38,992 nucleotides of DNA from Thermostichus vulcanus str. 'Rupite' (GTDB lineage: Bacteria > Cyanobacteriota > Cyanobacteriia > Thermostichales > Thermostichaceae): positions 1 to 38,992 of the forward strand of contig NZ_JAFIRA010000039.1 in the NCBI RefSeq assembly GCF_022848905.1, written 5' to 3'. Made by a program: the position numbers and the translations under genes. Below the pieces are notes generated by a model. The model was not told the DNA's origin, searched no databases, and saw only the letters and a list, made by a program, of their open reading frames with translations. Each line of letters begins with the position of its first letter. Positions within the stretch are counted from its first letter, which is position 1. This document shows, one piece after another, positions 1-38,992 of the stretch.

Positions 1-66
1 GACACTACCGGGAAGATTAGTACTCAGAAGGTGTTGGAATACATCAACGACCCACACCACGGCTGA
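1..66 (+). CDS. tnpA: IS200-type TnpA transposase, C-terminal end only
   Basis: The window opens inside a reading frame whose last 21 residues end in KVLEYINDPHHG before a TGA at 64-66. A short helix of this kind (…YIxxQ-like) is typical of the C-terminus of Y1 HUH transposases of the IS200/IS605 group, which cut and rejoin single-stranded DNA at subterminal hairpins. The call rests mainly on what follows: the stop codon lies inside a hairpin with an extrahelical T, exactly where such an element keeps its right end. Only the tail is visible, so whether the gene is intact cannot be judged. It could instead be the tail of an unrelated short gene. Confidence 0.5.
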   Translation, partial: DTTGKISTQKVLEYINDPHHG

Positions 67-112
67 ATAAATTCAGCCTGTGCGCTTATATCCCCCAGTT
101 AGAAACCGGGGG
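58..112 (+). mobile_element. IS200/IS605-like right-end hairpins
   Basis: Two hairpins follow the tnpA tail. The first pairs CAC at 58-60 plus GGCTGAAT at 61-68 with ATTCAGCC at 71-78 plus GTG at 80-82, leaving T79 as a single bulged base in an otherwise perfect stem. An extrahelical T is the recognised signature of the subterminal hairpins bound by IS200/IS605 TnpA. The second pairs CCCCC at 92-96 with GGGGG at 108-112, extended by GTT/AAC. The exact cleavage point is not identifiable. No target-site duplication is expected for this family. Confidence 0.55.
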
Positions 113-294
113 CTTTACGCTGCTCTTCGTAAGGGATCCCCTTTGTTTAGCCAAATGGCTGGGCTCAACTTCTGTTTCTGTTGCTGCTGGCATTGCCATC
201 GCAGGTGCTGCTAGATCTGCCTCTGACCTTAGACCCGACATACAGTCGGAAATAGCAGTAAGGTGAAGGTATGTAAACGAGCTTTTCAGGTTGT

Positions 295-1866
295 ATGGCT
301 TCGGACCTGAAGATTCAGAAAATTCTCTACGTGCGGCTGCCCTGCAACCCGATCTTCCCGATTGGGGTGGTCTATTTGGCGGATCACGTCCATAAGCGGT
401 TTCCCAATGTCGAGCAGCGCATCTTCGATATGGGCACCTTCCCACCCTTAGATTTTCGCCGTCGCATGCTAGAGCAGATCGACCATTTCCAGCCAGATTT
501 GCTGGTGTTTTCCTGGCGGGATATTCAAGTCTATGCCCCGGTGAATGGGCGGGCTGGCAATCTGTTGCAGCACTCCTTCGAGTTTCTCTACGCCCGCAAT
601 CCCCTGAAGAAATTACGGGGATCCCTAAATAGCCTCAAGTTGGTGTTGGCCTACTATGGCGAGATTTGGCGCAATACCCGCCTGGTCTGGCAAGGGATCC
701 GCCGGGCAAGACGCTACAAACCCCAAGCGGAGGTGGTGTTGGGGGGCGGGGCCGTGAGTGTTTTTTACGAACAACTGGGCCGTTCTCTACCCAAAGGCAC
801 GATCATCTCGGTCGGGGAAGGGGAAACCCTACTGGAAAAAGTCATTCAGGGACAGAGCCTGGCCTCTGAGCGTTGCTACCGAGCCAAACTGGAACAACCG
901 CGCCGGGGAATGGTGCATGAGCCGCCACAGCCGTTGCAAAAGACCGCCTGTGACTACAGCTACATCGAAGAGATTTGGCCGGAAATTGAGTATTACCTAG
1001 AGGGGGGCGATTTTTACATTGGGGTGCAAACCAAGCGGGGATGTCCCCACAACTGCTGCTATTGCATCTACACTGTCATCGAAGGCAAACAGGTGCGCAT
1101 CAATCCTGCCGATGAAGTGGTTCGGGAAATGTTGCAACTGTATGAACGGGGGGTACGGAATTTCTGGTTTACAGATGCCCAATTTATCCCGGCTCGTCGA
1201 TACATTGAAGATGCAGTAGAGTTGCTGCAAAAGATCCTTGCTGCTGGCATGACAGATATTCGCTGGGCTGCCTATATTCGCGCCGACAACCTCACGCCAG
1301 AGTTAGCGGATCTGATGGTCAAAACCGGTATGAGCTACTTCGAGATCGGCATTACCAGCGGATCCCAGGAATTGGTACGCAAAATGCGCATGGGCTATAA
1401 CCTGCGAACAGTATTGGATAGTTGTCGTTATCTCAAGCAGGCGGGATTTCAGGATTTGGTCTCGGTCAATTACTCCTTCAATGTAATTGATGAGCGACCG
1501 GAAACCATTCGGCAAACCTTACGGTATCATCGTGAACTGGAGGCTATCTTTGGCCGGGATAAGGTGGAACCCGCCATCTTTTTTATTGGCCTACAACCTC
1601 ACACTCACTTAGAAGATTATGCTCGCAAAATAGGGGTGATTGATGAACATTTCAACCCCATGACCATGACCCCTTGGACGGCCCGGAAATTGCTCTGGAA
1701 CCCAGAACCAATGGGATCCTTTTTTGGAGAGGTGTGCTTAGAAGCCTGGGATCGTAACCCGAATGACTTTGGCCGCGAAGTGATGGATATTCTAGAGCGT
1801 CGACTGGGTCTGGCGGAGCTGGAGGAAGCTTTGAGTGCGCCTTTGGCTGGAGTTTACGTGTCGTGA
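295..1866 (+). CDS. B12-binding-type radical SAM protein
   Basis: A 523-residue radical SAM enzyme. The 4Fe-4S cluster motif CxxxCxxC is visible as C250-PHN-C254-CY-C257. The preceding ~180 residues contain a Rossmann-like stretch (LVFSWRDIQVY near 70-80, VVLGGGAVSVF near 147-157, SVGEGE near 172) as in N-terminal cobalamin-binding domains of BchE-like enzymes. Downstream, RWAAYIRADNL and EIGITSGSQELVRKMRMGY are usual core-barrel motifs of this class. Such enzymes generate a 5'-deoxyadenosyl radical and often methylate or rearrange unactivated carbons. Cyanobacteria encode several paralogues, one group annotated as a photosystem II high-light acclimation radical SAM protein; that identity is possible but not shown here. 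The substrate is unknown. The ATG has only a weak ribosome site. The gene stands alone, between an IS tail and a substrate-binding protein. Confidence 0.82.
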   Translation: MASDLKIQKILYVRLPCNPIFPIGVVYLADHVHKRFPNVEQRIFDMGTFPPLDFRRRMLEQIDHFQPDLLVFSWRDIQVYAPVNGRAGNLLQHSFEFLYARNPLKKLRGSLNSLKLVLAYYGEIWRNTRLVWQGIRRARRYKPQAEVVLGGGAVSVFYEQLGRSLPKGTIISVGEGETLLEKVIQGQSLASERCYRAKLEQPRRGMVHEPPQPLQKTACDYSYIEEIWPEIEYYLEGGDFYIGVQTKRGCPHNCCYCIYTVIEGKQVRINPADEVVREMLQLYERGVRNFWFTDAQFIPARRYIEDAVELLQKILAAGMTDIRWAAYIRADNLTPELADLMVKTGMSYFEIGITSGSQELVRKMRMGYNLRTVLDSCRYLKQAGFQDLVSVNYSFNVIDERPETIRQTLRYHRELEAIFGRDKVEPAIFFIGLQPHTHLEDYARKIGVIDEHFNPMTMTPWTARKLLWNPEPMGSFFGEVCLEAWDRNPNDFGREVMDILERRLGLAELEEALSAPLAGVYVS

Positions 1867-2171
1867 CATCCACTCGACACTGACCGGTAGAGCCCGGAAT
1901 TCTCGTCGCGTTAGTGGGCTGGAGTCCTTACCTGTGGAAGCAGAAATTGCTGGCGGGTGAGGTGCAACAGTGTCAAGGCTCTCACAGCCTCTGCCTGGAG
2001 GAAATCATGACGATACAAAACTTTACTTTTGTAGCGCCAGTTACTTCGTCTCCCATAACAACTGGCTAGGGTCTGCAGAGGTAAGGATGTACATCCGCAA
2101 AATCAGTGCCCAACTATTGCCAAAGACGGGTGATGGATGGGCTGCTGTGTGTCTTCAGAAGAGGTTATCTT
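1867..2171. other. Intergenic region, no gene recognised
   Basis: About 305 bp between the radical SAM gene and the substrate-binding protein. It holds a short dyad (AGGC…GCCT near 1977-1992) and no open frame with family resemblance. I looked for TPP and cobalamin riboswitch landmarks because of the downstream NMT1/THI5-like protein and the upstream B12-type enzyme, and did not see them. It probably carries the promoter and leader of the downstream gene. A Shine-Dalgarno AGAAGAGG lies just before the ATG at 2172. Confidence 0.5.
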
Positions 2172-3194
2172 ATGCGTCGTCGTTCATTTTTAGCCTATTC
2201 CATGGGAGCTGGTGTGGCAGCCGCTAGTGCCAGTTCGCTAAGGGTGCCGTTTGCCGTAGCCTTGGAAGGGGAGGGCAACCTGGTGATGCAGCTGGATTGG
2301 AAGTTTAACGTCCAGTTTGCAGGGCTGCTACTGGCTGACCATTTGGGGTTGTATGCCGACAAGGGGTTGGAGGTGGTGATCAAACCCTGGGAATCGAATA
2401 TGGTGGTGCCCGAAACCGTGGCAGCCTCTAGCATGATGATTGGCTGTGCGGAACAGAACCTGATTTTAGAAGCCCAGGCCGAAGGAGCCAGCCTGAAGGC
2501 TCTAGCCACCATGTTCCAGGCGTCTCCCTATGCCCTAATGACCATGCCCGACAGCGGCCTCACTACCCTCCAAGACTTGGTGGGCAAGACCGTGGGAGTG
2601 CATGTGGATGGGGTGAAGGTGATGGAACTGGTGAAAGGGGTAAATAACATTGCTCCCGACGCGATTAAGGTGATTGAGATTCCCTATGAAGATAAGATTG
2701 GTCGTCTGATCCGGGGTGAACTGGCGGCCTTGCAATGTTATGCGGTCGATGAACCCATCGCCTTTGCCAACGAGGTGGGTAAGGAGCCGATTTTGCTCCC
2801 CATGGATACTTATGGCTACGACGCCTATGCCCAAACCTTTTTCACTACCGATGCGATGTTAGCAGCCCATGGAGACATGGTGAAAGCGTTCCTGGAAGCC
2901 AGTTTTGCAGGTTGGGCCGCGGCCCTGGCGGATATTCCTGGCACCGCAACCCTAGTGGCAGAGAAGTATGCGGAACCGGGCAGCAAGTACACTGATGTGG
3001 GGTACCAGACGCGATCACTCGAACTGGTAGCGGAGTATGTGCTGCGGGGCATTTCATCGGAGCAGTTGGGGGTGATTGATGGCGATCGCTGGATGCTGGC
3101 CGCAGAGCGGATGGCGGAGTATGGCATCATCAGTGCGGCTCCGTCCCGTGAACAGGCGCTGAATCTGTCCCTGTGGTCGGGGATGAGGGCATAG
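2172..3194 (+). CDS. Tat-exported ABC transporter substrate-binding protein (NMT1/SsuA-like)
   Basis: A 340-residue periplasmic binding protein. The start at 2172 is chosen because AGAAGAGG precedes it and because it places a twin-arginine signal, MRRRSFLAYSMGAG, at the very N-terminus, followed by an Ala-rich hydrophobic segment ending near AVALEG. The mature part has the NMT1/THI5 or SsuA/TauA pattern: VQFAGLLLADHLGLYADKGLEV near 50-70, LKALATMFQASPYALMTMPDSG, LVGKTVGVHVDG, and RGELAALQCYAVDEP. This family binds small molecules such as thiamine precursors, sulfonates, nitrate or bicarbonate for an ABC importer. No permease or ATPase lies beside it, so its partners are elsewhere or it is an orphan. 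The ligand cannot be read from the sequence. Tat export suggests folding, or cofactor or ligand loading, before secretion. Confidence 0.82.
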   Translation: MRRRSFLAYSMGAGVAAASASSLRVPFAVALEGEGNLVMQLDWKFNVQFAGLLLADHLGLYADKGLEVVIKPWESNMVVPETVAASSMMIGCAEQNLILEAQAEGASLKALATMFQASPYALMTMPDSGLTTLQDLVGKTVGVHVDGVKVMELVKGVNNIAPDAIKVIEIPYEDKIGRLIRGELAALQCYAVDEPIAFANEVGKEPILLPMDTYGYDAYAQTFFTTDAMLAAHGDMVKAFLEASFAGWAAALADIPGTATLVAEKYAEPGSKYTDVGYQTRSLELVAEYVLRGISSEQLGVIDGDRWMLAAERMAEYGIISAAPSREQALNLSLWSGMRA

Positions 3195-3240
3195 CCCACT
3201 GTTGTTGAGGCAGATTTTCCAGATGTTGTGGTAGGTGCTT

Positions 3241-3319
3241 ACTGCTGCGCACGGCTTTCAGCCTACGGGGGCAGCTTATACCCCACTTAGCAAGTGGGGA
3301 GACTCCCTAGCGCAGCAGT
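3241..3319. repeat. Nested inverted repeat, probable IS200/IS605 end relic or terminator
   Basis: An outer perfect 10-bp inverted repeat, ACTGCTGCGC (3241-3250) with GCGCAGCAGT (3310-3319), encloses a strong inner hairpin, CCCCACTT (3281-3288), loop AGC, AAGTGGGG (3292-3299). The interior also contains CACGGCT…AGCCT followed by GCTTATA, the same order of short motifs seen at the IS right end at 58-112. It therefore resembles the end of a small IS200/IS605-derived element that has lost its genes. It starts 46 bp after the binding-protein stop and could also serve as that gene's terminator, though no T-run follows. Confidence 0.5.
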
Positions 3320-3501
3320 GTCTAGCACTTTGTATCCTGACGCCGCACGCCTACAGCGGGGCAAGCCCTAGCTACGTATACAGCGCAGGAACGTTCTCGA
3401 GCTCTTAGGGGTTAAACTACCTTTTGGAAGCCTTCAGAGAATGGGCAGGATATGCTGGTCTGAAGCAGAGAGGGCAGGGATCCCATCTCTCTGCTTCGGT
3501 G

Positions 3502-4374
3502 ATGAATGTTCTGCTACCGTTAGCTCCCATGCCGACCCCACCACCCACCTACTATCAACAGCTGGGGCTTGACCCTCAGGCCAGCCTAGAGGAGATCAAA
3601 ACTGCCTATCGAAAACGTGCCCGTCAGGTTCATCCTGATGGGTTGCCTGCGGAAACGCCGGAGTATCTGCGCCAGTTGGCCCAACGGGAGTTTCTGCAGT
3701 TGCAGCGCGCCTACCGGGTCTTAAGTGATAGCCAGCAACGGCAGGCTTACGATCTTAGCCTCAAACCGAAATCCTTACCCCCCCGTCCACCTGTGGCGGT
3801 GGTACCTGTCCCGGAGCCGATTCCTCCTACCCCCAGTTGGCCGACTTTGTTGAGTGCTGGATTGGCAGGGGCAGCCCTGTGTTTAGTGGGTTTGGCCCTC
3901 TGGAACAGCTTAAGCCCGGCCCAAAGCCTAGAAATGGCCAACAAAACGACTGTGGAAGACGCGGTTCATTTGAGTGCGGCAACGGGTCCAGTCGGGATCC
4001 CTGTTTCTGAAGGGGTAGTTCCCCGTTCCTCTGCCGTGGCAGGAGAACTGGTGCAGGAAGTCACCGTCTCACAAGCCATGACGACAACTCAGCCAGAGAC
4101 TCCTTTTCAGCCCTCTGCGGAGCAGATCGACCGTTTTGCCCGGGCGTTGGTGGAGGTGCAGCCCCTGTTACAAGCTACCCAAAATCGTCTTGAACGGGCC
4201 AACAGCAGTGAAGAACGTCAGCAAATCGAACAACAGTTTGAAAACGCCGCCAGCAAGGTGATCGTCGCCAACCAACTGACCCCCGAAGAGTATCACCGCA
4301 TCTCCGCCAGTGCCCAATCGGATCCGCAAGTAGCGGCCTCGGTAACAGCAGCCGTGCGTCGTTGGATGCCCTGA
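3502..4374 (+). CDS. J-domain / single-TM / DUF4168 membrane protein
   Basis: About 290 residues with three parts. Residues ~17-75 are a DnaJ domain: YYQQLGLDP, EEIKTAYRKRARQVHPD with the HPD triad at 44-46, and FLQLQRAYRVLSD. A Pro-rich linker leads to one membrane helix at ~116-134 (LLSAGLAGAALCLVGLALW). The C-terminal ~207-284 (EQIDRFARALVEVQPLL, IEQQFENAASKVIVANQLTPEEYHRI) matches the pattern of DUF4168, a domain usually found in exported cyanobacterial proteins. The expected topology is J-domain in the cytoplasm and DUF4168 in the periplasm or lumen. The J-domain would recruit an Hsp70 (DnaK) to the membrane. The start is uncertain: ATG 3502 and ATG 3529 are both possible, and a TTG at 3424 would add a poorly conserved leader. 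The 3' end overlaps the opposing chorismate-lyase gene by 82 bp. Confidence 0.8.
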   Translation: MNVLLPLAPMPTPPPTYYQQLGLDPQASLEEIKTAYRKRARQVHPDGLPAETPEYLRQLAQREFLQLQRAYRVLSDSQQRQAYDLSLKPKSLPPRPPVAVVPVPEPIPPTPSWPTLLSAGLAGAALCLVGLALWNSLSPAQSLEMANKTTVEDAVHLSAATGPVGIPVSEGVVPRSSAVAGELVQEVTVSQAMTTTQPETPFQPSAEQIDRFARALVEVQPLLQATQNRLERANSSEERQQIEQQFENAASKVIVANQLTPEEYHRISASAQSDPQVAASVTAAVRRWMP

Positions 4375-5063
4375 GTACTGAGTCGTGGAGAAAACACCTC
4401 GTAGATCACCGTCAAGGGTTCCCCCTTGTGCAACAAAAGGTAATGCCTAGCCCAGAAGGGGCCGGGACAGCCTAGCAGCTGGGCAATGGGATCCGCTTGG
4501 CCGCAATAAAGTCTGCGTAACTCCCGAAAGGTTTCCAGTCGTTCTTGGATCAGGTTTTGGCCAATTGGGTTTTCTGGGTTCGGCAAGTGGTGGGCTAGGT
4601 GGTCGGGGTTCCACCAGGAGGTGGCGTAGAGCAAGGGCTGTTGAGAGGTTGCCCCACTGAGCCAAACGCGCCGCCGCATCAAAGGGGATCCCAGCCGTGC
4701 CAAATCCTTGGTCAGGCGTTGCATCGATTTGGGGATGGTACTTTGTTGTGCCCACAGATCCACTGGCCCCGTGTCGAGTAGATGAGCCTGAATTGGTTCC
4801 TGGGTCAAAGTGGCAAGGTTACGAGTGGTAAACCCATCTCCCAGCAGCAGCAAGCGCAACAGAGGATCCACCTCTACCAGTTTGGGGAGCAGTGGATCTG
4901 CTTCTCCCTGCCAGTGCAGGTGCAGGGGCCACCAGTCAGCCACCGTCGCATCGCAAGGAGAAGCGTCCGCTCTAGAGGGAGTGTCCGCAGGGGTAGGAGC
5001 CGAGACCCAAGCGGATCCCACCTCGTCGGCATGGCAGGTGAACGGAGAGAGGGAGGGTTCCAA
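4293..5063 (-). CDS. ycf21: Chorismate lyase, Ycf21/DUF98 family
   Basis: A 256-residue protein. Its core LVEVDPLLRLLLLGDGFTTRNLATLTQEPIQAHLL, then RRRVWLSGATSQQPLLYATSWWNP, FRELRRLYCG and a final GEPLTVIYEVFSP, follow the cyanobacterial/plastid Ycf21 pattern, relatives of UbiC. These enzymes remove pyruvate from chorismate to give 4-hydroxybenzoate, the ring precursor of plastoquinone in cyanobacteria. The first ~40 residues are low in conservation, so a GTG at ~4943 (VADWWPLHLHW) is an alternative start. The gene is convergent with the J-domain gene and its last 82 bp lie inside that gene. It is separated by ~80 bp from the AbrB-type transporter downstream of zur and may be transcribed with it. 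Confidence 0.82.
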   Translation of the reverse strand: MEPSLSPFTCHADEVGSAWVSAPTPADTPSRADASPCDATVADWWPLHLHWQGEADPLLPKLVEVDPLLRLLLLGDGFTTRNLATLTQEPIQAHLLDTGPVDLWAQQSTIPKSMQRLTKDLARLGSPLMRRRVWLSGATSQQPLLYATSWWNPDHLAHHLPNPENPIGQNLIQERLETFRELRRLYCGQADPIAQLLGCPGPFWARHYLLLHKGEPLTVIYEVFSPRLSTQGIQRRTAAVTEAATCGSDWALAEMR

Positions 5064-5140
5064 GGTGGCGGCCCAGTTGTTAAGTTCTGTATCGCTCCCT
5101 CAGTTTAACCCACCCTATTGTTTCTGTTCTAGGGGTTTTC

Positions 5141-5644
5141 CTAACTTGTGCCCGGTTGCACCAGCAGCCGCACCACCCAAGGCACCACCACAATGACGCT
5201 GATCAGACGCGCTAGGTGCATGACCATCACCGTACTGGTTTGCGCCCCCATATCCAGGGCGATCAAGCTCATATCGGAAATGCCCCCTGGCGCTGTACCC
5301 AACAAAGCGGTCAGTCGCTCAATGCCCAACCAACGGGAGACCAAGTACCCAGATAACACACCGGTACCGATAGCAATGGCGGTGCAAAGCAACGCCGGTC
5401 GCCACAGATCTTTCAGAGCAAGAAACGTGTCGGCAGTAAGCTTGGTACCCAAGATCGTGCCCAACACCAGCTGCATAGCAAAGCGAATCCCAGCTGGGGG
5501 AGTCGGAATCGGAATTATCCCCCAGACATTCACCAAACCCACCGCCACCATCGAACCTACCAAAGCTCCCGCTGGAAGCTTCAGTTTTACCCCAATCAGG
5601 GCACCGGCCAACCCGATTAACAACGTCCAGAGATAGCTCATCAT
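5141..5644 (-). CDS. AbrB-family (AbrB duplication) membrane protein, single repeat
   Basis: A 167-residue, very hydrophobic protein with about five membrane helices. GALIGVKLKLPAGALVGSMVAVGLVN and FAMQLVLGTILGTKLTADTF, followed by LLGTAPGGISDMSLIALDMGAQTSTVMVMHLAR, are the hallmark motifs of the AbrB duplication domain, a membrane family not to be confused with AbrB transcription factors. Many bacterial members are ~350 residues with two such repeats; this one has a single repeat and may work as a dimer, possibly with a second half-size protein elsewhere. Its ATG overlaps the TGA of the upstream Fur-family gene (ATGA), which indicates translational coupling. The transported substrate is unknown. 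Confidence 0.78.
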   Translation of the reverse strand: MMSYLWTLLIGLAGALIGVKLKLPAGALVGSMVAVGLVNVWGIIPIPTPPAGIRFAMQLVLGTILGTKLTADTFLALKDLWRPALLCTAIAIGTGVLSGYLVSRWLGIERLTALLGTAPGGISDMSLIALDMGAQTSTVMVMHLARLISVIVVVPWVVRLLVQPGTS

Positions 5645-6096
5645 TTTGGTTGGGCCTTTAGAAGTGTGGATTCCTGTGAGCCAGATTCAGGCCCACTCTC
5701 GCCACGGCATCGAGCACAGGTGCCGTAGAAGTCAAGCACATGGTACTCGATCACAAATTGATACTGCCCAGAAAGTTGGGATTCCAAATCTCCAACGGGA
5801 CAACCCGATAGAGGTATCACCTGACGACATTGGGTGCAAATCAGATGATGGCGATTGTGGCCGTTGCTGGGCAAGACCTGATAGTAAGTCTGGGGATCCC
5901 CGAGGTTGACTGATTGCAGTTTGCCCTCATTGCGTAGCGCATCCAGAACTCGATAAACCGTAGCCAGTCCAACGGTGTGGTTGGCGTTACGCAATTCCAG
6001 GAAAATTTCCTGAGCCGAAAGTGGCTGTGACTGATGCTGAAGCACCTCCAGGATCAATTTCTGGTTGCGAGTTTGGCGAGAGGAGGACATGTTCAA
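5641..6096 (-). CDS. zur: Fur-family metal regulator, probably Zur
   Basis: A 151-residue Fur-family repressor. The winged helix is at ~8-65 (QTRNQKLILEVLQ, LSAQEIFLELR, VGLATVYRVLDALRNEGKLQ). The metal/dimer domain has HHLICTQCRQVIPLSGCPVGDLESQL, with one CxxC, and YHVLDFYGTCARC, with the second CxxC. The CPVxDLE segment and the YHxLDFYGxCxxC ending resemble cyanobacterial Zur (FurB) more than FurA or PerR, so it probably represses zinc-uptake genes when zinc is sufficient; the exact metal is inferred. An alternative ATG lies two codons in (MSSS). Gene order is DUF1825, this gene 19 bp later, then the AbrB-type membrane protein overlapping its stop, which suggests one transcript. Confidence 0.8.
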   Translation of the reverse strand: MNMSSSRQTRNQKLILEVLQHQSQPLSAQEIFLELRNANHTVGLATVYRVLDALRNEGKLQSVNLGDPQTYYQVLPSNGHNRHHLICTQCRQVIPLSGCPVGDLESQLSGQYQFVIEYHVLDFYGTCARCRGESGPESGSQESTLLKAQPK

Positions 6097-6115
6097 CCCT
6101 TCTAAATCCTTCGGG

Positions 6116-6439
6116 TCAGCGCTCAGATTCCGCCTCAGCTTTCATACGCTCTAGCGTCCGATTCATATGGTCGAACATTTGGCTGGGGGAGACCCCAAAG
6201 CTCCCCAGTTGGGTTTGCAATTGTTTGATGGTCATTTGGGCCATAAAGTCATCGGAGAGTTCCAGCCGCTTCATAAAAATGCGTTGGCGCTCCAGTAAAT
6301 CCTCCATCTGTTCGATGAAGATTTTTTTACCTTCCCGGTCAAATTTGCCGTACTGTTCCCCAAGCTGCATCAGGTTTTGGAAATCCTGAAACAGTTGCTT
6401 GGCCTCCTCTTGTACGATCTCAGAGTCGAAGAAGCTCAT
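6116..6439 (-). CDS. DUF1825 family protein
   Basis: A 107-residue soluble, helical and charged protein beginning MSFFDSEIVQEEAKQLFQDFQ. The phrases LMQLGEQYGKFDREGKKIFIEQME and MTIKQLQTQLGSFGVSPSQMFDHM are those of DUF1825, a family I know only from cyanobacteria. No catalytic or binding motif is visible and no function is established. It is the first gene of the apparent DUF1825-zur-abrB transcript and is divergent from the UPF0284 gene, with ~130 bp between the two chosen start codons. Confidence 0.85.
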   Translation of the reverse strand: MSFFDSEIVQEEAKQLFQDFQNLMQLGEQYGKFDREGKKIFIEQMEDLLERQRIFMKRLELSDDFMAQMTIKQLQTQLGSFGVSPSQMFDHMNRTLERMKAEAESER

Positions 6440-6570
6440 GGTCTTCCGTCTGCCCTGGATAAACTGTATTGGGTGTTCCCATCCTATCCGATCTGAGTCG
6501 CCTTCCTGCGAGTACGGGATCCCGCTCTAGCTCAGGATGGATTTCTGGCTTGTTTGGCTCGGTGTCTACA

Positions 6571-7686
6571 ATGCTCCCGTTTCCTTGTGTTAAGGCTTAC
6601 ACTCAGCCGGCTTTGGCCCAGCAGTGGTGCGAAGGGGTGCAGGGATCCCAACCCCTGTTTCTTGCTTGTTTGGGCTTCACGCAAACGGCCCTGATCCCCG
6701 GTATCTCGGCTGCAGGTGCCACCCCGGCCCTGCGCCGTTACACTGCCCTGGCAGACGGGGAACTGCTGCTGAGGGGCCATTCTCACCGTTTGCCCACCTC
6801 CCCGGACGGCTACCCCTCGCCGGTGGTGATCAGCCGCGCCATTCTGACGGAGTTGGGGATCCCGTACCAGGTGTTCGATTGTGGCTTGCCGGATCCCTTG
6901 CCGGGTGCCATTCCAGTCAGGGGGAGAGGGGTGGCTCAATGTTTGAGTACGGGCAGAGCTTTGCCGCTTGAGCAGGTGAGCTCTTTGTGGCAGGAGGGGT
7001 ATGAGCGGGGATCCCGCCTAAGCTCCGGTTATTGGGTGATTGGGGAGTGTGTGGCGGGGGGGACAACCACAGCTTTGGCCCTGCTGCTGGGGTTGGGCTG
7101 GAGGGCAGAGGGCATGGTCAACAGCAGTCACCCAGTGTGTAACCATGCTCAGAAGTTGGCTTTGGTGCGTCAGGGGTTGGCGAATCTTCCCGCAGGGGCT
7201 TCTGCGCTGCAGGTGGTGGCCGCAGTGGGGGATCCCATGCAGCCCTTTGTGGCCGGGTTGGCCATGGGGGCGGCCCAGCAGGGTAGGGTGCTCTTGGCGG
7301 GGGGTACACAAATGCTGGCGGTGGTCGCTCTGATGATGCGCTTGGGGGCAGAGCACGGGATCCCTTGGCCTAAGGAGAATGTAGCCGTGGGTACTACCCG
7401 TTGGGTGGTGGCGGATCCCTCGGGTAACACGGTAGCGTTGGCACAATCACTGGGAACGGTGCCCCTTTTGGCAACGCAGCTGAGCTTGATGAACAGCCAC
7501 CATCCTGCCCTGCAAGCCTACGAACGCGGCTATGTGAAAGAAGGGGTGGGTGCAGGTGGATTGGCCATTGCCAGCAGCCTCTACGCCCGCTGGAGTCAGG
7601 AGGAACTCTTGGCTGCAATCGATAAAAGCTACGAACAGCTGGTGCTTCAAGCCGCCTCTAGGGGGGCCATGGTCAAGCCTTCCTGA
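6571..7686 (+). CDS. UPF0284 / CobT-like phosphoribosyltransferase family protein
   Basis: A 371-residue protein from ATG 6571, preferred over a TTG at 6469 because homology to the family begins at VKAYTQPALAQQW. LFLACLGFTQTALIPGISAAGATPALRRYTALADGELL and YWVIGECVAGGTTTALALLLGLG are characteristic of UPF0284/TIGR00303 proteins, relatives of CobT (nicotinate-nucleotide:dimethylbenzimidazole phosphoribosyltransferase) in cyanobacteria and archaea. CobT activates the lower ligand base of cobalamin; cyanobacteria mostly make pseudocobalamin, so the base used is uncertain. The Gly-rich LLAGGTQMLAVVAL segment is also conserved. The last 40 bp overlap the convergent clpS gene. Confidence 0.82.
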   Translation: MLPFPCVKAYTQPALAQQWCEGVQGSQPLFLACLGFTQTALIPGISAAGATPALRRYTALADGELLLRGHSHRLPTSPDGYPSPVVISRAILTELGIPYQVFDCGLPDPLPGAIPVRGRGVAQCLSTGRALPLEQVSSLWQEGYERGSRLSSGYWVIGECVAGGTTTALALLLGLGWRAEGMVNSSHPVCNHAQKLALVRQGLANLPAGASALQVVAAVGDPMQPFVAGLAMGAAQQGRVLLAGGTQMLAVVALMMRLGAEHGIPWPKENVAVGTTRWVVADPSGNTVALAQSLGTVPLLATQLSLMNSHHPALQAYERGYVKEGVGAGGLAIASSLYARWSQEELLAAIDKSYEQLVLQAASRGAMVKPS

Positions 7687-7952
7687 AGCAATTGCTGGTG
7701 GTAAAGTTCTGCCTGTTCTTGAGGGCCTACCCAAACAATTGCTTGCCCTTCGGCATCCACCTGCACCGTCAGTTGTCGTGCTAGGGGCAAGGTCATGCCG
7801 GGTATGTATTTCAGTAAACACTCGGTGACGTGCTGGAAGGTGTTGAAATCGTCATCTAGGACGATCACCTTGAAGTGAGGATAGGGTTGGCGAACCCGTG
7901 TTCTCGACGGAGACGACTGCTGTGCGGGCAGGGTTGGAGCTTCCGTAGTCAT
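7647..7952 (-). CDS. clpS: ClpS-family protease adaptor
   Basis: About 101 residues from ATG 7952 (MTTEAPTLP). An upstream ATG at 8027 would add 25 residues not typical of the family. FKVIVLDDDFNTFQHVTECLLKYIPGM carries the DD-F-NT core that forms the N-degron pocket, and QAIVWVGPQEQAELYHQQLLQEGLTM is the usual ClpS C-terminal region. ClpS hands proteins with destabilising N-termini to the ClpC/ClpP protease. Cyanobacteria often have two ClpS paralogues; the LDDDFNTF variant of the usual HNDDFNT motif suggests the more divergent type. It is convergent with and overlaps the UPF0284 gene by 40 bp. Confidence 0.85.
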   Translation of the reverse strand: MTTEAPTLPAQQSSPSRTRVRQPYPHFKVIVLDDDFNTFQHVTECLLKYIPGMTLPLARQLTVQVDAEGQAIVWVGPQEQAELYHQQLLQEGLTMAPLEAA

Positions 7953-8153
7953 AGCAGAAGAAATCGAGACAACACTGAATGAACTACCGAATGATTTGGG
8001 CTTCTCAATCGCAATAGTCAGATGCAATAGTCAGAAACCTATCTATCATTTTTTACCATCTCTACCATTTCTGATGCTTGTCATCTCTAATGCTTACATT
8101 ATCATTTGCATCATAATTCACAGCCAGCATCTGTTCAAAGGGTTGCGTACCCC

Positions 8154-10016
8154 TTAGCTCAGCTCTTCTCGCAACGAGCGGCGGGGCTTTTGTCCACCAA
8201 AGTTGCGCTCAAAATACAGGGCGGTGGCGCGATGAAGGATCCCTGCCTGAGCCAGGGCATAACACAGGGATCCACCAGGGGGCAGGTGTTCTTGTACCTG
8301 TTGAATTTGTGTGGCGTTGACCAATCCAGAAGCCTTGAGGTAGTCGGCCACATGACGTCCCCCCGACAGAGCGACGGAGTACCCCCCTTCGCTGAAAAAT
8401 TTGACCGTCTCTGGCTTGAGGTGGCTGTGGTGAGCCAGCACGTCCGTAAAGGTACCCCCTTCCTTTTCCCAGGCATGGATGACCGTTTCGATACCCTGGT
8501 TGTCGATCAGGGCAGCAGCACGCAATTGTGTCAAGACGCGCTGTACCCAGGGGGTAGCCCGCTGTAACGCTTCCAGATCCTCTTCGCCCAAATACCCTTG
8601 TGGGGGCAGATCTGTGGGTTCGGCTACAGGGGTGGTCATCTCAGCGGCCAACTCGGCAATGGTCAGTGCTTCGATGTCCTCGGATTCAGGTTCTATTGGG
8701 GCTGGGGGACTGGGGGCAGCAGGGGCTAGCGGCGGTGGCATCTGCTGCGCTTTGGCGAGGGCGGCTGTTAGGGTACGGTTTTCCTCTTCGGCTTTTTGCA
8801 ACTGGGCTTGCAGTTGGCGCACTTGGGCTTGGGCCGCTTGCAGTTGAGTTTGGGCCTCTTGATACTGCATCTGCAGGCGGTGAGTAACCTCAGCCGTTTC
8901 TTTGCGGGCGTGCGCCAAGTCGGAAACCAAGCGATTTTTGGTGGATTGGGCCAGTTGCAGCTGGTGTTGATGGTCTTCCAGGGTGTGGTTGAGGGCAGCT
9001 ATTTGGTCTTGGGCCTGTTGCAGTTGCTGCTGGAGCTTAGCTTGGATCTGTTGGGCCTGGGTCTGTTGTAATTGTTGTTGATGCTGCAGCTGGGATCCCA
9101 GCTCCTGGAATTTATGCTTGGCCTGGGCTTGCCATTCCGTCAGTTCGTGGCAGCGGCGGCGCAGGGTTTCCAGTTCGGTTTGGGCGGTTTGCAGTTGTTC
9201 GGCCAGGGCTTGGGTTTGGGCGGAGCCCTGGGTTTGCTGAGCTTGGAGCTGGCCTGCGAGTTCCTGAATGCGCTGCTGATCAGCCGTTTTTTGCTGAGTT
9301 GCCTGTTCGATTTGGGCAGCTAGCTGGGCTTCCAATTCGGCAATGCGCTGTTGCTGCTCGTGGTGGCGGGCTTGAAACTCGGCGATCTGCTGCACCGATT
9401 GGCCGGCCATGGCCCGTTGCTGTTCTCGTTGTTGCTCCAGTTGGGTCTCGAGGGCGGCCACTTGCGCTTTGTAGCTTTCCAGTTGGGCTTTGTACTGCAG
9501 GGTGGCTTGATAGGCCCCACGGGCAGCTTGTAAAGGAGAGGTATACAGGGGGGGTTGATCGGGAATGGTGGACCAGTGCTCCAGCAGCACCTCCCAACTG
9601 TTGGCGGCTCCTGCTTGGCGACGCAGCTGCTGTTGCTTAGCGAGCGCCCAGTCTAGCCAGTGGGATTGCACCCAGCCCTGTTGAACCAAGATCTCCCCAA
9701 GTTTCCGTTGGGGGTGTTGCTTTTGGTAGGTCAGGGCCTCATGAATTTGCTCCAGCTTCAGATAGCCGTGCAACATCAGGATCTCGCCGATGCGCACCAA
9801 CTCGATTGGGATGAGGGGGTAGAGATCTTCAGGGGCTACCCAGCCATGCTCCATACACAACTCCCCCAGCATCAAGGGGTTGTCCGCTTTTTCCCACATG
9901 GCCTGTGCCAGTTGGGCCGGGGTGAGCAGTCCAGCTTTGTTGAGAGCCTCTCCTAAGCGGATCTCGAATTTTTCCCGGTCAATCGCGGCTGGGGCAGGAC
10001 TGGTCGACCGATTCAT
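8154..10016 (-). CDS. Large coiled-coil protein with GspE/MshE-N-like terminal domains
   Basis: About 620 residues from ATG 10016, which has GGAGAG 5 nt upstream. Residues ~15-135 contain repeated IRLGEALNKAGLLTPAQLAQAM, VRIGEILMLHGYLKLEQIHEAL and RKLGEILVQQGWVQSHWLDWAL units. This (L/I)GExLxxxGxLxxxQLxxAL pattern is the N-terminal motif of GspE/PilB/MshE secretion ATPases, where related repeats can bind c-di-GMP. Residues ~175-420 are a long Gln/Ala-rich coiled coil (AQLQAQQTQ-like heptads). A Pro-rich linker precedes a C-terminal ~480-620 globular part (QRVLTQLRAAALIDNQGIETVIHAWE, VADYLKASGLVNATQIQQVQEHL) that again resembles the repeat. There is no ATPase domain. A scaffold for type IV pili, polarity or signalling is conceivable; no function is established. 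Confidence 0.75.
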   Translation of the reverse strand: MNRSTSPAPAAIDREKFEIRLGEALNKAGLLTPAQLAQAMWEKADNPLMLGELCMEHGWVAPEDLYPLIPIELVRIGEILMLHGYLKLEQIHEALTYQKQHPQRKLGEILVQQGWVQSHWLDWALAKQQQLRRQAGAANSWEVLLEHWSTIPDQPPLYTSPLQAARGAYQATLQYKAQLESYKAQVAALETQLEQQREQQRAMAGQSVQQIAEFQARHHEQQQRIAELEAQLAAQIEQATQQKTADQQRIQELAGQLQAQQTQGSAQTQALAEQLQTAQTELETLRRRCHELTEWQAQAKHKFQELGSQLQHQQQLQQTQAQQIQAKLQQQLQQAQDQIAALNHTLEDHQHQLQLAQSTKNRLVSDLAHARKETAEVTHRLQMQYQEAQTQLQAAQAQVRQLQAQLQKAEEENRTLTAALAKAQQMPPPLAPAAPSPPAPIEPESEDIEALTIAELAAEMTTPVAEPTDLPPQGYLGEEDLEALQRATPWVQRVLTQLRAAALIDNQGIETVIHAWEKEGGTFTDVLAHHSHLKPETVKFFSEGGYSVALSGGRHVADYLKASGLVNATQIQQVQEHLPPGGSLCYALAQAGILHRATALYFERNFGGQKPRRSLREELS

Positions 10017-10230
10017 CGGGACTCTCCAGTACAAGGAGCAAATTTCGTTACACCTATCATAATGGAAAACCCTCAGGAAGATGGGATGTAAGTGCTGTTG
10101 TCAACAGGTATCAACAAGTGAGTCAGAAGCTAGCCAGCGGTTCACCTACATTACAAATGCAATGGATTACTATTGATTTTTCCTTGGTTTCTCCGCGATG
10201 TTTGTGGGTTGAGGGGTTGATGATTTTTCA

Positions 10231-10644
10231 TCATCTTGATGATCCCTTTGATGACTCACGCTGTTCCTGATGCTGAGCAAACTGCTGGAGCTGCCGTAGG
10301 ATCAACAACTGTCCCATGCCCAAAGGCAACAGAGAAACCGCCTCCACCCGCAACTGCACCCAGCCATTTCCCCATAGCCAATCGCAGTAGCCATCGGCTC
10401 CTCCCCACATCAGCAAACGCAAGCGCTCCGGCAGGAGGGTTTCCACTTGGTGCATGATCGAGACAGGGCCACATTGGGCGTTAAAGGTGCTGCCCATTTC
10501 CAAGCTTTCGGGCAGGGATCCCTGTAATTGTTGAGGCCAGATCCATTGACGCAACAGCTCCATTTCTGTCAGGCAGCGCCGCAAGGTTGATGAACCGGCC
10601 TCGACCTCAACCCGAATGGTGGATGATTGGAGTGTTCCTAACAT
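10231..10644 (-). CDS. Conserved hypothetical protein, SRPBCC-like
   Basis: A 137-residue protein starting MLGTLQSSTIRVEVEAGSSTLRRCLTEMELLRQWIWPQQL. The layout (an early beta strand, an 'LRQW.WP' helix end, GSTFNAQCGPVSIMHQVETLLPERLRLLMWGGADGYCDWLWGNGWVQLRVEAVSLLPLGMGQLLILRQLQQFA) resembles a START/polyketide-cyclase (SRPBCC) helix-grip fold as seen in small cyanobacterial proteins. No catalytic residues can be assigned. It is divergent from the RibD-like gene with ~118 bp between. The 3' side (10205-10245) contains GATGAT/CATCAT dyads that may act as a weak terminator. Confidence 0.65.
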   Translation of the reverse strand: MLGTLQSSTIRVEVEAGSSTLRRCLTEMELLRQWIWPQQLQGSLPESLEMGSTFNAQCGPVSIMHQVETLLPERLRLLMWGGADGYCDWLWGNGWVQLRVEAVSLLPLGMGQLLILRQLQQFAQHQEQRESSKGSSR

Positions 10645-10762
10645 AGCTATCCCGTGTAGCCCATCTCGTGACTAGGGCAGCAGTCTGTGCCCCTGTCCTT
10701 TCAACACAGCCTGACTCTATTCTGGTCGATTTGCGGGGTTTGCCTACTCCTTCTCGAAGATT

Positions 10763-11449
10763 TTGCCCTTGAAGGTCTCTCGTCCCCACCTGGTTGCCAT
10801 CTTTGCCCAGAGCCTGGATGGAAAAATCGCCGCCGATCGGCGGCAGCGCCCCTCCTTTGGTAGCCGCGAGGATTATCAGCACCTAGAAACCCAAGCCGCC
10901 CAACAACAGGCCTTGATCATGGGAGCAGCCACCTTGCGGGCTTATGGCACCAGCCTGCGCATCCGGGATCCAGAACTCTTGCGCCAACGAGCTGCACAGG
11001 GCCTCCCCCCCCAACCCCTGACGATCATCTGCTCCGCCAGTGGGCAGATTCCCCCTGATCTGCCTTTTTTCCGACAGCCCCTGACCCGCTGGCTGTGGAC
11101 AACGCCTGCGGGAGCGCAAGCCTGGCCTCCGGGATCTGGCTTTGAGGAGGTCTGGGTGGCTGCGGATTGGGATTTGCTGGCTCGACTGCTCCGCCTCAAA
11201 AGCCTGGGCCTAGAGCGGGTGGGGGTGCTGGGAGGGGGGCGACTGCTGGGGGCTTTTTTGCAGGCCCAGGCGCTGGATGAGTTGTGGATGACTTTGGCCC
11301 CGATACTCCTGAGTGGATATCCTGACCCGCCCGCCAGTATCGAAGGTTGGCAACTGCAGGGATCCCCGCCCCGGTTACGGCTACTGGAGTGCCATCCGGG
11401 ATCCGTAGAGCTGTTTTTGCGCTACCGGCTGGACTGGCCGGATCCCTAA
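10763..11449 (+). CDS. RibD C-terminal-domain reductase family protein
   Basis: A 228-residue protein of the RibD-C / dihydrofolate-reductase-like fold. RPHLVAIFAQSLDGKIAA near the N-terminus is the family's opening motif. It is followed by QALIMGAATLRAYGTSLRI, a nucleotide-binding GVLGGGRLLGAFLQAQALDELWMTLAPILLSG, and a terminal HPGSVELFLRYRL. In riboflavin synthesis this domain reduces the ribosyl side chain with NADPH, but the deaminase half of RibD is absent, so this is a stand-alone reductase of uncertain substrate. The only usable start I can find is TTG at 10763; the frame is open back to 10715 without ATG or GTG. Several GGATCC sites fall in the gene. Confidence 0.78.
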   Translation: MPLKVSRPHLVAIFAQSLDGKIAADRRQRPSFGSREDYQHLETQAAQQQALIMGAATLRAYGTSLRIRDPELLRQRAAQGLPPQPLTIICSASGQIPPDLPFFRQPLTRWLWTTPAGAQAWPPGSGFEEVWVAADWDLLARLLRLKSLGLERVGVLGGGRLLGAFLQAQALDELWMTLAPILLSGYPDPPASIEGWQLQGSPPRLRLLECHPGSVELFLRYRLDWPDP

Positions 11450-11480
11450 GCAAATTTTTGTTCAAATCCAGATTTCCCAA

Positions 11481-11577
11481 CTATCCACAGGTTTTCCCCA
11501 GGTTTTCCACAGCTTTTGGGGTAGTTTTCCACAAGCAGATTGCCTCCATTGCAGCCATCGAAGCTTTTTGTGGAAAA
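11481..11577. other. Phased cluster of DnaA-box-like sites, candidate replication origin or DnaA-regulated site
   Basis: Five sites resemble DnaA boxes: CTATCCACA (11481-11489), TTTTCCCCA (11492-11500), TTTTCCACA (11503-11511), TTTTCCACA (11525-11533) and, on the other strand, TGTGGAAAA (11569-11577). TTTTCCACA is, as I recall, the box preferred at the Synechococcus origin. The first four begin at 11481, 11492, 11503 and 11525, an exact 11-bp register with one step skipped (TTTTGGGGT at 11514). An AT-richer stretch follows at ~11580-11700, a suitable unwinding element. There is no dnaA or dnaN in the window, so this could equally be a DnaA-titration or regulatory site. Confidence 0.55.
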
Positions 11578-12020
11578 ACGAGGATAAAAAGGTTCGAGCG
11601 AATACACTCAAGAAAAGGTAACAGAATAAGGTTGTTTTTGCCGATGCTATCAAAGATGAAGCCAAGATTTCTGTAACATTATCTTCTCGGATCAGGATTG
11701 ACATCCCCTATGGGGCAGAGGGCAGAATAGCCCCACCTGCGGATGAAGGATGGGGCGGTTTCCCCCAACCGCATCCCCAGAGTCAGCCAGTTTTGGGTAT
11801 GGGACTCCGTCCCGTTCAGGCAAACGGTCGTTTTTGCTCTTGTACCCCTTCCACTGGGTTATTAGCAGCCCGGTGTTTCTTCGCTTTTCTCCAGCCGCTT
11901 AGGCGTTTTGGGTTTTTCGTTGCCGATCTGTCTCGAGCTGTCTTCTGTCGAGCAGTTCCGGCTTTGCCTGTGGCAACCAACCCATCTGTTCCCCCCTTCG
12001 ACCCGGAGTGAGTATTTCTT
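11578..12020. other. Intergenic region without a recognised gene
   Basis: About 440 bp between the DnaA-box cluster and the DUF2811 gene. The first ~120 bp are AT-rich (AAGAAAAGGTAACAGAATAA-like sequence). The rest is GC-richer, with a dyad of GGGGCAGAG/TAGCCCC type near 11712-11734. Open frames here have no family resemblance and atypical composition (Cys- and Phe-rich), so I do not call a gene. The promoter of DUF2811 should lie at its right edge. Confidence 0.5.
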
Positions 12021-12221
12021 ATGAGTTCTCCCAGTGTCAGTATTTTGAGCGAAATTCCGGAGGAGCTGCACGATACCCTCAAGGGTTATCTCTCTCGCCA
12101 TCCCGACTGGGATCAGGATCGGGTGGTGACGGCGGCACTCTCGCTGTTCCTGCTTCAAAGCGGGGATACCGACCGACGGGCAGCACGTATTTACCTGGAC
12201 AGCCTGTTTCGTCGTAGCTGA
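12021..12221 (+). CDS. DUF2811 family protein
   Basis: A 66-residue protein, MSSPSVSILSEIPEELHDTL, then HPDWDQDRVVTAALSLFLLQSG and RRAARIYLDSLF. This is the full length and the conserved pattern of DUF2811, a small cyanobacterial family with no established function. The EIPEELHDTLKGYLSRHPDWDQDRVVTAAL arrangement is reminiscent of small helical DNA-binding or antitoxin-like folds, but no toxin partner adjoins it. It lies ~80 bp upstream of the TPR-glycosyltransferase gene in the same direction. Confidence 0.85.
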   Translation: MSSPSVSILSEIPEELHDTLKGYLSRHPDWDQDRVVTAALSLFLLQSGDTDRRAARIYLDSLFRRS

Positions 12222-12248
12222 GCCTAGACATTAGCCGATAAGAGCTAT

Positions 12249-14114
12249 TTGCTAGCCTGGGCTAGGGATCCAAATCCAATAGGGATAAGGGATAGCAACG
12301 TGCCACGCGGCTTTGGGCCTGGGAAAAATAAGAACCCGTCTCGGCGGCAGACTCAGGGTTCACTCAGCTCTGGAGAGCAGGGATCCCCTTCAACCGCTAC
12401 TCTGCTTGCAGATTCCTTGGCCCTGGCCCGCCGATATCAGCAATCCGGACAACTGGTGGTTGCCCTGCGCCTTTGCCAGCGATTGGTTCACGCCTACCCC
12501 GAAGATTTCGAGGCCCATTGTTTGCTGGGATCCCTCTACCTCCAAATGGGGGATCCCCGGCAAGCCCTGCCCCAACTGCAACTGGCCTTGCATCTGCGTA
12601 AGGATGGGATCCCCGCTTGGCGAGAGCTGGGCCATGCCTGGATGATGCTGGGCAACCTGGAGGAAGCGGTGCGGGCCTATGGGCAAGGATTGGCCCTGGC
12701 GCCGCAGGATGGGGAATTACTCTTGGGTTTGGGCAGTGGTTTACTGGCACAAGGGAACCTTCCGCAGGCGATTGCGGTGTTGGAACAAGCGGTTGCAGCC
12801 GAGCCCCCGCCCGTTTATGCCCTGGCCAGCCTGGGCAATGCCCTGATGCTGAGCGGCCAACTGCCTGAAGCGGAAACCTATTTTCGTCAAGCCCTGGCCC
12901 TAGAACCTACGGAAGGACGGATCTGGGTTAATCTCGGCCATTGCCTCCATCTGCAGGATCGCCTTGAAGAGGCCGCCGCCTCTCTCAGACAGGCCCTGCC
13001 CCTGTTGCCAAGGGATCCTCAGCCTCACAACAACCTGGGCACCATCTTGCAAGAGCAGAACCAGCTGCCAGCTGCCATTGAGTGCTACCGGCGCAGTTTA
13101 CGCTTGGCCCCCAACCTGGCGGAAACCCACTGGAACCTGGGTACGGCTTTGCTCACCTTGGGTCAGTATGCCGAGGGCTGGCGGGAATACGAATGGCGAC
13201 TGCGGCAACGGCAGGCGGACTATCCCACGTTTGCCCAACCCCTGTGGATGGGATCCCCTCTGGGGCAACAAACCCTGCTGATTTATGCCGAACAGGGGCT
13301 GGGGGATACCCTTCAATTTGTGCGCTATCTACCGTTATTGGCCCAAGCCCACCCCGAAGCGCATCTCCTGTTCCGTTGCCAGCAACCTTTGGTTCAGCTC
13401 CTGAAAGCCCATTTTGAGAGTCCTCACCTCCAGGTCTTCTCGGAACAAGATCCCTTGCCGCCTTTTGATACCCATCTGCCTCTGCTCAGCTTGCCCCAGC
13501 GGCTGGGCACAACCCTGGAGACGATTCCGGCCCGGATCCCTTATCTCTCCAGTCTCAGGCCAGATGCCTTAGGGATCGAAAGTCTACCAGAGCCTTCCCA
13601 CAGTACCTTTCTAAAAGTGGGCCTCGTGTGGGCCAGTGGCCGACGGGCCAATCTGGAGCTGAACCGCATTCAACGGCTAAAAAGTTGCCCGATTGAGCTG
13701 TTGCTTTCCCAGCTGCAGATGCCTGGGATTCAGTGGGTAAGCCTGCAGGTGGGGGAGGATCTCACCCCATGGGGATCCCTATTCGAACAGCATCAGGTGT
13801 TGGAGGTGGGATCCCGCTTTCACAGTTTTGTCGATACGGCGGCGGCAGTAGCCCCGTTGGATTTGGTGATCAGTGTCGATACGGCGGTGGCCCATTTGGC
13901 CGGAGCGATGGGCAAACCGGTGTGGGTTTTGCTCCCGTTTGCCGCCGATTGGCGTTGGTTACTGGAACGGGCGGATAGCCCCTGGTACCCGAAGTTGATG
14001 CGTCTGTTCCGGCAACAGGTGCCGGGGGATTGGACAGGGGTATTGGAGCAAGTGCGAGTGTCCCTTCAAGGTTGGCTAGAAGGGATCCCTAAATCCCCAT
14101 CACCAAAACCCTAA
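12249..14114 (+). CDS. TPR-repeat glycosyltransferase-like protein (GT9-like C-terminal domain)
   Basis: Up to 621 residues. After a polar leader, residues ~55-330 form about eight tetratricopeptide repeats (for example GNLEEAVRAYGQGLALAPQDG, GQLPEAETYFRQALALEPTEG, NQLPAAIECYRRSLRLAPNLAE). The C-terminal ~345-610 has LLIYAEQGLGDTLQFVRYLPLL, VGLVWASGRRANLELNRI and DLVISVDTAVAHLAGAMGKPVWVLLPFAADWRWL, the signatures of the GT9/heptosyltransferase-like domain often fused to TPRs. It probably transfers sugar to proteins or envelope glycans; donor and acceptor are unknown. The start is unclear: TTG 12249 opens the frame and GTG 12300 is an alternative; the leader has no conservation I can judge. 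Convergent with rpaB, 9 bp apart. Confidence 0.8.
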   Translation: MLAWARDPNPIGIRDSNVPRGFGPGKNKNPSRRQTQGSLSSGEQGSPSTATLLADSLALARRYQQSGQLVVALRLCQRLVHAYPEDFEAHCLLGSLYLQMGDPRQALPQLQLALHLRKDGIPAWRELGHAWMMLGNLEEAVRAYGQGLALAPQDGELLLGLGSGLLAQGNLPQAIAVLEQAVAAEPPPVYALASLGNALMLSGQLPEAETYFRQALALEPTEGRIWVNLGHCLHLQDRLEEAAASLRQALPLLPRDPQPHNNLGTILQEQNQLPAAIECYRRSLRLAPNLAETHWNLGTALLTLGQYAEGWREYEWRLRQRQADYPTFAQPLWMGSPLGQQTLLIYAEQGLGDTLQFVRYLPLLAQAHPEAHLLFRCQQPLVQLLKAHFESPHLQVFSEQDPLPPFDTHLPLLSLPQRLGTTLETIPARIPYLSSLRPDALGIESLPEPSHSTFLKVGLVWASGRRANLELNRIQRLKSCPIELLLSQLQMPGIQWVSLQVGEDLTPWGSLFEQHQVLEVGSRFHSFVDTAAAVAPLDLVISVDTAVAHLAGAMGKPVWVLLPFAADWRWLLERADSPWYPKLMRLFRQQVPGDWTGVLEQVRVSLQGWLEGIPKSPSPKP

Positions 14115-14123
14115 AAACCAGAG

Positions 14124-14852
14124 CTACTCATCCCCTTGAATGATGCGCTGAAATAGATAGCCCGTTCCCCGTGCCGTCAGGATCAGTTCCGGATTGCTTG
14201 GGTCATCTTCCAGCTTTGCCCGCAGCCGAGAAATATGCACATCCACAACGCGGGTATCCACATGGCGCTCCGGGGTATAGCCCCACACTTCCTGCAGAAT
14301 TTCCGAGCGCGAGAAGGCTTCTCCTGAACGGCTGACCAACAATTCCAACAAGCTGAACTCCATGCCCGTCAAGCGAATGCGCTCGTCCCGCTTGTAGACT
14401 TGGCGTTTGTTGGTGTCGATGCGAATATCCCCCACCTGAATCACGCCGGAACTGGGGATCCCGTCATGGGCTGCCCGTGCTACCCGCCGCAGTACCGAAC
14501 GAATGCGTGCTTCTAACTCTTTCGGCGAAAAGGGCTTGACCACGTAATCATCCGCCCCCAGTTCCAACCCAGTGATCCGATCCGCGACATCCCCTAGGGC
14601 GGTGAGCATGATGATCGGGATGTCGGATTCTTTCCGCAGCTCCTGACAGACCCCGTAGCCATCCAGCTTCGGCATCATTACATCCAGCACCACCAGGTCA
14701 GGATCCTGCTTGTGAAAGGCATCTAGCGCTTCTTCTCCATCGGAGGCCGTGACCACGTCATACCCAATCATGGATAGACGGGTTTCCAAAATGCGTCGAA
14801 TGCTAGCCTCGTCATCCACCACGAGAATCCGTTCCTTACGCTGTGCTTCCAC
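14124..14852 (-). CDS. rpaB: RpaB (Ycf27) OmpR-type response regulator
   Basis: A 242-residue two-component regulator. The receiver domain (1-120) has the acidic pocket at D13/D14, the phosphoacceptor D57 in LVVLDVMMPKLDGYGVCQEL, and the conserved Lys in DDYVVKPFSPKELEARI. The winged-helix output domain has GEAFSRSEILQEVWGYTPERHVDTRVVDVHISRLRAKLEDDP. The sequence is nearly canonical for RpaB, the essential cyanobacterial/plastid regulator that binds HLR1 sites. It controls high-light, photosystem and phycobilisome-coupling genes with the kinase Hik33/NblS. The gene is monocistronic in appearance, with a very long (~500 bp) gene-free upstream region. I did not find a clear HLR1 pair there by eye. 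Confidence 0.96.
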   Translation of the reverse strand: MEAQRKERILVVDDEASIRRILETRLSMIGYDVVTASDGEEALDAFHKQDPDLVVLDVMMPKLDGYGVCQELRKESDIPIIMLTALGDVADRITGLELGADDYVVKPFSPKELEARIRSVLRRVARAAHDGIPSSGVIQVGDIRIDTNKRQVYKRDERIRLTGMEFSLLELLVSRSGEAFSRSEILQEVWGYTPERHVDTRVVDVHISRLRAKLEDDPSNPELILTARGTGYLFQRIIQGDE

Positions 14853-15445
14853 GATGCTGCAACTCCTGAACTTCTAAATGGGATCCAAAAAAATAGGATG
14901 GCGGCAAACGCCACTTAAGGTAGCTAGAGCTAGATCCAGTCGATTGGGTCGATTGAACAGACTTAGCTCTTTGAGGGCAGACTGACCTCAGGAACTTCAA
15001 CATTCTCAAGCTTTCACTCATCAGGAATCAACCTAGTATCTGACCGACACATCTGCCCCAAGAACAGATACAGAACAGAAGGTTCTCTCGATAATTGATT
15101 CAATTCTGTTAAAAGCTCCAACTTCAACTCTACCCAGTATTCACCAACAGCAAATGCAAATCACTCCTCTTGATAGAAACCATCGAGAAACCATCGCGGT
15201 CAGCTGAGATCAAGTCTGAGAAGTCTTCGCAACAAGTTACTTTCCACAAACTAATTTATCATCCGGAACCAGCTTCTAGCCCACCTTAAGGTCTTATTTT
15301 CTGGCTATTTTGCCGAATTTGATACATACCTTCACAACTTCTTCAGGTTGCTGCCCATTTCCCCAGAATGAACCTCAGGGAAAGCCGTGGTTGCCATTTG
15401 TGGATGCCCGAGCCTTATCTCCCGGCTAGTCACGGTTTTACAGCC
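14853..15445. other. Long gene-free upstream region of rpaB
   Basis: About 590 bp with no convincing gene. The part near rpaB is AT-rich and repetitive in short motifs (AGTCGATTGGGTCGATTG near 14938, CAACTTCAACTCTACC near 15119, GAAACCATCGAGAAACCATCG near 15177), compatible with a promoter and a long leader. One DnaA-box-like TTTCCACAA occurs near 15243. From ~15365 the sequence becomes GC-rich and passes into the 27-bp repeat nest. No terminator with a T-run was identified. Confidence 0.5.
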
Positions 15446-15648
15446 CTTGGCGCCAAGAGCACGCTAGCGCGTCTGTCTCCAACAGGCTTTGCCAACGCCT
15501 CTCGTCCTACGGACGACCCGGAGGGTCATGGTGCTCCGCACGACCCGGAGGGTCATGGTGCTCCGCACGACCCGGAGGGTCATAGCGACCCCAACACCAG
15601 TCATCTGGCACGGGGTCAATCCCCTTTGCGACAGCGGTGCGGAGCACC
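15446..15648. repeat. Nest of 27-bp modular palindromic repeats
   Basis: At least six 27-bp units lie almost end to end. They are 15446-15472 (CTTGGCGCCAAG plus an ACGCTAGCGCGT dyad), 15473-15499 (CTGTCTCCAACAG plus GGCTTTGCC), 15504-15530 (GTCCTACGGAC then GACCCGGAGGGTCATG), 15531-15557 and 15558-15584 (GTGCTCCGCAC then GACCCGGAGGGTCAT plus G or A), and 15622-15648 in reverse orientation (GTGCTCCGCAC then CGCTGTCGC on the minus strand). Units carry two small dyads; in the best-preserved type these are an 11-nt hairpin (4-bp stem) followed by a 13-nt hairpin (5-bp stem, loop GGA) and a 3-nt tail. Arms change together between copies (GTGC/GCAC versus GTCC/GGAC). The size and form recall the small dispersed repeats described from Nostoc genomes. 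Confidence 0.8.
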
Positions 15649-15954
15649 CTAGCTCTTTTGAAATCGGTTAGGGACACCACCGTTGTTATGGTCAACCTGT
15701 GTTCACTTTAGGGATGCAGAGCATGAAAGGGTTGTAAGCAGAGTGACACTGTGAGAAGACGCTAAACATTGGGGGCCGCCTCAGCAAAAGCTCTGGAGGG
15801 TCGCCCAGAAGCTGGGCTTGTCTATGTTTGTCTATGTGATCTTTGGACGAGATTGGCATAGAGCATTCCCACCTCGGTTACGCCAGGTGGGAGAGCTTCA
15901 TGCGTTATAGATCTGATAGATTTGGTAAATCTAAAGCAGAGAAGGAGTTAACTC
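15649..15954. other. Non-coding stretch with hairpins upstream of DUF4079
   Basis: About 300 bp without a gene. It has a hairpin GCCCA…TGGGC near 15813-15827 and a stronger one, TCCCACCT (15867-15874), 10-nt loop, AGGTGGGA (15885-15892). The hairpin pair could belong to a small RNA or a structured leader of the downstream leader ORF/DUF4079 transcript. It does not match 6S RNA, tmRNA, RNase P RNA, SRP RNA or Yfr1 landmarks that I know. Confidence 0.45.
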
Positions 15955-16014
15955 GTGTTATTAACTTATGTTAATTTAAGGGCATCTTCACCTTCACTTG
16001 CACCGTCCCTATGA
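15955..16014 (+). CDS. Putative 19-residue leader ORF coupled to the DUF4079 gene
   Basis: A GTG at 15955 stands 7 nt after a strong AAGGAG Shine-Dalgarno. The frame reads 19 codons (MLLTYVNLRASSPSLAPSL if GTG is read as Met) and its TGA at 16012-16014 overlaps the ATG of the DUF4079 gene (ATGA). The DUF4079 ATG itself has no visible ribosome site. Ribosomes finishing the leader could therefore restart on the downstream gene. The peptide has no known family. Alternatively the AAGGAG is a chance match. Confidence 0.4.
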   Translation: MLLTYVNLRASSPSLAPSL

Positions 16015-16505
16015 ACACTCCACTTCCCCACTGGCTTGAGCTAGCCTTGCCCTTTTTTCATCCGGTTTTGATGATGGTAGCCTTTGCCCTTGCCCTTTAT
16101 GCCCTCTACCTCGGGATCCAGGCGCGGCGGGTACGTACCGCTTCTGCGAATGAACGTAAGGAGTTAATTAAAGGAAAGTTTGGCCAGCGACATTATTTGG
16201 CTGGATCCCTGTTTCTGCTGTTGATGGTGTTTGGGGCAATTGGCGGTATGGCAGTCACCTATCTCAACAATGGCAAGCTGTTTGTTGGGCCGCACCTTTT
16301 GGCAGGGTTGGGCATTGTGGCGTTGGTGGCCACTTCCGCTTCTCTGGTTCCCCTCATGAAAGATGGGCAAAAGGTTTGGGCGCGCAATGTCCATGTTGTC
16401 TTGAATGTGGTGATCCTGGGAGTATTGGGTTGGCAGGCGGTGACCGGATTTCAAATTGTGCAGCGCATCGTCACTCAGATGCTCACCACCCCTCAAGTGG
16501 CCTAA
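16011..16505 (+). CDS. DUF4079 family membrane protein (cytochrome b561-like)
   Basis: A 164-residue integral membrane protein with four predicted helices: FFHPVLMMVAFALALYALYLGIQ, HYLAGSLFLLLMVFGAIGGMAVTYL, HLLAGLGIVALVATSASLVPLM and VHVVLNVVILGVLGWQAVTGFQIV. The paired His residues (FHP, HYLAG, GPHLLAG, NVHVVLN) are placed as in cytochrome b561-type haem-binding four-helix bundles. The pattern is that of DUF4079, a cyanobacterial and plastid-lineage family. A role in membrane electron transfer is plausible but unproven. Its start overlaps the stop of a short leader ORF that has the only good ribosome site in the region. Confidence 0.82.
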   Translation: MNTPLPHWLELALPFFHPVLMMVAFALALYALYLGIQARRVRTASANERKELIKGKFGQRHYLAGSLFLLLMVFGAIGGMAVTYLNNGKLFVGPHLLAGLGIVALVATSASLVPLMKDGQKVWARNVHVVLNVVILGVLGWQAVTGFQIVQRIVTQMLTTPQVA

Positions 16506-16594
16506 GCACCTCAGTCCGGTTTGTCCCATGGCAGGGAGCTTAACGACCCTTAGGGTTATTGCACAATGGATCCCAGTCTGTTTCGGTTCAACCC

Positions 16595-17449
16595 ATGCCT
16601 GTTAGTCCCCTTCCCAGTTGGGTCAAGCGCTCCATCGGCAAAGCCAGCGATACCTCCGCCGTGCAGCAGGTGATCAAACAACGGGGCTTGCACACCATTT
16701 GCGAAGAAGGGCGTTGTCCGAATCGGGCCGAGTGCTACAGCCAAAAAACCGCCACCTTCCTGCTCATGGGAGGGGTTTGTACCCGGGCTTGCTCCTTTTG
16801 TCAGGTAGAAACCGGGCGGCCTGGGCAGTTGGATCCGGAAGAACCGGAAAAAGTCGCTGAAGCTGTACAACTTTTGGGGTTGAGCTATGTGGTGCTGACC
16901 TCGGTAGCCCGCGATGATCTGCCGGATCAGGGATCCGGTCGGTTTGTGGAGGTGATGCAGGCGATTCGGCAGCGCTGTCCGGGCACCGACATTGAAGTTC
17001 TCACCCCTGACTTTCGTGGCGACCGCGACTGTATTGCCCGGGTGGTGGCAGCCCAGCCCATCTGCTACAACCACAACATCGAAACGGTGCGACGGCTTTC
17101 GCAAGCGGTACGGCGGAGCTCGGGGTATGAGTTGTCCTTGCGGGTGTTGAAAACCGTTAAAGAATTGGCTCCGAATTTAGCCACCAAGTCCGGCCTAATG
17201 TTGGGCCACGGCGAAACCCGTGCCGAAGTGCTAGAGACCCTCCAGGATCTCCTGGCAGTGGGGTGTGATCGCCTGACGTTAGGACAATATCTCCAGCCCT
17301 CCTTGGCCCATCGCCCGGTCGAACGCTACTGGACTCCCGCAGAGTTTGTCGAATTGGGCCAAATCGCCCGTCAGATGGGCTTTCAGCAGGTGCGCTCCGG
17401 GCCATTGGTGCGTAGCTCTTACCACGCTGCCGAGATGGGTCAAGATTAG
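16595..17449 (+). CDS. lipA: Lipoyl synthase LipA
   Basis: A 284-residue radical SAM enzyme that inserts two sulfurs into octanoyl-protein to make the lipoyl cofactor of 2-oxoacid dehydrogenases and the glycine cleavage H-protein. Both clusters are visible: the auxiliary CX4CX5C (C36, C41, C47 in [12 protein letters not shown]) and the SAM-cluster CX3CX2C (C62, C66, C69 in CTRACSFC). TLGQYLQPS near the end, and RSSYHAAE with the terminal serine ligand, are also as expected. ATG 16595 gives the family's usual N-terminus ([14 protein letters not shown]); an upstream TTG at 16559 would add 12 residues. No lipB is adjacent. Confidence 0.95.
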
Positions 17450-17508
17450 ACCAAAATTAAGGGATCCCTAGCATTCCCTTCCCATCGCCCTATACTCCCG
17501 CATCCAGT

Positions 17509-17529
17509 CCTAATTAATAATTAATTAGG
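17509..17529. terminator. AT-rich perfect inverted repeat between convergent genes
   Basis: CCTAATTAA (17509-17517), spacer TAA, TTAATTAGG (17521-17529) is a perfect 9-bp stem. It lies between the lipA stop (17449) and the opposing ABC-ATPase, whose TAA stop falls inside the right arm (17525-17527). It may work as a two-way transcription end, or be a protein-binding palindrome; the stem is AT-rich and has no long T-run, so the terminator role is tentative. Confidence 0.4.
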
Positions 17530-18625
17530 GGTTAGGTTCTGGGATACGGTGCATCCGCTCTGGGTGCCAACTTAAGGTCACCTCCGTTCCTTCCGGTAGC
17601 CGCCGCGAGTGGATTCCGGGGTTCGGTTGCAGAGCCAAAAGTTTTACCTCAGAGCCAGACACACACACCTGGTAGCGAATGGAAACTCCCAAGTAGGCGG
17701 TATCACAAATGTGCCCCGTCAAGTGGCAATGTCCATCCGGGATCCCGTCCCCAGGCAAACTCACTTGAATATGTTCCGGTCGCAAGGCAAACAGGGCCGC
17801 TTCTCCCATGCACCGTTCCGCTAGGGATCCCTCGATCAGGTTGGTTTGCCCGATAAAGCTTGCCACAAAGCGGGTGGCCGGTCGTTCGTACAGTTCTGCC
17901 GGGGATCCCAGTTGTTCGATGCGCCCCTGATTGAAGACGGCAATGCGATCGCTCATGGTCAGGGCTTCTTCTTGGTCATGGGTAACGTACAAAAAGGTGA
18001 GGCCAAGGCGGTGTTGCAGGGCTTTCAGTTCGAACTGCATCTGCTGGCGCAACTTCAAATCCAAGGCTCCCAAGGGCTCATCCAGCAGCAGCACCTGCGG
18101 TTGTCCGACAAGGGCGCGGGCCAAAGCTACCCGTTGCCGTTGCCCCCCCGACAGTTGAGCAGGTTTGCGGGATCCCATCTGGGGCAGTTGCACCAAATCC
18201 AGTGCTTCTTGAACTCGTTTTTGGCGTTCCTTGGCAGGGAGACCGCGAATCATCAGGCTATAGCCGATATTTTCTGCCACCGTCATGTGGGGAAAGAGGG
18301 CATAGTCCTGAAATACGGTGTTCACCTGCCGTCGGTGGGGGGGTAAACCCGAAACATCCTGGCCATTCAACTCAATCCGCCCCTGATCCGGACGCTCAAA
18401 GCCCGCGATCATCCGCAAACACGTGGTTTTGCCTGAGCCAGAAGGCCCCAACAAGGTGAAAAACTCCCCCTGTCGCACCTGCAAATTCACCCCATCCACT
18501 GCCTGGATCCCGGAAAAATTGCGACTGACCTGCACCATACGAATGGCCGCAGGGGATCCCTTTTCCCTCTCGGCTTGGATGTTACTGAGGCTGGCATCAG
18601 GGGTGAGGGCAGATTCGGCAATCAT
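17525..18625 (-). CDS. PotA-type ABC transporter ATP-binding protein (CUT1/spermidine-iron type)
   Basis: About 366 residues from ATG 18625 (MIAESALTPD). Earlier starts up to 18805 would add a non-conserved leader, and ATG 18541 would begin directly at the domain. It has Walker A GPSGSGKT at 60-67, a Q-loop VFQDYALFPHMTVAENI, signature LSGGQRQRVALARAL, Walker B VLLLDEPLGALD, and switch His in YVTHDQEEALTMSD. A C-terminal TOBE-like domain follows (ALRPEHIQVSLP, YLGVSIRYQV). Closest in pattern to PotA (spermidine/putrescine) and related FbpC/thiosulfate-type importers. No permease or binding protein adjoins it, so the substrate is undecided; it may serve several transporters or pair with distant permeases. 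Confidence 0.85.
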   Translation of the reverse strand: MIAESALTPDASLSNIQAEREKGSPAAIRMVQVSRNFSGIQAVDGVNLQVRQGEFFTLLGPSGSGKTTCLRMIAGFERPDQGRIELNGQDVSGLPPHRRQVNTVFQDYALFPHMTVAENIGYSLMIRGLPAKERQKRVQEALDLVQLPQMGSRKPAQLSGGQRQRVALARALVGQPQVLLLDEPLGALDLKLRQQMQFELKALQHRLGLTFLYVTHDQEEALTMSDRIAVFNQGRIEQLGSPAELYERPATRFVASFIGQTNLIEGSLAERCMGEAALFALRPEHIQVSLPGDGIPDGHCHLTGHICDTAYLGVSIRYQVCVSGSEVKLLALQPNPGIHSRRLPEGTEVTLSWHPERMHRIPEPNP

Positions 18626-18779
18626 GTCGGCGCGGGTAGCCAATGAACCTATTATGCGGGATCCCTTCTTATATCTATCGGCAGGTCTCCACAAAGGCCG
18701 AAAAAATCCCCCGCTGTTGCAGGGGAAAGAGAGACTCATGGCGAGGAGATAAGCTGCATTCTTGTAGTGGTGAAGCAGT

Positions 18780-19076
18780 TTAGTTGCCCACAGAGCCATG
18801 CTCACGCGCTTGTTGCACCAGCTCCCGAATACGAGACCTCATCACAGGGGAGTTGGCTTCCACAATTGGGCTATCCACAAGCAAACTGGCTCGCAATTCC
18901 CCCCGAGAGGAAGAGGCACTGGGCTCAAAGTGGCTGCCACCGTTGTTACGAGTTTGACTGGCTTGTCGTTGTAGCGCGCGCACAGCGGGAGTGGCAGTGC
19001 TAGTCAGCGTAGCAGAACCACCAATCAGCACAGCGACCGAGAGAAGGGTCAGTGTCATGCGGCGAAGGGGTTTCAT
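18780..19076 (-). CDS. Small exported protein of unknown function
   Basis: A 98-residue protein from ATG 19076, supported by AGGAG 8 nt upstream. The N-terminus MKPLRRMTLTLLSVAVLIGGSATLTSTATPAVRA is a typical signal peptide with probable cleavage after an Ala near residue 30. The mature part is short, polar and Ser/Arg-rich (LQRQASQTRNNGGSHFEPSASSSRGE), ending in a charged helix VMRSRIRELVQQAREHGSVGN. I recognise no family. Its upstream region is related over ~135 bp to that of the exported-protein gene at 20496-20993, which suggests shared control. A conserved N-terminal leader beginning at an upstream ATG (19127) is possible but less likely. Confidence 0.65.
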   Translation of the reverse strand: MKPLRRMTLTLLSVAVLIGGSATLTSTATPAVRALQRQASQTRNNGGSHFEPSASSSRGELRASLLVDSPIVEANSPVMRSRIRELVQQAREHGSVGN

Positions 19077-19106
19077 ACTGGAATCTCCTGAAGAAGGATG
19101 GGAACA

Positions 19107-19240
19107 GAGGTTACTTTCACGATGCATTCATTAAAACTTTTAGATCTGAGTAAGATTTGAGAACACACTGTGAACAGGCAAAGATTTGGCTGAGATATTA
19201 CTGAAAAAATACCTCAACTTTTGGGTAGTGATTGAGCCCC
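19107..19240 (-). promoter_or_regulatory. Duplicated upstream regulatory region, copy 1
   Basis: This ~134-bp segment upstream of the small exported-protein gene aligns with 21089-21225, upstream of the other exported-protein gene, at roughly 60% identity. The best-kept core is 19208-19229 on the plus strand, AATACC-TCAACTTTTGGGTAGT, with a TACC/GGGTA dyad. Other shared blocks are GAGGTT-CTT, AAA-CTTTTAGA-CTGAG and ACTGTG-A. Both copies face the same way relative to their genes. Confidence 0.6.
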
Positions 19241-19399
19241 ATTTTTTCCAGAGATTATGCAACCCTAATACTCGGCCACAAATAGGGCTTGACTGTCGAT
19301 GAGAGCTTTCTCAGAAGCTATGATTGATCCCTTCTTCTATCAGGATATCGCAAAGTTAAGCATTGTTTCAAGGATATTTATATCTTTACGGTTCTTGGT

Positions 19400-20389
19400 T
19401 TAGCGAAACAGCTCCTCCCACGCCACAGTTGGTTCACCCTCTTGCTGTAACAAAGCCTTTTTCTGGGATAGCACCAGACCCAGCTTCTCCGGATTAAAAT
19501 TCGCTGGGAAGAGGGTCGTTTGATCATAAACAGCACCACTCCAAAAGGTTTCTTCTATATTTGTTTCCCGTAAGTCAGCTCCAATTAAATTGGCTCCCCG
19601 TAAGTCTGTCTGTCGCAGATCAGCTCCTTTTAGTCGCGCTCTTTCCAAATTAGCCCCCTGAAAAATGCTCCTCTGTAAGTTGGCAGATTCTAAATAAGCC
19701 CCACGCAAGTTGGATCCCGGAAAGTAAGCTCCATATAGATTGGCCAACGACAAGTCAATCCCTTCTAGATCAGATCCTCCAACATATGCACCCGAGAGGT
19801 TGGCTTTTTGGGCATAGGCAAAGGTAAGAATTGCATTTTGCAGCTCAGCACCCGTCAGATTGGTCTCAATTAATAAGGCTTCAGAAAGGTCGGATCGATT
19901 CAGGAGAGCAAGACTGAGATTAGCCCAACTTAAATTGGCCCCTTGTAGATTGGATCCCTGTAAATCCAACTCGGGAAGATGAGCTTGCTCCAATTCAGCC
20001 TTAGATAAAGAGAGTTGAGGCAACAGCTCCAGTCGTGACAAAAAAGCCATGAGTGTCCCTCGCTCTGGCCCTTGAACTTCTGTTAGAGTGGTTAGAATTA
20101 AAGCCTGAATAAGTAAAACTTGATTATCGCTAGATTCTTTTTCCAGTATGGTTTCTCGCAGTTGTGTGAGAGAGAATCGTAGCCAAACCTGACGCTCAGC
20201 ATAAGACTGTTTTCCTTGATCATACTGAACCAAAGCTAATACAACTAAACCAAGAGCTAGACCAGGCAGACTCATCTTTATTAACCGTGAAAGAAGTTGG
20301 ATAATAGTTCGGTTCCAGGCTTTACCTTTCTGAAGGAAAAATTTCATGATGTTGATTTTGTTTCCAATTTGTGAATTGATTGCATTCAT
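19400..20389 (-). CDS. Membrane-anchored pentapeptide-repeat protein
   Basis: About 329 residues from ATG 20389; a TTG at 20470 or ATG at 20347 are alternatives. One membrane helix near residues 42-56 (LPGLALGLVVLALVQ) is followed by a ~95-residue linker. Then ~140-300 is built of pentapeptide repeats of the A(D/N)LxX type: LDLQGSNLQGANLSWANLSLALL, GADLRQTDLRGANLIGADLRETN. Such repeats form a right-handed square beta-helix. The tail ANFNPEKLGL is common after cyanobacterial pentapeptide domains. The repeat domain would lie outside the membrane, on the periplasmic or lumenal side if the N-terminus is inside. No enzymatic motif is present. The linker resembles that of cyanobacterial proteins annotated only as pentapeptide-repeat proteins. 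The gene is on the same strand as its two exported-protein neighbours. Confidence 0.82.
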   Translation of the reverse strand: MNAINSQIGNKINIMKFFLQKGKAWNRTIIQLLSRLIKMSLPGLALGLVVLALVQYDQGKQSYAERQVWLRFSLTQLRETILEKESSDNQVLLIQALILTTLTEVQGPERGTLMAFLSRLELLPQLSLSKAELEQAHLPELDLQGSNLQGANLSWANLSLALLNRSDLSEALLIETNLTGAELQNAILTFAYAQKANLSGAYVGGSDLEGIDLSLANLYGAYFPGSNLRGAYLESANLQRSIFQGANLERARLKGADLRQTDLRGANLIGADLRETNIEETFWSGAVYDQTTLFPANFNPEKLGLVLSQKKALLQQEGEPTVAWEELFR

Positions 20390-20495
20390 ATTCTCTAGCC
20401 ATCTGCATCTTGCAATCCAACAAAATAAACCCCAGATGTAAGTAACACCTGAGGCAAGGGAGCTTAACAAAAAGAAAAGGATGCCTGGCTAGAAT

Positions 20496-20993
20496 TTAGG
20501 TAGCGCGGCCTCTCGCAGGAGATAAAATCCGGGCTGCACCAACAGGCACGGCTGAATCCCCGGTTTCAGGAGTCATTGCAGAAACAAAGTAGAAGGTGGA
20601 ATTGCCATCCTGGACAAAACTAATACCTTCAATGTTGACCACAAGATGCTCACCTGGTTTAGCAGCCTCTTTCAGCGAGATGCTGATCTTGGTTGGCTCA
20701 ATGGTGACATTTGCAGGTACAACTTCACCCATAGCTGTCCGAACAACCACAGCCCTAGCTTCTTGCAAGTTAAAGCACTGAATGGTTAGTCCAGTAACTT
20801 CTACTTCTGCAATGCCAACCTCGATGATGTGATCCCGTGCTAACCCGCCTGAAACATAGGAACGAGCCACAAAGGGACCCCGCGGATCGATGTTGCGGTT
20901 TAGAAACTGAGCCTGAGCGTGGGTCGCAAGAATGAGAACAGATGTGCCAGCCAGAACAAAAGTTGACACAATATTAAGAACGGAGCGTTTCAC
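20496..20993 (-). CDS. Exported protein of unknown function
   Basis: A 165-residue protein from GTG 20993, preceded by AGAGG. A clear signal peptide, MKRSVLNIVSTFVLAGTSVLILATHAQA, ends at an AxA site. The mature domain is beta-rich: HIIEVGIAEVEVTGLTIQCFNLQEARAVVVRTAMGEVVPANVTIEPTKISISL and GEHLVVNIEGISFVQDGNSTFYFVSAMTP. It has an overall feel of the exported cyanobacterial DUF2808-type beta proteins, but I do not see that family's key phrases and leave it unassigned. Its upstream region is a diverged copy of the one before the small exported protein at 18780-19076. Confidence 0.72.
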   Translation of the reverse strand: MKRSVLNIVSTFVLAGTSVLILATHAQAQFLNRNIDPRGPFVARSYVSGGLARDHIIEVGIAEVEVTGLTIQCFNLQEARAVVVRTAMGEVVPANVTIEPTKISISLKEAAKPGEHLVVNIEGISFVQDGNSTFYFVSAMTPETGDSAVPVGAARILSPARGRAT

Positions 20994-21088
20994 ATTAACC
21001 TCTGGGAAGGGATAGAACGCCGCATCTTGATGTTGAACAGTCTAGATGTGTCCAGCGACAAGACGAAGCAAGGGAACCTTGAGGGCTT

Positions 21089-21225
21089 GAGGTTGCTTCT
21101 CTTTCCTCATGGTTTGAGTAAAAGCTCTTAGACTGAGAAAATGTTGAGTGAAAACTGTGGAGAGATGAAGAGTTTGCTGAAGCAGCGCTGAAGAATACCC
21201 TCAACTTTTGGGTAGTTCCTTGAGT
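21089..21225 (-). promoter_or_regulatory. Duplicated upstream regulatory region, copy 2
   Basis: Counterpart of 19107-19240, lying ~95-230 bp upstream of the exported-protein gene whose start is 20993. Here the core is a complete dyad, TACCCTCAACTTTTGGGTA at 21196-21214, with TACCC and GGGTA arms 9 nt apart. The conservation of the core over flanking sequence suggests a binding site for one regulator shared by the two genes. Confidence 0.6.
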
Positions 21226-21332
21226 CTTGATCAGTGGATCCCTGATTCAATCGATGTTCTGCTCTAGTAAATCTAGGAGCTGTAACTGTGATTTTGGCTT
21301 ACGGATGAGGTTGTAGATAGTTGCATGTGGCT

Positions 21333-22751
21333 TTAGAGGCTTGTCTTCTGCCATATCCCACTGCGCCAACGGCTCACCATCAGGGATCCCAACCCAGCCA
21401 CATAAATGAGGACGGCTAACCATCCTCCTACAGCCCCCCAACCCAACCCCGGCAAAAAGGGGAGCCAGCTTTGACCCGATGGGAAAATCATCATCTGCGC
21501 CAGCGGTAAGAACACCAGCCAGCTCATCCCGAGCATAATCACCATCGGTACCCGCACATCCCCCGCCCCCCGCAGGGATCCCAGTGCTGCGAAGTTGATG
21601 CCATCAAACAGGAAAGAGACACCGATAATTTTCAAAAGCAGCCCGCCCAAGCGGATAATGCTCGCAGCATTGGCATCGACTTCACTTACAAATAAGCTGA
21701 TCAAGGGTTGGCCGAACAGAGCCAGTGTGCCGCCGATCACCGCCATGTACCCTAAAGTCCATCCCATCACCGCATTGCCCAGACGCTTAGCCCAGTTGGG
21801 TTGCCCAGAACCGATCGCCTGACCCACCAAGACAGTGGCGGACTGCTCCAAGCCAATGGCTGGCAAATAGGCAAAGCGAGACAACATCAGACAAATGTGG
21901 GCGGTTGCCCCCTCCACAGCTCCCACCTGCCCGATCATCAACTGAAATAGAGTGAAAGAACTCATATCCGCCAAGGAGTAAATCCAGATCGGCAGGCCCA
22001 ATTTCAGCAATGGACGAATACGTCCTGTCGCCGCTAAGGGGTTCCAACCCCGGTTCCAAGTGTGTCGGCTGGCATAACTCCGATGGATCCACCCGGAGAG
22101 AAACACCAGCAGGTACAGGCTGAGCTCCACATACTCCGAGAGGATCGTGCCCCAAGCAGCTCCACCAATTCCCCAGCCAAAGCCAAAAATGAACAGAGCA
22201 TTCAGCACCCCATTCAACAACACGCTACAGCCGCTCACACAGAGAGTGACCCAGGTGCGACCAATCCCGTTAAAAAATCCCGACAGGGAAAAGGTTCCCA
22301 ACAGGGCGGATCCCCCCCAAACTCGGATCTGCCAATAGGCACTGGCCTGTTCAGAGACACCCTCCGGCAGAGGCAGCCCCGCGTAGAGAAGGCCCCCAAA
22401 AATCGAAAGCAGCCCACACAATGGGAACAAGGCTAACCCCACTCCTACCCCTGACCAAGCATGGCCAGAAGCCCCCTTCGGATCCCCAGCCGCATAGGTT
22501 TGGGCCACCAGAGTTTGGACCGCCCGACCTAGATTGATGAAAGGCCCGAGGGCAACAAGGGTAGGCAACCAAGCCGCGTTCATCCCGGCCAAGGCTTGGC
22601 TAGAGATCTGGCCTATAAACCAGGTATCGGTGATCCCCATCAAGGCTTGGATACTGGCGCTGAGAATCAAAGGGATCGCTAACCCAACCACGGCTCGATG
22701 ATCCACCTGGGGGATCCCTTTTGCATCCAGCCGTTGTGCAACCACAACCAT
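21333..22751 (-). CDS. MATE-family multidrug/cation antiporter
   Basis: A 472-residue membrane protein with about twelve helices in two six-helix halves. Opening AVVGLAIPLILSASIQALMGITDTWFIGQISSQALAGMNAAW is the usual MATE N-terminal pattern, with the family's conserved 'D-W/F-IG' after helix 1. Later ALLGTFSLSGFFNGIGRTW and LEQSATVLVGQAIGSGQPNWAKR correspond to the conserved segments of the two halves. MATE proteins export drugs or cationic compounds in exchange for Na+ or H+; the substrate cannot be told. A perfect 12-bp palindrome lies 51 bp upstream and may be an operator. The gene borders the degraded island at 22.8-25 kb but is itself intact. Confidence 0.92.
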   Translation of the reverse strand: MVVVAQRLDAKGIPQVDHRAVVGLAIPLILSASIQALMGITDTWFIGQISSQALAGMNAAWLPTLVALGPFINLGRAVQTLVAQTYAAGDPKGASGHAWSGVGVGLALFPLCGLLSIFGGLLYAGLPLPEGVSEQASAYWQIRVWGGSALLGTFSLSGFFNGIGRTWVTLCVSGCSVLLNGVLNALFIFGFGWGIGGAAWGTILSEYVELSLYLLVFLSGWIHRSYASRHTWNRGWNPLAATGRIRPLLKLGLPIWIYSLADMSSFTLFQLMIGQVGAVEGATAHICLMLSRFAYLPAIGLEQSATVLVGQAIGSGQPNWAKRLGNAVMGWTLGYMAVIGGTLALFGQPLISLFVSEVDANAASIIRLGGLLLKIIGVSFLFDGINFAALGSLRGAGDVRVPMVIMLGMSWLVFLPLAQMMIFPSGQSWLPFLPGLGWGAVGGWLAVLIYVAGLGSLMVSRWRSGIWQKTSL

Positions 22752-22801
22752 GTTGTCCTACTCGCCTGAGCAACACCAACCCTGCCCAGGCAGACTGTAT
22801 G

Positions 22802-22813
22802 TTACATATGTAA
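22802..22813. promoter_or_regulatory. Perfect palindrome upstream of the MATE gene, candidate operator
   Basis: TTACATATGTAA is a perfect 12-bp palindrome (near-palindromic to 16 bp, TGTTACATATGTAATA). It sits 51 bp before the MATE start codon, the position where a TetR-, MarR- or ArsR-type repressor commonly binds an efflux gene's promoter. No regulator gene adjoins it. Palindromes of this length do occur by chance in AT-rich promoters. Confidence 0.4.
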
Positions 22814-22887
22814 TACAAGCTTGGTCAAGGATGAAGACCACAGACTTAGGGATCCCGTTCTTTGCTGATTTCCCCTGTTCAGCCAGT

Positions 22888-23267
22888 TCACCAGCAGAAG
22901 CGCAAGGGCAAATCGGAGTCAAAATCCAACTGCCTGCCCAGGTGTTCGCCGTCAAAGCCCAGTTCCAGGTGATAGGTGGATCCCGCTTGCCACTCGATTT
23001 GAGATCCAACATCGATCGCAGCTCTGGGGAGGGATCCTCAAGCAGCAGGGCTGCTCAAGCGAACTCGGCTCACTTCCTTCAGGCCCAAAGGGTGTTGCAG
23101 GGGTTGGGCCTGCTCGGGTGGGTAGGTGTCTGGGCGGCTGGCAAAGCCGAGGAAAAACAACATCGGCTCGGTTAACTGCTGGGCATTGGTGGCAACAGAA
23201 ATGCTGAGTGGTTCGGGTAAATAGGGGGGGGCGATAGGGCCAAATGGTGATCCAGCTCAAAGGTCAT
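22888..23267 (-). pseudogene. Decayed VOC/glyoxalase-like gene
   Basis: Minus-strand remains of a VOC-superfamily protein. A start MTFELDHH (ATG 23267) is followed, after an apparent ~100-codon deletion and change of frame, by W-PYRPP. A run of eight C at ~23221-23232 then appears to carry one extra base, after which YLPEPLSISVATNAQ, EPMLFFLGFASRPD and PLGLKEVSRVRLSSP read well. TGA at 23038-23040 then interrupts the same frame, which continues through DVGSQIEWQAGSTYHLELGFDGE to a natural TGA at 22888-22890. The pattern matches a cyanobacterial VOC family I recall, normally ~220-250 residues. Three independent lesions mean the gene is dead. Confidence 0.55.
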
Positions 23268-23306
23268 TTTTGTGTCAGGGCCAGATCTTGCCGGCTCAGA
23301 AAGGGT

Positions 23307-23545
23307 TTACAGGAGAGGGGGCATCCACAACCGTGAAATTGGGCACTCAAACCCTGGCAGTAAAGGGGAGCTGAGTTTGTCTTCTCCTAAGCAAGTTTTC
23401 AGGAGTGCCAATTGCTCTTGCTGGCGTTGATAGACCTCCACCTGTTGCTGTTGCCAGTCCACCACCCAATACTCTCCTATACCCCACGCCGACTGTAGAG
23501 CTTGATCTTGGTTTGCTTATCTCGGCTGACATTCCGGGATCCGAG
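23307..23545 (-). pseudogene. Uma2/DUF820 C-terminal half, split from its N-terminus and frameshifted
   Basis: On the minus strand, GSRNVSRDKQTKIKLYSRRGV is followed, after a ~2-nt frame change near 23480, by GEYWVVDWQQQQVEVYQRQQE and LSSPLLPGFECPISRLW, ending at TAA 23307-23309. This is the C-terminal half of a Uma2-family protein (PD-(D/E)xK-like fold), including the conserved K and the EYWVVD strand. Its N-terminal half is at 24780-24954 on the same strand. About 1.2 kb of tnpB debris lies between, and ~50 central residues are missing. Confidence 0.75.
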
Positions 23546-23547
23546 AC

Positions 23548-23940
23548 TCAGGACATGAAGCTCACACCACCTGCTGAGGCGAGGTGGTGGTGTCGGTGCT
23601 GACCTGTAACTCTCTGATGAGTCCACAGCTCACACAAACCAGCCCAGCTTCTAGGTGAGTATCGGGAACTTTTGCCCAAATACCCCTCACTGTCCTTTCG
23701 GCACGTGAGCTTAAGAACCCCTCTGGCAGCGATATTGTAAGAGCCATTCAGGTCTGCCGCATATCGCTTACCAGAGGCGAATTTTGCCAGAGCATAGTTC
23801 TTGCTGCAGTCGCGCTCCACAACTCCAGAGCCGTCATACGCCAGCTTTGAGGTATGGGCAGCAATCACATCGATGGTTTTGCCCCCAGCCTCTTGCCATT
23901 TCATCTCGCTATAGTCCCGAATCATGCTGTCGTGAGCGGT
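23548..23940 (-). pseudogene. tnpB: TnpB (IS605 OrfB/IS1341 type), C-terminal fragment
   Basis: The minus strand encodes HDSMIRDYSEMKWQEAGGKTIDVIAAHTSKLAYDGSGVVERD, then ASGKRYAADLNGSYNIAARGVLKL and a tail ending in VSFMS. HTSKLAYDGSG and CDLNxSYNIGAR-like (here AADLNGSYNIAAR) patterns are those of the C-terminal RuvC part of one TnpB subfamily, the RNA-guided nucleases of IS200/IS605 elements. The conserved final Asp (DLNGSYNI) is present. Everything N-terminal to ~residue 300 is missing: the frame stops resembling TnpB at ~23940, where it meets a second tnpB pointing the other way. Confidence 0.75.
23565..23589 (-). repeat. Hairpin inside the 3' end of the tnpB fragment
   Basis: CACCACCT (23565-23572), 9-nt loop, AGGTGGTG (23582-23589) is a perfect 8-bp stem at the 3' end of the minus-strand tnpB. 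TnpB guide (omega) RNAs are made from just this part of such elements, with a right-end hairpin before the guide, so this may be the remnant scaffold. The element's right end would then be at ~23545, where Uma2 sequence resumes. Confidence 0.4.
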
Positions 23941-24130
23941 TTGGGTTGGCCATCGGCAACTACCAGCGGGGGATGCTCAGAGGTTCCCACCCCAAGTCTG
24001 CCACCTTGGTGAAGCGCCAGGATGGTTCCTACTACATCCAAATTGGTCTGGAATCGGAGCCACCTAAGCCGCAAGGCGGGGATAAGGTGTTGGGTGTGGA
24101 TTTGGGGCGGACAGATATTGCTCACACACA

Positions 24131-24157
24131 GTGCTCCGCACCGCTAACGCGAACGGA
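24131..24157 (+). repeat. 27-bp repeat inserted in tnpB, copy 1
   Basis: GTGCTCCGCAC then CGCTAACGCGAACGGA. It lies between codons for HT(Q) and GQHWNG of TnpB; removing exactly 27 nt restores a family-like IAHTQGQHWNG. The first module is the same perfect GTGC-TCC-GCAC hairpin as in the nest at 15.5 kb. The second module is the 'CGCT' variant also seen in reverse at 15622-15648. Confidence 0.75.
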
Positions 24158-24494
24158 GGGGCAGCACTGGAATGGACAAGACATAACCAAGGTTCGGGAC
24201 CACTTTGCCAGCTTGAGAGCGAAGCTCCAGCACAAGGCCAGTAAGGGCACACGCAGTTCTAGACGCAGATGCCGTCAACTGCTGCAACGGTTGTCTGGCC
24301 GGGAGCGTCGGTTTCAAAGTTGGGTGAATCACAATGTTTCCAAACGCATCGTGGCAACCGCCGAAGCCCTTTCTGCCAGTGTTGCACTGGAAGATTTGAC
24401 CGGGATTCGGGAACGGGTGAATCAACAGCCTCGCAACAAGACGGAGCGCAGACGCAGCAACAGTTGGGCGTTCCACCAGTTGAGGCTGTTTATC

Positions 24495-24521
24495 GTCCTC
24501 CGGACGACCCGGAGGGTCATT
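24495..24521 (+). repeat. 27-bp repeat inserted in tnpB, copy 2
   Basis: GTCCTCCGGAC then GACCCGGAGGGTCATT, nearly identical to 15504-15530. It adds nine codons (VLRTTRRVI) between HQLRLFI and GYKALRSG; without it the reading QLRLFIGYKAL matches the usual TnpB sequence. The flanks are TATC before and GG after. Confidence 0.85.
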
Positions 24522-24633
24522 GGCTACAAGGCGTTGCGGTCTGGGATCAAGGTTGTGTTTGTGGATCCTAGGTACACCAGTTAAACCTGTCATCGCTGCC
24601 TGCACATTCATCCCGATCCCGACCAGTCGTATC

Positions 24634-24660
24634 GTGCTCCGCACGGCGCGGAGCGCCACT
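24634..24660 (+). repeat. 27-bp repeat inserted in tnpB, copy 3
   Basis: GTGCTCCGCAC then GGCGCGGAGCGCCACT. The second hairpin is GGCGC-GGA-GCGCC in place of GACCC-GGA-GGGTC: both arms have changed while the GGA loop is kept. Removing 27 nt rejoins TAT-C and GG-AGG to give SYRRGKQFQCGHCGW, the expected TnpB sequence. The flanks are TATC and GG, as for copy 2. Confidence 0.85.
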
Positions 24661-24735
24661 GGAGGGGTAAGCAGTTCCAGTGTGGGCATTGTGGTTGGCA
24701 TGGGGATGCAGACTTTAACGGAGCCAAGAATATTC

Positions 24736-24762
24736 GTGCTCCGCACCGCTGGCGCGACCAAG
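24736..24762 (+). repeat. 27-bp repeat inserted in tnpB, copy 4
   Basis: GTGCTCCGCAC then CGCTGGCGCGACCAAG, placed between AKNI and (x)IGALVSR of TnpB. The first module is perfect and the second is the CGCT variant. The left flank is ATTC, similar to the other copies; the right flank is CA rather than GG, so its exact right edge is less certain. Confidence 0.7.
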
Positions 24763-24779
24763 CAATCGGGGCGCTTGTA

Positions 24780-24954
24780 AGCCGGTAGCCTCACTCCATT
24801 CGTCCAAGAATCGGTACAGACGACTGGCGGCAAACTGGTGATGCCACTTGGGCTGATGGGGCACATGTAAGTCTCCGTCGATCACCTCATAGCGCTTACC
24901 ATCCTCAGGCATGAGGGCCAAATCTGAAGACGTGAAACGGGGGAGTACAGTCAT
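24780..24954 (-). pseudogene. Uma2/DUF820 N-terminal half, truncated by IS debris
   Basis: ATG 24954, with AGGAG 7 nt upstream, begins MTVLPRFTSSDLALMPEDGKRYEVIDGDLHVPHQP, then HHQFAASRLYRFLDEWSEATG. This is the conserved N-terminus of Uma2-family proteins, including the ELIDGEL-like strand (here EVIDGDL). After ~58 residues the frame passes into antisense tnpB. The rest of the gene is found at 23307-23545. Uma2 proteins are abundant and often multicopy in cyanobacteria; many are annotated as endonuclease-like without a proven role. Confidence 0.82.
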
Positions 24955-24992
24955 GAGCGATCTCCTGTCCAGAGTTCTGAATCTAGTCTGCT

Positions 24993-26819
24993 CTAGAGTT
25001 CCTCCAAAATGCGAAATTGCACATGGTTAATGGCCAGCTCCCCAATCGAGGCTTGGTCGGTGTTGATCGTCTCAAACGGGATCCCTTTGGCGATCTCGGC
25101 ATGGGTCCAGGGTAGGCCCATAAAATAGCGTTGCGGATACGGGCGTTCCCCCAGATCATCGGGATTCGACTCCATCGGCACCCACCCCCAACCGGGCAGA
25201 TAAAACTCGATCCAAACATGGTTGTATTCCGGAAAGAGCGGGATCCGTTTCAACTCCGGGTGTGGAGGACATTTGTAGCGCCCCACCGTGCGGCAGGGGA
25301 TCCCATTTAAGCGGGCCAACGCCAGCAGCAACCCGACATATTCCCCACAAGAGCCAGAGCCGCGACGCAACACCTCATCCGGCGGATCGATGCGCGATGT
25401 GACCCGATAGGAGAGCTTGTCATAGACATAGGCGCGGATATTCAGCATTTTGCGCAGCAGGTTGGTTTCGCTGCCAACTGCCAGTCGCGCCGCTTCCTGC
25501 ACAATCGGGGTATGCATGGCCAGATCATCGTCATCCACCAAGTAGCGATCCCGTAACTCCAGCGGCAGCACGGCATCCTCCACATCCCTGGGATCAACGC
25601 AGTATTTGATGTTGTACACATCCAGCACCGCCCGCCAGCCAAATAGGCGCACCTCGTGCGGCCTTAGGGATCCCAAAGAGAACACCGCCACCTGCTGCCC
25701 CGATTGCTCCTCCAATTCAAAGGGCAGCCCTACCCAGTCAAGGCTGCACACCCGTTGGCGAGGGCTGTTGCAGGGCAACGCAATACGCCACACCAAATCC
25801 GGGAGTAGACGCGGCTCTTCTTGGGCGATTTCTTCCACGTAGGTCAGCTCCACCCGGTAACCGTGGGAAAGAGTATAGGTAACCCGTTCCCCCAGTCGCT
25901 GCGGCTGAAACACCACCGGGCAAGCGAACGCCTCGTCCAGAGGCTTAGAATCGGCTTCCACAGGCGGCGGGGGCGGTGGATCCAAAGGTCGCAATCGTAG
26001 GGGGGCTACCCAGGTTTTATCTCGTAAGGCAACCGACAAGGGATCCGGATCGTTGGGATTGTCGTGGATAAAGGCTTCTTCATGGGCATAGGCCACCCAC
26101 ATACGCCCCTGCCAATGGGCTAATCCCGTCGGGCCCGGAAAAGGGGTGAGAATGCGGGCCAATTCCCGTCCGCTCTGCCGCTCCAGCAAGTAAAGGGTTT
26201 CTTCTACCCGATCGCTTACCCAAAGGTAGTCTCCATGCAAGGCAATCTGTTCTCGGCCAATGCCAGGGGCGGGCATTTCCCCCACAATCAGGCCACTGCT
26301 GGGATCCAGTTGCAGAATCTTTTCCCGTTGGTAACAGGTGGCATAGAGAATGGACGAGCCCGTTTGCACGTCTTTCCAAAGGGCGATTCCTTCGATTGGG
26401 TAGGGGCAGGTACACACCTGAAACACCTCCAGGGATCCCGGTTGTTCCAAAGCCGCCATAGGGATGCGCAAAATTTGCCTTTCCTGCTCCCGACTTAGCC
26501 AGATCCAGGCTTGATCCCCCTCTGACTCCACCCACAAACCGTAGGCATCCTGAAAGGTATGGACATGATGGGGATTCAGGAGCAAGGTATTGTTCTCTTG
26601 CAGGTGCACCAAATAGCCCCGCAGCCGATCCAAGCCCAACAGGCGATCTCCCCAGGTGGCCAACCCTTCCAGAGCGACCAACCCTAGGGGTTGCAGAGGG
26701 GCTGGATCTCCATGCGGTAACGGAGCCATCGGCCACCAAGCGGGTTGGGATCCCGAGATTGCCGCTTCTGCCCTAGACTTCAGATCCGCTAGATCATTTG
26801 CCGGATGGACTGCAACCAT
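24993..26819 (-). CDS. Transglutaminase-like protein with N-terminal beta-propeller-like region
   Basis: A 608-residue protein in two parts. Residues ~45-270 contain repeated strand blocks with the look of a beta-propeller (RGYLVHLQENNTLLLNPHH, DLYWVSDRVEETLYLLERQSG-like, GRMWVAYAHEEAFIHD). Residues ~300-608 carry the transglutaminase-like protease fold: a beta N-terminal module, then GSGSCGEYVGLLLALARLNGIPCRTVGRY with nucleophile C491, YNHVWIEFYLPGWGWVPMES with H534, and NPDD around 552-555 for the third triad residue. No signal peptide is seen, so it is probably cytoplasmic. The substrate is unknown; such proteins may be peptidases, deamidases or cross-linking enzymes. It lies 38 bp downstream of the broken Uma2 start on the same strand, and is intact. 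Confidence 0.82.
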   Translation of the reverse strand: MVAVHPANDLADLKSRAEAAISGSQPAWWPMAPLPHGDPAPLQPLGLVALEGLATWGDRLLGLDRLRGYLVHLQENNTLLLNPHHVHTFQDAYGLWVESEGDQAWIWLSREQERQILRIPMAALEQPGSLEVFQVCTCPYPIEGIALWKDVQTGSSILYATCYQREKILQLDPSSGLIVGEMPAPGIGREQIALHGDYLWVSDRVEETLYLLERQSGRELARILTPFPGPTGLAHWQGRMWVAYAHEEAFIHDNPNDPDPLSVALRDKTWVAPLRLRPLDPPPPPPVEADSKPLDEAFACPVVFQPQRLGERVTYTLSHGYRVELTYVEEIAQEEPRLLPDLVWRIALPCNSPRQRVCSLDWVGLPFELEEQSGQQVAVFSLGSLRPHEVRLFGWRAVLDVYNIKYCVDPRDVEDAVLPLELRDRYLVDDDDLAMHTPIVQEAARLAVGSETNLLRKMLNIRAYVYDKLSYRVTSRIDPPDEVLRRGSGSCGEYVGLLLALARLNGIPCRTVGRYKCPPHPELKRIPLFPEYNHVWIEFYLPGWGWVPMESNPDDLGERPYPQRYFMGLPWTHAEIAKGIPFETINTDQASIGELAINHVQFRILEEL

Positions 26820-27043
26820 GGAGGCTTCCTTTTGTGTGGGGGTTTGGGATCAGCCCTTTAGGCACAAAATTGAGCCACTCGGACTGCCCAACGCTTTTAT
26901 GATGCGCCCCTTTGCAGCCGGTTACCACCCCAAGCGCTCCTGGCCCAAGGGATCCTGGGCTGTCTGTATCCCTCGCTAGTCTTGTCGGGGATGGAGAATG
27001 GGATGATGGCAAATGTTTTGCCGATGAGCAGGGTTCAAAAACA

Positions 27044-27967
27044 ATGGTAGAAAATGGTCTGGCCTTGGGGGTTGGCGGTCTGCTGGCTGGGATCCTGGCC
27101 GGGTTTTTGGGGATTGGCGGGGGCACGATTTTGGTGCCCTTACAGGTGAGTTTGGGGATCCCGCCGATCCAGGCAGTGGCCACAAGCAATCTTTCCATTG
27201 TCATGACCTCGATCGCAGGCAGTGTGCAAAATTGGCGGATGGGCCTACTGGATCTGAAACGGGTGATCCTGCTGGGGATCCCAGCTCTGATCACGGCTCA
27301 GGTGGGGGCGATGATCGCCAGCCGTATTCCCGGCTACCTGCTGTTGGCTGCCTTTGGGGTGTTGCTGTTGGTGAATACCTATCTGGTGGAGCTGCGCAAG
27401 AAAGTGGCCAGTCAGGCCCAGCTGTTGGAGAAGCAGGTTGCTGCTGAAAATTCTGCTGAAAATTCTGCATCTCCGATTGAGGGGCTGGGGTTGGGAGAGG
27501 GGCCGCAAGGGATCCCGTTGCCCAGCGCTAGGGAACCCATGCCGGCTTGGTTGGCTCGCACCCTCACGGGGGGCACCGCTGGATTGCTAGCTGGTCTGTT
27601 TGGCATTGGCGGTGGGGTGATTATGGTGCCGATGCAGATTCTACTGTTGCAGGAGACGATCAAAGTGGCCATTCAAACCAGCCTCGGAGCAATCGTGATC
27701 ACGGCCATTGCCGCCACCACAAGCCACGCCGGCCTGAGCGACCTGATTTGGAATGGCCTTGGATGGGGGGATGGAACCCTGCGCCAGAATGTGCTGTGGA
27801 TCCCGGGGTTGATCTTAGGGACAGGCGGGTTGATCGGCGTTCAGATCAGTACCCGCACCCTGCCCAAATTGCCCGATAAAACTGTTAGCCTGCTGTTCCG
27901 GGGCTTTCTGGCCATCCTCTCCCTCTACATCTTTTGGCAAGCCTGGCAAGATTACCAAGCCTCTTAA
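27044..27967 (+). CDS. TauE/SafE family sulfite/anion exporter
   Basis: A 307-residue membrane protein from ATG 27044 (MVENGLALGVGGLLAG); the longer open frame upstream is not conserved in character. Two homologous halves each begin with the family motif: GILAGFLGIGGGTILVPLQVSLGIPPIQAVATSNLSIV, and GLLAGLFGIGGGVIMVPMQILLLQETIKVAIQTSLGAIV. About eight helices with a cytoplasmic, Ala/Glu-rich linker between halves (~155-205) are expected. Family members move sulfite, sulfonates or other small organic anions. It is divergent from the transglutaminase-like gene. The stop is only 8 bp from the convergent lipoprotein gene. Confidence 0.9.
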   Translation: MVENGLALGVGGLLAGILAGFLGIGGGTILVPLQVSLGIPPIQAVATSNLSIVMTSIAGSVQNWRMGLLDLKRVILLGIPALITAQVGAMIASRIPGYLLLAAFGVLLLVNTYLVELRKKVASQAQLLEKQVAAENSAENSASPIEGLGLGEGPQGIPLPSAREPMPAWLARTLTGGTAGLLAGLFGIGGGVIMVPMQILLLQETIKVAIQTSLGAIVITAIAATTSHAGLSDLIWNGLGWGDGTLRQNVLWIPGLILGTGGLIGVQISTRTLPKLPDKTVSLLFRGFLAILSLYIFWQAWQDYQAS

Positions 27968-27975
27968 CCCTGCCC

Positions 27976-28416
27976 CTATTGGAACACCGTGATGAACAAG
28001 GTCTGGGATCCAGAGCGGTTCTGTTGGTCAAAGGCGGTGACCCGGAACTGCCAAACGCCAGCGGGATCCCCGAACACAACCCGGAAGTCGGTCGTGAAGC
28101 TACAGAAAGTGGATCCCGGATTGCAATTCACTTGCTGCGGATTAAAAAACTGATTTTGCACCCGCGTACCACTCGGGTTGAAGGTTTCTAGCGCAATGAA
28201 TTGACTAAAACGGGCACCGCCGGGCACACTGACTTGAACCGTAAAGGGCGGCGTAGCCTGTCCTACCTGTACAGATGTCGGGGCATTAATAAACGAAACC
28301 ACCGGGTTTTGGGTTGGGGGCACAATCGATCCCCCTGAGCTACCACTGTCTCCACAAGCGGCTAGCCCAGTGGCCAAGATTCCGGTAGCCAACACGGTTA
28401 AAGCAGCACGTTGCAT
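27976..28416 (-). CDS. Putative lipoprotein with Ig-like domain
   Basis: A 146-residue protein. MQRAALTVLATGILATGLAACGDSG is a lipoprotein signal with a lipobox (GLAAC; Cys at residue 21), followed by a Ser/Gly spacer. The rest looks like a single Ig-like beta sandwich: PVVSFINAPTSVQVGQATPPFTVQVSV, RVVFGDPAGVWQFRVTAFDQQNRSGSQTLFITVF. Two cysteines in the NCNPGSTFCSF loop may form a disulfide. It is probably anchored to the outer surface of the inner membrane or to the outer membrane. No family name is assigned. Confidence 0.72.
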   Translation of the reverse strand: MQRAALTVLATGILATGLAACGDSGSSGGSIVPPTQNPVVSFINAPTSVQVGQATPPFTVQVSVPGGARFSQFIALETFNPSGTRVQNQFFNPQQVNCNPGSTFCSFTTDFRVVFGDPAGVWQFRVTAFDQQNRSGSQTLFITVFQ

Positions 28417-28587
28417 CCTTCAATCCCTCACAAAAAGCAGAAAAAATCCTAGACCCCATTGGGGTTTGCGGTCTGGGGTGGCTCGATTCTAAGACACTCC
28501 CCGCTGACACAGTCCGAGAAAGAATTCGCAATGACGCAAATATTTACGAGGCTTCGCGTACACTTTTGGGGTTTCATGGATCGGGGT

Positions 28588-29244
28588 TCAAAACAAGAGC
28601 AAGCGCCGCAATAGCAAAGCCATCACTGAAACAAAACTGGCCACGATCACCTGACCGGGCAAGGTATAGCCTGAGTAAAGCTGAATCCACTGTAGCAACT
28701 GTCGATCCCAGGGTTGCGTCGCCAGCAGATAAACAATCCCCGTGATATGAACCAACACCAAAGCGGCCAAACTGCCGGATCCCAGCTCCTGTAAACCTAC
28801 CGGCGGCAGGGCTCTATTTCCGAAGGAAGTCTCCGACGAAGCGGGCAAACGGAGTCGGCGTTGACGGGTACGGCGAGACGGGGATGGCTTGGGATCCCGT
28901 TGCTGAAAGGCGATGATTCCACAGACCCAGGCCCCTGGCAAAAACCCTAGCAGATAGCCAAATGAGGGCTGGTACAGGTACTGCCACCCTCCCCCCTGGG
29001 CAAACACCTGCAACCCCGCCAACCCCAACCCCAGGTAAACAATCTGGGCATACACCGCTGCCACTGGACCCGCCAAACAAGCCGTCAGCAACACACCGCC
29101 AATTTGTAACGAAAAGCTGTAGCCCCCCAACCAGGGCATCTCTGCAGGAAAACTGAGGTGAGTCAGGGTGCCCAAAATGGTCAGGATCACCCCAATCGCT
29201 GTCCACAGCCATTCCAAAGGAGTTAAGAGCAGGCCAAAGCGCAT
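28588..29244 (-). CDS. bioY: BioY biotin transporter (ECF S component)
   Basis: About 218 residues from ATG 29244 (MRFGLLLTPLEW); the open frame continues upstream without family resemblance. WTAIGVILTILGTLTHLSFPAEMPWLGGYSFSLQIGGVLLTACLAGPVAAVYAQIVYLGLGLAGLQVFAQGGGW is the BioY core, with the family's P-x-P-x-T-x-Q-like loop here as GYSFSLQ. FGYLLGFLPGAWVCGII is the second conserved block. A cytoplasmic basic insert of ~50 residues (KPSPSRRTRQRRLRLPASSE) separates the N- and C-terminal helices. BioY binds biotin and works with the EcfT/EcfA module, or alone at lower efficiency. It is divergent from the HisN-like gene, with ~60 bp between chosen starts. Confidence 0.88.
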   Translation of the reverse strand: MRFGLLLTPLEWLWTAIGVILTILGTLTHLSFPAEMPWLGGYSFSLQIGGVLLTACLAGPVAAVYAQIVYLGLGLAGLQVFAQGGGWQYLYQPSFGYLLGFLPGAWVCGIIAFQQRDPKPSPSRRTRQRRLRLPASSETSFGNRALPPVGLQELGSGSLAALVLVHITGIVYLLATQPWDRQLLQWIQLYSGYTLPGQVIVASFVSVMALLLRRLLLF

Positions 29245-29305
29245 AAGCGGGGGGAAATCTTTCCCTATGCTAAGAGAGGAGGTGTGTTGTGATGGCGGAA
29301 AAAGG

Positions 29306-30103
29306 GTGGTAAAAGCAGAGTGGATTGAACTGGCCCAGGCCCTAGCCGATGCTGCTGGAGCGGTGATCCGTCCCTTGTTTCGAGGAGACTTGCAAGCAGA
29401 ATACAAAGAGGCCCGTTCCCCCATTGTGACCATAGCTGACCGGGAAGCAGAACAGGCAATGCGGGCTTTGCTGACGGCTCAAGTGCCAGACCACAACATC
29501 CTTGGGGAAGAATTTGGTCTGCACCAGACGGGATCCCCCTACACCTGGGTTCTGGATCCGCTGGATGGCACCATCGCCTTTTCCACCGGCAAACCCACCT
29601 TCGGCACCCTGATTGCCCTTTTAGAAGACGACCGCCCGATTTTGGGTGTTATCGATCAACCGATCCTGCGAGAACGCTGGCTGGGGGTACAGGGGCAACC
29701 CACCCAATTCAACCGCCAACCTGCTCAGACCAAAACCAACACCGATCTAGGCCGCGCTTATCTCAGTTGCACCACCCCTGATCTGTTCACTCAGCCCGAC
29801 CAACAGCGACGCTTCCAGCAGCTGAGTCAATCCGTTCACATTACCTCCTACGGCGGCGATTGCTACCAGTATGGCCTTTTGGCCAGTGGGCATATTGATG
29901 TGGTGATGGAGTGTGGCCTTGCCCTCTACGATTTTGCCGCCCTGATTCCGGTCGTTGAGGGATCCGGCGGTGTCATTACCGATTGGCAAGGGGATCCCCT
30001 TACCCGTACCTCCACTGGGGAAGTGCTGGCCGCCGCCAACCCCAGTTTGCATCAACAAGCCCTAGCTCAAATCAAGCAGGTTGCAATACCTGGCGGCAGT
30101 TGA
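29306..30103 (+). CDS. Inositol-monophosphatase-family phosphatase, probably histidinol-phosphatase (HisN type)
   Basis: About 265 residues from GTG 29306 (VVKAEWIELAQALADAAG); ATG 29267 is an alternative that would add 13 residues. The metal-binding motifs of the lithium-sensitive IMPase family are present: a 5' EARSPIVTIADREAEQAM, ILGEEFG (catalytic Glu), WVLDPLDGTIAFSTGKPTFGTLIAL (DPxDGT) and, late, ECGLALYDFAALIPVVEGSGGVITDWQG. The FSTGKPTFGTLIAL variant is characteristic of HisN-type histidinol-phosphatases, so a role in histidine synthesis is the best guess. The last 32 bp overlap the convergent rutA-like gene. Confidence 0.83.
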   Translation: MVKAEWIELAQALADAAGAVIRPLFRGDLQAEYKEARSPIVTIADREAEQAMRALLTAQVPDHNILGEEFGLHQTGSPYTWVLDPLDGTIAFSTGKPTFGTLIALLEDDRPILGVIDQPILRERWLGVQGQPTQFNRQPAQTKTNTDLGRAYLSCTTPDLFTQPDQQRRFQQLSQSVHITSYGGDCYQYGLLASGHIDVVMECGLALYDFAALIPVVEGSGGVITDWQGDPLTRTSTGEVLAAANPSLHQQALAQIKQVAIPGGS

Positions 30104-31127
30104 CCAAAGGCATCACCCGTTCCCCAAACCGCTGCACATCGGTGATGAAATCCGGGAAGGTGAAGAGGATCCCGTCAATGCTGGTTTGGCTGGCAATGCG
30201 ATTCAGCTCTCGGGCCACGGTCTCATAGGAACCAATAAGGGTCGGGATCCCCATAAACGCTTCCGCCTGATAACGCTTCACATTCACACCGACGGGATCC
30301 GTATTGGCTGCCCCTTTCCAACCCAGTAGGGCCTCAATATCTCCCCCTTCCATATAGTGCTCGGCAGTGGCTTGGGCTTCCGCATCCGTTTCTCCCATCA
30401 CCACCGTAAACAGAGCATAGGTGCCCACTGTGCGCCCCACCTCTTGGCCAAACGCCTTCAACCGATCACTGATGTGAGCCGCTTCTTCAAAGGGGGCCAA
30501 GATAAAATTGTGGTTGCCCATTTCCGCCGTAAAGCGCATGCCTCGCTCCGAGTGTCCCGCACAAACAATCGGAATCTCCCGAGAAGGCCGAGGCTGGCAA
30601 AGGCAATCTTCCAACTGAAAATACCGACCTTGATAGGTGACGCGCCCCTGCTCCCAGAGCAGCTTCATCACCTGGACATACTCGGTGGCATAGTCGTAAC
30701 GGTAGCTGTAGTACTCATCCCCCGGCCACAAGCCCATTTGCGCATACTCCAACTTGTTCCAGCCGGTCACAATATTGAGGCCAAACCGCCCATGACTGAT
30801 ATCGTCCAAGGTCACGCACATGCGAGCGGCCACAGCGGGGTGCAGCGTGGGCAGGGCCACCGACGCATAGAGATGGATTTTTTCGGTAACCGCCGCCAAA
30901 CCCGCCATCAAGGTAAAAGACTCCAGGGCATAATCCCAAAACTGGGTTTCCCCCTTAAAGCCCCGCCACTTGATCATAGAAAGGACAAACTCAAAGCCAT
31001 ACTGCTCCGCCAGCAGGGTGATCTGCTTGTTTAACTCAAAGGTGGGCATGTACTGGGGTGAGTTGACAGAGATGATCCAGCCGTTGTTGGCGATGGGAAT
31101 GAAGACCCCAAACTGCAAGTAACCCAT
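30072..31127 (-). CDS. RutA-like flavin-dependent monooxygenase
   Basis: About 351 residues from ATG 31127 (MGYLQFGVF), preceded by GGAGAGG. LQFGVFIPIANNGWIISVNSPQYMPTFELNKQITLLAEQYGFEFVLSMIKWRGF and ESFTLMAGLAAVTEKIHLYASVALPTLHPAVAARM, then ISHGRFGLNIVTGWNKLEYAQMGLWPGDEYYSYRYDYATEYVQVMKLLW, track RutA closely. RutA is the luciferase-like enzyme that opens the uracil ring with FMN and O2. The other rut genes (B-G) are absent here. A lone copy may act on another heterocycle or on a different nitrogen or sulfur source. Confidence 0.78.
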   Translation of the reverse strand: MGYLQFGVFIPIANNGWIISVNSPQYMPTFELNKQITLLAEQYGFEFVLSMIKWRGFKGETQFWDYALESFTLMAGLAAVTEKIHLYASVALPTLHPAVAARMCVTLDDISHGRFGLNIVTGWNKLEYAQMGLWPGDEYYSYRYDYATEYVQVMKLLWEQGRVTYQGRYFQLEDCLCQPRPSREIPIVCAGHSERGMRFTAEMGNHNFILAPFEEAAHISDRLKAFGQEVGRTVGTYALFTVVMGETDAEAQATAEHYMEGGDIEALLGWKGAANTDPVGVNVKRYQAEAFMGIPTLIGSYETVARELNRIASQTSIDGILFTFPDFITDVQRFGERVMPLVNCRQVLQPA

Positions 31128-31408
31128 AAGCAAGACCTCTCCGGCAACCATTTGCAAACCTCTGTGGAGGACGAGCCTCAGCCCGCAGCCTTATCTAAGC
31201 CGGTTCAAGGTGAGAAAATTGTGCGCAACACTACGATGGTTCTCAACCCACAAAGTCTGAAACCCATAGCAAACCGCTGCTAGACTGTAGAATCAAATAC
31301 AAAGTTGGCCAAGTTTTGGCTAACGGGTTTTGGCTAATACGTGATCCGCGCTGGCTCCCCCTAGGGAGTGCGTTTGGCATCCGGTCATCTCAGCGGGGAG
31401 GAGATATC
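31128..31408. promoter_or_regulatory. Divergent promoter region between rutA-like and ilvB
   Basis: A 281-bp spacer between the two divergent start codons. It contains an AT-rich stretch near 31278-31312 (TAGACTGTAGAATCAAATACAAAG-like) that could hold ilvB promoter elements, and a GGGGAGGAG ribosome site ending 7 nt before ilvB. No leader peptide rich in branched-chain codons was found. Confidence 0.4.
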
Positions 31409-33205
31409 GTGGCGACAGGTGGATATGCGTTGGTGGATAGCCTGCATCGACATGGGGTGCAGCACATTTTTGGCTATCCCGGTGGGGCGATCCTGCCCAT
31501 CTACGACGAGCTGTACAAAGCCGAGTCGCAAGGGATCCTCAAGCACTACTTGGTGCGCCACGAGCAGGGAGCTGCCCATGCCGCTGATGGGTATGCTCGT
31601 GCCACCGGCAAGGTTGGGGTTTGTTTTGCTACCTCTGGCCCCGGAGCCACCAATTTGGTTACCGGCATTGCCAACGCCATGATGGATTCAGTGGCCATGG
31701 TGGTGATTACGGGTCAGGTACCCCGCCATTTGATTGGCACGGATGGATTTCAAGAAACCGATATTTTTGGCATCACGCTGCCCATCGTCAAGCACTCCTA
31801 CGTGGTACGGGATCCCCGCGACATGTCGCGGATTGTGGCAGAGGCATTCCACATCGCTGGTACGGGGCGACCAGGGCCGGTTTTGGTGGATATCCCCAAG
31901 GATGTGGGCCTGGAGGAGTTTGACTATCAACCTGTCAGCGAGATCAATATTCCCGGCTACAAGCCGACCGTGCGGGGGAATCCGCGGCAAATTCATGCCG
32001 CTGCTAAGCTGATCCTGCAGGCCAAACAACCCTTACTCTACGTGGGCGGTGGGGCGATTATCTCCGGGGCCCACGCCGAAATTGCTGAGTTGGCCCACAC
32101 CTATCGGATCCCGGTTACCACCACCTTGATGGGCAAGGGAGCCTTTGATGAGAACGATCCCCTATCGGTTGGGATGCTGGGGATGCACGGCACGGCTTAT
32201 GCCAATTTCGCCGTGACCGAGTGTGATCTACTGATTGCCGTGGGGGCCCGCTTCGATGACCGGGTAACCGGTAAGTTAGACGAATTTGCCAAGCACGCCA
32301 AGGTGATCCACATCGATATTGACCCAGCTGAGGTGGGCAAAAATCGCGGGCCGGATGTGCCGATTGTGGGGGATGTGCGTACCGTTCTGGTGGAGATGCT
32401 GGCCCAGCTGAGCAAAATGCCCTCTACACCCGGTATTACTCAGGCTTGGCTGGATCGGATTGAACGTTGGAAGCGGGATTACCCCCTGCAAGTGCCCAGC
32501 TACGAGGGCGTGATTGCTCCCCAACAGGTGATCGATGCCTTTCGTCGTCATGCCCCCCACGCCTACTACACCACCGATGTCGGTCAGCATCAAATGTGGG
32601 CGGCGCAGTTCTTGCGCAATGGGCCGCGCCAGTGGATCTCTAGTTCTGGGCTGGGCACGATGGGCTACGGGTTCCCAGCGGCGATGGGGGTAAAAGTGGC
32701 GCTACCCGAGCATGAGGTGATCTGTATTAGCGGCGATGCCAGTTTTCAGATGAATATGCAGGAGCTGGGCACGGTAGCCCAGTATGGAATTGCTACCAAG
32801 GTCGCCATCATCAACAACGGTTGGCAAGGAATGGTGCGCCAGTGGCAGCAGGCCTTCCATGGGGAGCGCTACTCCCATTCGGATATGGCTCCCGGTATGC
32901 CGGATTTTGTCAAGCTGGCTGAGGCTTTTGGGGTGAAAGGGATCCGTGTTGATCACCCCGATCAACTGGAGGATGCTGTTCAGGAGATTCTTCGCCACGA
33001 GGGGCCAGTAGTAGCGGATTTTGTGGTCAAGCGGGATGAAAACTGCTACCCAATGGTGCCCTCTGGCAAGGCCAACTACCAGATGATCGGGATCCCGGAT
33101 AAGCGGCAACTGGAGCAGGCAGCCGAGTTGATCTACTGCCCCAACTGCGGCACTAAGAATCCGACTTTGCACAAGTTCTGTACCGAATGTGGTACGAAAC
33201 TCTGA
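31409..33205 (+). CDS. ilvB: Acetolactate synthase large subunit with C-terminal zinc ribbon
   Basis: About 598 residues from GTG 31409, chosen for its GGAGG site. This ThDP enzyme makes acetolactate or acetohydroxybutyrate, the first step of branched-chain amino acid synthesis. [36 protein letters not shown] carries the catalytic Glu (E52). The FAD/central domain follows, and [31 protein letters not shown] is the ThDP-Mg motif. After the usual C-terminal helix the protein continues into a 23-residue zinc ribbon with CPNC (C577, C580) and CTEC (C591, C594). This extension is not in the E. coli or yeast enzymes. The regulatory small subunit gene (ilvH) is not adjacent. Confidence 0.93.
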
Positions 33206-33250
33206 AGCCGTGGGCCTGGCTTCATCAGCCCGGATGGTGGCGTAACCGGA

Positions 33251-33267
33251 ATCCTCCGGTGGAGGAT
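33251..33267. terminator. Hairpin between convergent ilvB and branching-enzyme genes
   Basis: ATCCTCC (33251-33257), loop GGT, GGAGGAT (33261-33267) is a perfect 7-bp GC-rich stem in the 84-bp gap between two convergent genes. The place and strength suit a two-way terminator. There is no T-run on either side, so it is either of the kind often seen in cyanobacteria without U-tract, or a chance dyad built on a GGATCC site. Confidence 0.5.
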
Positions 33268-33289
33268 CCCGTGAGAGAAAGGTTTACCC

Positions 33290-34897
33290 CTACAACGGTC
33301 GGTAGGTGCGGTAATTGATATTCGGGAAAATGTTGTCCATGTACTCCACCTTGGACAGCCATTCTTCCTCTTCTGGGCTGGCTTTTTCCCGCCGAAACTG
33401 GCCTTCCTTGATCTTTTCGTAGAGGTGACTGAAACGCAGCAGATGAGATTTGGTGCGGCGCACCGCATAGGGAACCATCGTCCCCGTGCGCATAATAAAG
33501 GCCCAGTCCGAGGATTGTGCCAGAAGCAGCTCTCGGGCTGCTTGATTCAAGGCCCGCCACTCCAGATCATCAGCCGGTTCCCGGTAGCTCAGCTCAATCA
33601 TCCGCTCCGTCGCCTTGTGCAAATGGGGATAAATCCAGGCGTTGGTTTGGTTGAGCCAATACTCGTGAAACCCACGCGCCCCCCAACTGGATTGGGCCGG
33701 TTTACACACCTGCTGGGTTGGATGTTCCCGCAGATATTCCGCCAAATGGGTCATGCGGTAGGTGGATTGATCAAAGTAGCTCTTGCGAATCAAGTAATCA
33801 AGGAACCAGGGCCCTTCGTACCACCAATGGCCAAACAGTTCGGCATCATAAGGTGCCACCACCAGCGGCGGACGACCCATGACCCCATACAGATGTTCAA
33901 TTTGTCGCTGGCGATTAAACATGAAGTTGCCCGCATGTTCGGCTGCTTTTTCTCGCGCCCAATAGGGGTCGTACAATTGTTTTTGACCGAGATCAAGATT
34001 GCGTCCGGTGATGCGGTGGTACTTAATGCCGGTGTTTTTCCGTTGGCCGTTGGGCATAATGTAGGGCTTGATGTACTCGTAATCCGCCTCATAGCCCAAA
34101 TCCTTGTAGAACTCGCGGTAGACCGGATCCCCCGGATAGCCCACTTCCGCCGACCACACCTGCTGGGAAGACTCGTGATCGCGCCCGAAAACAGCAACGC
34201 CCGTCTCAGTAAAAATGGGGGCGTAAATGCCATAGCGGGGCCGAGGTTTGGCATAGAGAATCCCGTGGCCATCCGTAATCATGTAGCGGAGACCCACATC
34301 CGCAATCATCCGCTCCAGACCCTGGTAGTAGGCACATTCCGGCAACCAAATCCCTCGCGGCCACTGACCAAAATGCTCGTTGTAATGTTCACAAGCAACA
34401 AGCAGCTGGGCCCAAACAGCCTGAGGATACATTTGCATCAAGGGCAGATAGCCGTGGGTGGCTCCACAGGTGATGATCTCCAGGTTGCCGCTATCTTGAA
34501 ACCTCTTGAACGCCCTGACCAAGTCCCGATCGTAGCGTTCCCATAGATCCCGAACTCTAGAAAATTCCTTGACGTAATGCTCTGCTAGATAGCGAATGTG
34601 GCCATTGGTCACGTTTTTGTCGTATTCCAATTGGGCCAATTCTTCCAGCTTGGTTAAATACTCGTCGTAGCGCTCCTGAAGTAAGGGATCCCGTAACATC
34701 GACACCAGGGGCGGCGTCAAGGACATGGTAAAGCGAAAATCGATTCCATCTCGCTCTAGCCCCTCAAACATGTGCAACAGAGGGACGTAGGTCTCCGTGA
34801 TGGCTTCGTACAGCCACTCCTCTTCCAGCACAAAGTCCTGCTCAGGGTGACGCACAAACGGCAGGTGGGCATGGAGTACCAACGCGAGATAACCCAT
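33290..34897 (-). CDS. GH57 1,4-alpha-glucan branching enzyme
   Basis: A 535-residue glycoside hydrolase family 57 enzyme. MGYLALVLHAHLPFVRHPE is the family's first conserved region. The nucleophile is E187 in RGIWLPECAYYQG and the acid/base is D351 in VVAPYDAELFGHWWYEGP, spaced as in characterised Thermus/Thermococcus branching enzymes. The C-terminal helical domain (RMIELSYREPADDLEWRALNQAARELLLAQSSDWAFIM) contains the conserved DWAF segment. It makes alpha-1,6 branches in glycogen. Together with glgA immediately upstream on the same strand (201 bp apart), it forms a glycogen-synthesis pair. Cyanobacteria usually also carry a GH13 GlgB elsewhere. Confidence 0.92.
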   Translation of the reverse strand: MGYLALVLHAHLPFVRHPEQDFVLEEEWLYEAITETYVPLLHMFEGLERDGIDFRFTMSLTPPLVSMLRDPLLQERYDEYLTKLEELAQLEYDKNVTNGHIRYLAEHYVKEFSRVRDLWERYDRDLVRAFKRFQDSGNLEIITCGATHGYLPLMQMYPQAVWAQLLVACEHYNEHFGQWPRGIWLPECAYYQGLERMIADVGLRYMITDGHGILYAKPRPRYGIYAPIFTETGVAVFGRDHESSQQVWSAEVGYPGDPVYREFYKDLGYEADYEYIKPYIMPNGQRKNTGIKYHRITGRNLDLGQKQLYDPYWAREKAAEHAGNFMFNRQRQIEHLYGVMGRPPLVVAPYDAELFGHWWYEGPWFLDYLIRKSYFDQSTYRMTHLAEYLREHPTQQVCKPAQSSWGARGFHEYWLNQTNAWIYPHLHKATERMIELSYREPADDLEWRALNQAARELLLAQSSDWAFIMRTGTMVPYAVRRTKSHLLRFSHLYEKIKEGQFRREKASPEEEEWLSKVEYMDNIFPNINYRTYRPL

Positions 34898-35098
34898 ATC
34901 GGCCAGGGATCCTCAAATGAACGGATAAATCTCAACCTCCCCATCCAGTCCATCTGCAGAGAAATCTGTAGAGAAGGTTAAGGCTGTGATTGCTACCTAT
35001 CGTCTAGCATTTCAACCCCTGGGTCAAGGGCCGGGATCGCTGGGGATCACTCACAAGAGGGGGCTTCAGCAGGGATTGGGTAGGGATCTCGGCAGAGC

Positions 35099-36574
35099 TT
35101 AGCGGTGACGAATCAGGTCGTAGATTTCCAGATATTCCTTGCCTGGGTAGTTCCAGGAGTAGTCGTAGTTCATGCCCTGGATTTGCAACTGTTGGAATTG
35201 GGTGGGAGATTCGTACCAAAGATCGATAGCCCGATCCAAGGCAGACTCTATAGCTGCCGGATCCGTCTGATAAAACACATAGCCATTGCGCTGCTCAGGT
35301 AATTTTTGCGTGTCATAGTCCCGGTCAAAGACAGTATCCACCAAGCCACCAACGCCTCTTACAACCGGAACTGTGCCATATTTCAACCCGATCATCTGGG
35401 TCAGGCCACAAGGCTCGTAATGGCTGGGCACCACAATGAGATCTGCTCCGGCATAGATCAAGTGGGAGAGTTCTTCATTGAATCCCAGCTCGATGTGAAT
35501 ATCTGGGTTATCGTTCAGGTGGCGCTTTTCGTGAGCAAACCAGGCCCCAATCGCCCGCTCGGTGGCAGCCCCCAGCAACACAAACTGGGCATTTTTGAAC
35601 AGGGCACGATAGATGGCGTGGTGTACCAAATGCACTCCCTTTTGTTCATCCAGCCGTCCAATATAGGCGACGATCGGCTTATTGACATCTTGCAACAGAA
35701 GGCGATCCCGTAGGGCTTTCTTGTTTTTGGCTTTGTTCGCTAGGGTTTTGGCCGTATAGGTAGCAGGGATAAAACGGTCAATCTCAGGGTTCCAAATATC
35801 GTAGTCAATGCCATTCAAGACACCACGGAACTTATTTTGGTGCAGAAACAGGGTATGACCCAGCCCATAGCTATAGTCGCCAAATCGCACCTCTAGGGCA
35901 TGGTTGGGGGAAACAGTGGTGACAAAATTGGAAAATACGATCCCCCCTTTCATGAAGTTCAGAGCAAAGGGATTGAAATTATCCCGTAAACGATCGTAGT
36001 GGAAGTAGTAGGATTCGCGATTAAGGCCAGTTGCCCAAAGGATCTCAGGGCCGCCAAACCCCTGATGCTTAAAGTTATGGATGGTGTAGCACACCCGCTG
36101 ATTCCACATGCCGTTGTATTTGTAAATCTCAAATAACAAAACCGGCACTAACCCCGTCTGCCAATCGTGGCAATGGATCACATCCGGACGTTTGTTGCTG
36201 CGCAAGAGAAACTCCAGCGCTGCCTTGCTAAAAAAGGCAAACCGCATGTTGTCATCGTGGCAGCCGTAATAACAACCGCGGTTGAAGAAGTTATCTCCCG
36301 AGTGAGGCTCGATAAAAAAGCAGAGACGCCCATGCACCCAACCGCAGTACACCGAGCAGTGAATCGCCCCGCCATACCAAGGCACCCAGAGTTCACGGTA
36401 GGCATCGTGTAGCCCCCAGATCTGGTCGTAGCGCATGTTGTCATACTTGGGCAAAATCAGCTCAACACAGTGGCCGCGCCCTTCCAACTCCCGACTGAGG
36501 CCGTACACCACATCGCCCAGACCTCCCGCCTTGATTACCGGGGCACACTCAGACGCAATCTGCACGATGTACAT
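35099..36574 (-). CDS. glgA: Glycogen (starch) synthase GlgA
   Basis: A 491-residue GT5 enzyme that adds glucose from ADP-glucose to glycogen. The ADP-glucose motif KAGGLGDV is at 15-22 in MYIVQIASECAPVIKAGGLGDVVYGLSRELEGRGH. PDVIHCHDWQTGLVPVLL and YTIHNFKHQGFGG follow. The catalytic C-terminal lobe has VAYIGRLDEQKGVHLV and IVVPSHYEPCGLTQMIGLKYGTVPVVRGVGGLVDTVFD. The sequence is of the cyanobacterial GlgA2 type (shorter insert, HHAIYRALFKNAQF), related to plastid soluble starch synthase III/IV; that subtype is from memory. It lies upstream of the GH57 branching enzyme, on the same strand. Confidence 0.94.
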   Translation of the reverse strand: MYIVQIASECAPVIKAGGLGDVVYGLSRELEGRGHCVELILPKYDNMRYDQIWGLHDAYRELWVPWYGGAIHCSVYCGWVHGRLCFFIEPHSGDNFFNRGCYYGCHDDNMRFAFFSKAALEFLLRSNKRPDVIHCHDWQTGLVPVLLFEIYKYNGMWNQRVCYTIHNFKHQGFGGPEILWATGLNRESYYFHYDRLRDNFNPFALNFMKGGIVFSNFVTTVSPNHALEVRFGDYSYGLGHTLFLHQNKFRGVLNGIDYDIWNPEIDRFIPATYTAKTLANKAKNKKALRDRLLLQDVNKPIVAYIGRLDEQKGVHLVHHAIYRALFKNAQFVLLGAATERAIGAWFAHEKRHLNDNPDIHIELGFNEELSHLIYAGADLIVVPSHYEPCGLTQMIGLKYGTVPVVRGVGGLVDTVFDRDYDTQKLPEQRNGYVFYQTDPAAIESALDRAIDLWYESPTQFQQLQIQGMNYDYSWNYPGKEYLEIYDLIRHR

Positions 36575-36866
36575 TTCTAGATCTCCTGCATCAGAGCCTT
36601 ACCTTTCTTCACAAAAGATAATCGCTTTTGGCCGCGATAGGATATCCCCTTGTAATGACACGGCAATGACAAAGGATCCCTCTACCGGGATCCCTGGGGT
36701 GTACCTAAGCTAGGCCGACTGGGTTCAGGCTCAAATCGTTTGATCCGATAGGCAAGAGCACTGCTGGTGAATGGAGGAGCCCCTCTTCTGGGATGGGATC
36801 CCTGGACATGAGGGGGTAACCTCAGCCTTGCCAACCAAAGCTAGAGATCCTTTTGACGAATCAAAT

Positions 36867-37202
36867 TTAACGAATCAAACGGCTAACACCTGGGTGATAG
36901 TACCGCTCTTCGATCCAGGTGCGCAACTCATCTTCAGAGAAGATAGCAGCGGATGTCCCCGTTTTTGGATCGTAAGCATGCCAGAGGACATGACCAGCTC
37001 GATCGCGGCTTTGCCAAACTTGCACCTCATCGGAGCCAACCCAGAAGTTCGCTACCGCTTGCCAGGCGCGTTTCAGTCCTAATCCAAGCGCTTGCAAAGT
37101 GGCGCGAAACCGCGCAGAAGCCGTTTGAGATTCAGATTCAGCCCCTTCCATTTCATGGAGCGGGATCCAACCTTGAGAAACCTTGAGGGGGGTGCTTTTC
37201 AT
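36867..37202 (-). CDS. Conserved cyanobacterial hypothetical protein
   Basis: A 111-residue protein. The second half, FWVGSDEVQVWQSRDRAGHVLWHAYDPKTGTSAAIFSEDELRTWIEERYY, has a pattern I associate with short uncharacterised proteins of many cyanobacteria (…W…RDR.G…W.AYDP.TG……SE.E.R.WIE.RYY). The N-terminal half is basic and amphipathic (RATLQALGLGLKRAWQAVANFW) and might associate with membranes. No function or partner is known. ~292 bp separate it from glgA upstream; that gap holds a CAAAAG/CTTTTG dyad near 36613-36631 and nothing else of note. Confidence 0.7.
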   Translation of the reverse strand: MKSTPLKVSQGWIPLHEMEGAESESQTASARFRATLQALGLGLKRAWQAVANFWVGSDEVQVWQSRDRAGHVLWHAYDPKTGTSAAIFSEDELRTWIEERYYHPGVSRLIR

Positions 37203-37952
37203 ACCGATGACCGTTGAGCCTGTTCACATTCCCAACCTATCGATTGCCTCAGAAAGGATCAAAACATCTTCTGCATGGGATCCATGAATACTTTCGATAG
37301 ATAACAGCCTGTTTCCACAGTCCTTTTTCAGGTGGATCCCCTTCCCTAATTCCCCTTCCCTAATGAGGATCCCACCGTCTTCTAAAGCCGTAGTCGCAGG
37401 TCTTATCAGCTCAGGTCTTATCAGCTTATCTGCAGCTCTACTCAGGACGGATCCCTCTGTAGACATACTGACTCAATGAGTAGCAAGTGAACCTGCGACT
37501 TTCCCTTCTCCACCGGACACGAACCCTATGAATAGCTGAAAAAAGACGGGATCCTGACCAGTAAGCAGTATGATTACTTCATGTTTTTTTGAAAAATTGT
37601 CAATGATTTCAGAGCATGACTTTCTCAAAAAGAGTTTCAGGGAGGATACCTTCTCCTCCAGTCTTTGTCATTATTAGAGATAGTGCTCTCTCATAGTTCT
37701 GTCACTCTTATCCCACATTTAATTGGGTTATTTTCCCATACAGTGGTTTTCTTCATTTGCTGGCTCGTGCTGATTATGCGCTGTATCAGGTGAAACATCT
37801 GGGGCACAATCGAAGACACCTGGCCTGAGGTTTATATCCAGTGCCTGTGGGAGAATGGGTCAAGACAAGGGCAAAACGGTTGCCCAGTGTCGTACATTCA
37901 GTCTCCAGCAGTCTCCAGCTCTGGCTGGATTTGAGCAGCTATAGGTCAATTC
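37203..37952. other. 750-bp gene-poor region with tandem duplications upstream of chlD
   Basis: Two exact short tandem duplications stand out: a 15-bp unit CAGGTCTTATCAGCT at 37397-37411 and 37412-37426, and a 14-bp unit around CCCCTTCCCTAAT at 37338-37350 and 37352-37364. An open frame of 80 codons crosses them on the minus strand (37224-37466) but resembles no family; the 14-bp duplication would have shifted its frame, so I do not call it a gene. From ~37550 the sequence turns AT-rich and probably holds the chlD promoter. Confidence 0.55.
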
Positions 37953-38992
37953 ATGGGATCCGCCACCCTTCCTCCAACCCTCAAGGCTCAGCCCACCTTT
38001 CCGCTCACTGCCGTGGTTGGGCAGCAGCCGATCAAACTAGCCCTACTCTTAGCCGCTGTGGATCCCGGCTTGGGAGGAGTGGTGATCGTCGGGCCACGCG
38101 GTACAGCCAAATCTGTTCTGGCCAGAGGGATCCATGCCCTGCTCCCCCCAATTGAAGTGATCGCCGGATCCTTTTGCAACGATGATCCGACTCAACCGGG
38201 CACCTGGTCAGACTGGGCCAAAACCCATTTTTCTCCCACTTCATCTCTCCCAAAACAAGTGATCCCGGCACCTTTTGTGCAAATTCCCTTGGGAGTGACC
38301 GAGGATCGCCTCCTGGGATCCGTAGACGTGGGGGCTTCCGTAGAGCGGGGGGAAACTGTGTTTCAGCCGGGATTGCTAGCAGCAGCCCATCGGGGAGTGT
38401 TGTATGTGGATGACATTAACCTCCTGGATGACCAAATTGCCAACTTACTGCTGACGGTGGTGGGAGATGGGGTCAACCGGCTAGAGCGGGAAGGGATCAG
38501 CCTGCAACATCCCTGTCGGCCCCTACTGGTAGCCACCTATAACCCCGAAGAAGGCCCGCTCCGGCCACATCTGCTGGATCGGATGGCCATGGTGCTACCT
38601 GCTGACTTGGATCTCACCTTGGAGGAGCGGCGGGAAATTGCGCAACGGGCCAACCTCTTTAGCGACACTCCGGAGACCTTCTTGGCTGAGCAAGAGCCTG
38701 AACTGGAGGATCTGCGCACCCGCATCCTTTTGGCACGGGAATGGCTGCCACAAGTTAAACCCCAACGGGATCAGATTAACTATCTGGTGCAAGAAGCCAT
38801 CCGAGGTCATGTTCAAGGGCATCGGGGAGAACAGTTTGCCCTGCGAGCGGCCTGTGCTTTGGCAGCCCTAGAAGGACGAGATCGCCTTTTGGCGGAGGAT
38901 TTGCAACAGGCGGTGCAATTGGTGCTCCTGCCCCGTGCCCAGTACGATCCCACCCAACCCCCCCCGCCGCCGCCGCCCCCCCCTCCCGAACC
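37953..38992 (+). CDS. chlD: Magnesium chelatase subunit D, N-terminal part (runs off the window)
   Basis: An ATG at 37953 opens a frame that stays open to the window end (346 codons). [50 protein letters not shown] is the ChlD AAA+ domain with its usual GPRGTAKS Walker A variant. [41 protein letters not shown] is the Walker B/sensor region of the ChlI/ChlD pair. The frame then enters a poly-proline stretch, which in ChlD precedes an acidic linker and the C-terminal von Willebrand A (MIDAS) domain, not visible here. With ChlI and ChlH it inserts Mg2+ into protoporphyrin IX, the committed step of chlorophyll synthesis. Confidence 0.93.

Follow-up and report, generated by a model that had tools for sequence, protein, structure and literature searches.

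The window, by which we mean the whole stretch of 38,992 nucleotides analysed here, is contig C39 of the source genome, a 3.72 Mb assembly in 120 contigs. It contains an array of five DnaA boxes between a gene for a RibD_C-like reductase and a short gene of the DUF2811 family, with a promoter-like element on the DUF2811 side:

10763 to 11449, plus strand: RibD_C-like reductase gene, ending 32 bp ahead of the array, which it adjoins in the window's family only
11481 to 11489, plus strand: DnaA box A, CTATCCACA, with two mismatches to TTTTCCACA and one to TTATCCACA
11492 to 11500, plus strand: DnaA box B, TTTTCCCCA, with one mismatch to TTTTCCACA
11503 to 11511, plus strand: DnaA box C, TTTTCCACA, perfect
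11525 to 11533, plus strand: DnaA box D, TTTTCCACA, perfect, the last direct box
11569 to 11577, minus strand: DnaA box E, TTTTCCACA reversed, perfect, 44 bp from D
11698 to 11703, plus strand: TTGACA, predicted -35 element for transcription of DUF2811; box D starts 173 bp earlier
11723 to 11728, plus strand: CAGAAT, candidate -10 element proposed from the sequence, after a spacer of 19
12021 to 12221, plus strand: DUF2811 gene (66 aa, PF10929; profile match E 2.9e-28), the conserved partner of the array

Reading the sequence directly confirmed the arrangement originally described, with four direct boxes in 11-bp steps, one step skipped, and a fifth box reversed. The start-to-start steps of the direct boxes are 11, 11 and 22 bp, followed by 44 bp from D to E, and the skipped position, at 11514, reads TTTTGGGGT. 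Three of the five boxes (C, D and the reversed E) match TTTTCCACA perfectly. The AT-richer stretch said to lie beside the boxes is visible after 11578, although the enrichment is mild. When the whole window was shuffled 30 times with dinucleotides preserved, 110 bp held at most three boxes and usually one or two, compared with five in the array. Individual one-mismatch boxes show no enrichment across the window (14 observed and 10.5 expected), and it is therefore the clustering that is exceptional. Neither an Rfam search nor a comparison with a plasmid collection gave a match to this DNA. Elsewhere in the window, positions 3424-4374 encode a protein that fuses a DnaJ domain to DUF4168.

The array and DUF2811 across cyanobacteria

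Within the window's family, represented by five congeners and two other genera, the geometry of the array is kept: box B, then C at +11, D at +22 and the reversed E at +44/45. Two of the congeners are assembled as single contigs, of 2,932,766 and 3,046,682 bp. The box B variant TTTTCCCCA is common to all five congeners and genus G001, genus G002 shows small variations of the geometry, and in G005 the array and DUF2811 lie on separate contigs. Among the relatives' arrays compared, only those of G006 and G007 retain box A, in the form xTATCCACA.

The association of the array with DUF2811 extends across the phylum. In 99 of 102 DUF2811 loci, from about 30 cyanobacterial families, a phased box array or a convergent pair spaced by 44/45 bp lies upstream of the gene and in the same orientation, the conserved position and orientation expected of boxes that control a gene; in shuffled controls for the same loci a phased or convergent pair occurred in a mean of 0.2 and a maximum of two. 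Not counted here are duplicates, genomes that lack dnaA, one locus at a contig edge, and three loci judged to be second paralogs or weak, which have a box pair (L168), weak boxes only (L169) and no boxes (L170). Degraded arrays were found at three loci from genomes that have dnaA (L202, L208 and L212). Some of the loci (L071-L100) came from an exact-pattern search and were thus selected for having boxes, but nearly all loci fetched by DUF2811 alone, free of that selection, have arrays too. The pattern TTWTCCACA-N33-38-TGTGGAWAA, with a gap of mostly 35/36, occurs in 43 of 386 genomes of the phylum, compared with two for the reversed control pattern, and DUF2811 adjoins the convergent pair in 29 of 30 fetched loci. 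The convergent 44/45-bp spacing recurs in marine picocyanobacteria and others. Spacings between boxes on the same strand peak at 11, 21-22, 32-33, 43-44, 54 and 65 bp, multiples of ~10.8 bp. The premise of the original prediction, that helically phased head-to-tail boxes are a substrate for DnaA oligomers, holds up well, and their geometry is under strong selection throughout the phylum.

Other neighbours change while the array stays with DUF2811. The RibD-like gene adjoins the array at 11 of 90 loci, all in the window's family, and we rejected the idea that the array serves this upstream gene because it is a neighbour in one family only. Genomes of f20, which resemble marine picocyanobacteria (L076-L100), have at least two DUF2811 paralogs each, and the copy that carries the array is a divergent one with HPNWDQYR instead of HPDWDQDR.

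The TTGACA/G element resembles a promoter with constant spacing from the array. TTGACA at 11698 is invariant in an alignment of seven genomes of the family, and across the phylum TTGACA or TTGACG lies most commonly 181-184 bp past the final direct box, with 172-173 bp in the window's genus. When the units are aligned, most families show a degenerate reversed box, an ATGTAAC-AAAAA block, TTGACA and then CAnAAT 17-19 bp further on; the -10 equivalent outside the window's family is mostly CACAAT. In some marine picocyanobacteria an extra reversed box, TTCTCCACA, lies just past TTGACG, over the expected -10 region. Two features count against promoter control: the candidate -10 element and its 19-nt spacer match the consensus poorly, and the distance of about 450 bp from the array to the downstream DUF2811 start in the window is long for a simple bacterial promoter. 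Between the promoter-like element and the gene there are anywhere from 66 to 447 bp, depending on the locus. Many families have direct repeats similar to HLR1, the site bound by RpaB, at a constant position between the array and the promoter-like element, ~90 bp beyond the final direct box. Their best scores in these families are mostly 13-14 of 16, compared with 11-13 in mononucleotide shuffles; we make no claim of an RpaB site in the window, where the score is weak (11/16).

Neither Pfam nor a fold search assigned a function to DUF2811. A monomer model of low confidence (pLDDT 73) has three helices. A ribbon-helix-helix fold, suggested by the sequence pattern, was not adopted, as a PDB sequence search and Foldseek/VIA-align gave no significant match and the monomer model is of low confidence.

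Loss of DUF2811 together with dnaA

Among 186 photosynthetic genomes, DUF2811 is present in all 167 that have dnaA (one match, in G112, is weak). In the 19 that lack dnaA, it is absent from 13, a pseudogene with internal stops in two (G312 and G154) and intact in four, an association with a Fisher p of 8e-19 when relatedness is ignored. The losses of both genes are spread over at least seven lineages (f13, f7-g16, f7-g17, f7-g74, f23, f11-g50 and f6-g47), as counted by family and genus labels and with absences called from assemblies of high stated completeness. Sister genomes in g16, g50 and g47 retain both genes. General gene decay was rejected as the cause by a control family, DUF3143, which is present in 18 of the 19 dnaA-less genomes, without stops in 16 and with stops in two; in the f6-g47 genomes both DUF2811 and DUF3143 have decayed. 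Among the four genomes with an intact DUF2811 and no dnaA, boxes are missing altogether from G061 and G379, and G274 and G189 retain a single perfect box beside degraded ones; relatives with dnaA have three. In other classes of the phylum dnaA is mostly present and DUF2811 absent. Because DUF2811 was repeatedly lost with dnaA, it probably connects DnaA with some unstudied partner, and a product useful mainly where DnaA exists fits a regulator or effector of DnaA.

Our preferred reading, to which we assign a probability of about 0.7, is that the array is a DnaA-responsive control region of DUF2811 and that the gene acts in the DnaA pathway. DnaA would form a head-to-tail assembly along the direct boxes, which are helically phased, with the reversed box closing it, and the bound protein would act on the promoter TTGACA-N19-CAnAAT ~130-190 bp downstream. 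Production of the DUF2811 protein would then follow how much DnaA is present or which nucleotide it carries, and the protein would probably belong to the DnaA pathway itself, in the simplest case feeding back on DnaA or replication. The analysis shows the array, its conserved orientation and tie to DUF2811, its preferred spacing to a promoter-like element, and the repeated co-loss with dnaA; that DnaA binds here, that it regulates transcription and in which direction, and what the protein does are inferred.

The strongest competitor, which we consider unlikely, is that the DNA itself is functional, titrating, inactivating or reactivating DnaA as a datA- or DARS-like element, and adjoins DUF2811 by chance. 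Elements of that class are also marked by IHF or Fis sites and by ATP hydrolysis or ADP release from the DnaA they bind. Escherichia coli datA, DARS1 and DARS2 (PMC10380432 and PMC5010248) have a similar organization, with groups of boxes outside the origin that have constrained spacing and mixed orientation. The convergent pair D-E, a geometry more rigid than the distance from array to gene, and the erosion of boxes upon loss of dnaA would all suit such an element. However, it leaves unexplained why a protein gene is lost along with dnaA, and unlike the E. coli sites the array has a promoter-like element locked to it and a co-evolving protein gene. The relative positions of datA and DARS are conserved in E. 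coli (PMC5010248), whereas the array keeps no conserved position relative to oriC: its distance to dnaN, a gene that is not always at oriC, ranges from 0.05 to >1 Mb (~0.25 of 2.93 Mb in G003, 1.05 of 3.05 Mb in G004 and 0.05 of 4.18 Mb in G373) and is roughly constant within one family only, f20.

The array and the chromosomal origin

The original prediction took the array for a candidate chromosomal origin, and correctly stated that dnaN and dnaA are absent from its surroundings: dnaN is on contig C76 and dnaA on C64. Perfect TTTTCCACA boxes number 53 in the whole genome, and form tight groups only at the window array and on C76, which are also the only two places in 3.7 Mb with phased box pairs. 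The C76 cluster has eight perfect boxes between 2540 and 3702, the majority of which fall between dnaN and rnz, as well as near matches. No comparable box cluster was found within the 2.9 kb examined around dnaA on C64. The dnaN region is the usual location of oriC in cyanobacteria, as in Synechococcus elongatus, where it has 11 boxes (PMC3480399), and Cyanothece 51142 (PMC4674748). The window array resembles these origins in its TTTTCCACA boxes, pairs 2 nt apart and use of both orientations, and it is, as expected of an oriC, a DnaA-box cluster lying partly head to tail. In contrast to them it has no adjoining dnaN or dnaA, and the richest cluster of this chromosome, linked to dnaN, is elsewhere. 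Therefore, with a richer cluster at dnaN on C76 and an array tied throughout the phylum to DUF2811, the origin claim is not supported. Sampled GC skew in the complete congener G003 is irregular, as described for most cyanobacteria (PMC7198777), and the source assembly, in 120 contigs, is too fragmented to place an origin by skew.

That the array could be a second or former origin is very improbable. It shares the unit TTTTCCACAGG with the C76 cluster, 42-44 bp of it resemble that cluster at 89% identity by BLAST, and several firing sites are reported in some cyanobacteria (PMC7198777); against this, the conserved neighbour of the array is DUF2811 and a promoter-like element lies downstream, in addition to the distribution of boxes, dnaN and dnaA just described. 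Least credible is that another protein with a TTTTCCACA-like site binds the array and DnaA is uninvolved, since, although the boxes are identified as DnaA boxes by sequence resemblance, they share their 9-mer and 11-bp unit with this genome's own oriC cluster, they fade upon loss of dnaA, and DUF2811 disappears with it.

Clusters of DnaA boxes also occur elsewhere in the phylum. In one genus (L225 in G253, and also G185 and G096) an origin-like cluster of several boxes is located far from dnaN, and oriC in this genus is therefore probably away from dnaN. The possibility that the published Thermosynechococcus oriC prediction is the DUF2811 locus found no support, as the genus that resembles it, a putative match, has its multi-box cluster elsewhere. 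A third type of cluster, with three perfect boxes at 20-21 bp spacing, was seen in four families (L221 2546-2596, L222 2428-2478, L223 2492-2541 and L224 2528-2577); in L223 and L224 it follows a GMP synthase (guaA-like) gene, ~100-450 bp from the 3' end of that gene.

DnaA-box clusters and gene control

Caulobacter has a DnaA regulon, with gene-regulating clusters of DnaA boxes outside oriC. In Bacillus subtilis, too, box clusters outside oriC regulate genes (Ishikawa et al. 2007, as cited in PMC7198777). The window array resembles the clusters of both species in having intergenic boxes upstream of a gene and away from oriC. It differs from them in that a single fixed helical phase recurs phylum-wide before one small gene, DUF2811, that is lost with dnaA. 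Gene-regulating clusters of DnaA boxes are thus known, and we did not find this phylum-wide instance in the open-access literature searched. There we found no mention of DUF2811, on which a paper may exist elsewhere, and no study of a DnaA regulon by ChIP-seq in S. elongatus; several papers that pair TTTTCCACA with cyanobacteria concern oriC.

Control of DUF2811 by DnaA through the array, as we propose, can be set beside what is known of cyanobacterial DnaA. Purified domain IV of the Cyanothece 51142 protein binds two boxes 2 nt apart, and does not clearly bind a single box (PMC4674748). Strains of PCC 6803, PCC 7120 and PCC 7002 with dnaA deleted grow normally under optimal conditions (PMC7198777), and any effect of the array and DUF2811 is therefore not essential there. 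More tentatively, at somewhat less than even odds, DUF2811 could be an unrecognised, cyanobacteria-wide DnaA regulator that is itself DnaA-controlled via the array, and this circuit could be the reason that dnaA is retained in lineages like f7, because the array persists in f7 (probable Nostocaceae) and DnaA is reported to be dispensable for replication in PCC 7120.

Clusters of DnaA boxes in cyanobacteria are not necessarily markers of origins. Ohbayashi et al. 2020 (PMC7198777) describe the function of DnaA as unclear in those cyanobacteria whose replication is independent of DnaA-oriC, and the findings offer one place and one gene at which to look for its role: an array present in ~30 families, and a small protein that vanishes with dnaA in at least seven lineages.

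Follow-up and report, generated by a model that had tools for sequence, protein, structure and literature searches.

The intergenic stretch at 15446-15648, upstream of rpaB, raises the question of how several short palindromic repeats of seemingly fixed length came to lie nearly end to end in one place. The first-pass annotation had read it as at least six 27-bp units of four types, inserted or copied by one mechanism of constant length. The window, which is the whole stretch analysed here (38,992 nucleotides of Thermostichus vulcanus str. 'Rupite'), is one entire contig (G000:C39) of a 3.7-Mb assembly of 120 contigs, and encodes cyanobacterial RpaB (equivalog match) together with other cyanobacterial proteins; a tRNA/tmRNA search found none. 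The intergenic placement upstream of rpaB held. As a whole, the locus is very probably best explained by a nest inside a miniature non-coding transposon (MITE) combined with a mobile family of about 100 double hairpins, the insertion of which adds exactly 27 bp.

Strong folding is predicted for the stretch, and this together with its location upstream of rpaB would suit a conserved structured RNA gene or an rpaB leader. That reading is exceedingly improbable, as the sequence is multi-copy in the genome, a search of the stretch against Rfam gave no match, and the conserved rpaB upstream flank stops near 15413 in relatives, short of the element, with the right flank mapping elsewhere. A conserved single-copy RNA gene, the contrary case named in the first-pass annotation, is refuted by the copy number and the lack of an Rfam match. 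The block at 14853-15413 upstream of rpaB shows about 77–80% DNA identity in congeners over hundreds of bases, near the level of the coding part, before ending abruptly, and is possibly a leader or an upstream gene.

The container element

The reported interval lies wholly inside the MITE, occupying its left two-thirds, and the element is bounded by terminal inverted repeats (TIRs) of the CAGCCCTTT type (Table 1). A BLAST comparison of the region with its own genome gave 72 matches with consistent breakpoints, and their alignment yielded an element family with ends TACAGCCCTTT...AAAGGGCTGTA and at least 50 relatives in the genome. The fetched loci held 57–59 TIR-bounded elements, a few of which are chance or nested pairs, and the exact TIR was matched 92 times against once for a reversed control pattern. 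Two of the types previously listed as 27-bp units, CTTGGCGCCAAG and CTGTCTCCAACAG, proved to lie in the left end of the MITE: in the fetched copies they were always joined to it, with no sign of independent movement among those copies.

Table 1 Features of the MITE, its small units and a degraded tnpB in the window.
Feature	Position	Strand	Basis
MITE (non-coding minitransposon), 298 bp including flanking TA at both ends	15439..15736	+	TIRs TACAGCCCTT / AAAGGGTTGTA
Left TIR, running into CTTGGCGCCAAG dyad at 15446-15457	15439..15448	+	Alignment of copies
MITE-internal sequence with CTGTCTCCAACAG dyad (15473-15485)	15473..15499	+	Only inside MITE copies; missing from short-form copies, e.g. L025
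27-bp double-hairpin unit 1, GTCCTACGGAC-GACCCGGAGGGTC-ATG	15504..15530	+	Covariance model match 15503-15529
27-bp unit 2, GTGCTCCGCAC-GACCCGGAGGGTC-ATG	15531..15557	+	Covariance model match 15530-15556
27-bp unit 3, GTGCTCCGCAC-GACCCGGAGGGTC-ATA	15558..15584	+	Covariance model match 15557-15583
24-bp unit, related family GTGCTCCGCAC-CGCTGTCGC..., reversed (CGCT variant)	15624..15647	-	Tandem copies 24 bp apart in C11 and L235
Right TIR, AAAGGGTTGTA	15726..15736	-	Alignment of copies
24-bp-family-like unit in degraded tnpB	24131..24153	+	No empty site found
27-bp unit, GACCC type, in frame in same degraded tnpB	24494..24520	+	Diverged tnpB paralogue L235 without unit; model match
27-bp unit, second hairpin GGCGC-GGA-GCGCC, same degraded tnpB	24633..24659	+	Paralogues L166 and L234 without unit; model match
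24-bp unit, 3' end of same degraded tnpB	24735..24758	+	Missing from tnpB end flanking L203 MITE

One copy (L203) has inserted into the terminal part of an element of IS200/IS605 type. Compared with the tnpB paralogues L364/L367, this MITE is a net insertion of 174 bp with a duplicated TA, and the two MITE-free paralogues read CCTGGT-TA-TCTTGC or TATTTTGC at the insertion point. The duplication is demonstrated for this single copy, whereas the window copy has flanking TA only. The comparison of the locus among relatives that had been proposed as a check turned up no empty counterpart of the window MITE in G001-G005; the two flanks map to separate places there. The container fits an IS630/Tc1-mariner-type MITE, with which it has in common the TA duplication, short inverted repeats starting with CAG and no coding capacity. 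It differs in two respects: its inside is pieced together from smaller repeats, and the DDE_3 loci and distant TIR pairs that were inspected yielded no autonomous partner whose ends match, none of the five DDE_3 loci having ends like those of the MITE. Directly to the right of the MITE, the segment 15766-15887 is repeated at G000:C13:54095 and C18:18620 with 83% identity.

A family of double-hairpin units

Apart from MITE sequence, the nest consists of three 27-bp units and one 24-bp unit. The former are tandem at 15504-15584 with spacings of 27 and 27, near-identical and in register, and each consists of two adjacent dyads, a GTCC/GTGC stem followed by a GACCC stem. The earlier description of two dyads per unit was therefore borne out for all three, and the GTCC/GTGC-GACCC type is real, but the count of six fell to three, since one of the remaining units is 24 bp long and the others are MITE sequence. 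A uniform 27 bp does not hold across the nest, because the fourth (CGCT) type belongs to the 24-bp family; length is constant per family and not overall.

The 27-bp unit has a 4-bp stem and a 5-bp stem with 3-base loops, no gap between the hairpins, and AT. This double-hairpin geometry (stems 4+5, loops 3+3) was present five times in the window, whereas dinucleotide shuffles predict 0.1. The genome-wide listing that had been called for was obtained with a covariance model (R1) built from 31 distinct units, and it is on this search, not on a scan for structure, that the unit count rests. The model found 101 copies in this genome and 22 in the congener G003, against 0–2 each in G001, G002, G004 and G005, one in G007 and one weak match in the distant G013 (2e-4). 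When 400 kb of unselected sequence was scanned for structure alone, the 27-bp geometry was not in excess, because such DNA contains few units and these occur in clusters. The GTSC-GACCC units are members of a dispersed family of 25-bp double hairpins, about 100 in number. Single units sit in genes, IS200/IS605 genes and MITEs, and others form rows with an exact period of 27 bp. The hairpin GACCCNNNGGGTC occurs at 48 places with a close tandem spacing that is always 27, and every tandem spacing among GACCC-type units is likewise 27. The sister family keeps to 24 bp, as seen from unit starts 24 apart in G000:C11, from an array in L235 and from a net insertion of 24 bp. Long 24-bp arrays in L235 and L113 (G000:C48 and C11) are broken by runs of N that mask their true extent, and the one in L235 lies in frame within a tnpB.

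Stem pairs change on both sides, with GTGC/GCAC against GTCC/GGAC in the first stem and GACCC/GGGTC against GGCGC/GCGCC in the second. Paired changes were seen at pair 4-10 in 14 of the 31 model sequences, at 14-24 in five and at 16-22 in five, and the covariation score over these units was 0.240, compared to 0.090 after shuffling and no more than 0.063 when partners were slid. Because pairing capacity was one of the criteria by which the 31 units were chosen, and the paired fraction is therefore inflated, the tally was redone on 66 sequences taken without a pairing filter, and the same paired swaps appeared. This covariation supports the view that unlike unit sequences have one geometry in common, maintained via paired changes.

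Empty sites, filled sites and the history of the array

Flanks of dispersed units were joined, searched for within the genus and then aligned. The unit in G000:C8 corresponds to exactly 27 missing columns in G002 and G005 (junction GACGTT|ATCGTAGG), the C13 unit has an empty site in G003 and G002, and the C16 unit has one in G001, making three dispersed units with clean orthologous sites 27 bp shorter; at the C56 unit, relatives show a gap that is larger and messier than 27 bp. Among tnpB paralogues in this genome, single 27-bp units account for differences at three points and a 24-bp unit for a difference at a fourth. The unit is mobile by this evidence, as orthologues and paralogues that lack it are shorter by exactly its length, and the proposed mechanism of constant length stands to that extent. 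For non-tandem units outside MITEs, the flanks were AT...AT in 39 of 61 cases and AA...AA in three of 61. The net gain of 27 bp allows two readings, a 25-bp unit that duplicates AT on insertion or a 27-mer with a terminal AT set beside an existing AT. In the degraded tnpB at 24050-24760, which is broken by an in-frame stop after FVDPRYTS, about 650 bp hold four double-hairpin units that represent three families.

An ordinary minisatellite, that is, a tandem repeat internal to the MITE that grows and shrinks by slippage while the unit itself is immobile, would suit the near-identical, in-register tandem copies. The sole large difference between the window MITE and the L004 MITE is one clean gap of 54 bp (2 x 27), and the single-unit MITEs L004 and L002 hold a chimeric unit (GTCCTA+CGCAC) that joins the window's first and last unit types; the gap and the chimeric unit of L004 also fit slippage or recombination. 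The chimera suggests a contraction of the array in L004 rather than a gain in the window. Against an immobile unit stand its solitary occurrences at dozens of unrelated loci, clean orthologues 27 bp shorter being available for three of them, and the paired stem changes that distinguish neighbouring units. We consider the minisatellite a very unlikely account; for the family as a whole it is refuted by the dispersed copies and empty sites, and slippage may have contributed to array growth alongside insertion. For the mobile family within a MITE, one unit would have entered an ancestral MITE, later copies would have inserted at the terminal AT of a resident unit, or arisen by slippage, to give three in a row, and collapse between the first and last units would have produced the single-unit MITEs.

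Outside the arrays, dispersed units are single and often in frame inside genes. An insertion of 27 (or 24) bp preserves the reading frame and five of the six unit frames are free of stops, which would explain why the unit is tolerated; its role is likely selfish. In-frame units show how peptides of 8–9 residues enter proteins.

Possible modes of spread and known repeats

Of the units, 95 depart from the consensus by no more than five differences; MITEs contain 22 of these, IS200/IS605 genes 25, and six are found beside such genes, so that the IS200/IS605 genes hold about a third of the units outside MITEs. In 400 kb of unselected sequence these genes make up 0.56% and MITEs 0.11%, figures from which fold-enrichment is approximate, as the loci were gathered via units and IS copies carry units along. 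Counted as distinct sites, 18 are in IS genes, compared with 49 distinct non-MITE flanks. The first-pass suggestion that repeats prefer to land in other repeats agrees with this outcome, the units being heavily concentrated in mobile DNA, but selective survival in dispensable DNA explains the concentration as well as targeting does.

Copying could proceed via a folded single strand, of DNA or RNA, recognised by an enzyme acting in trans. In a REP/REPIN-like version, hairpins would be moved in trans on single-stranded DNA by a Y1 (HuH) transposase of IS200/IS605 or RAYT type, the unit ending in AT and inserting 3' of AT. The genome has at least six substantial Y1 transposase genes, a hairpin substrate is present, and units are concentrated in and beside IS200/IS605 genes, in one case directly after a tnpA stop and in another at a tnpA start. 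Survival could account for the concentration in IS genes, however, and no tnpA was seen enclosed by two units in the way that RAYT genes are by REPs, leaving this a tentative and somewhat unlikely route. In L153 and L237 the unit ends GTC-ATG, and a Y1 transposase gene apparently starts at that ATG.

Spread via an RNA intermediate, reportedly proposed by Elhai et al. for some cyanobacterial small dispersed repeats (SDRs), would be in keeping with compensatory changes that conserve structure rather than sequence, but DNA hairpins would yield the same covariation. Distinct sites in IS genes are divided into nine sense and nine antisense, which does not favour insertion in one sense into transcribed RNA. 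We hold this route, too, to be possible but on the unlikely side. More doubtful is the specific proposal that a fold-defined 25-bp family is moved in trans by a candidate Y1 transposase of the IS200/IS605 group, acting on single strands and joining at AT; exact-period arrays would then arise by repeated insertion at the AT that closes each unit. If this is true, no smaller unit would be moved by a known type of enzyme. We know of no solved copying mechanism for DNA pieces of about 25 bp. The genus offers empty and filled sites, one fixed length, a dinucleotide target and a list of candidate transposases, and its members differ sharply in copy number (101, 22 and 0–2); fixed length, AT target, copy-number contrasts and candidate transposases make the mechanism testable by comparison and in the laboratory.

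The SDRs that Elhai et al. described in 2008 from Nostoc punctiforme and relatives (SDR1-8) reportedly measure 21–27 nt, have a common secondary structure with compensatory changes, are nested in minitransposons and in each other, and have been recently mobile. The units here resemble them in length (27-bp and 24-bp net insertions), in dispersal over many sites of a cyanobacterial genome (101 model matches), in a two-hairpin structure with compensatory changes, in their presence within minitransposons or each other (22 of 95 units in MITEs, and tandem rows) and in recent mobility, given the empty sites. They differ in their host, a hot-spring cyanobacterium of the Thermostichus type, a lineage that to our knowledge falls outside the subgroup reported by Elhai et al. 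in 2008; an exact net insertion of 27 or 24 bp with AT on both sides is documented here. Owing to this feature-by-feature match and the absence of a REP/REPIN tag, the units are filed as a new member of the cyanobacterial SDR kind, likened by the features reported for SDR1-SDR8. Rickettsia palindromic elements (RPE) are palindromic repeats of about 100–150 bp found in frame in protein genes; the units share the palindromic character and in-frame insertion, but are 24–27 bp long and cyanobacterial.

The SDR work (Elhai et al. 2008, Genome Res 18:1484) is cited in PMC3116915. REP and REPIN elements, associated with RAYT transposases, are likewise short, palindromic, dispersed, non-autonomous and hairpin-forming (PMC3116915, PMC3733652). 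The units here differ in having two adjacent unlike hairpins, often inserted inside coding sequence, and in occurring beside some tnpA genes as single units only. The GTAG or CGTC tag beside the REP/REPIN hairpin was not found at the units, which are flanked by AT/C; CGTC is present in some units, but within the first stem. A further short palindrome is frequent in the window, the octamer GGGATCCC, with 53 occurrences against 0.84 expected, compared to two of HIP1 (GCGATCGC); it is an over-represented palindrome of this lineage, different from HIP1.
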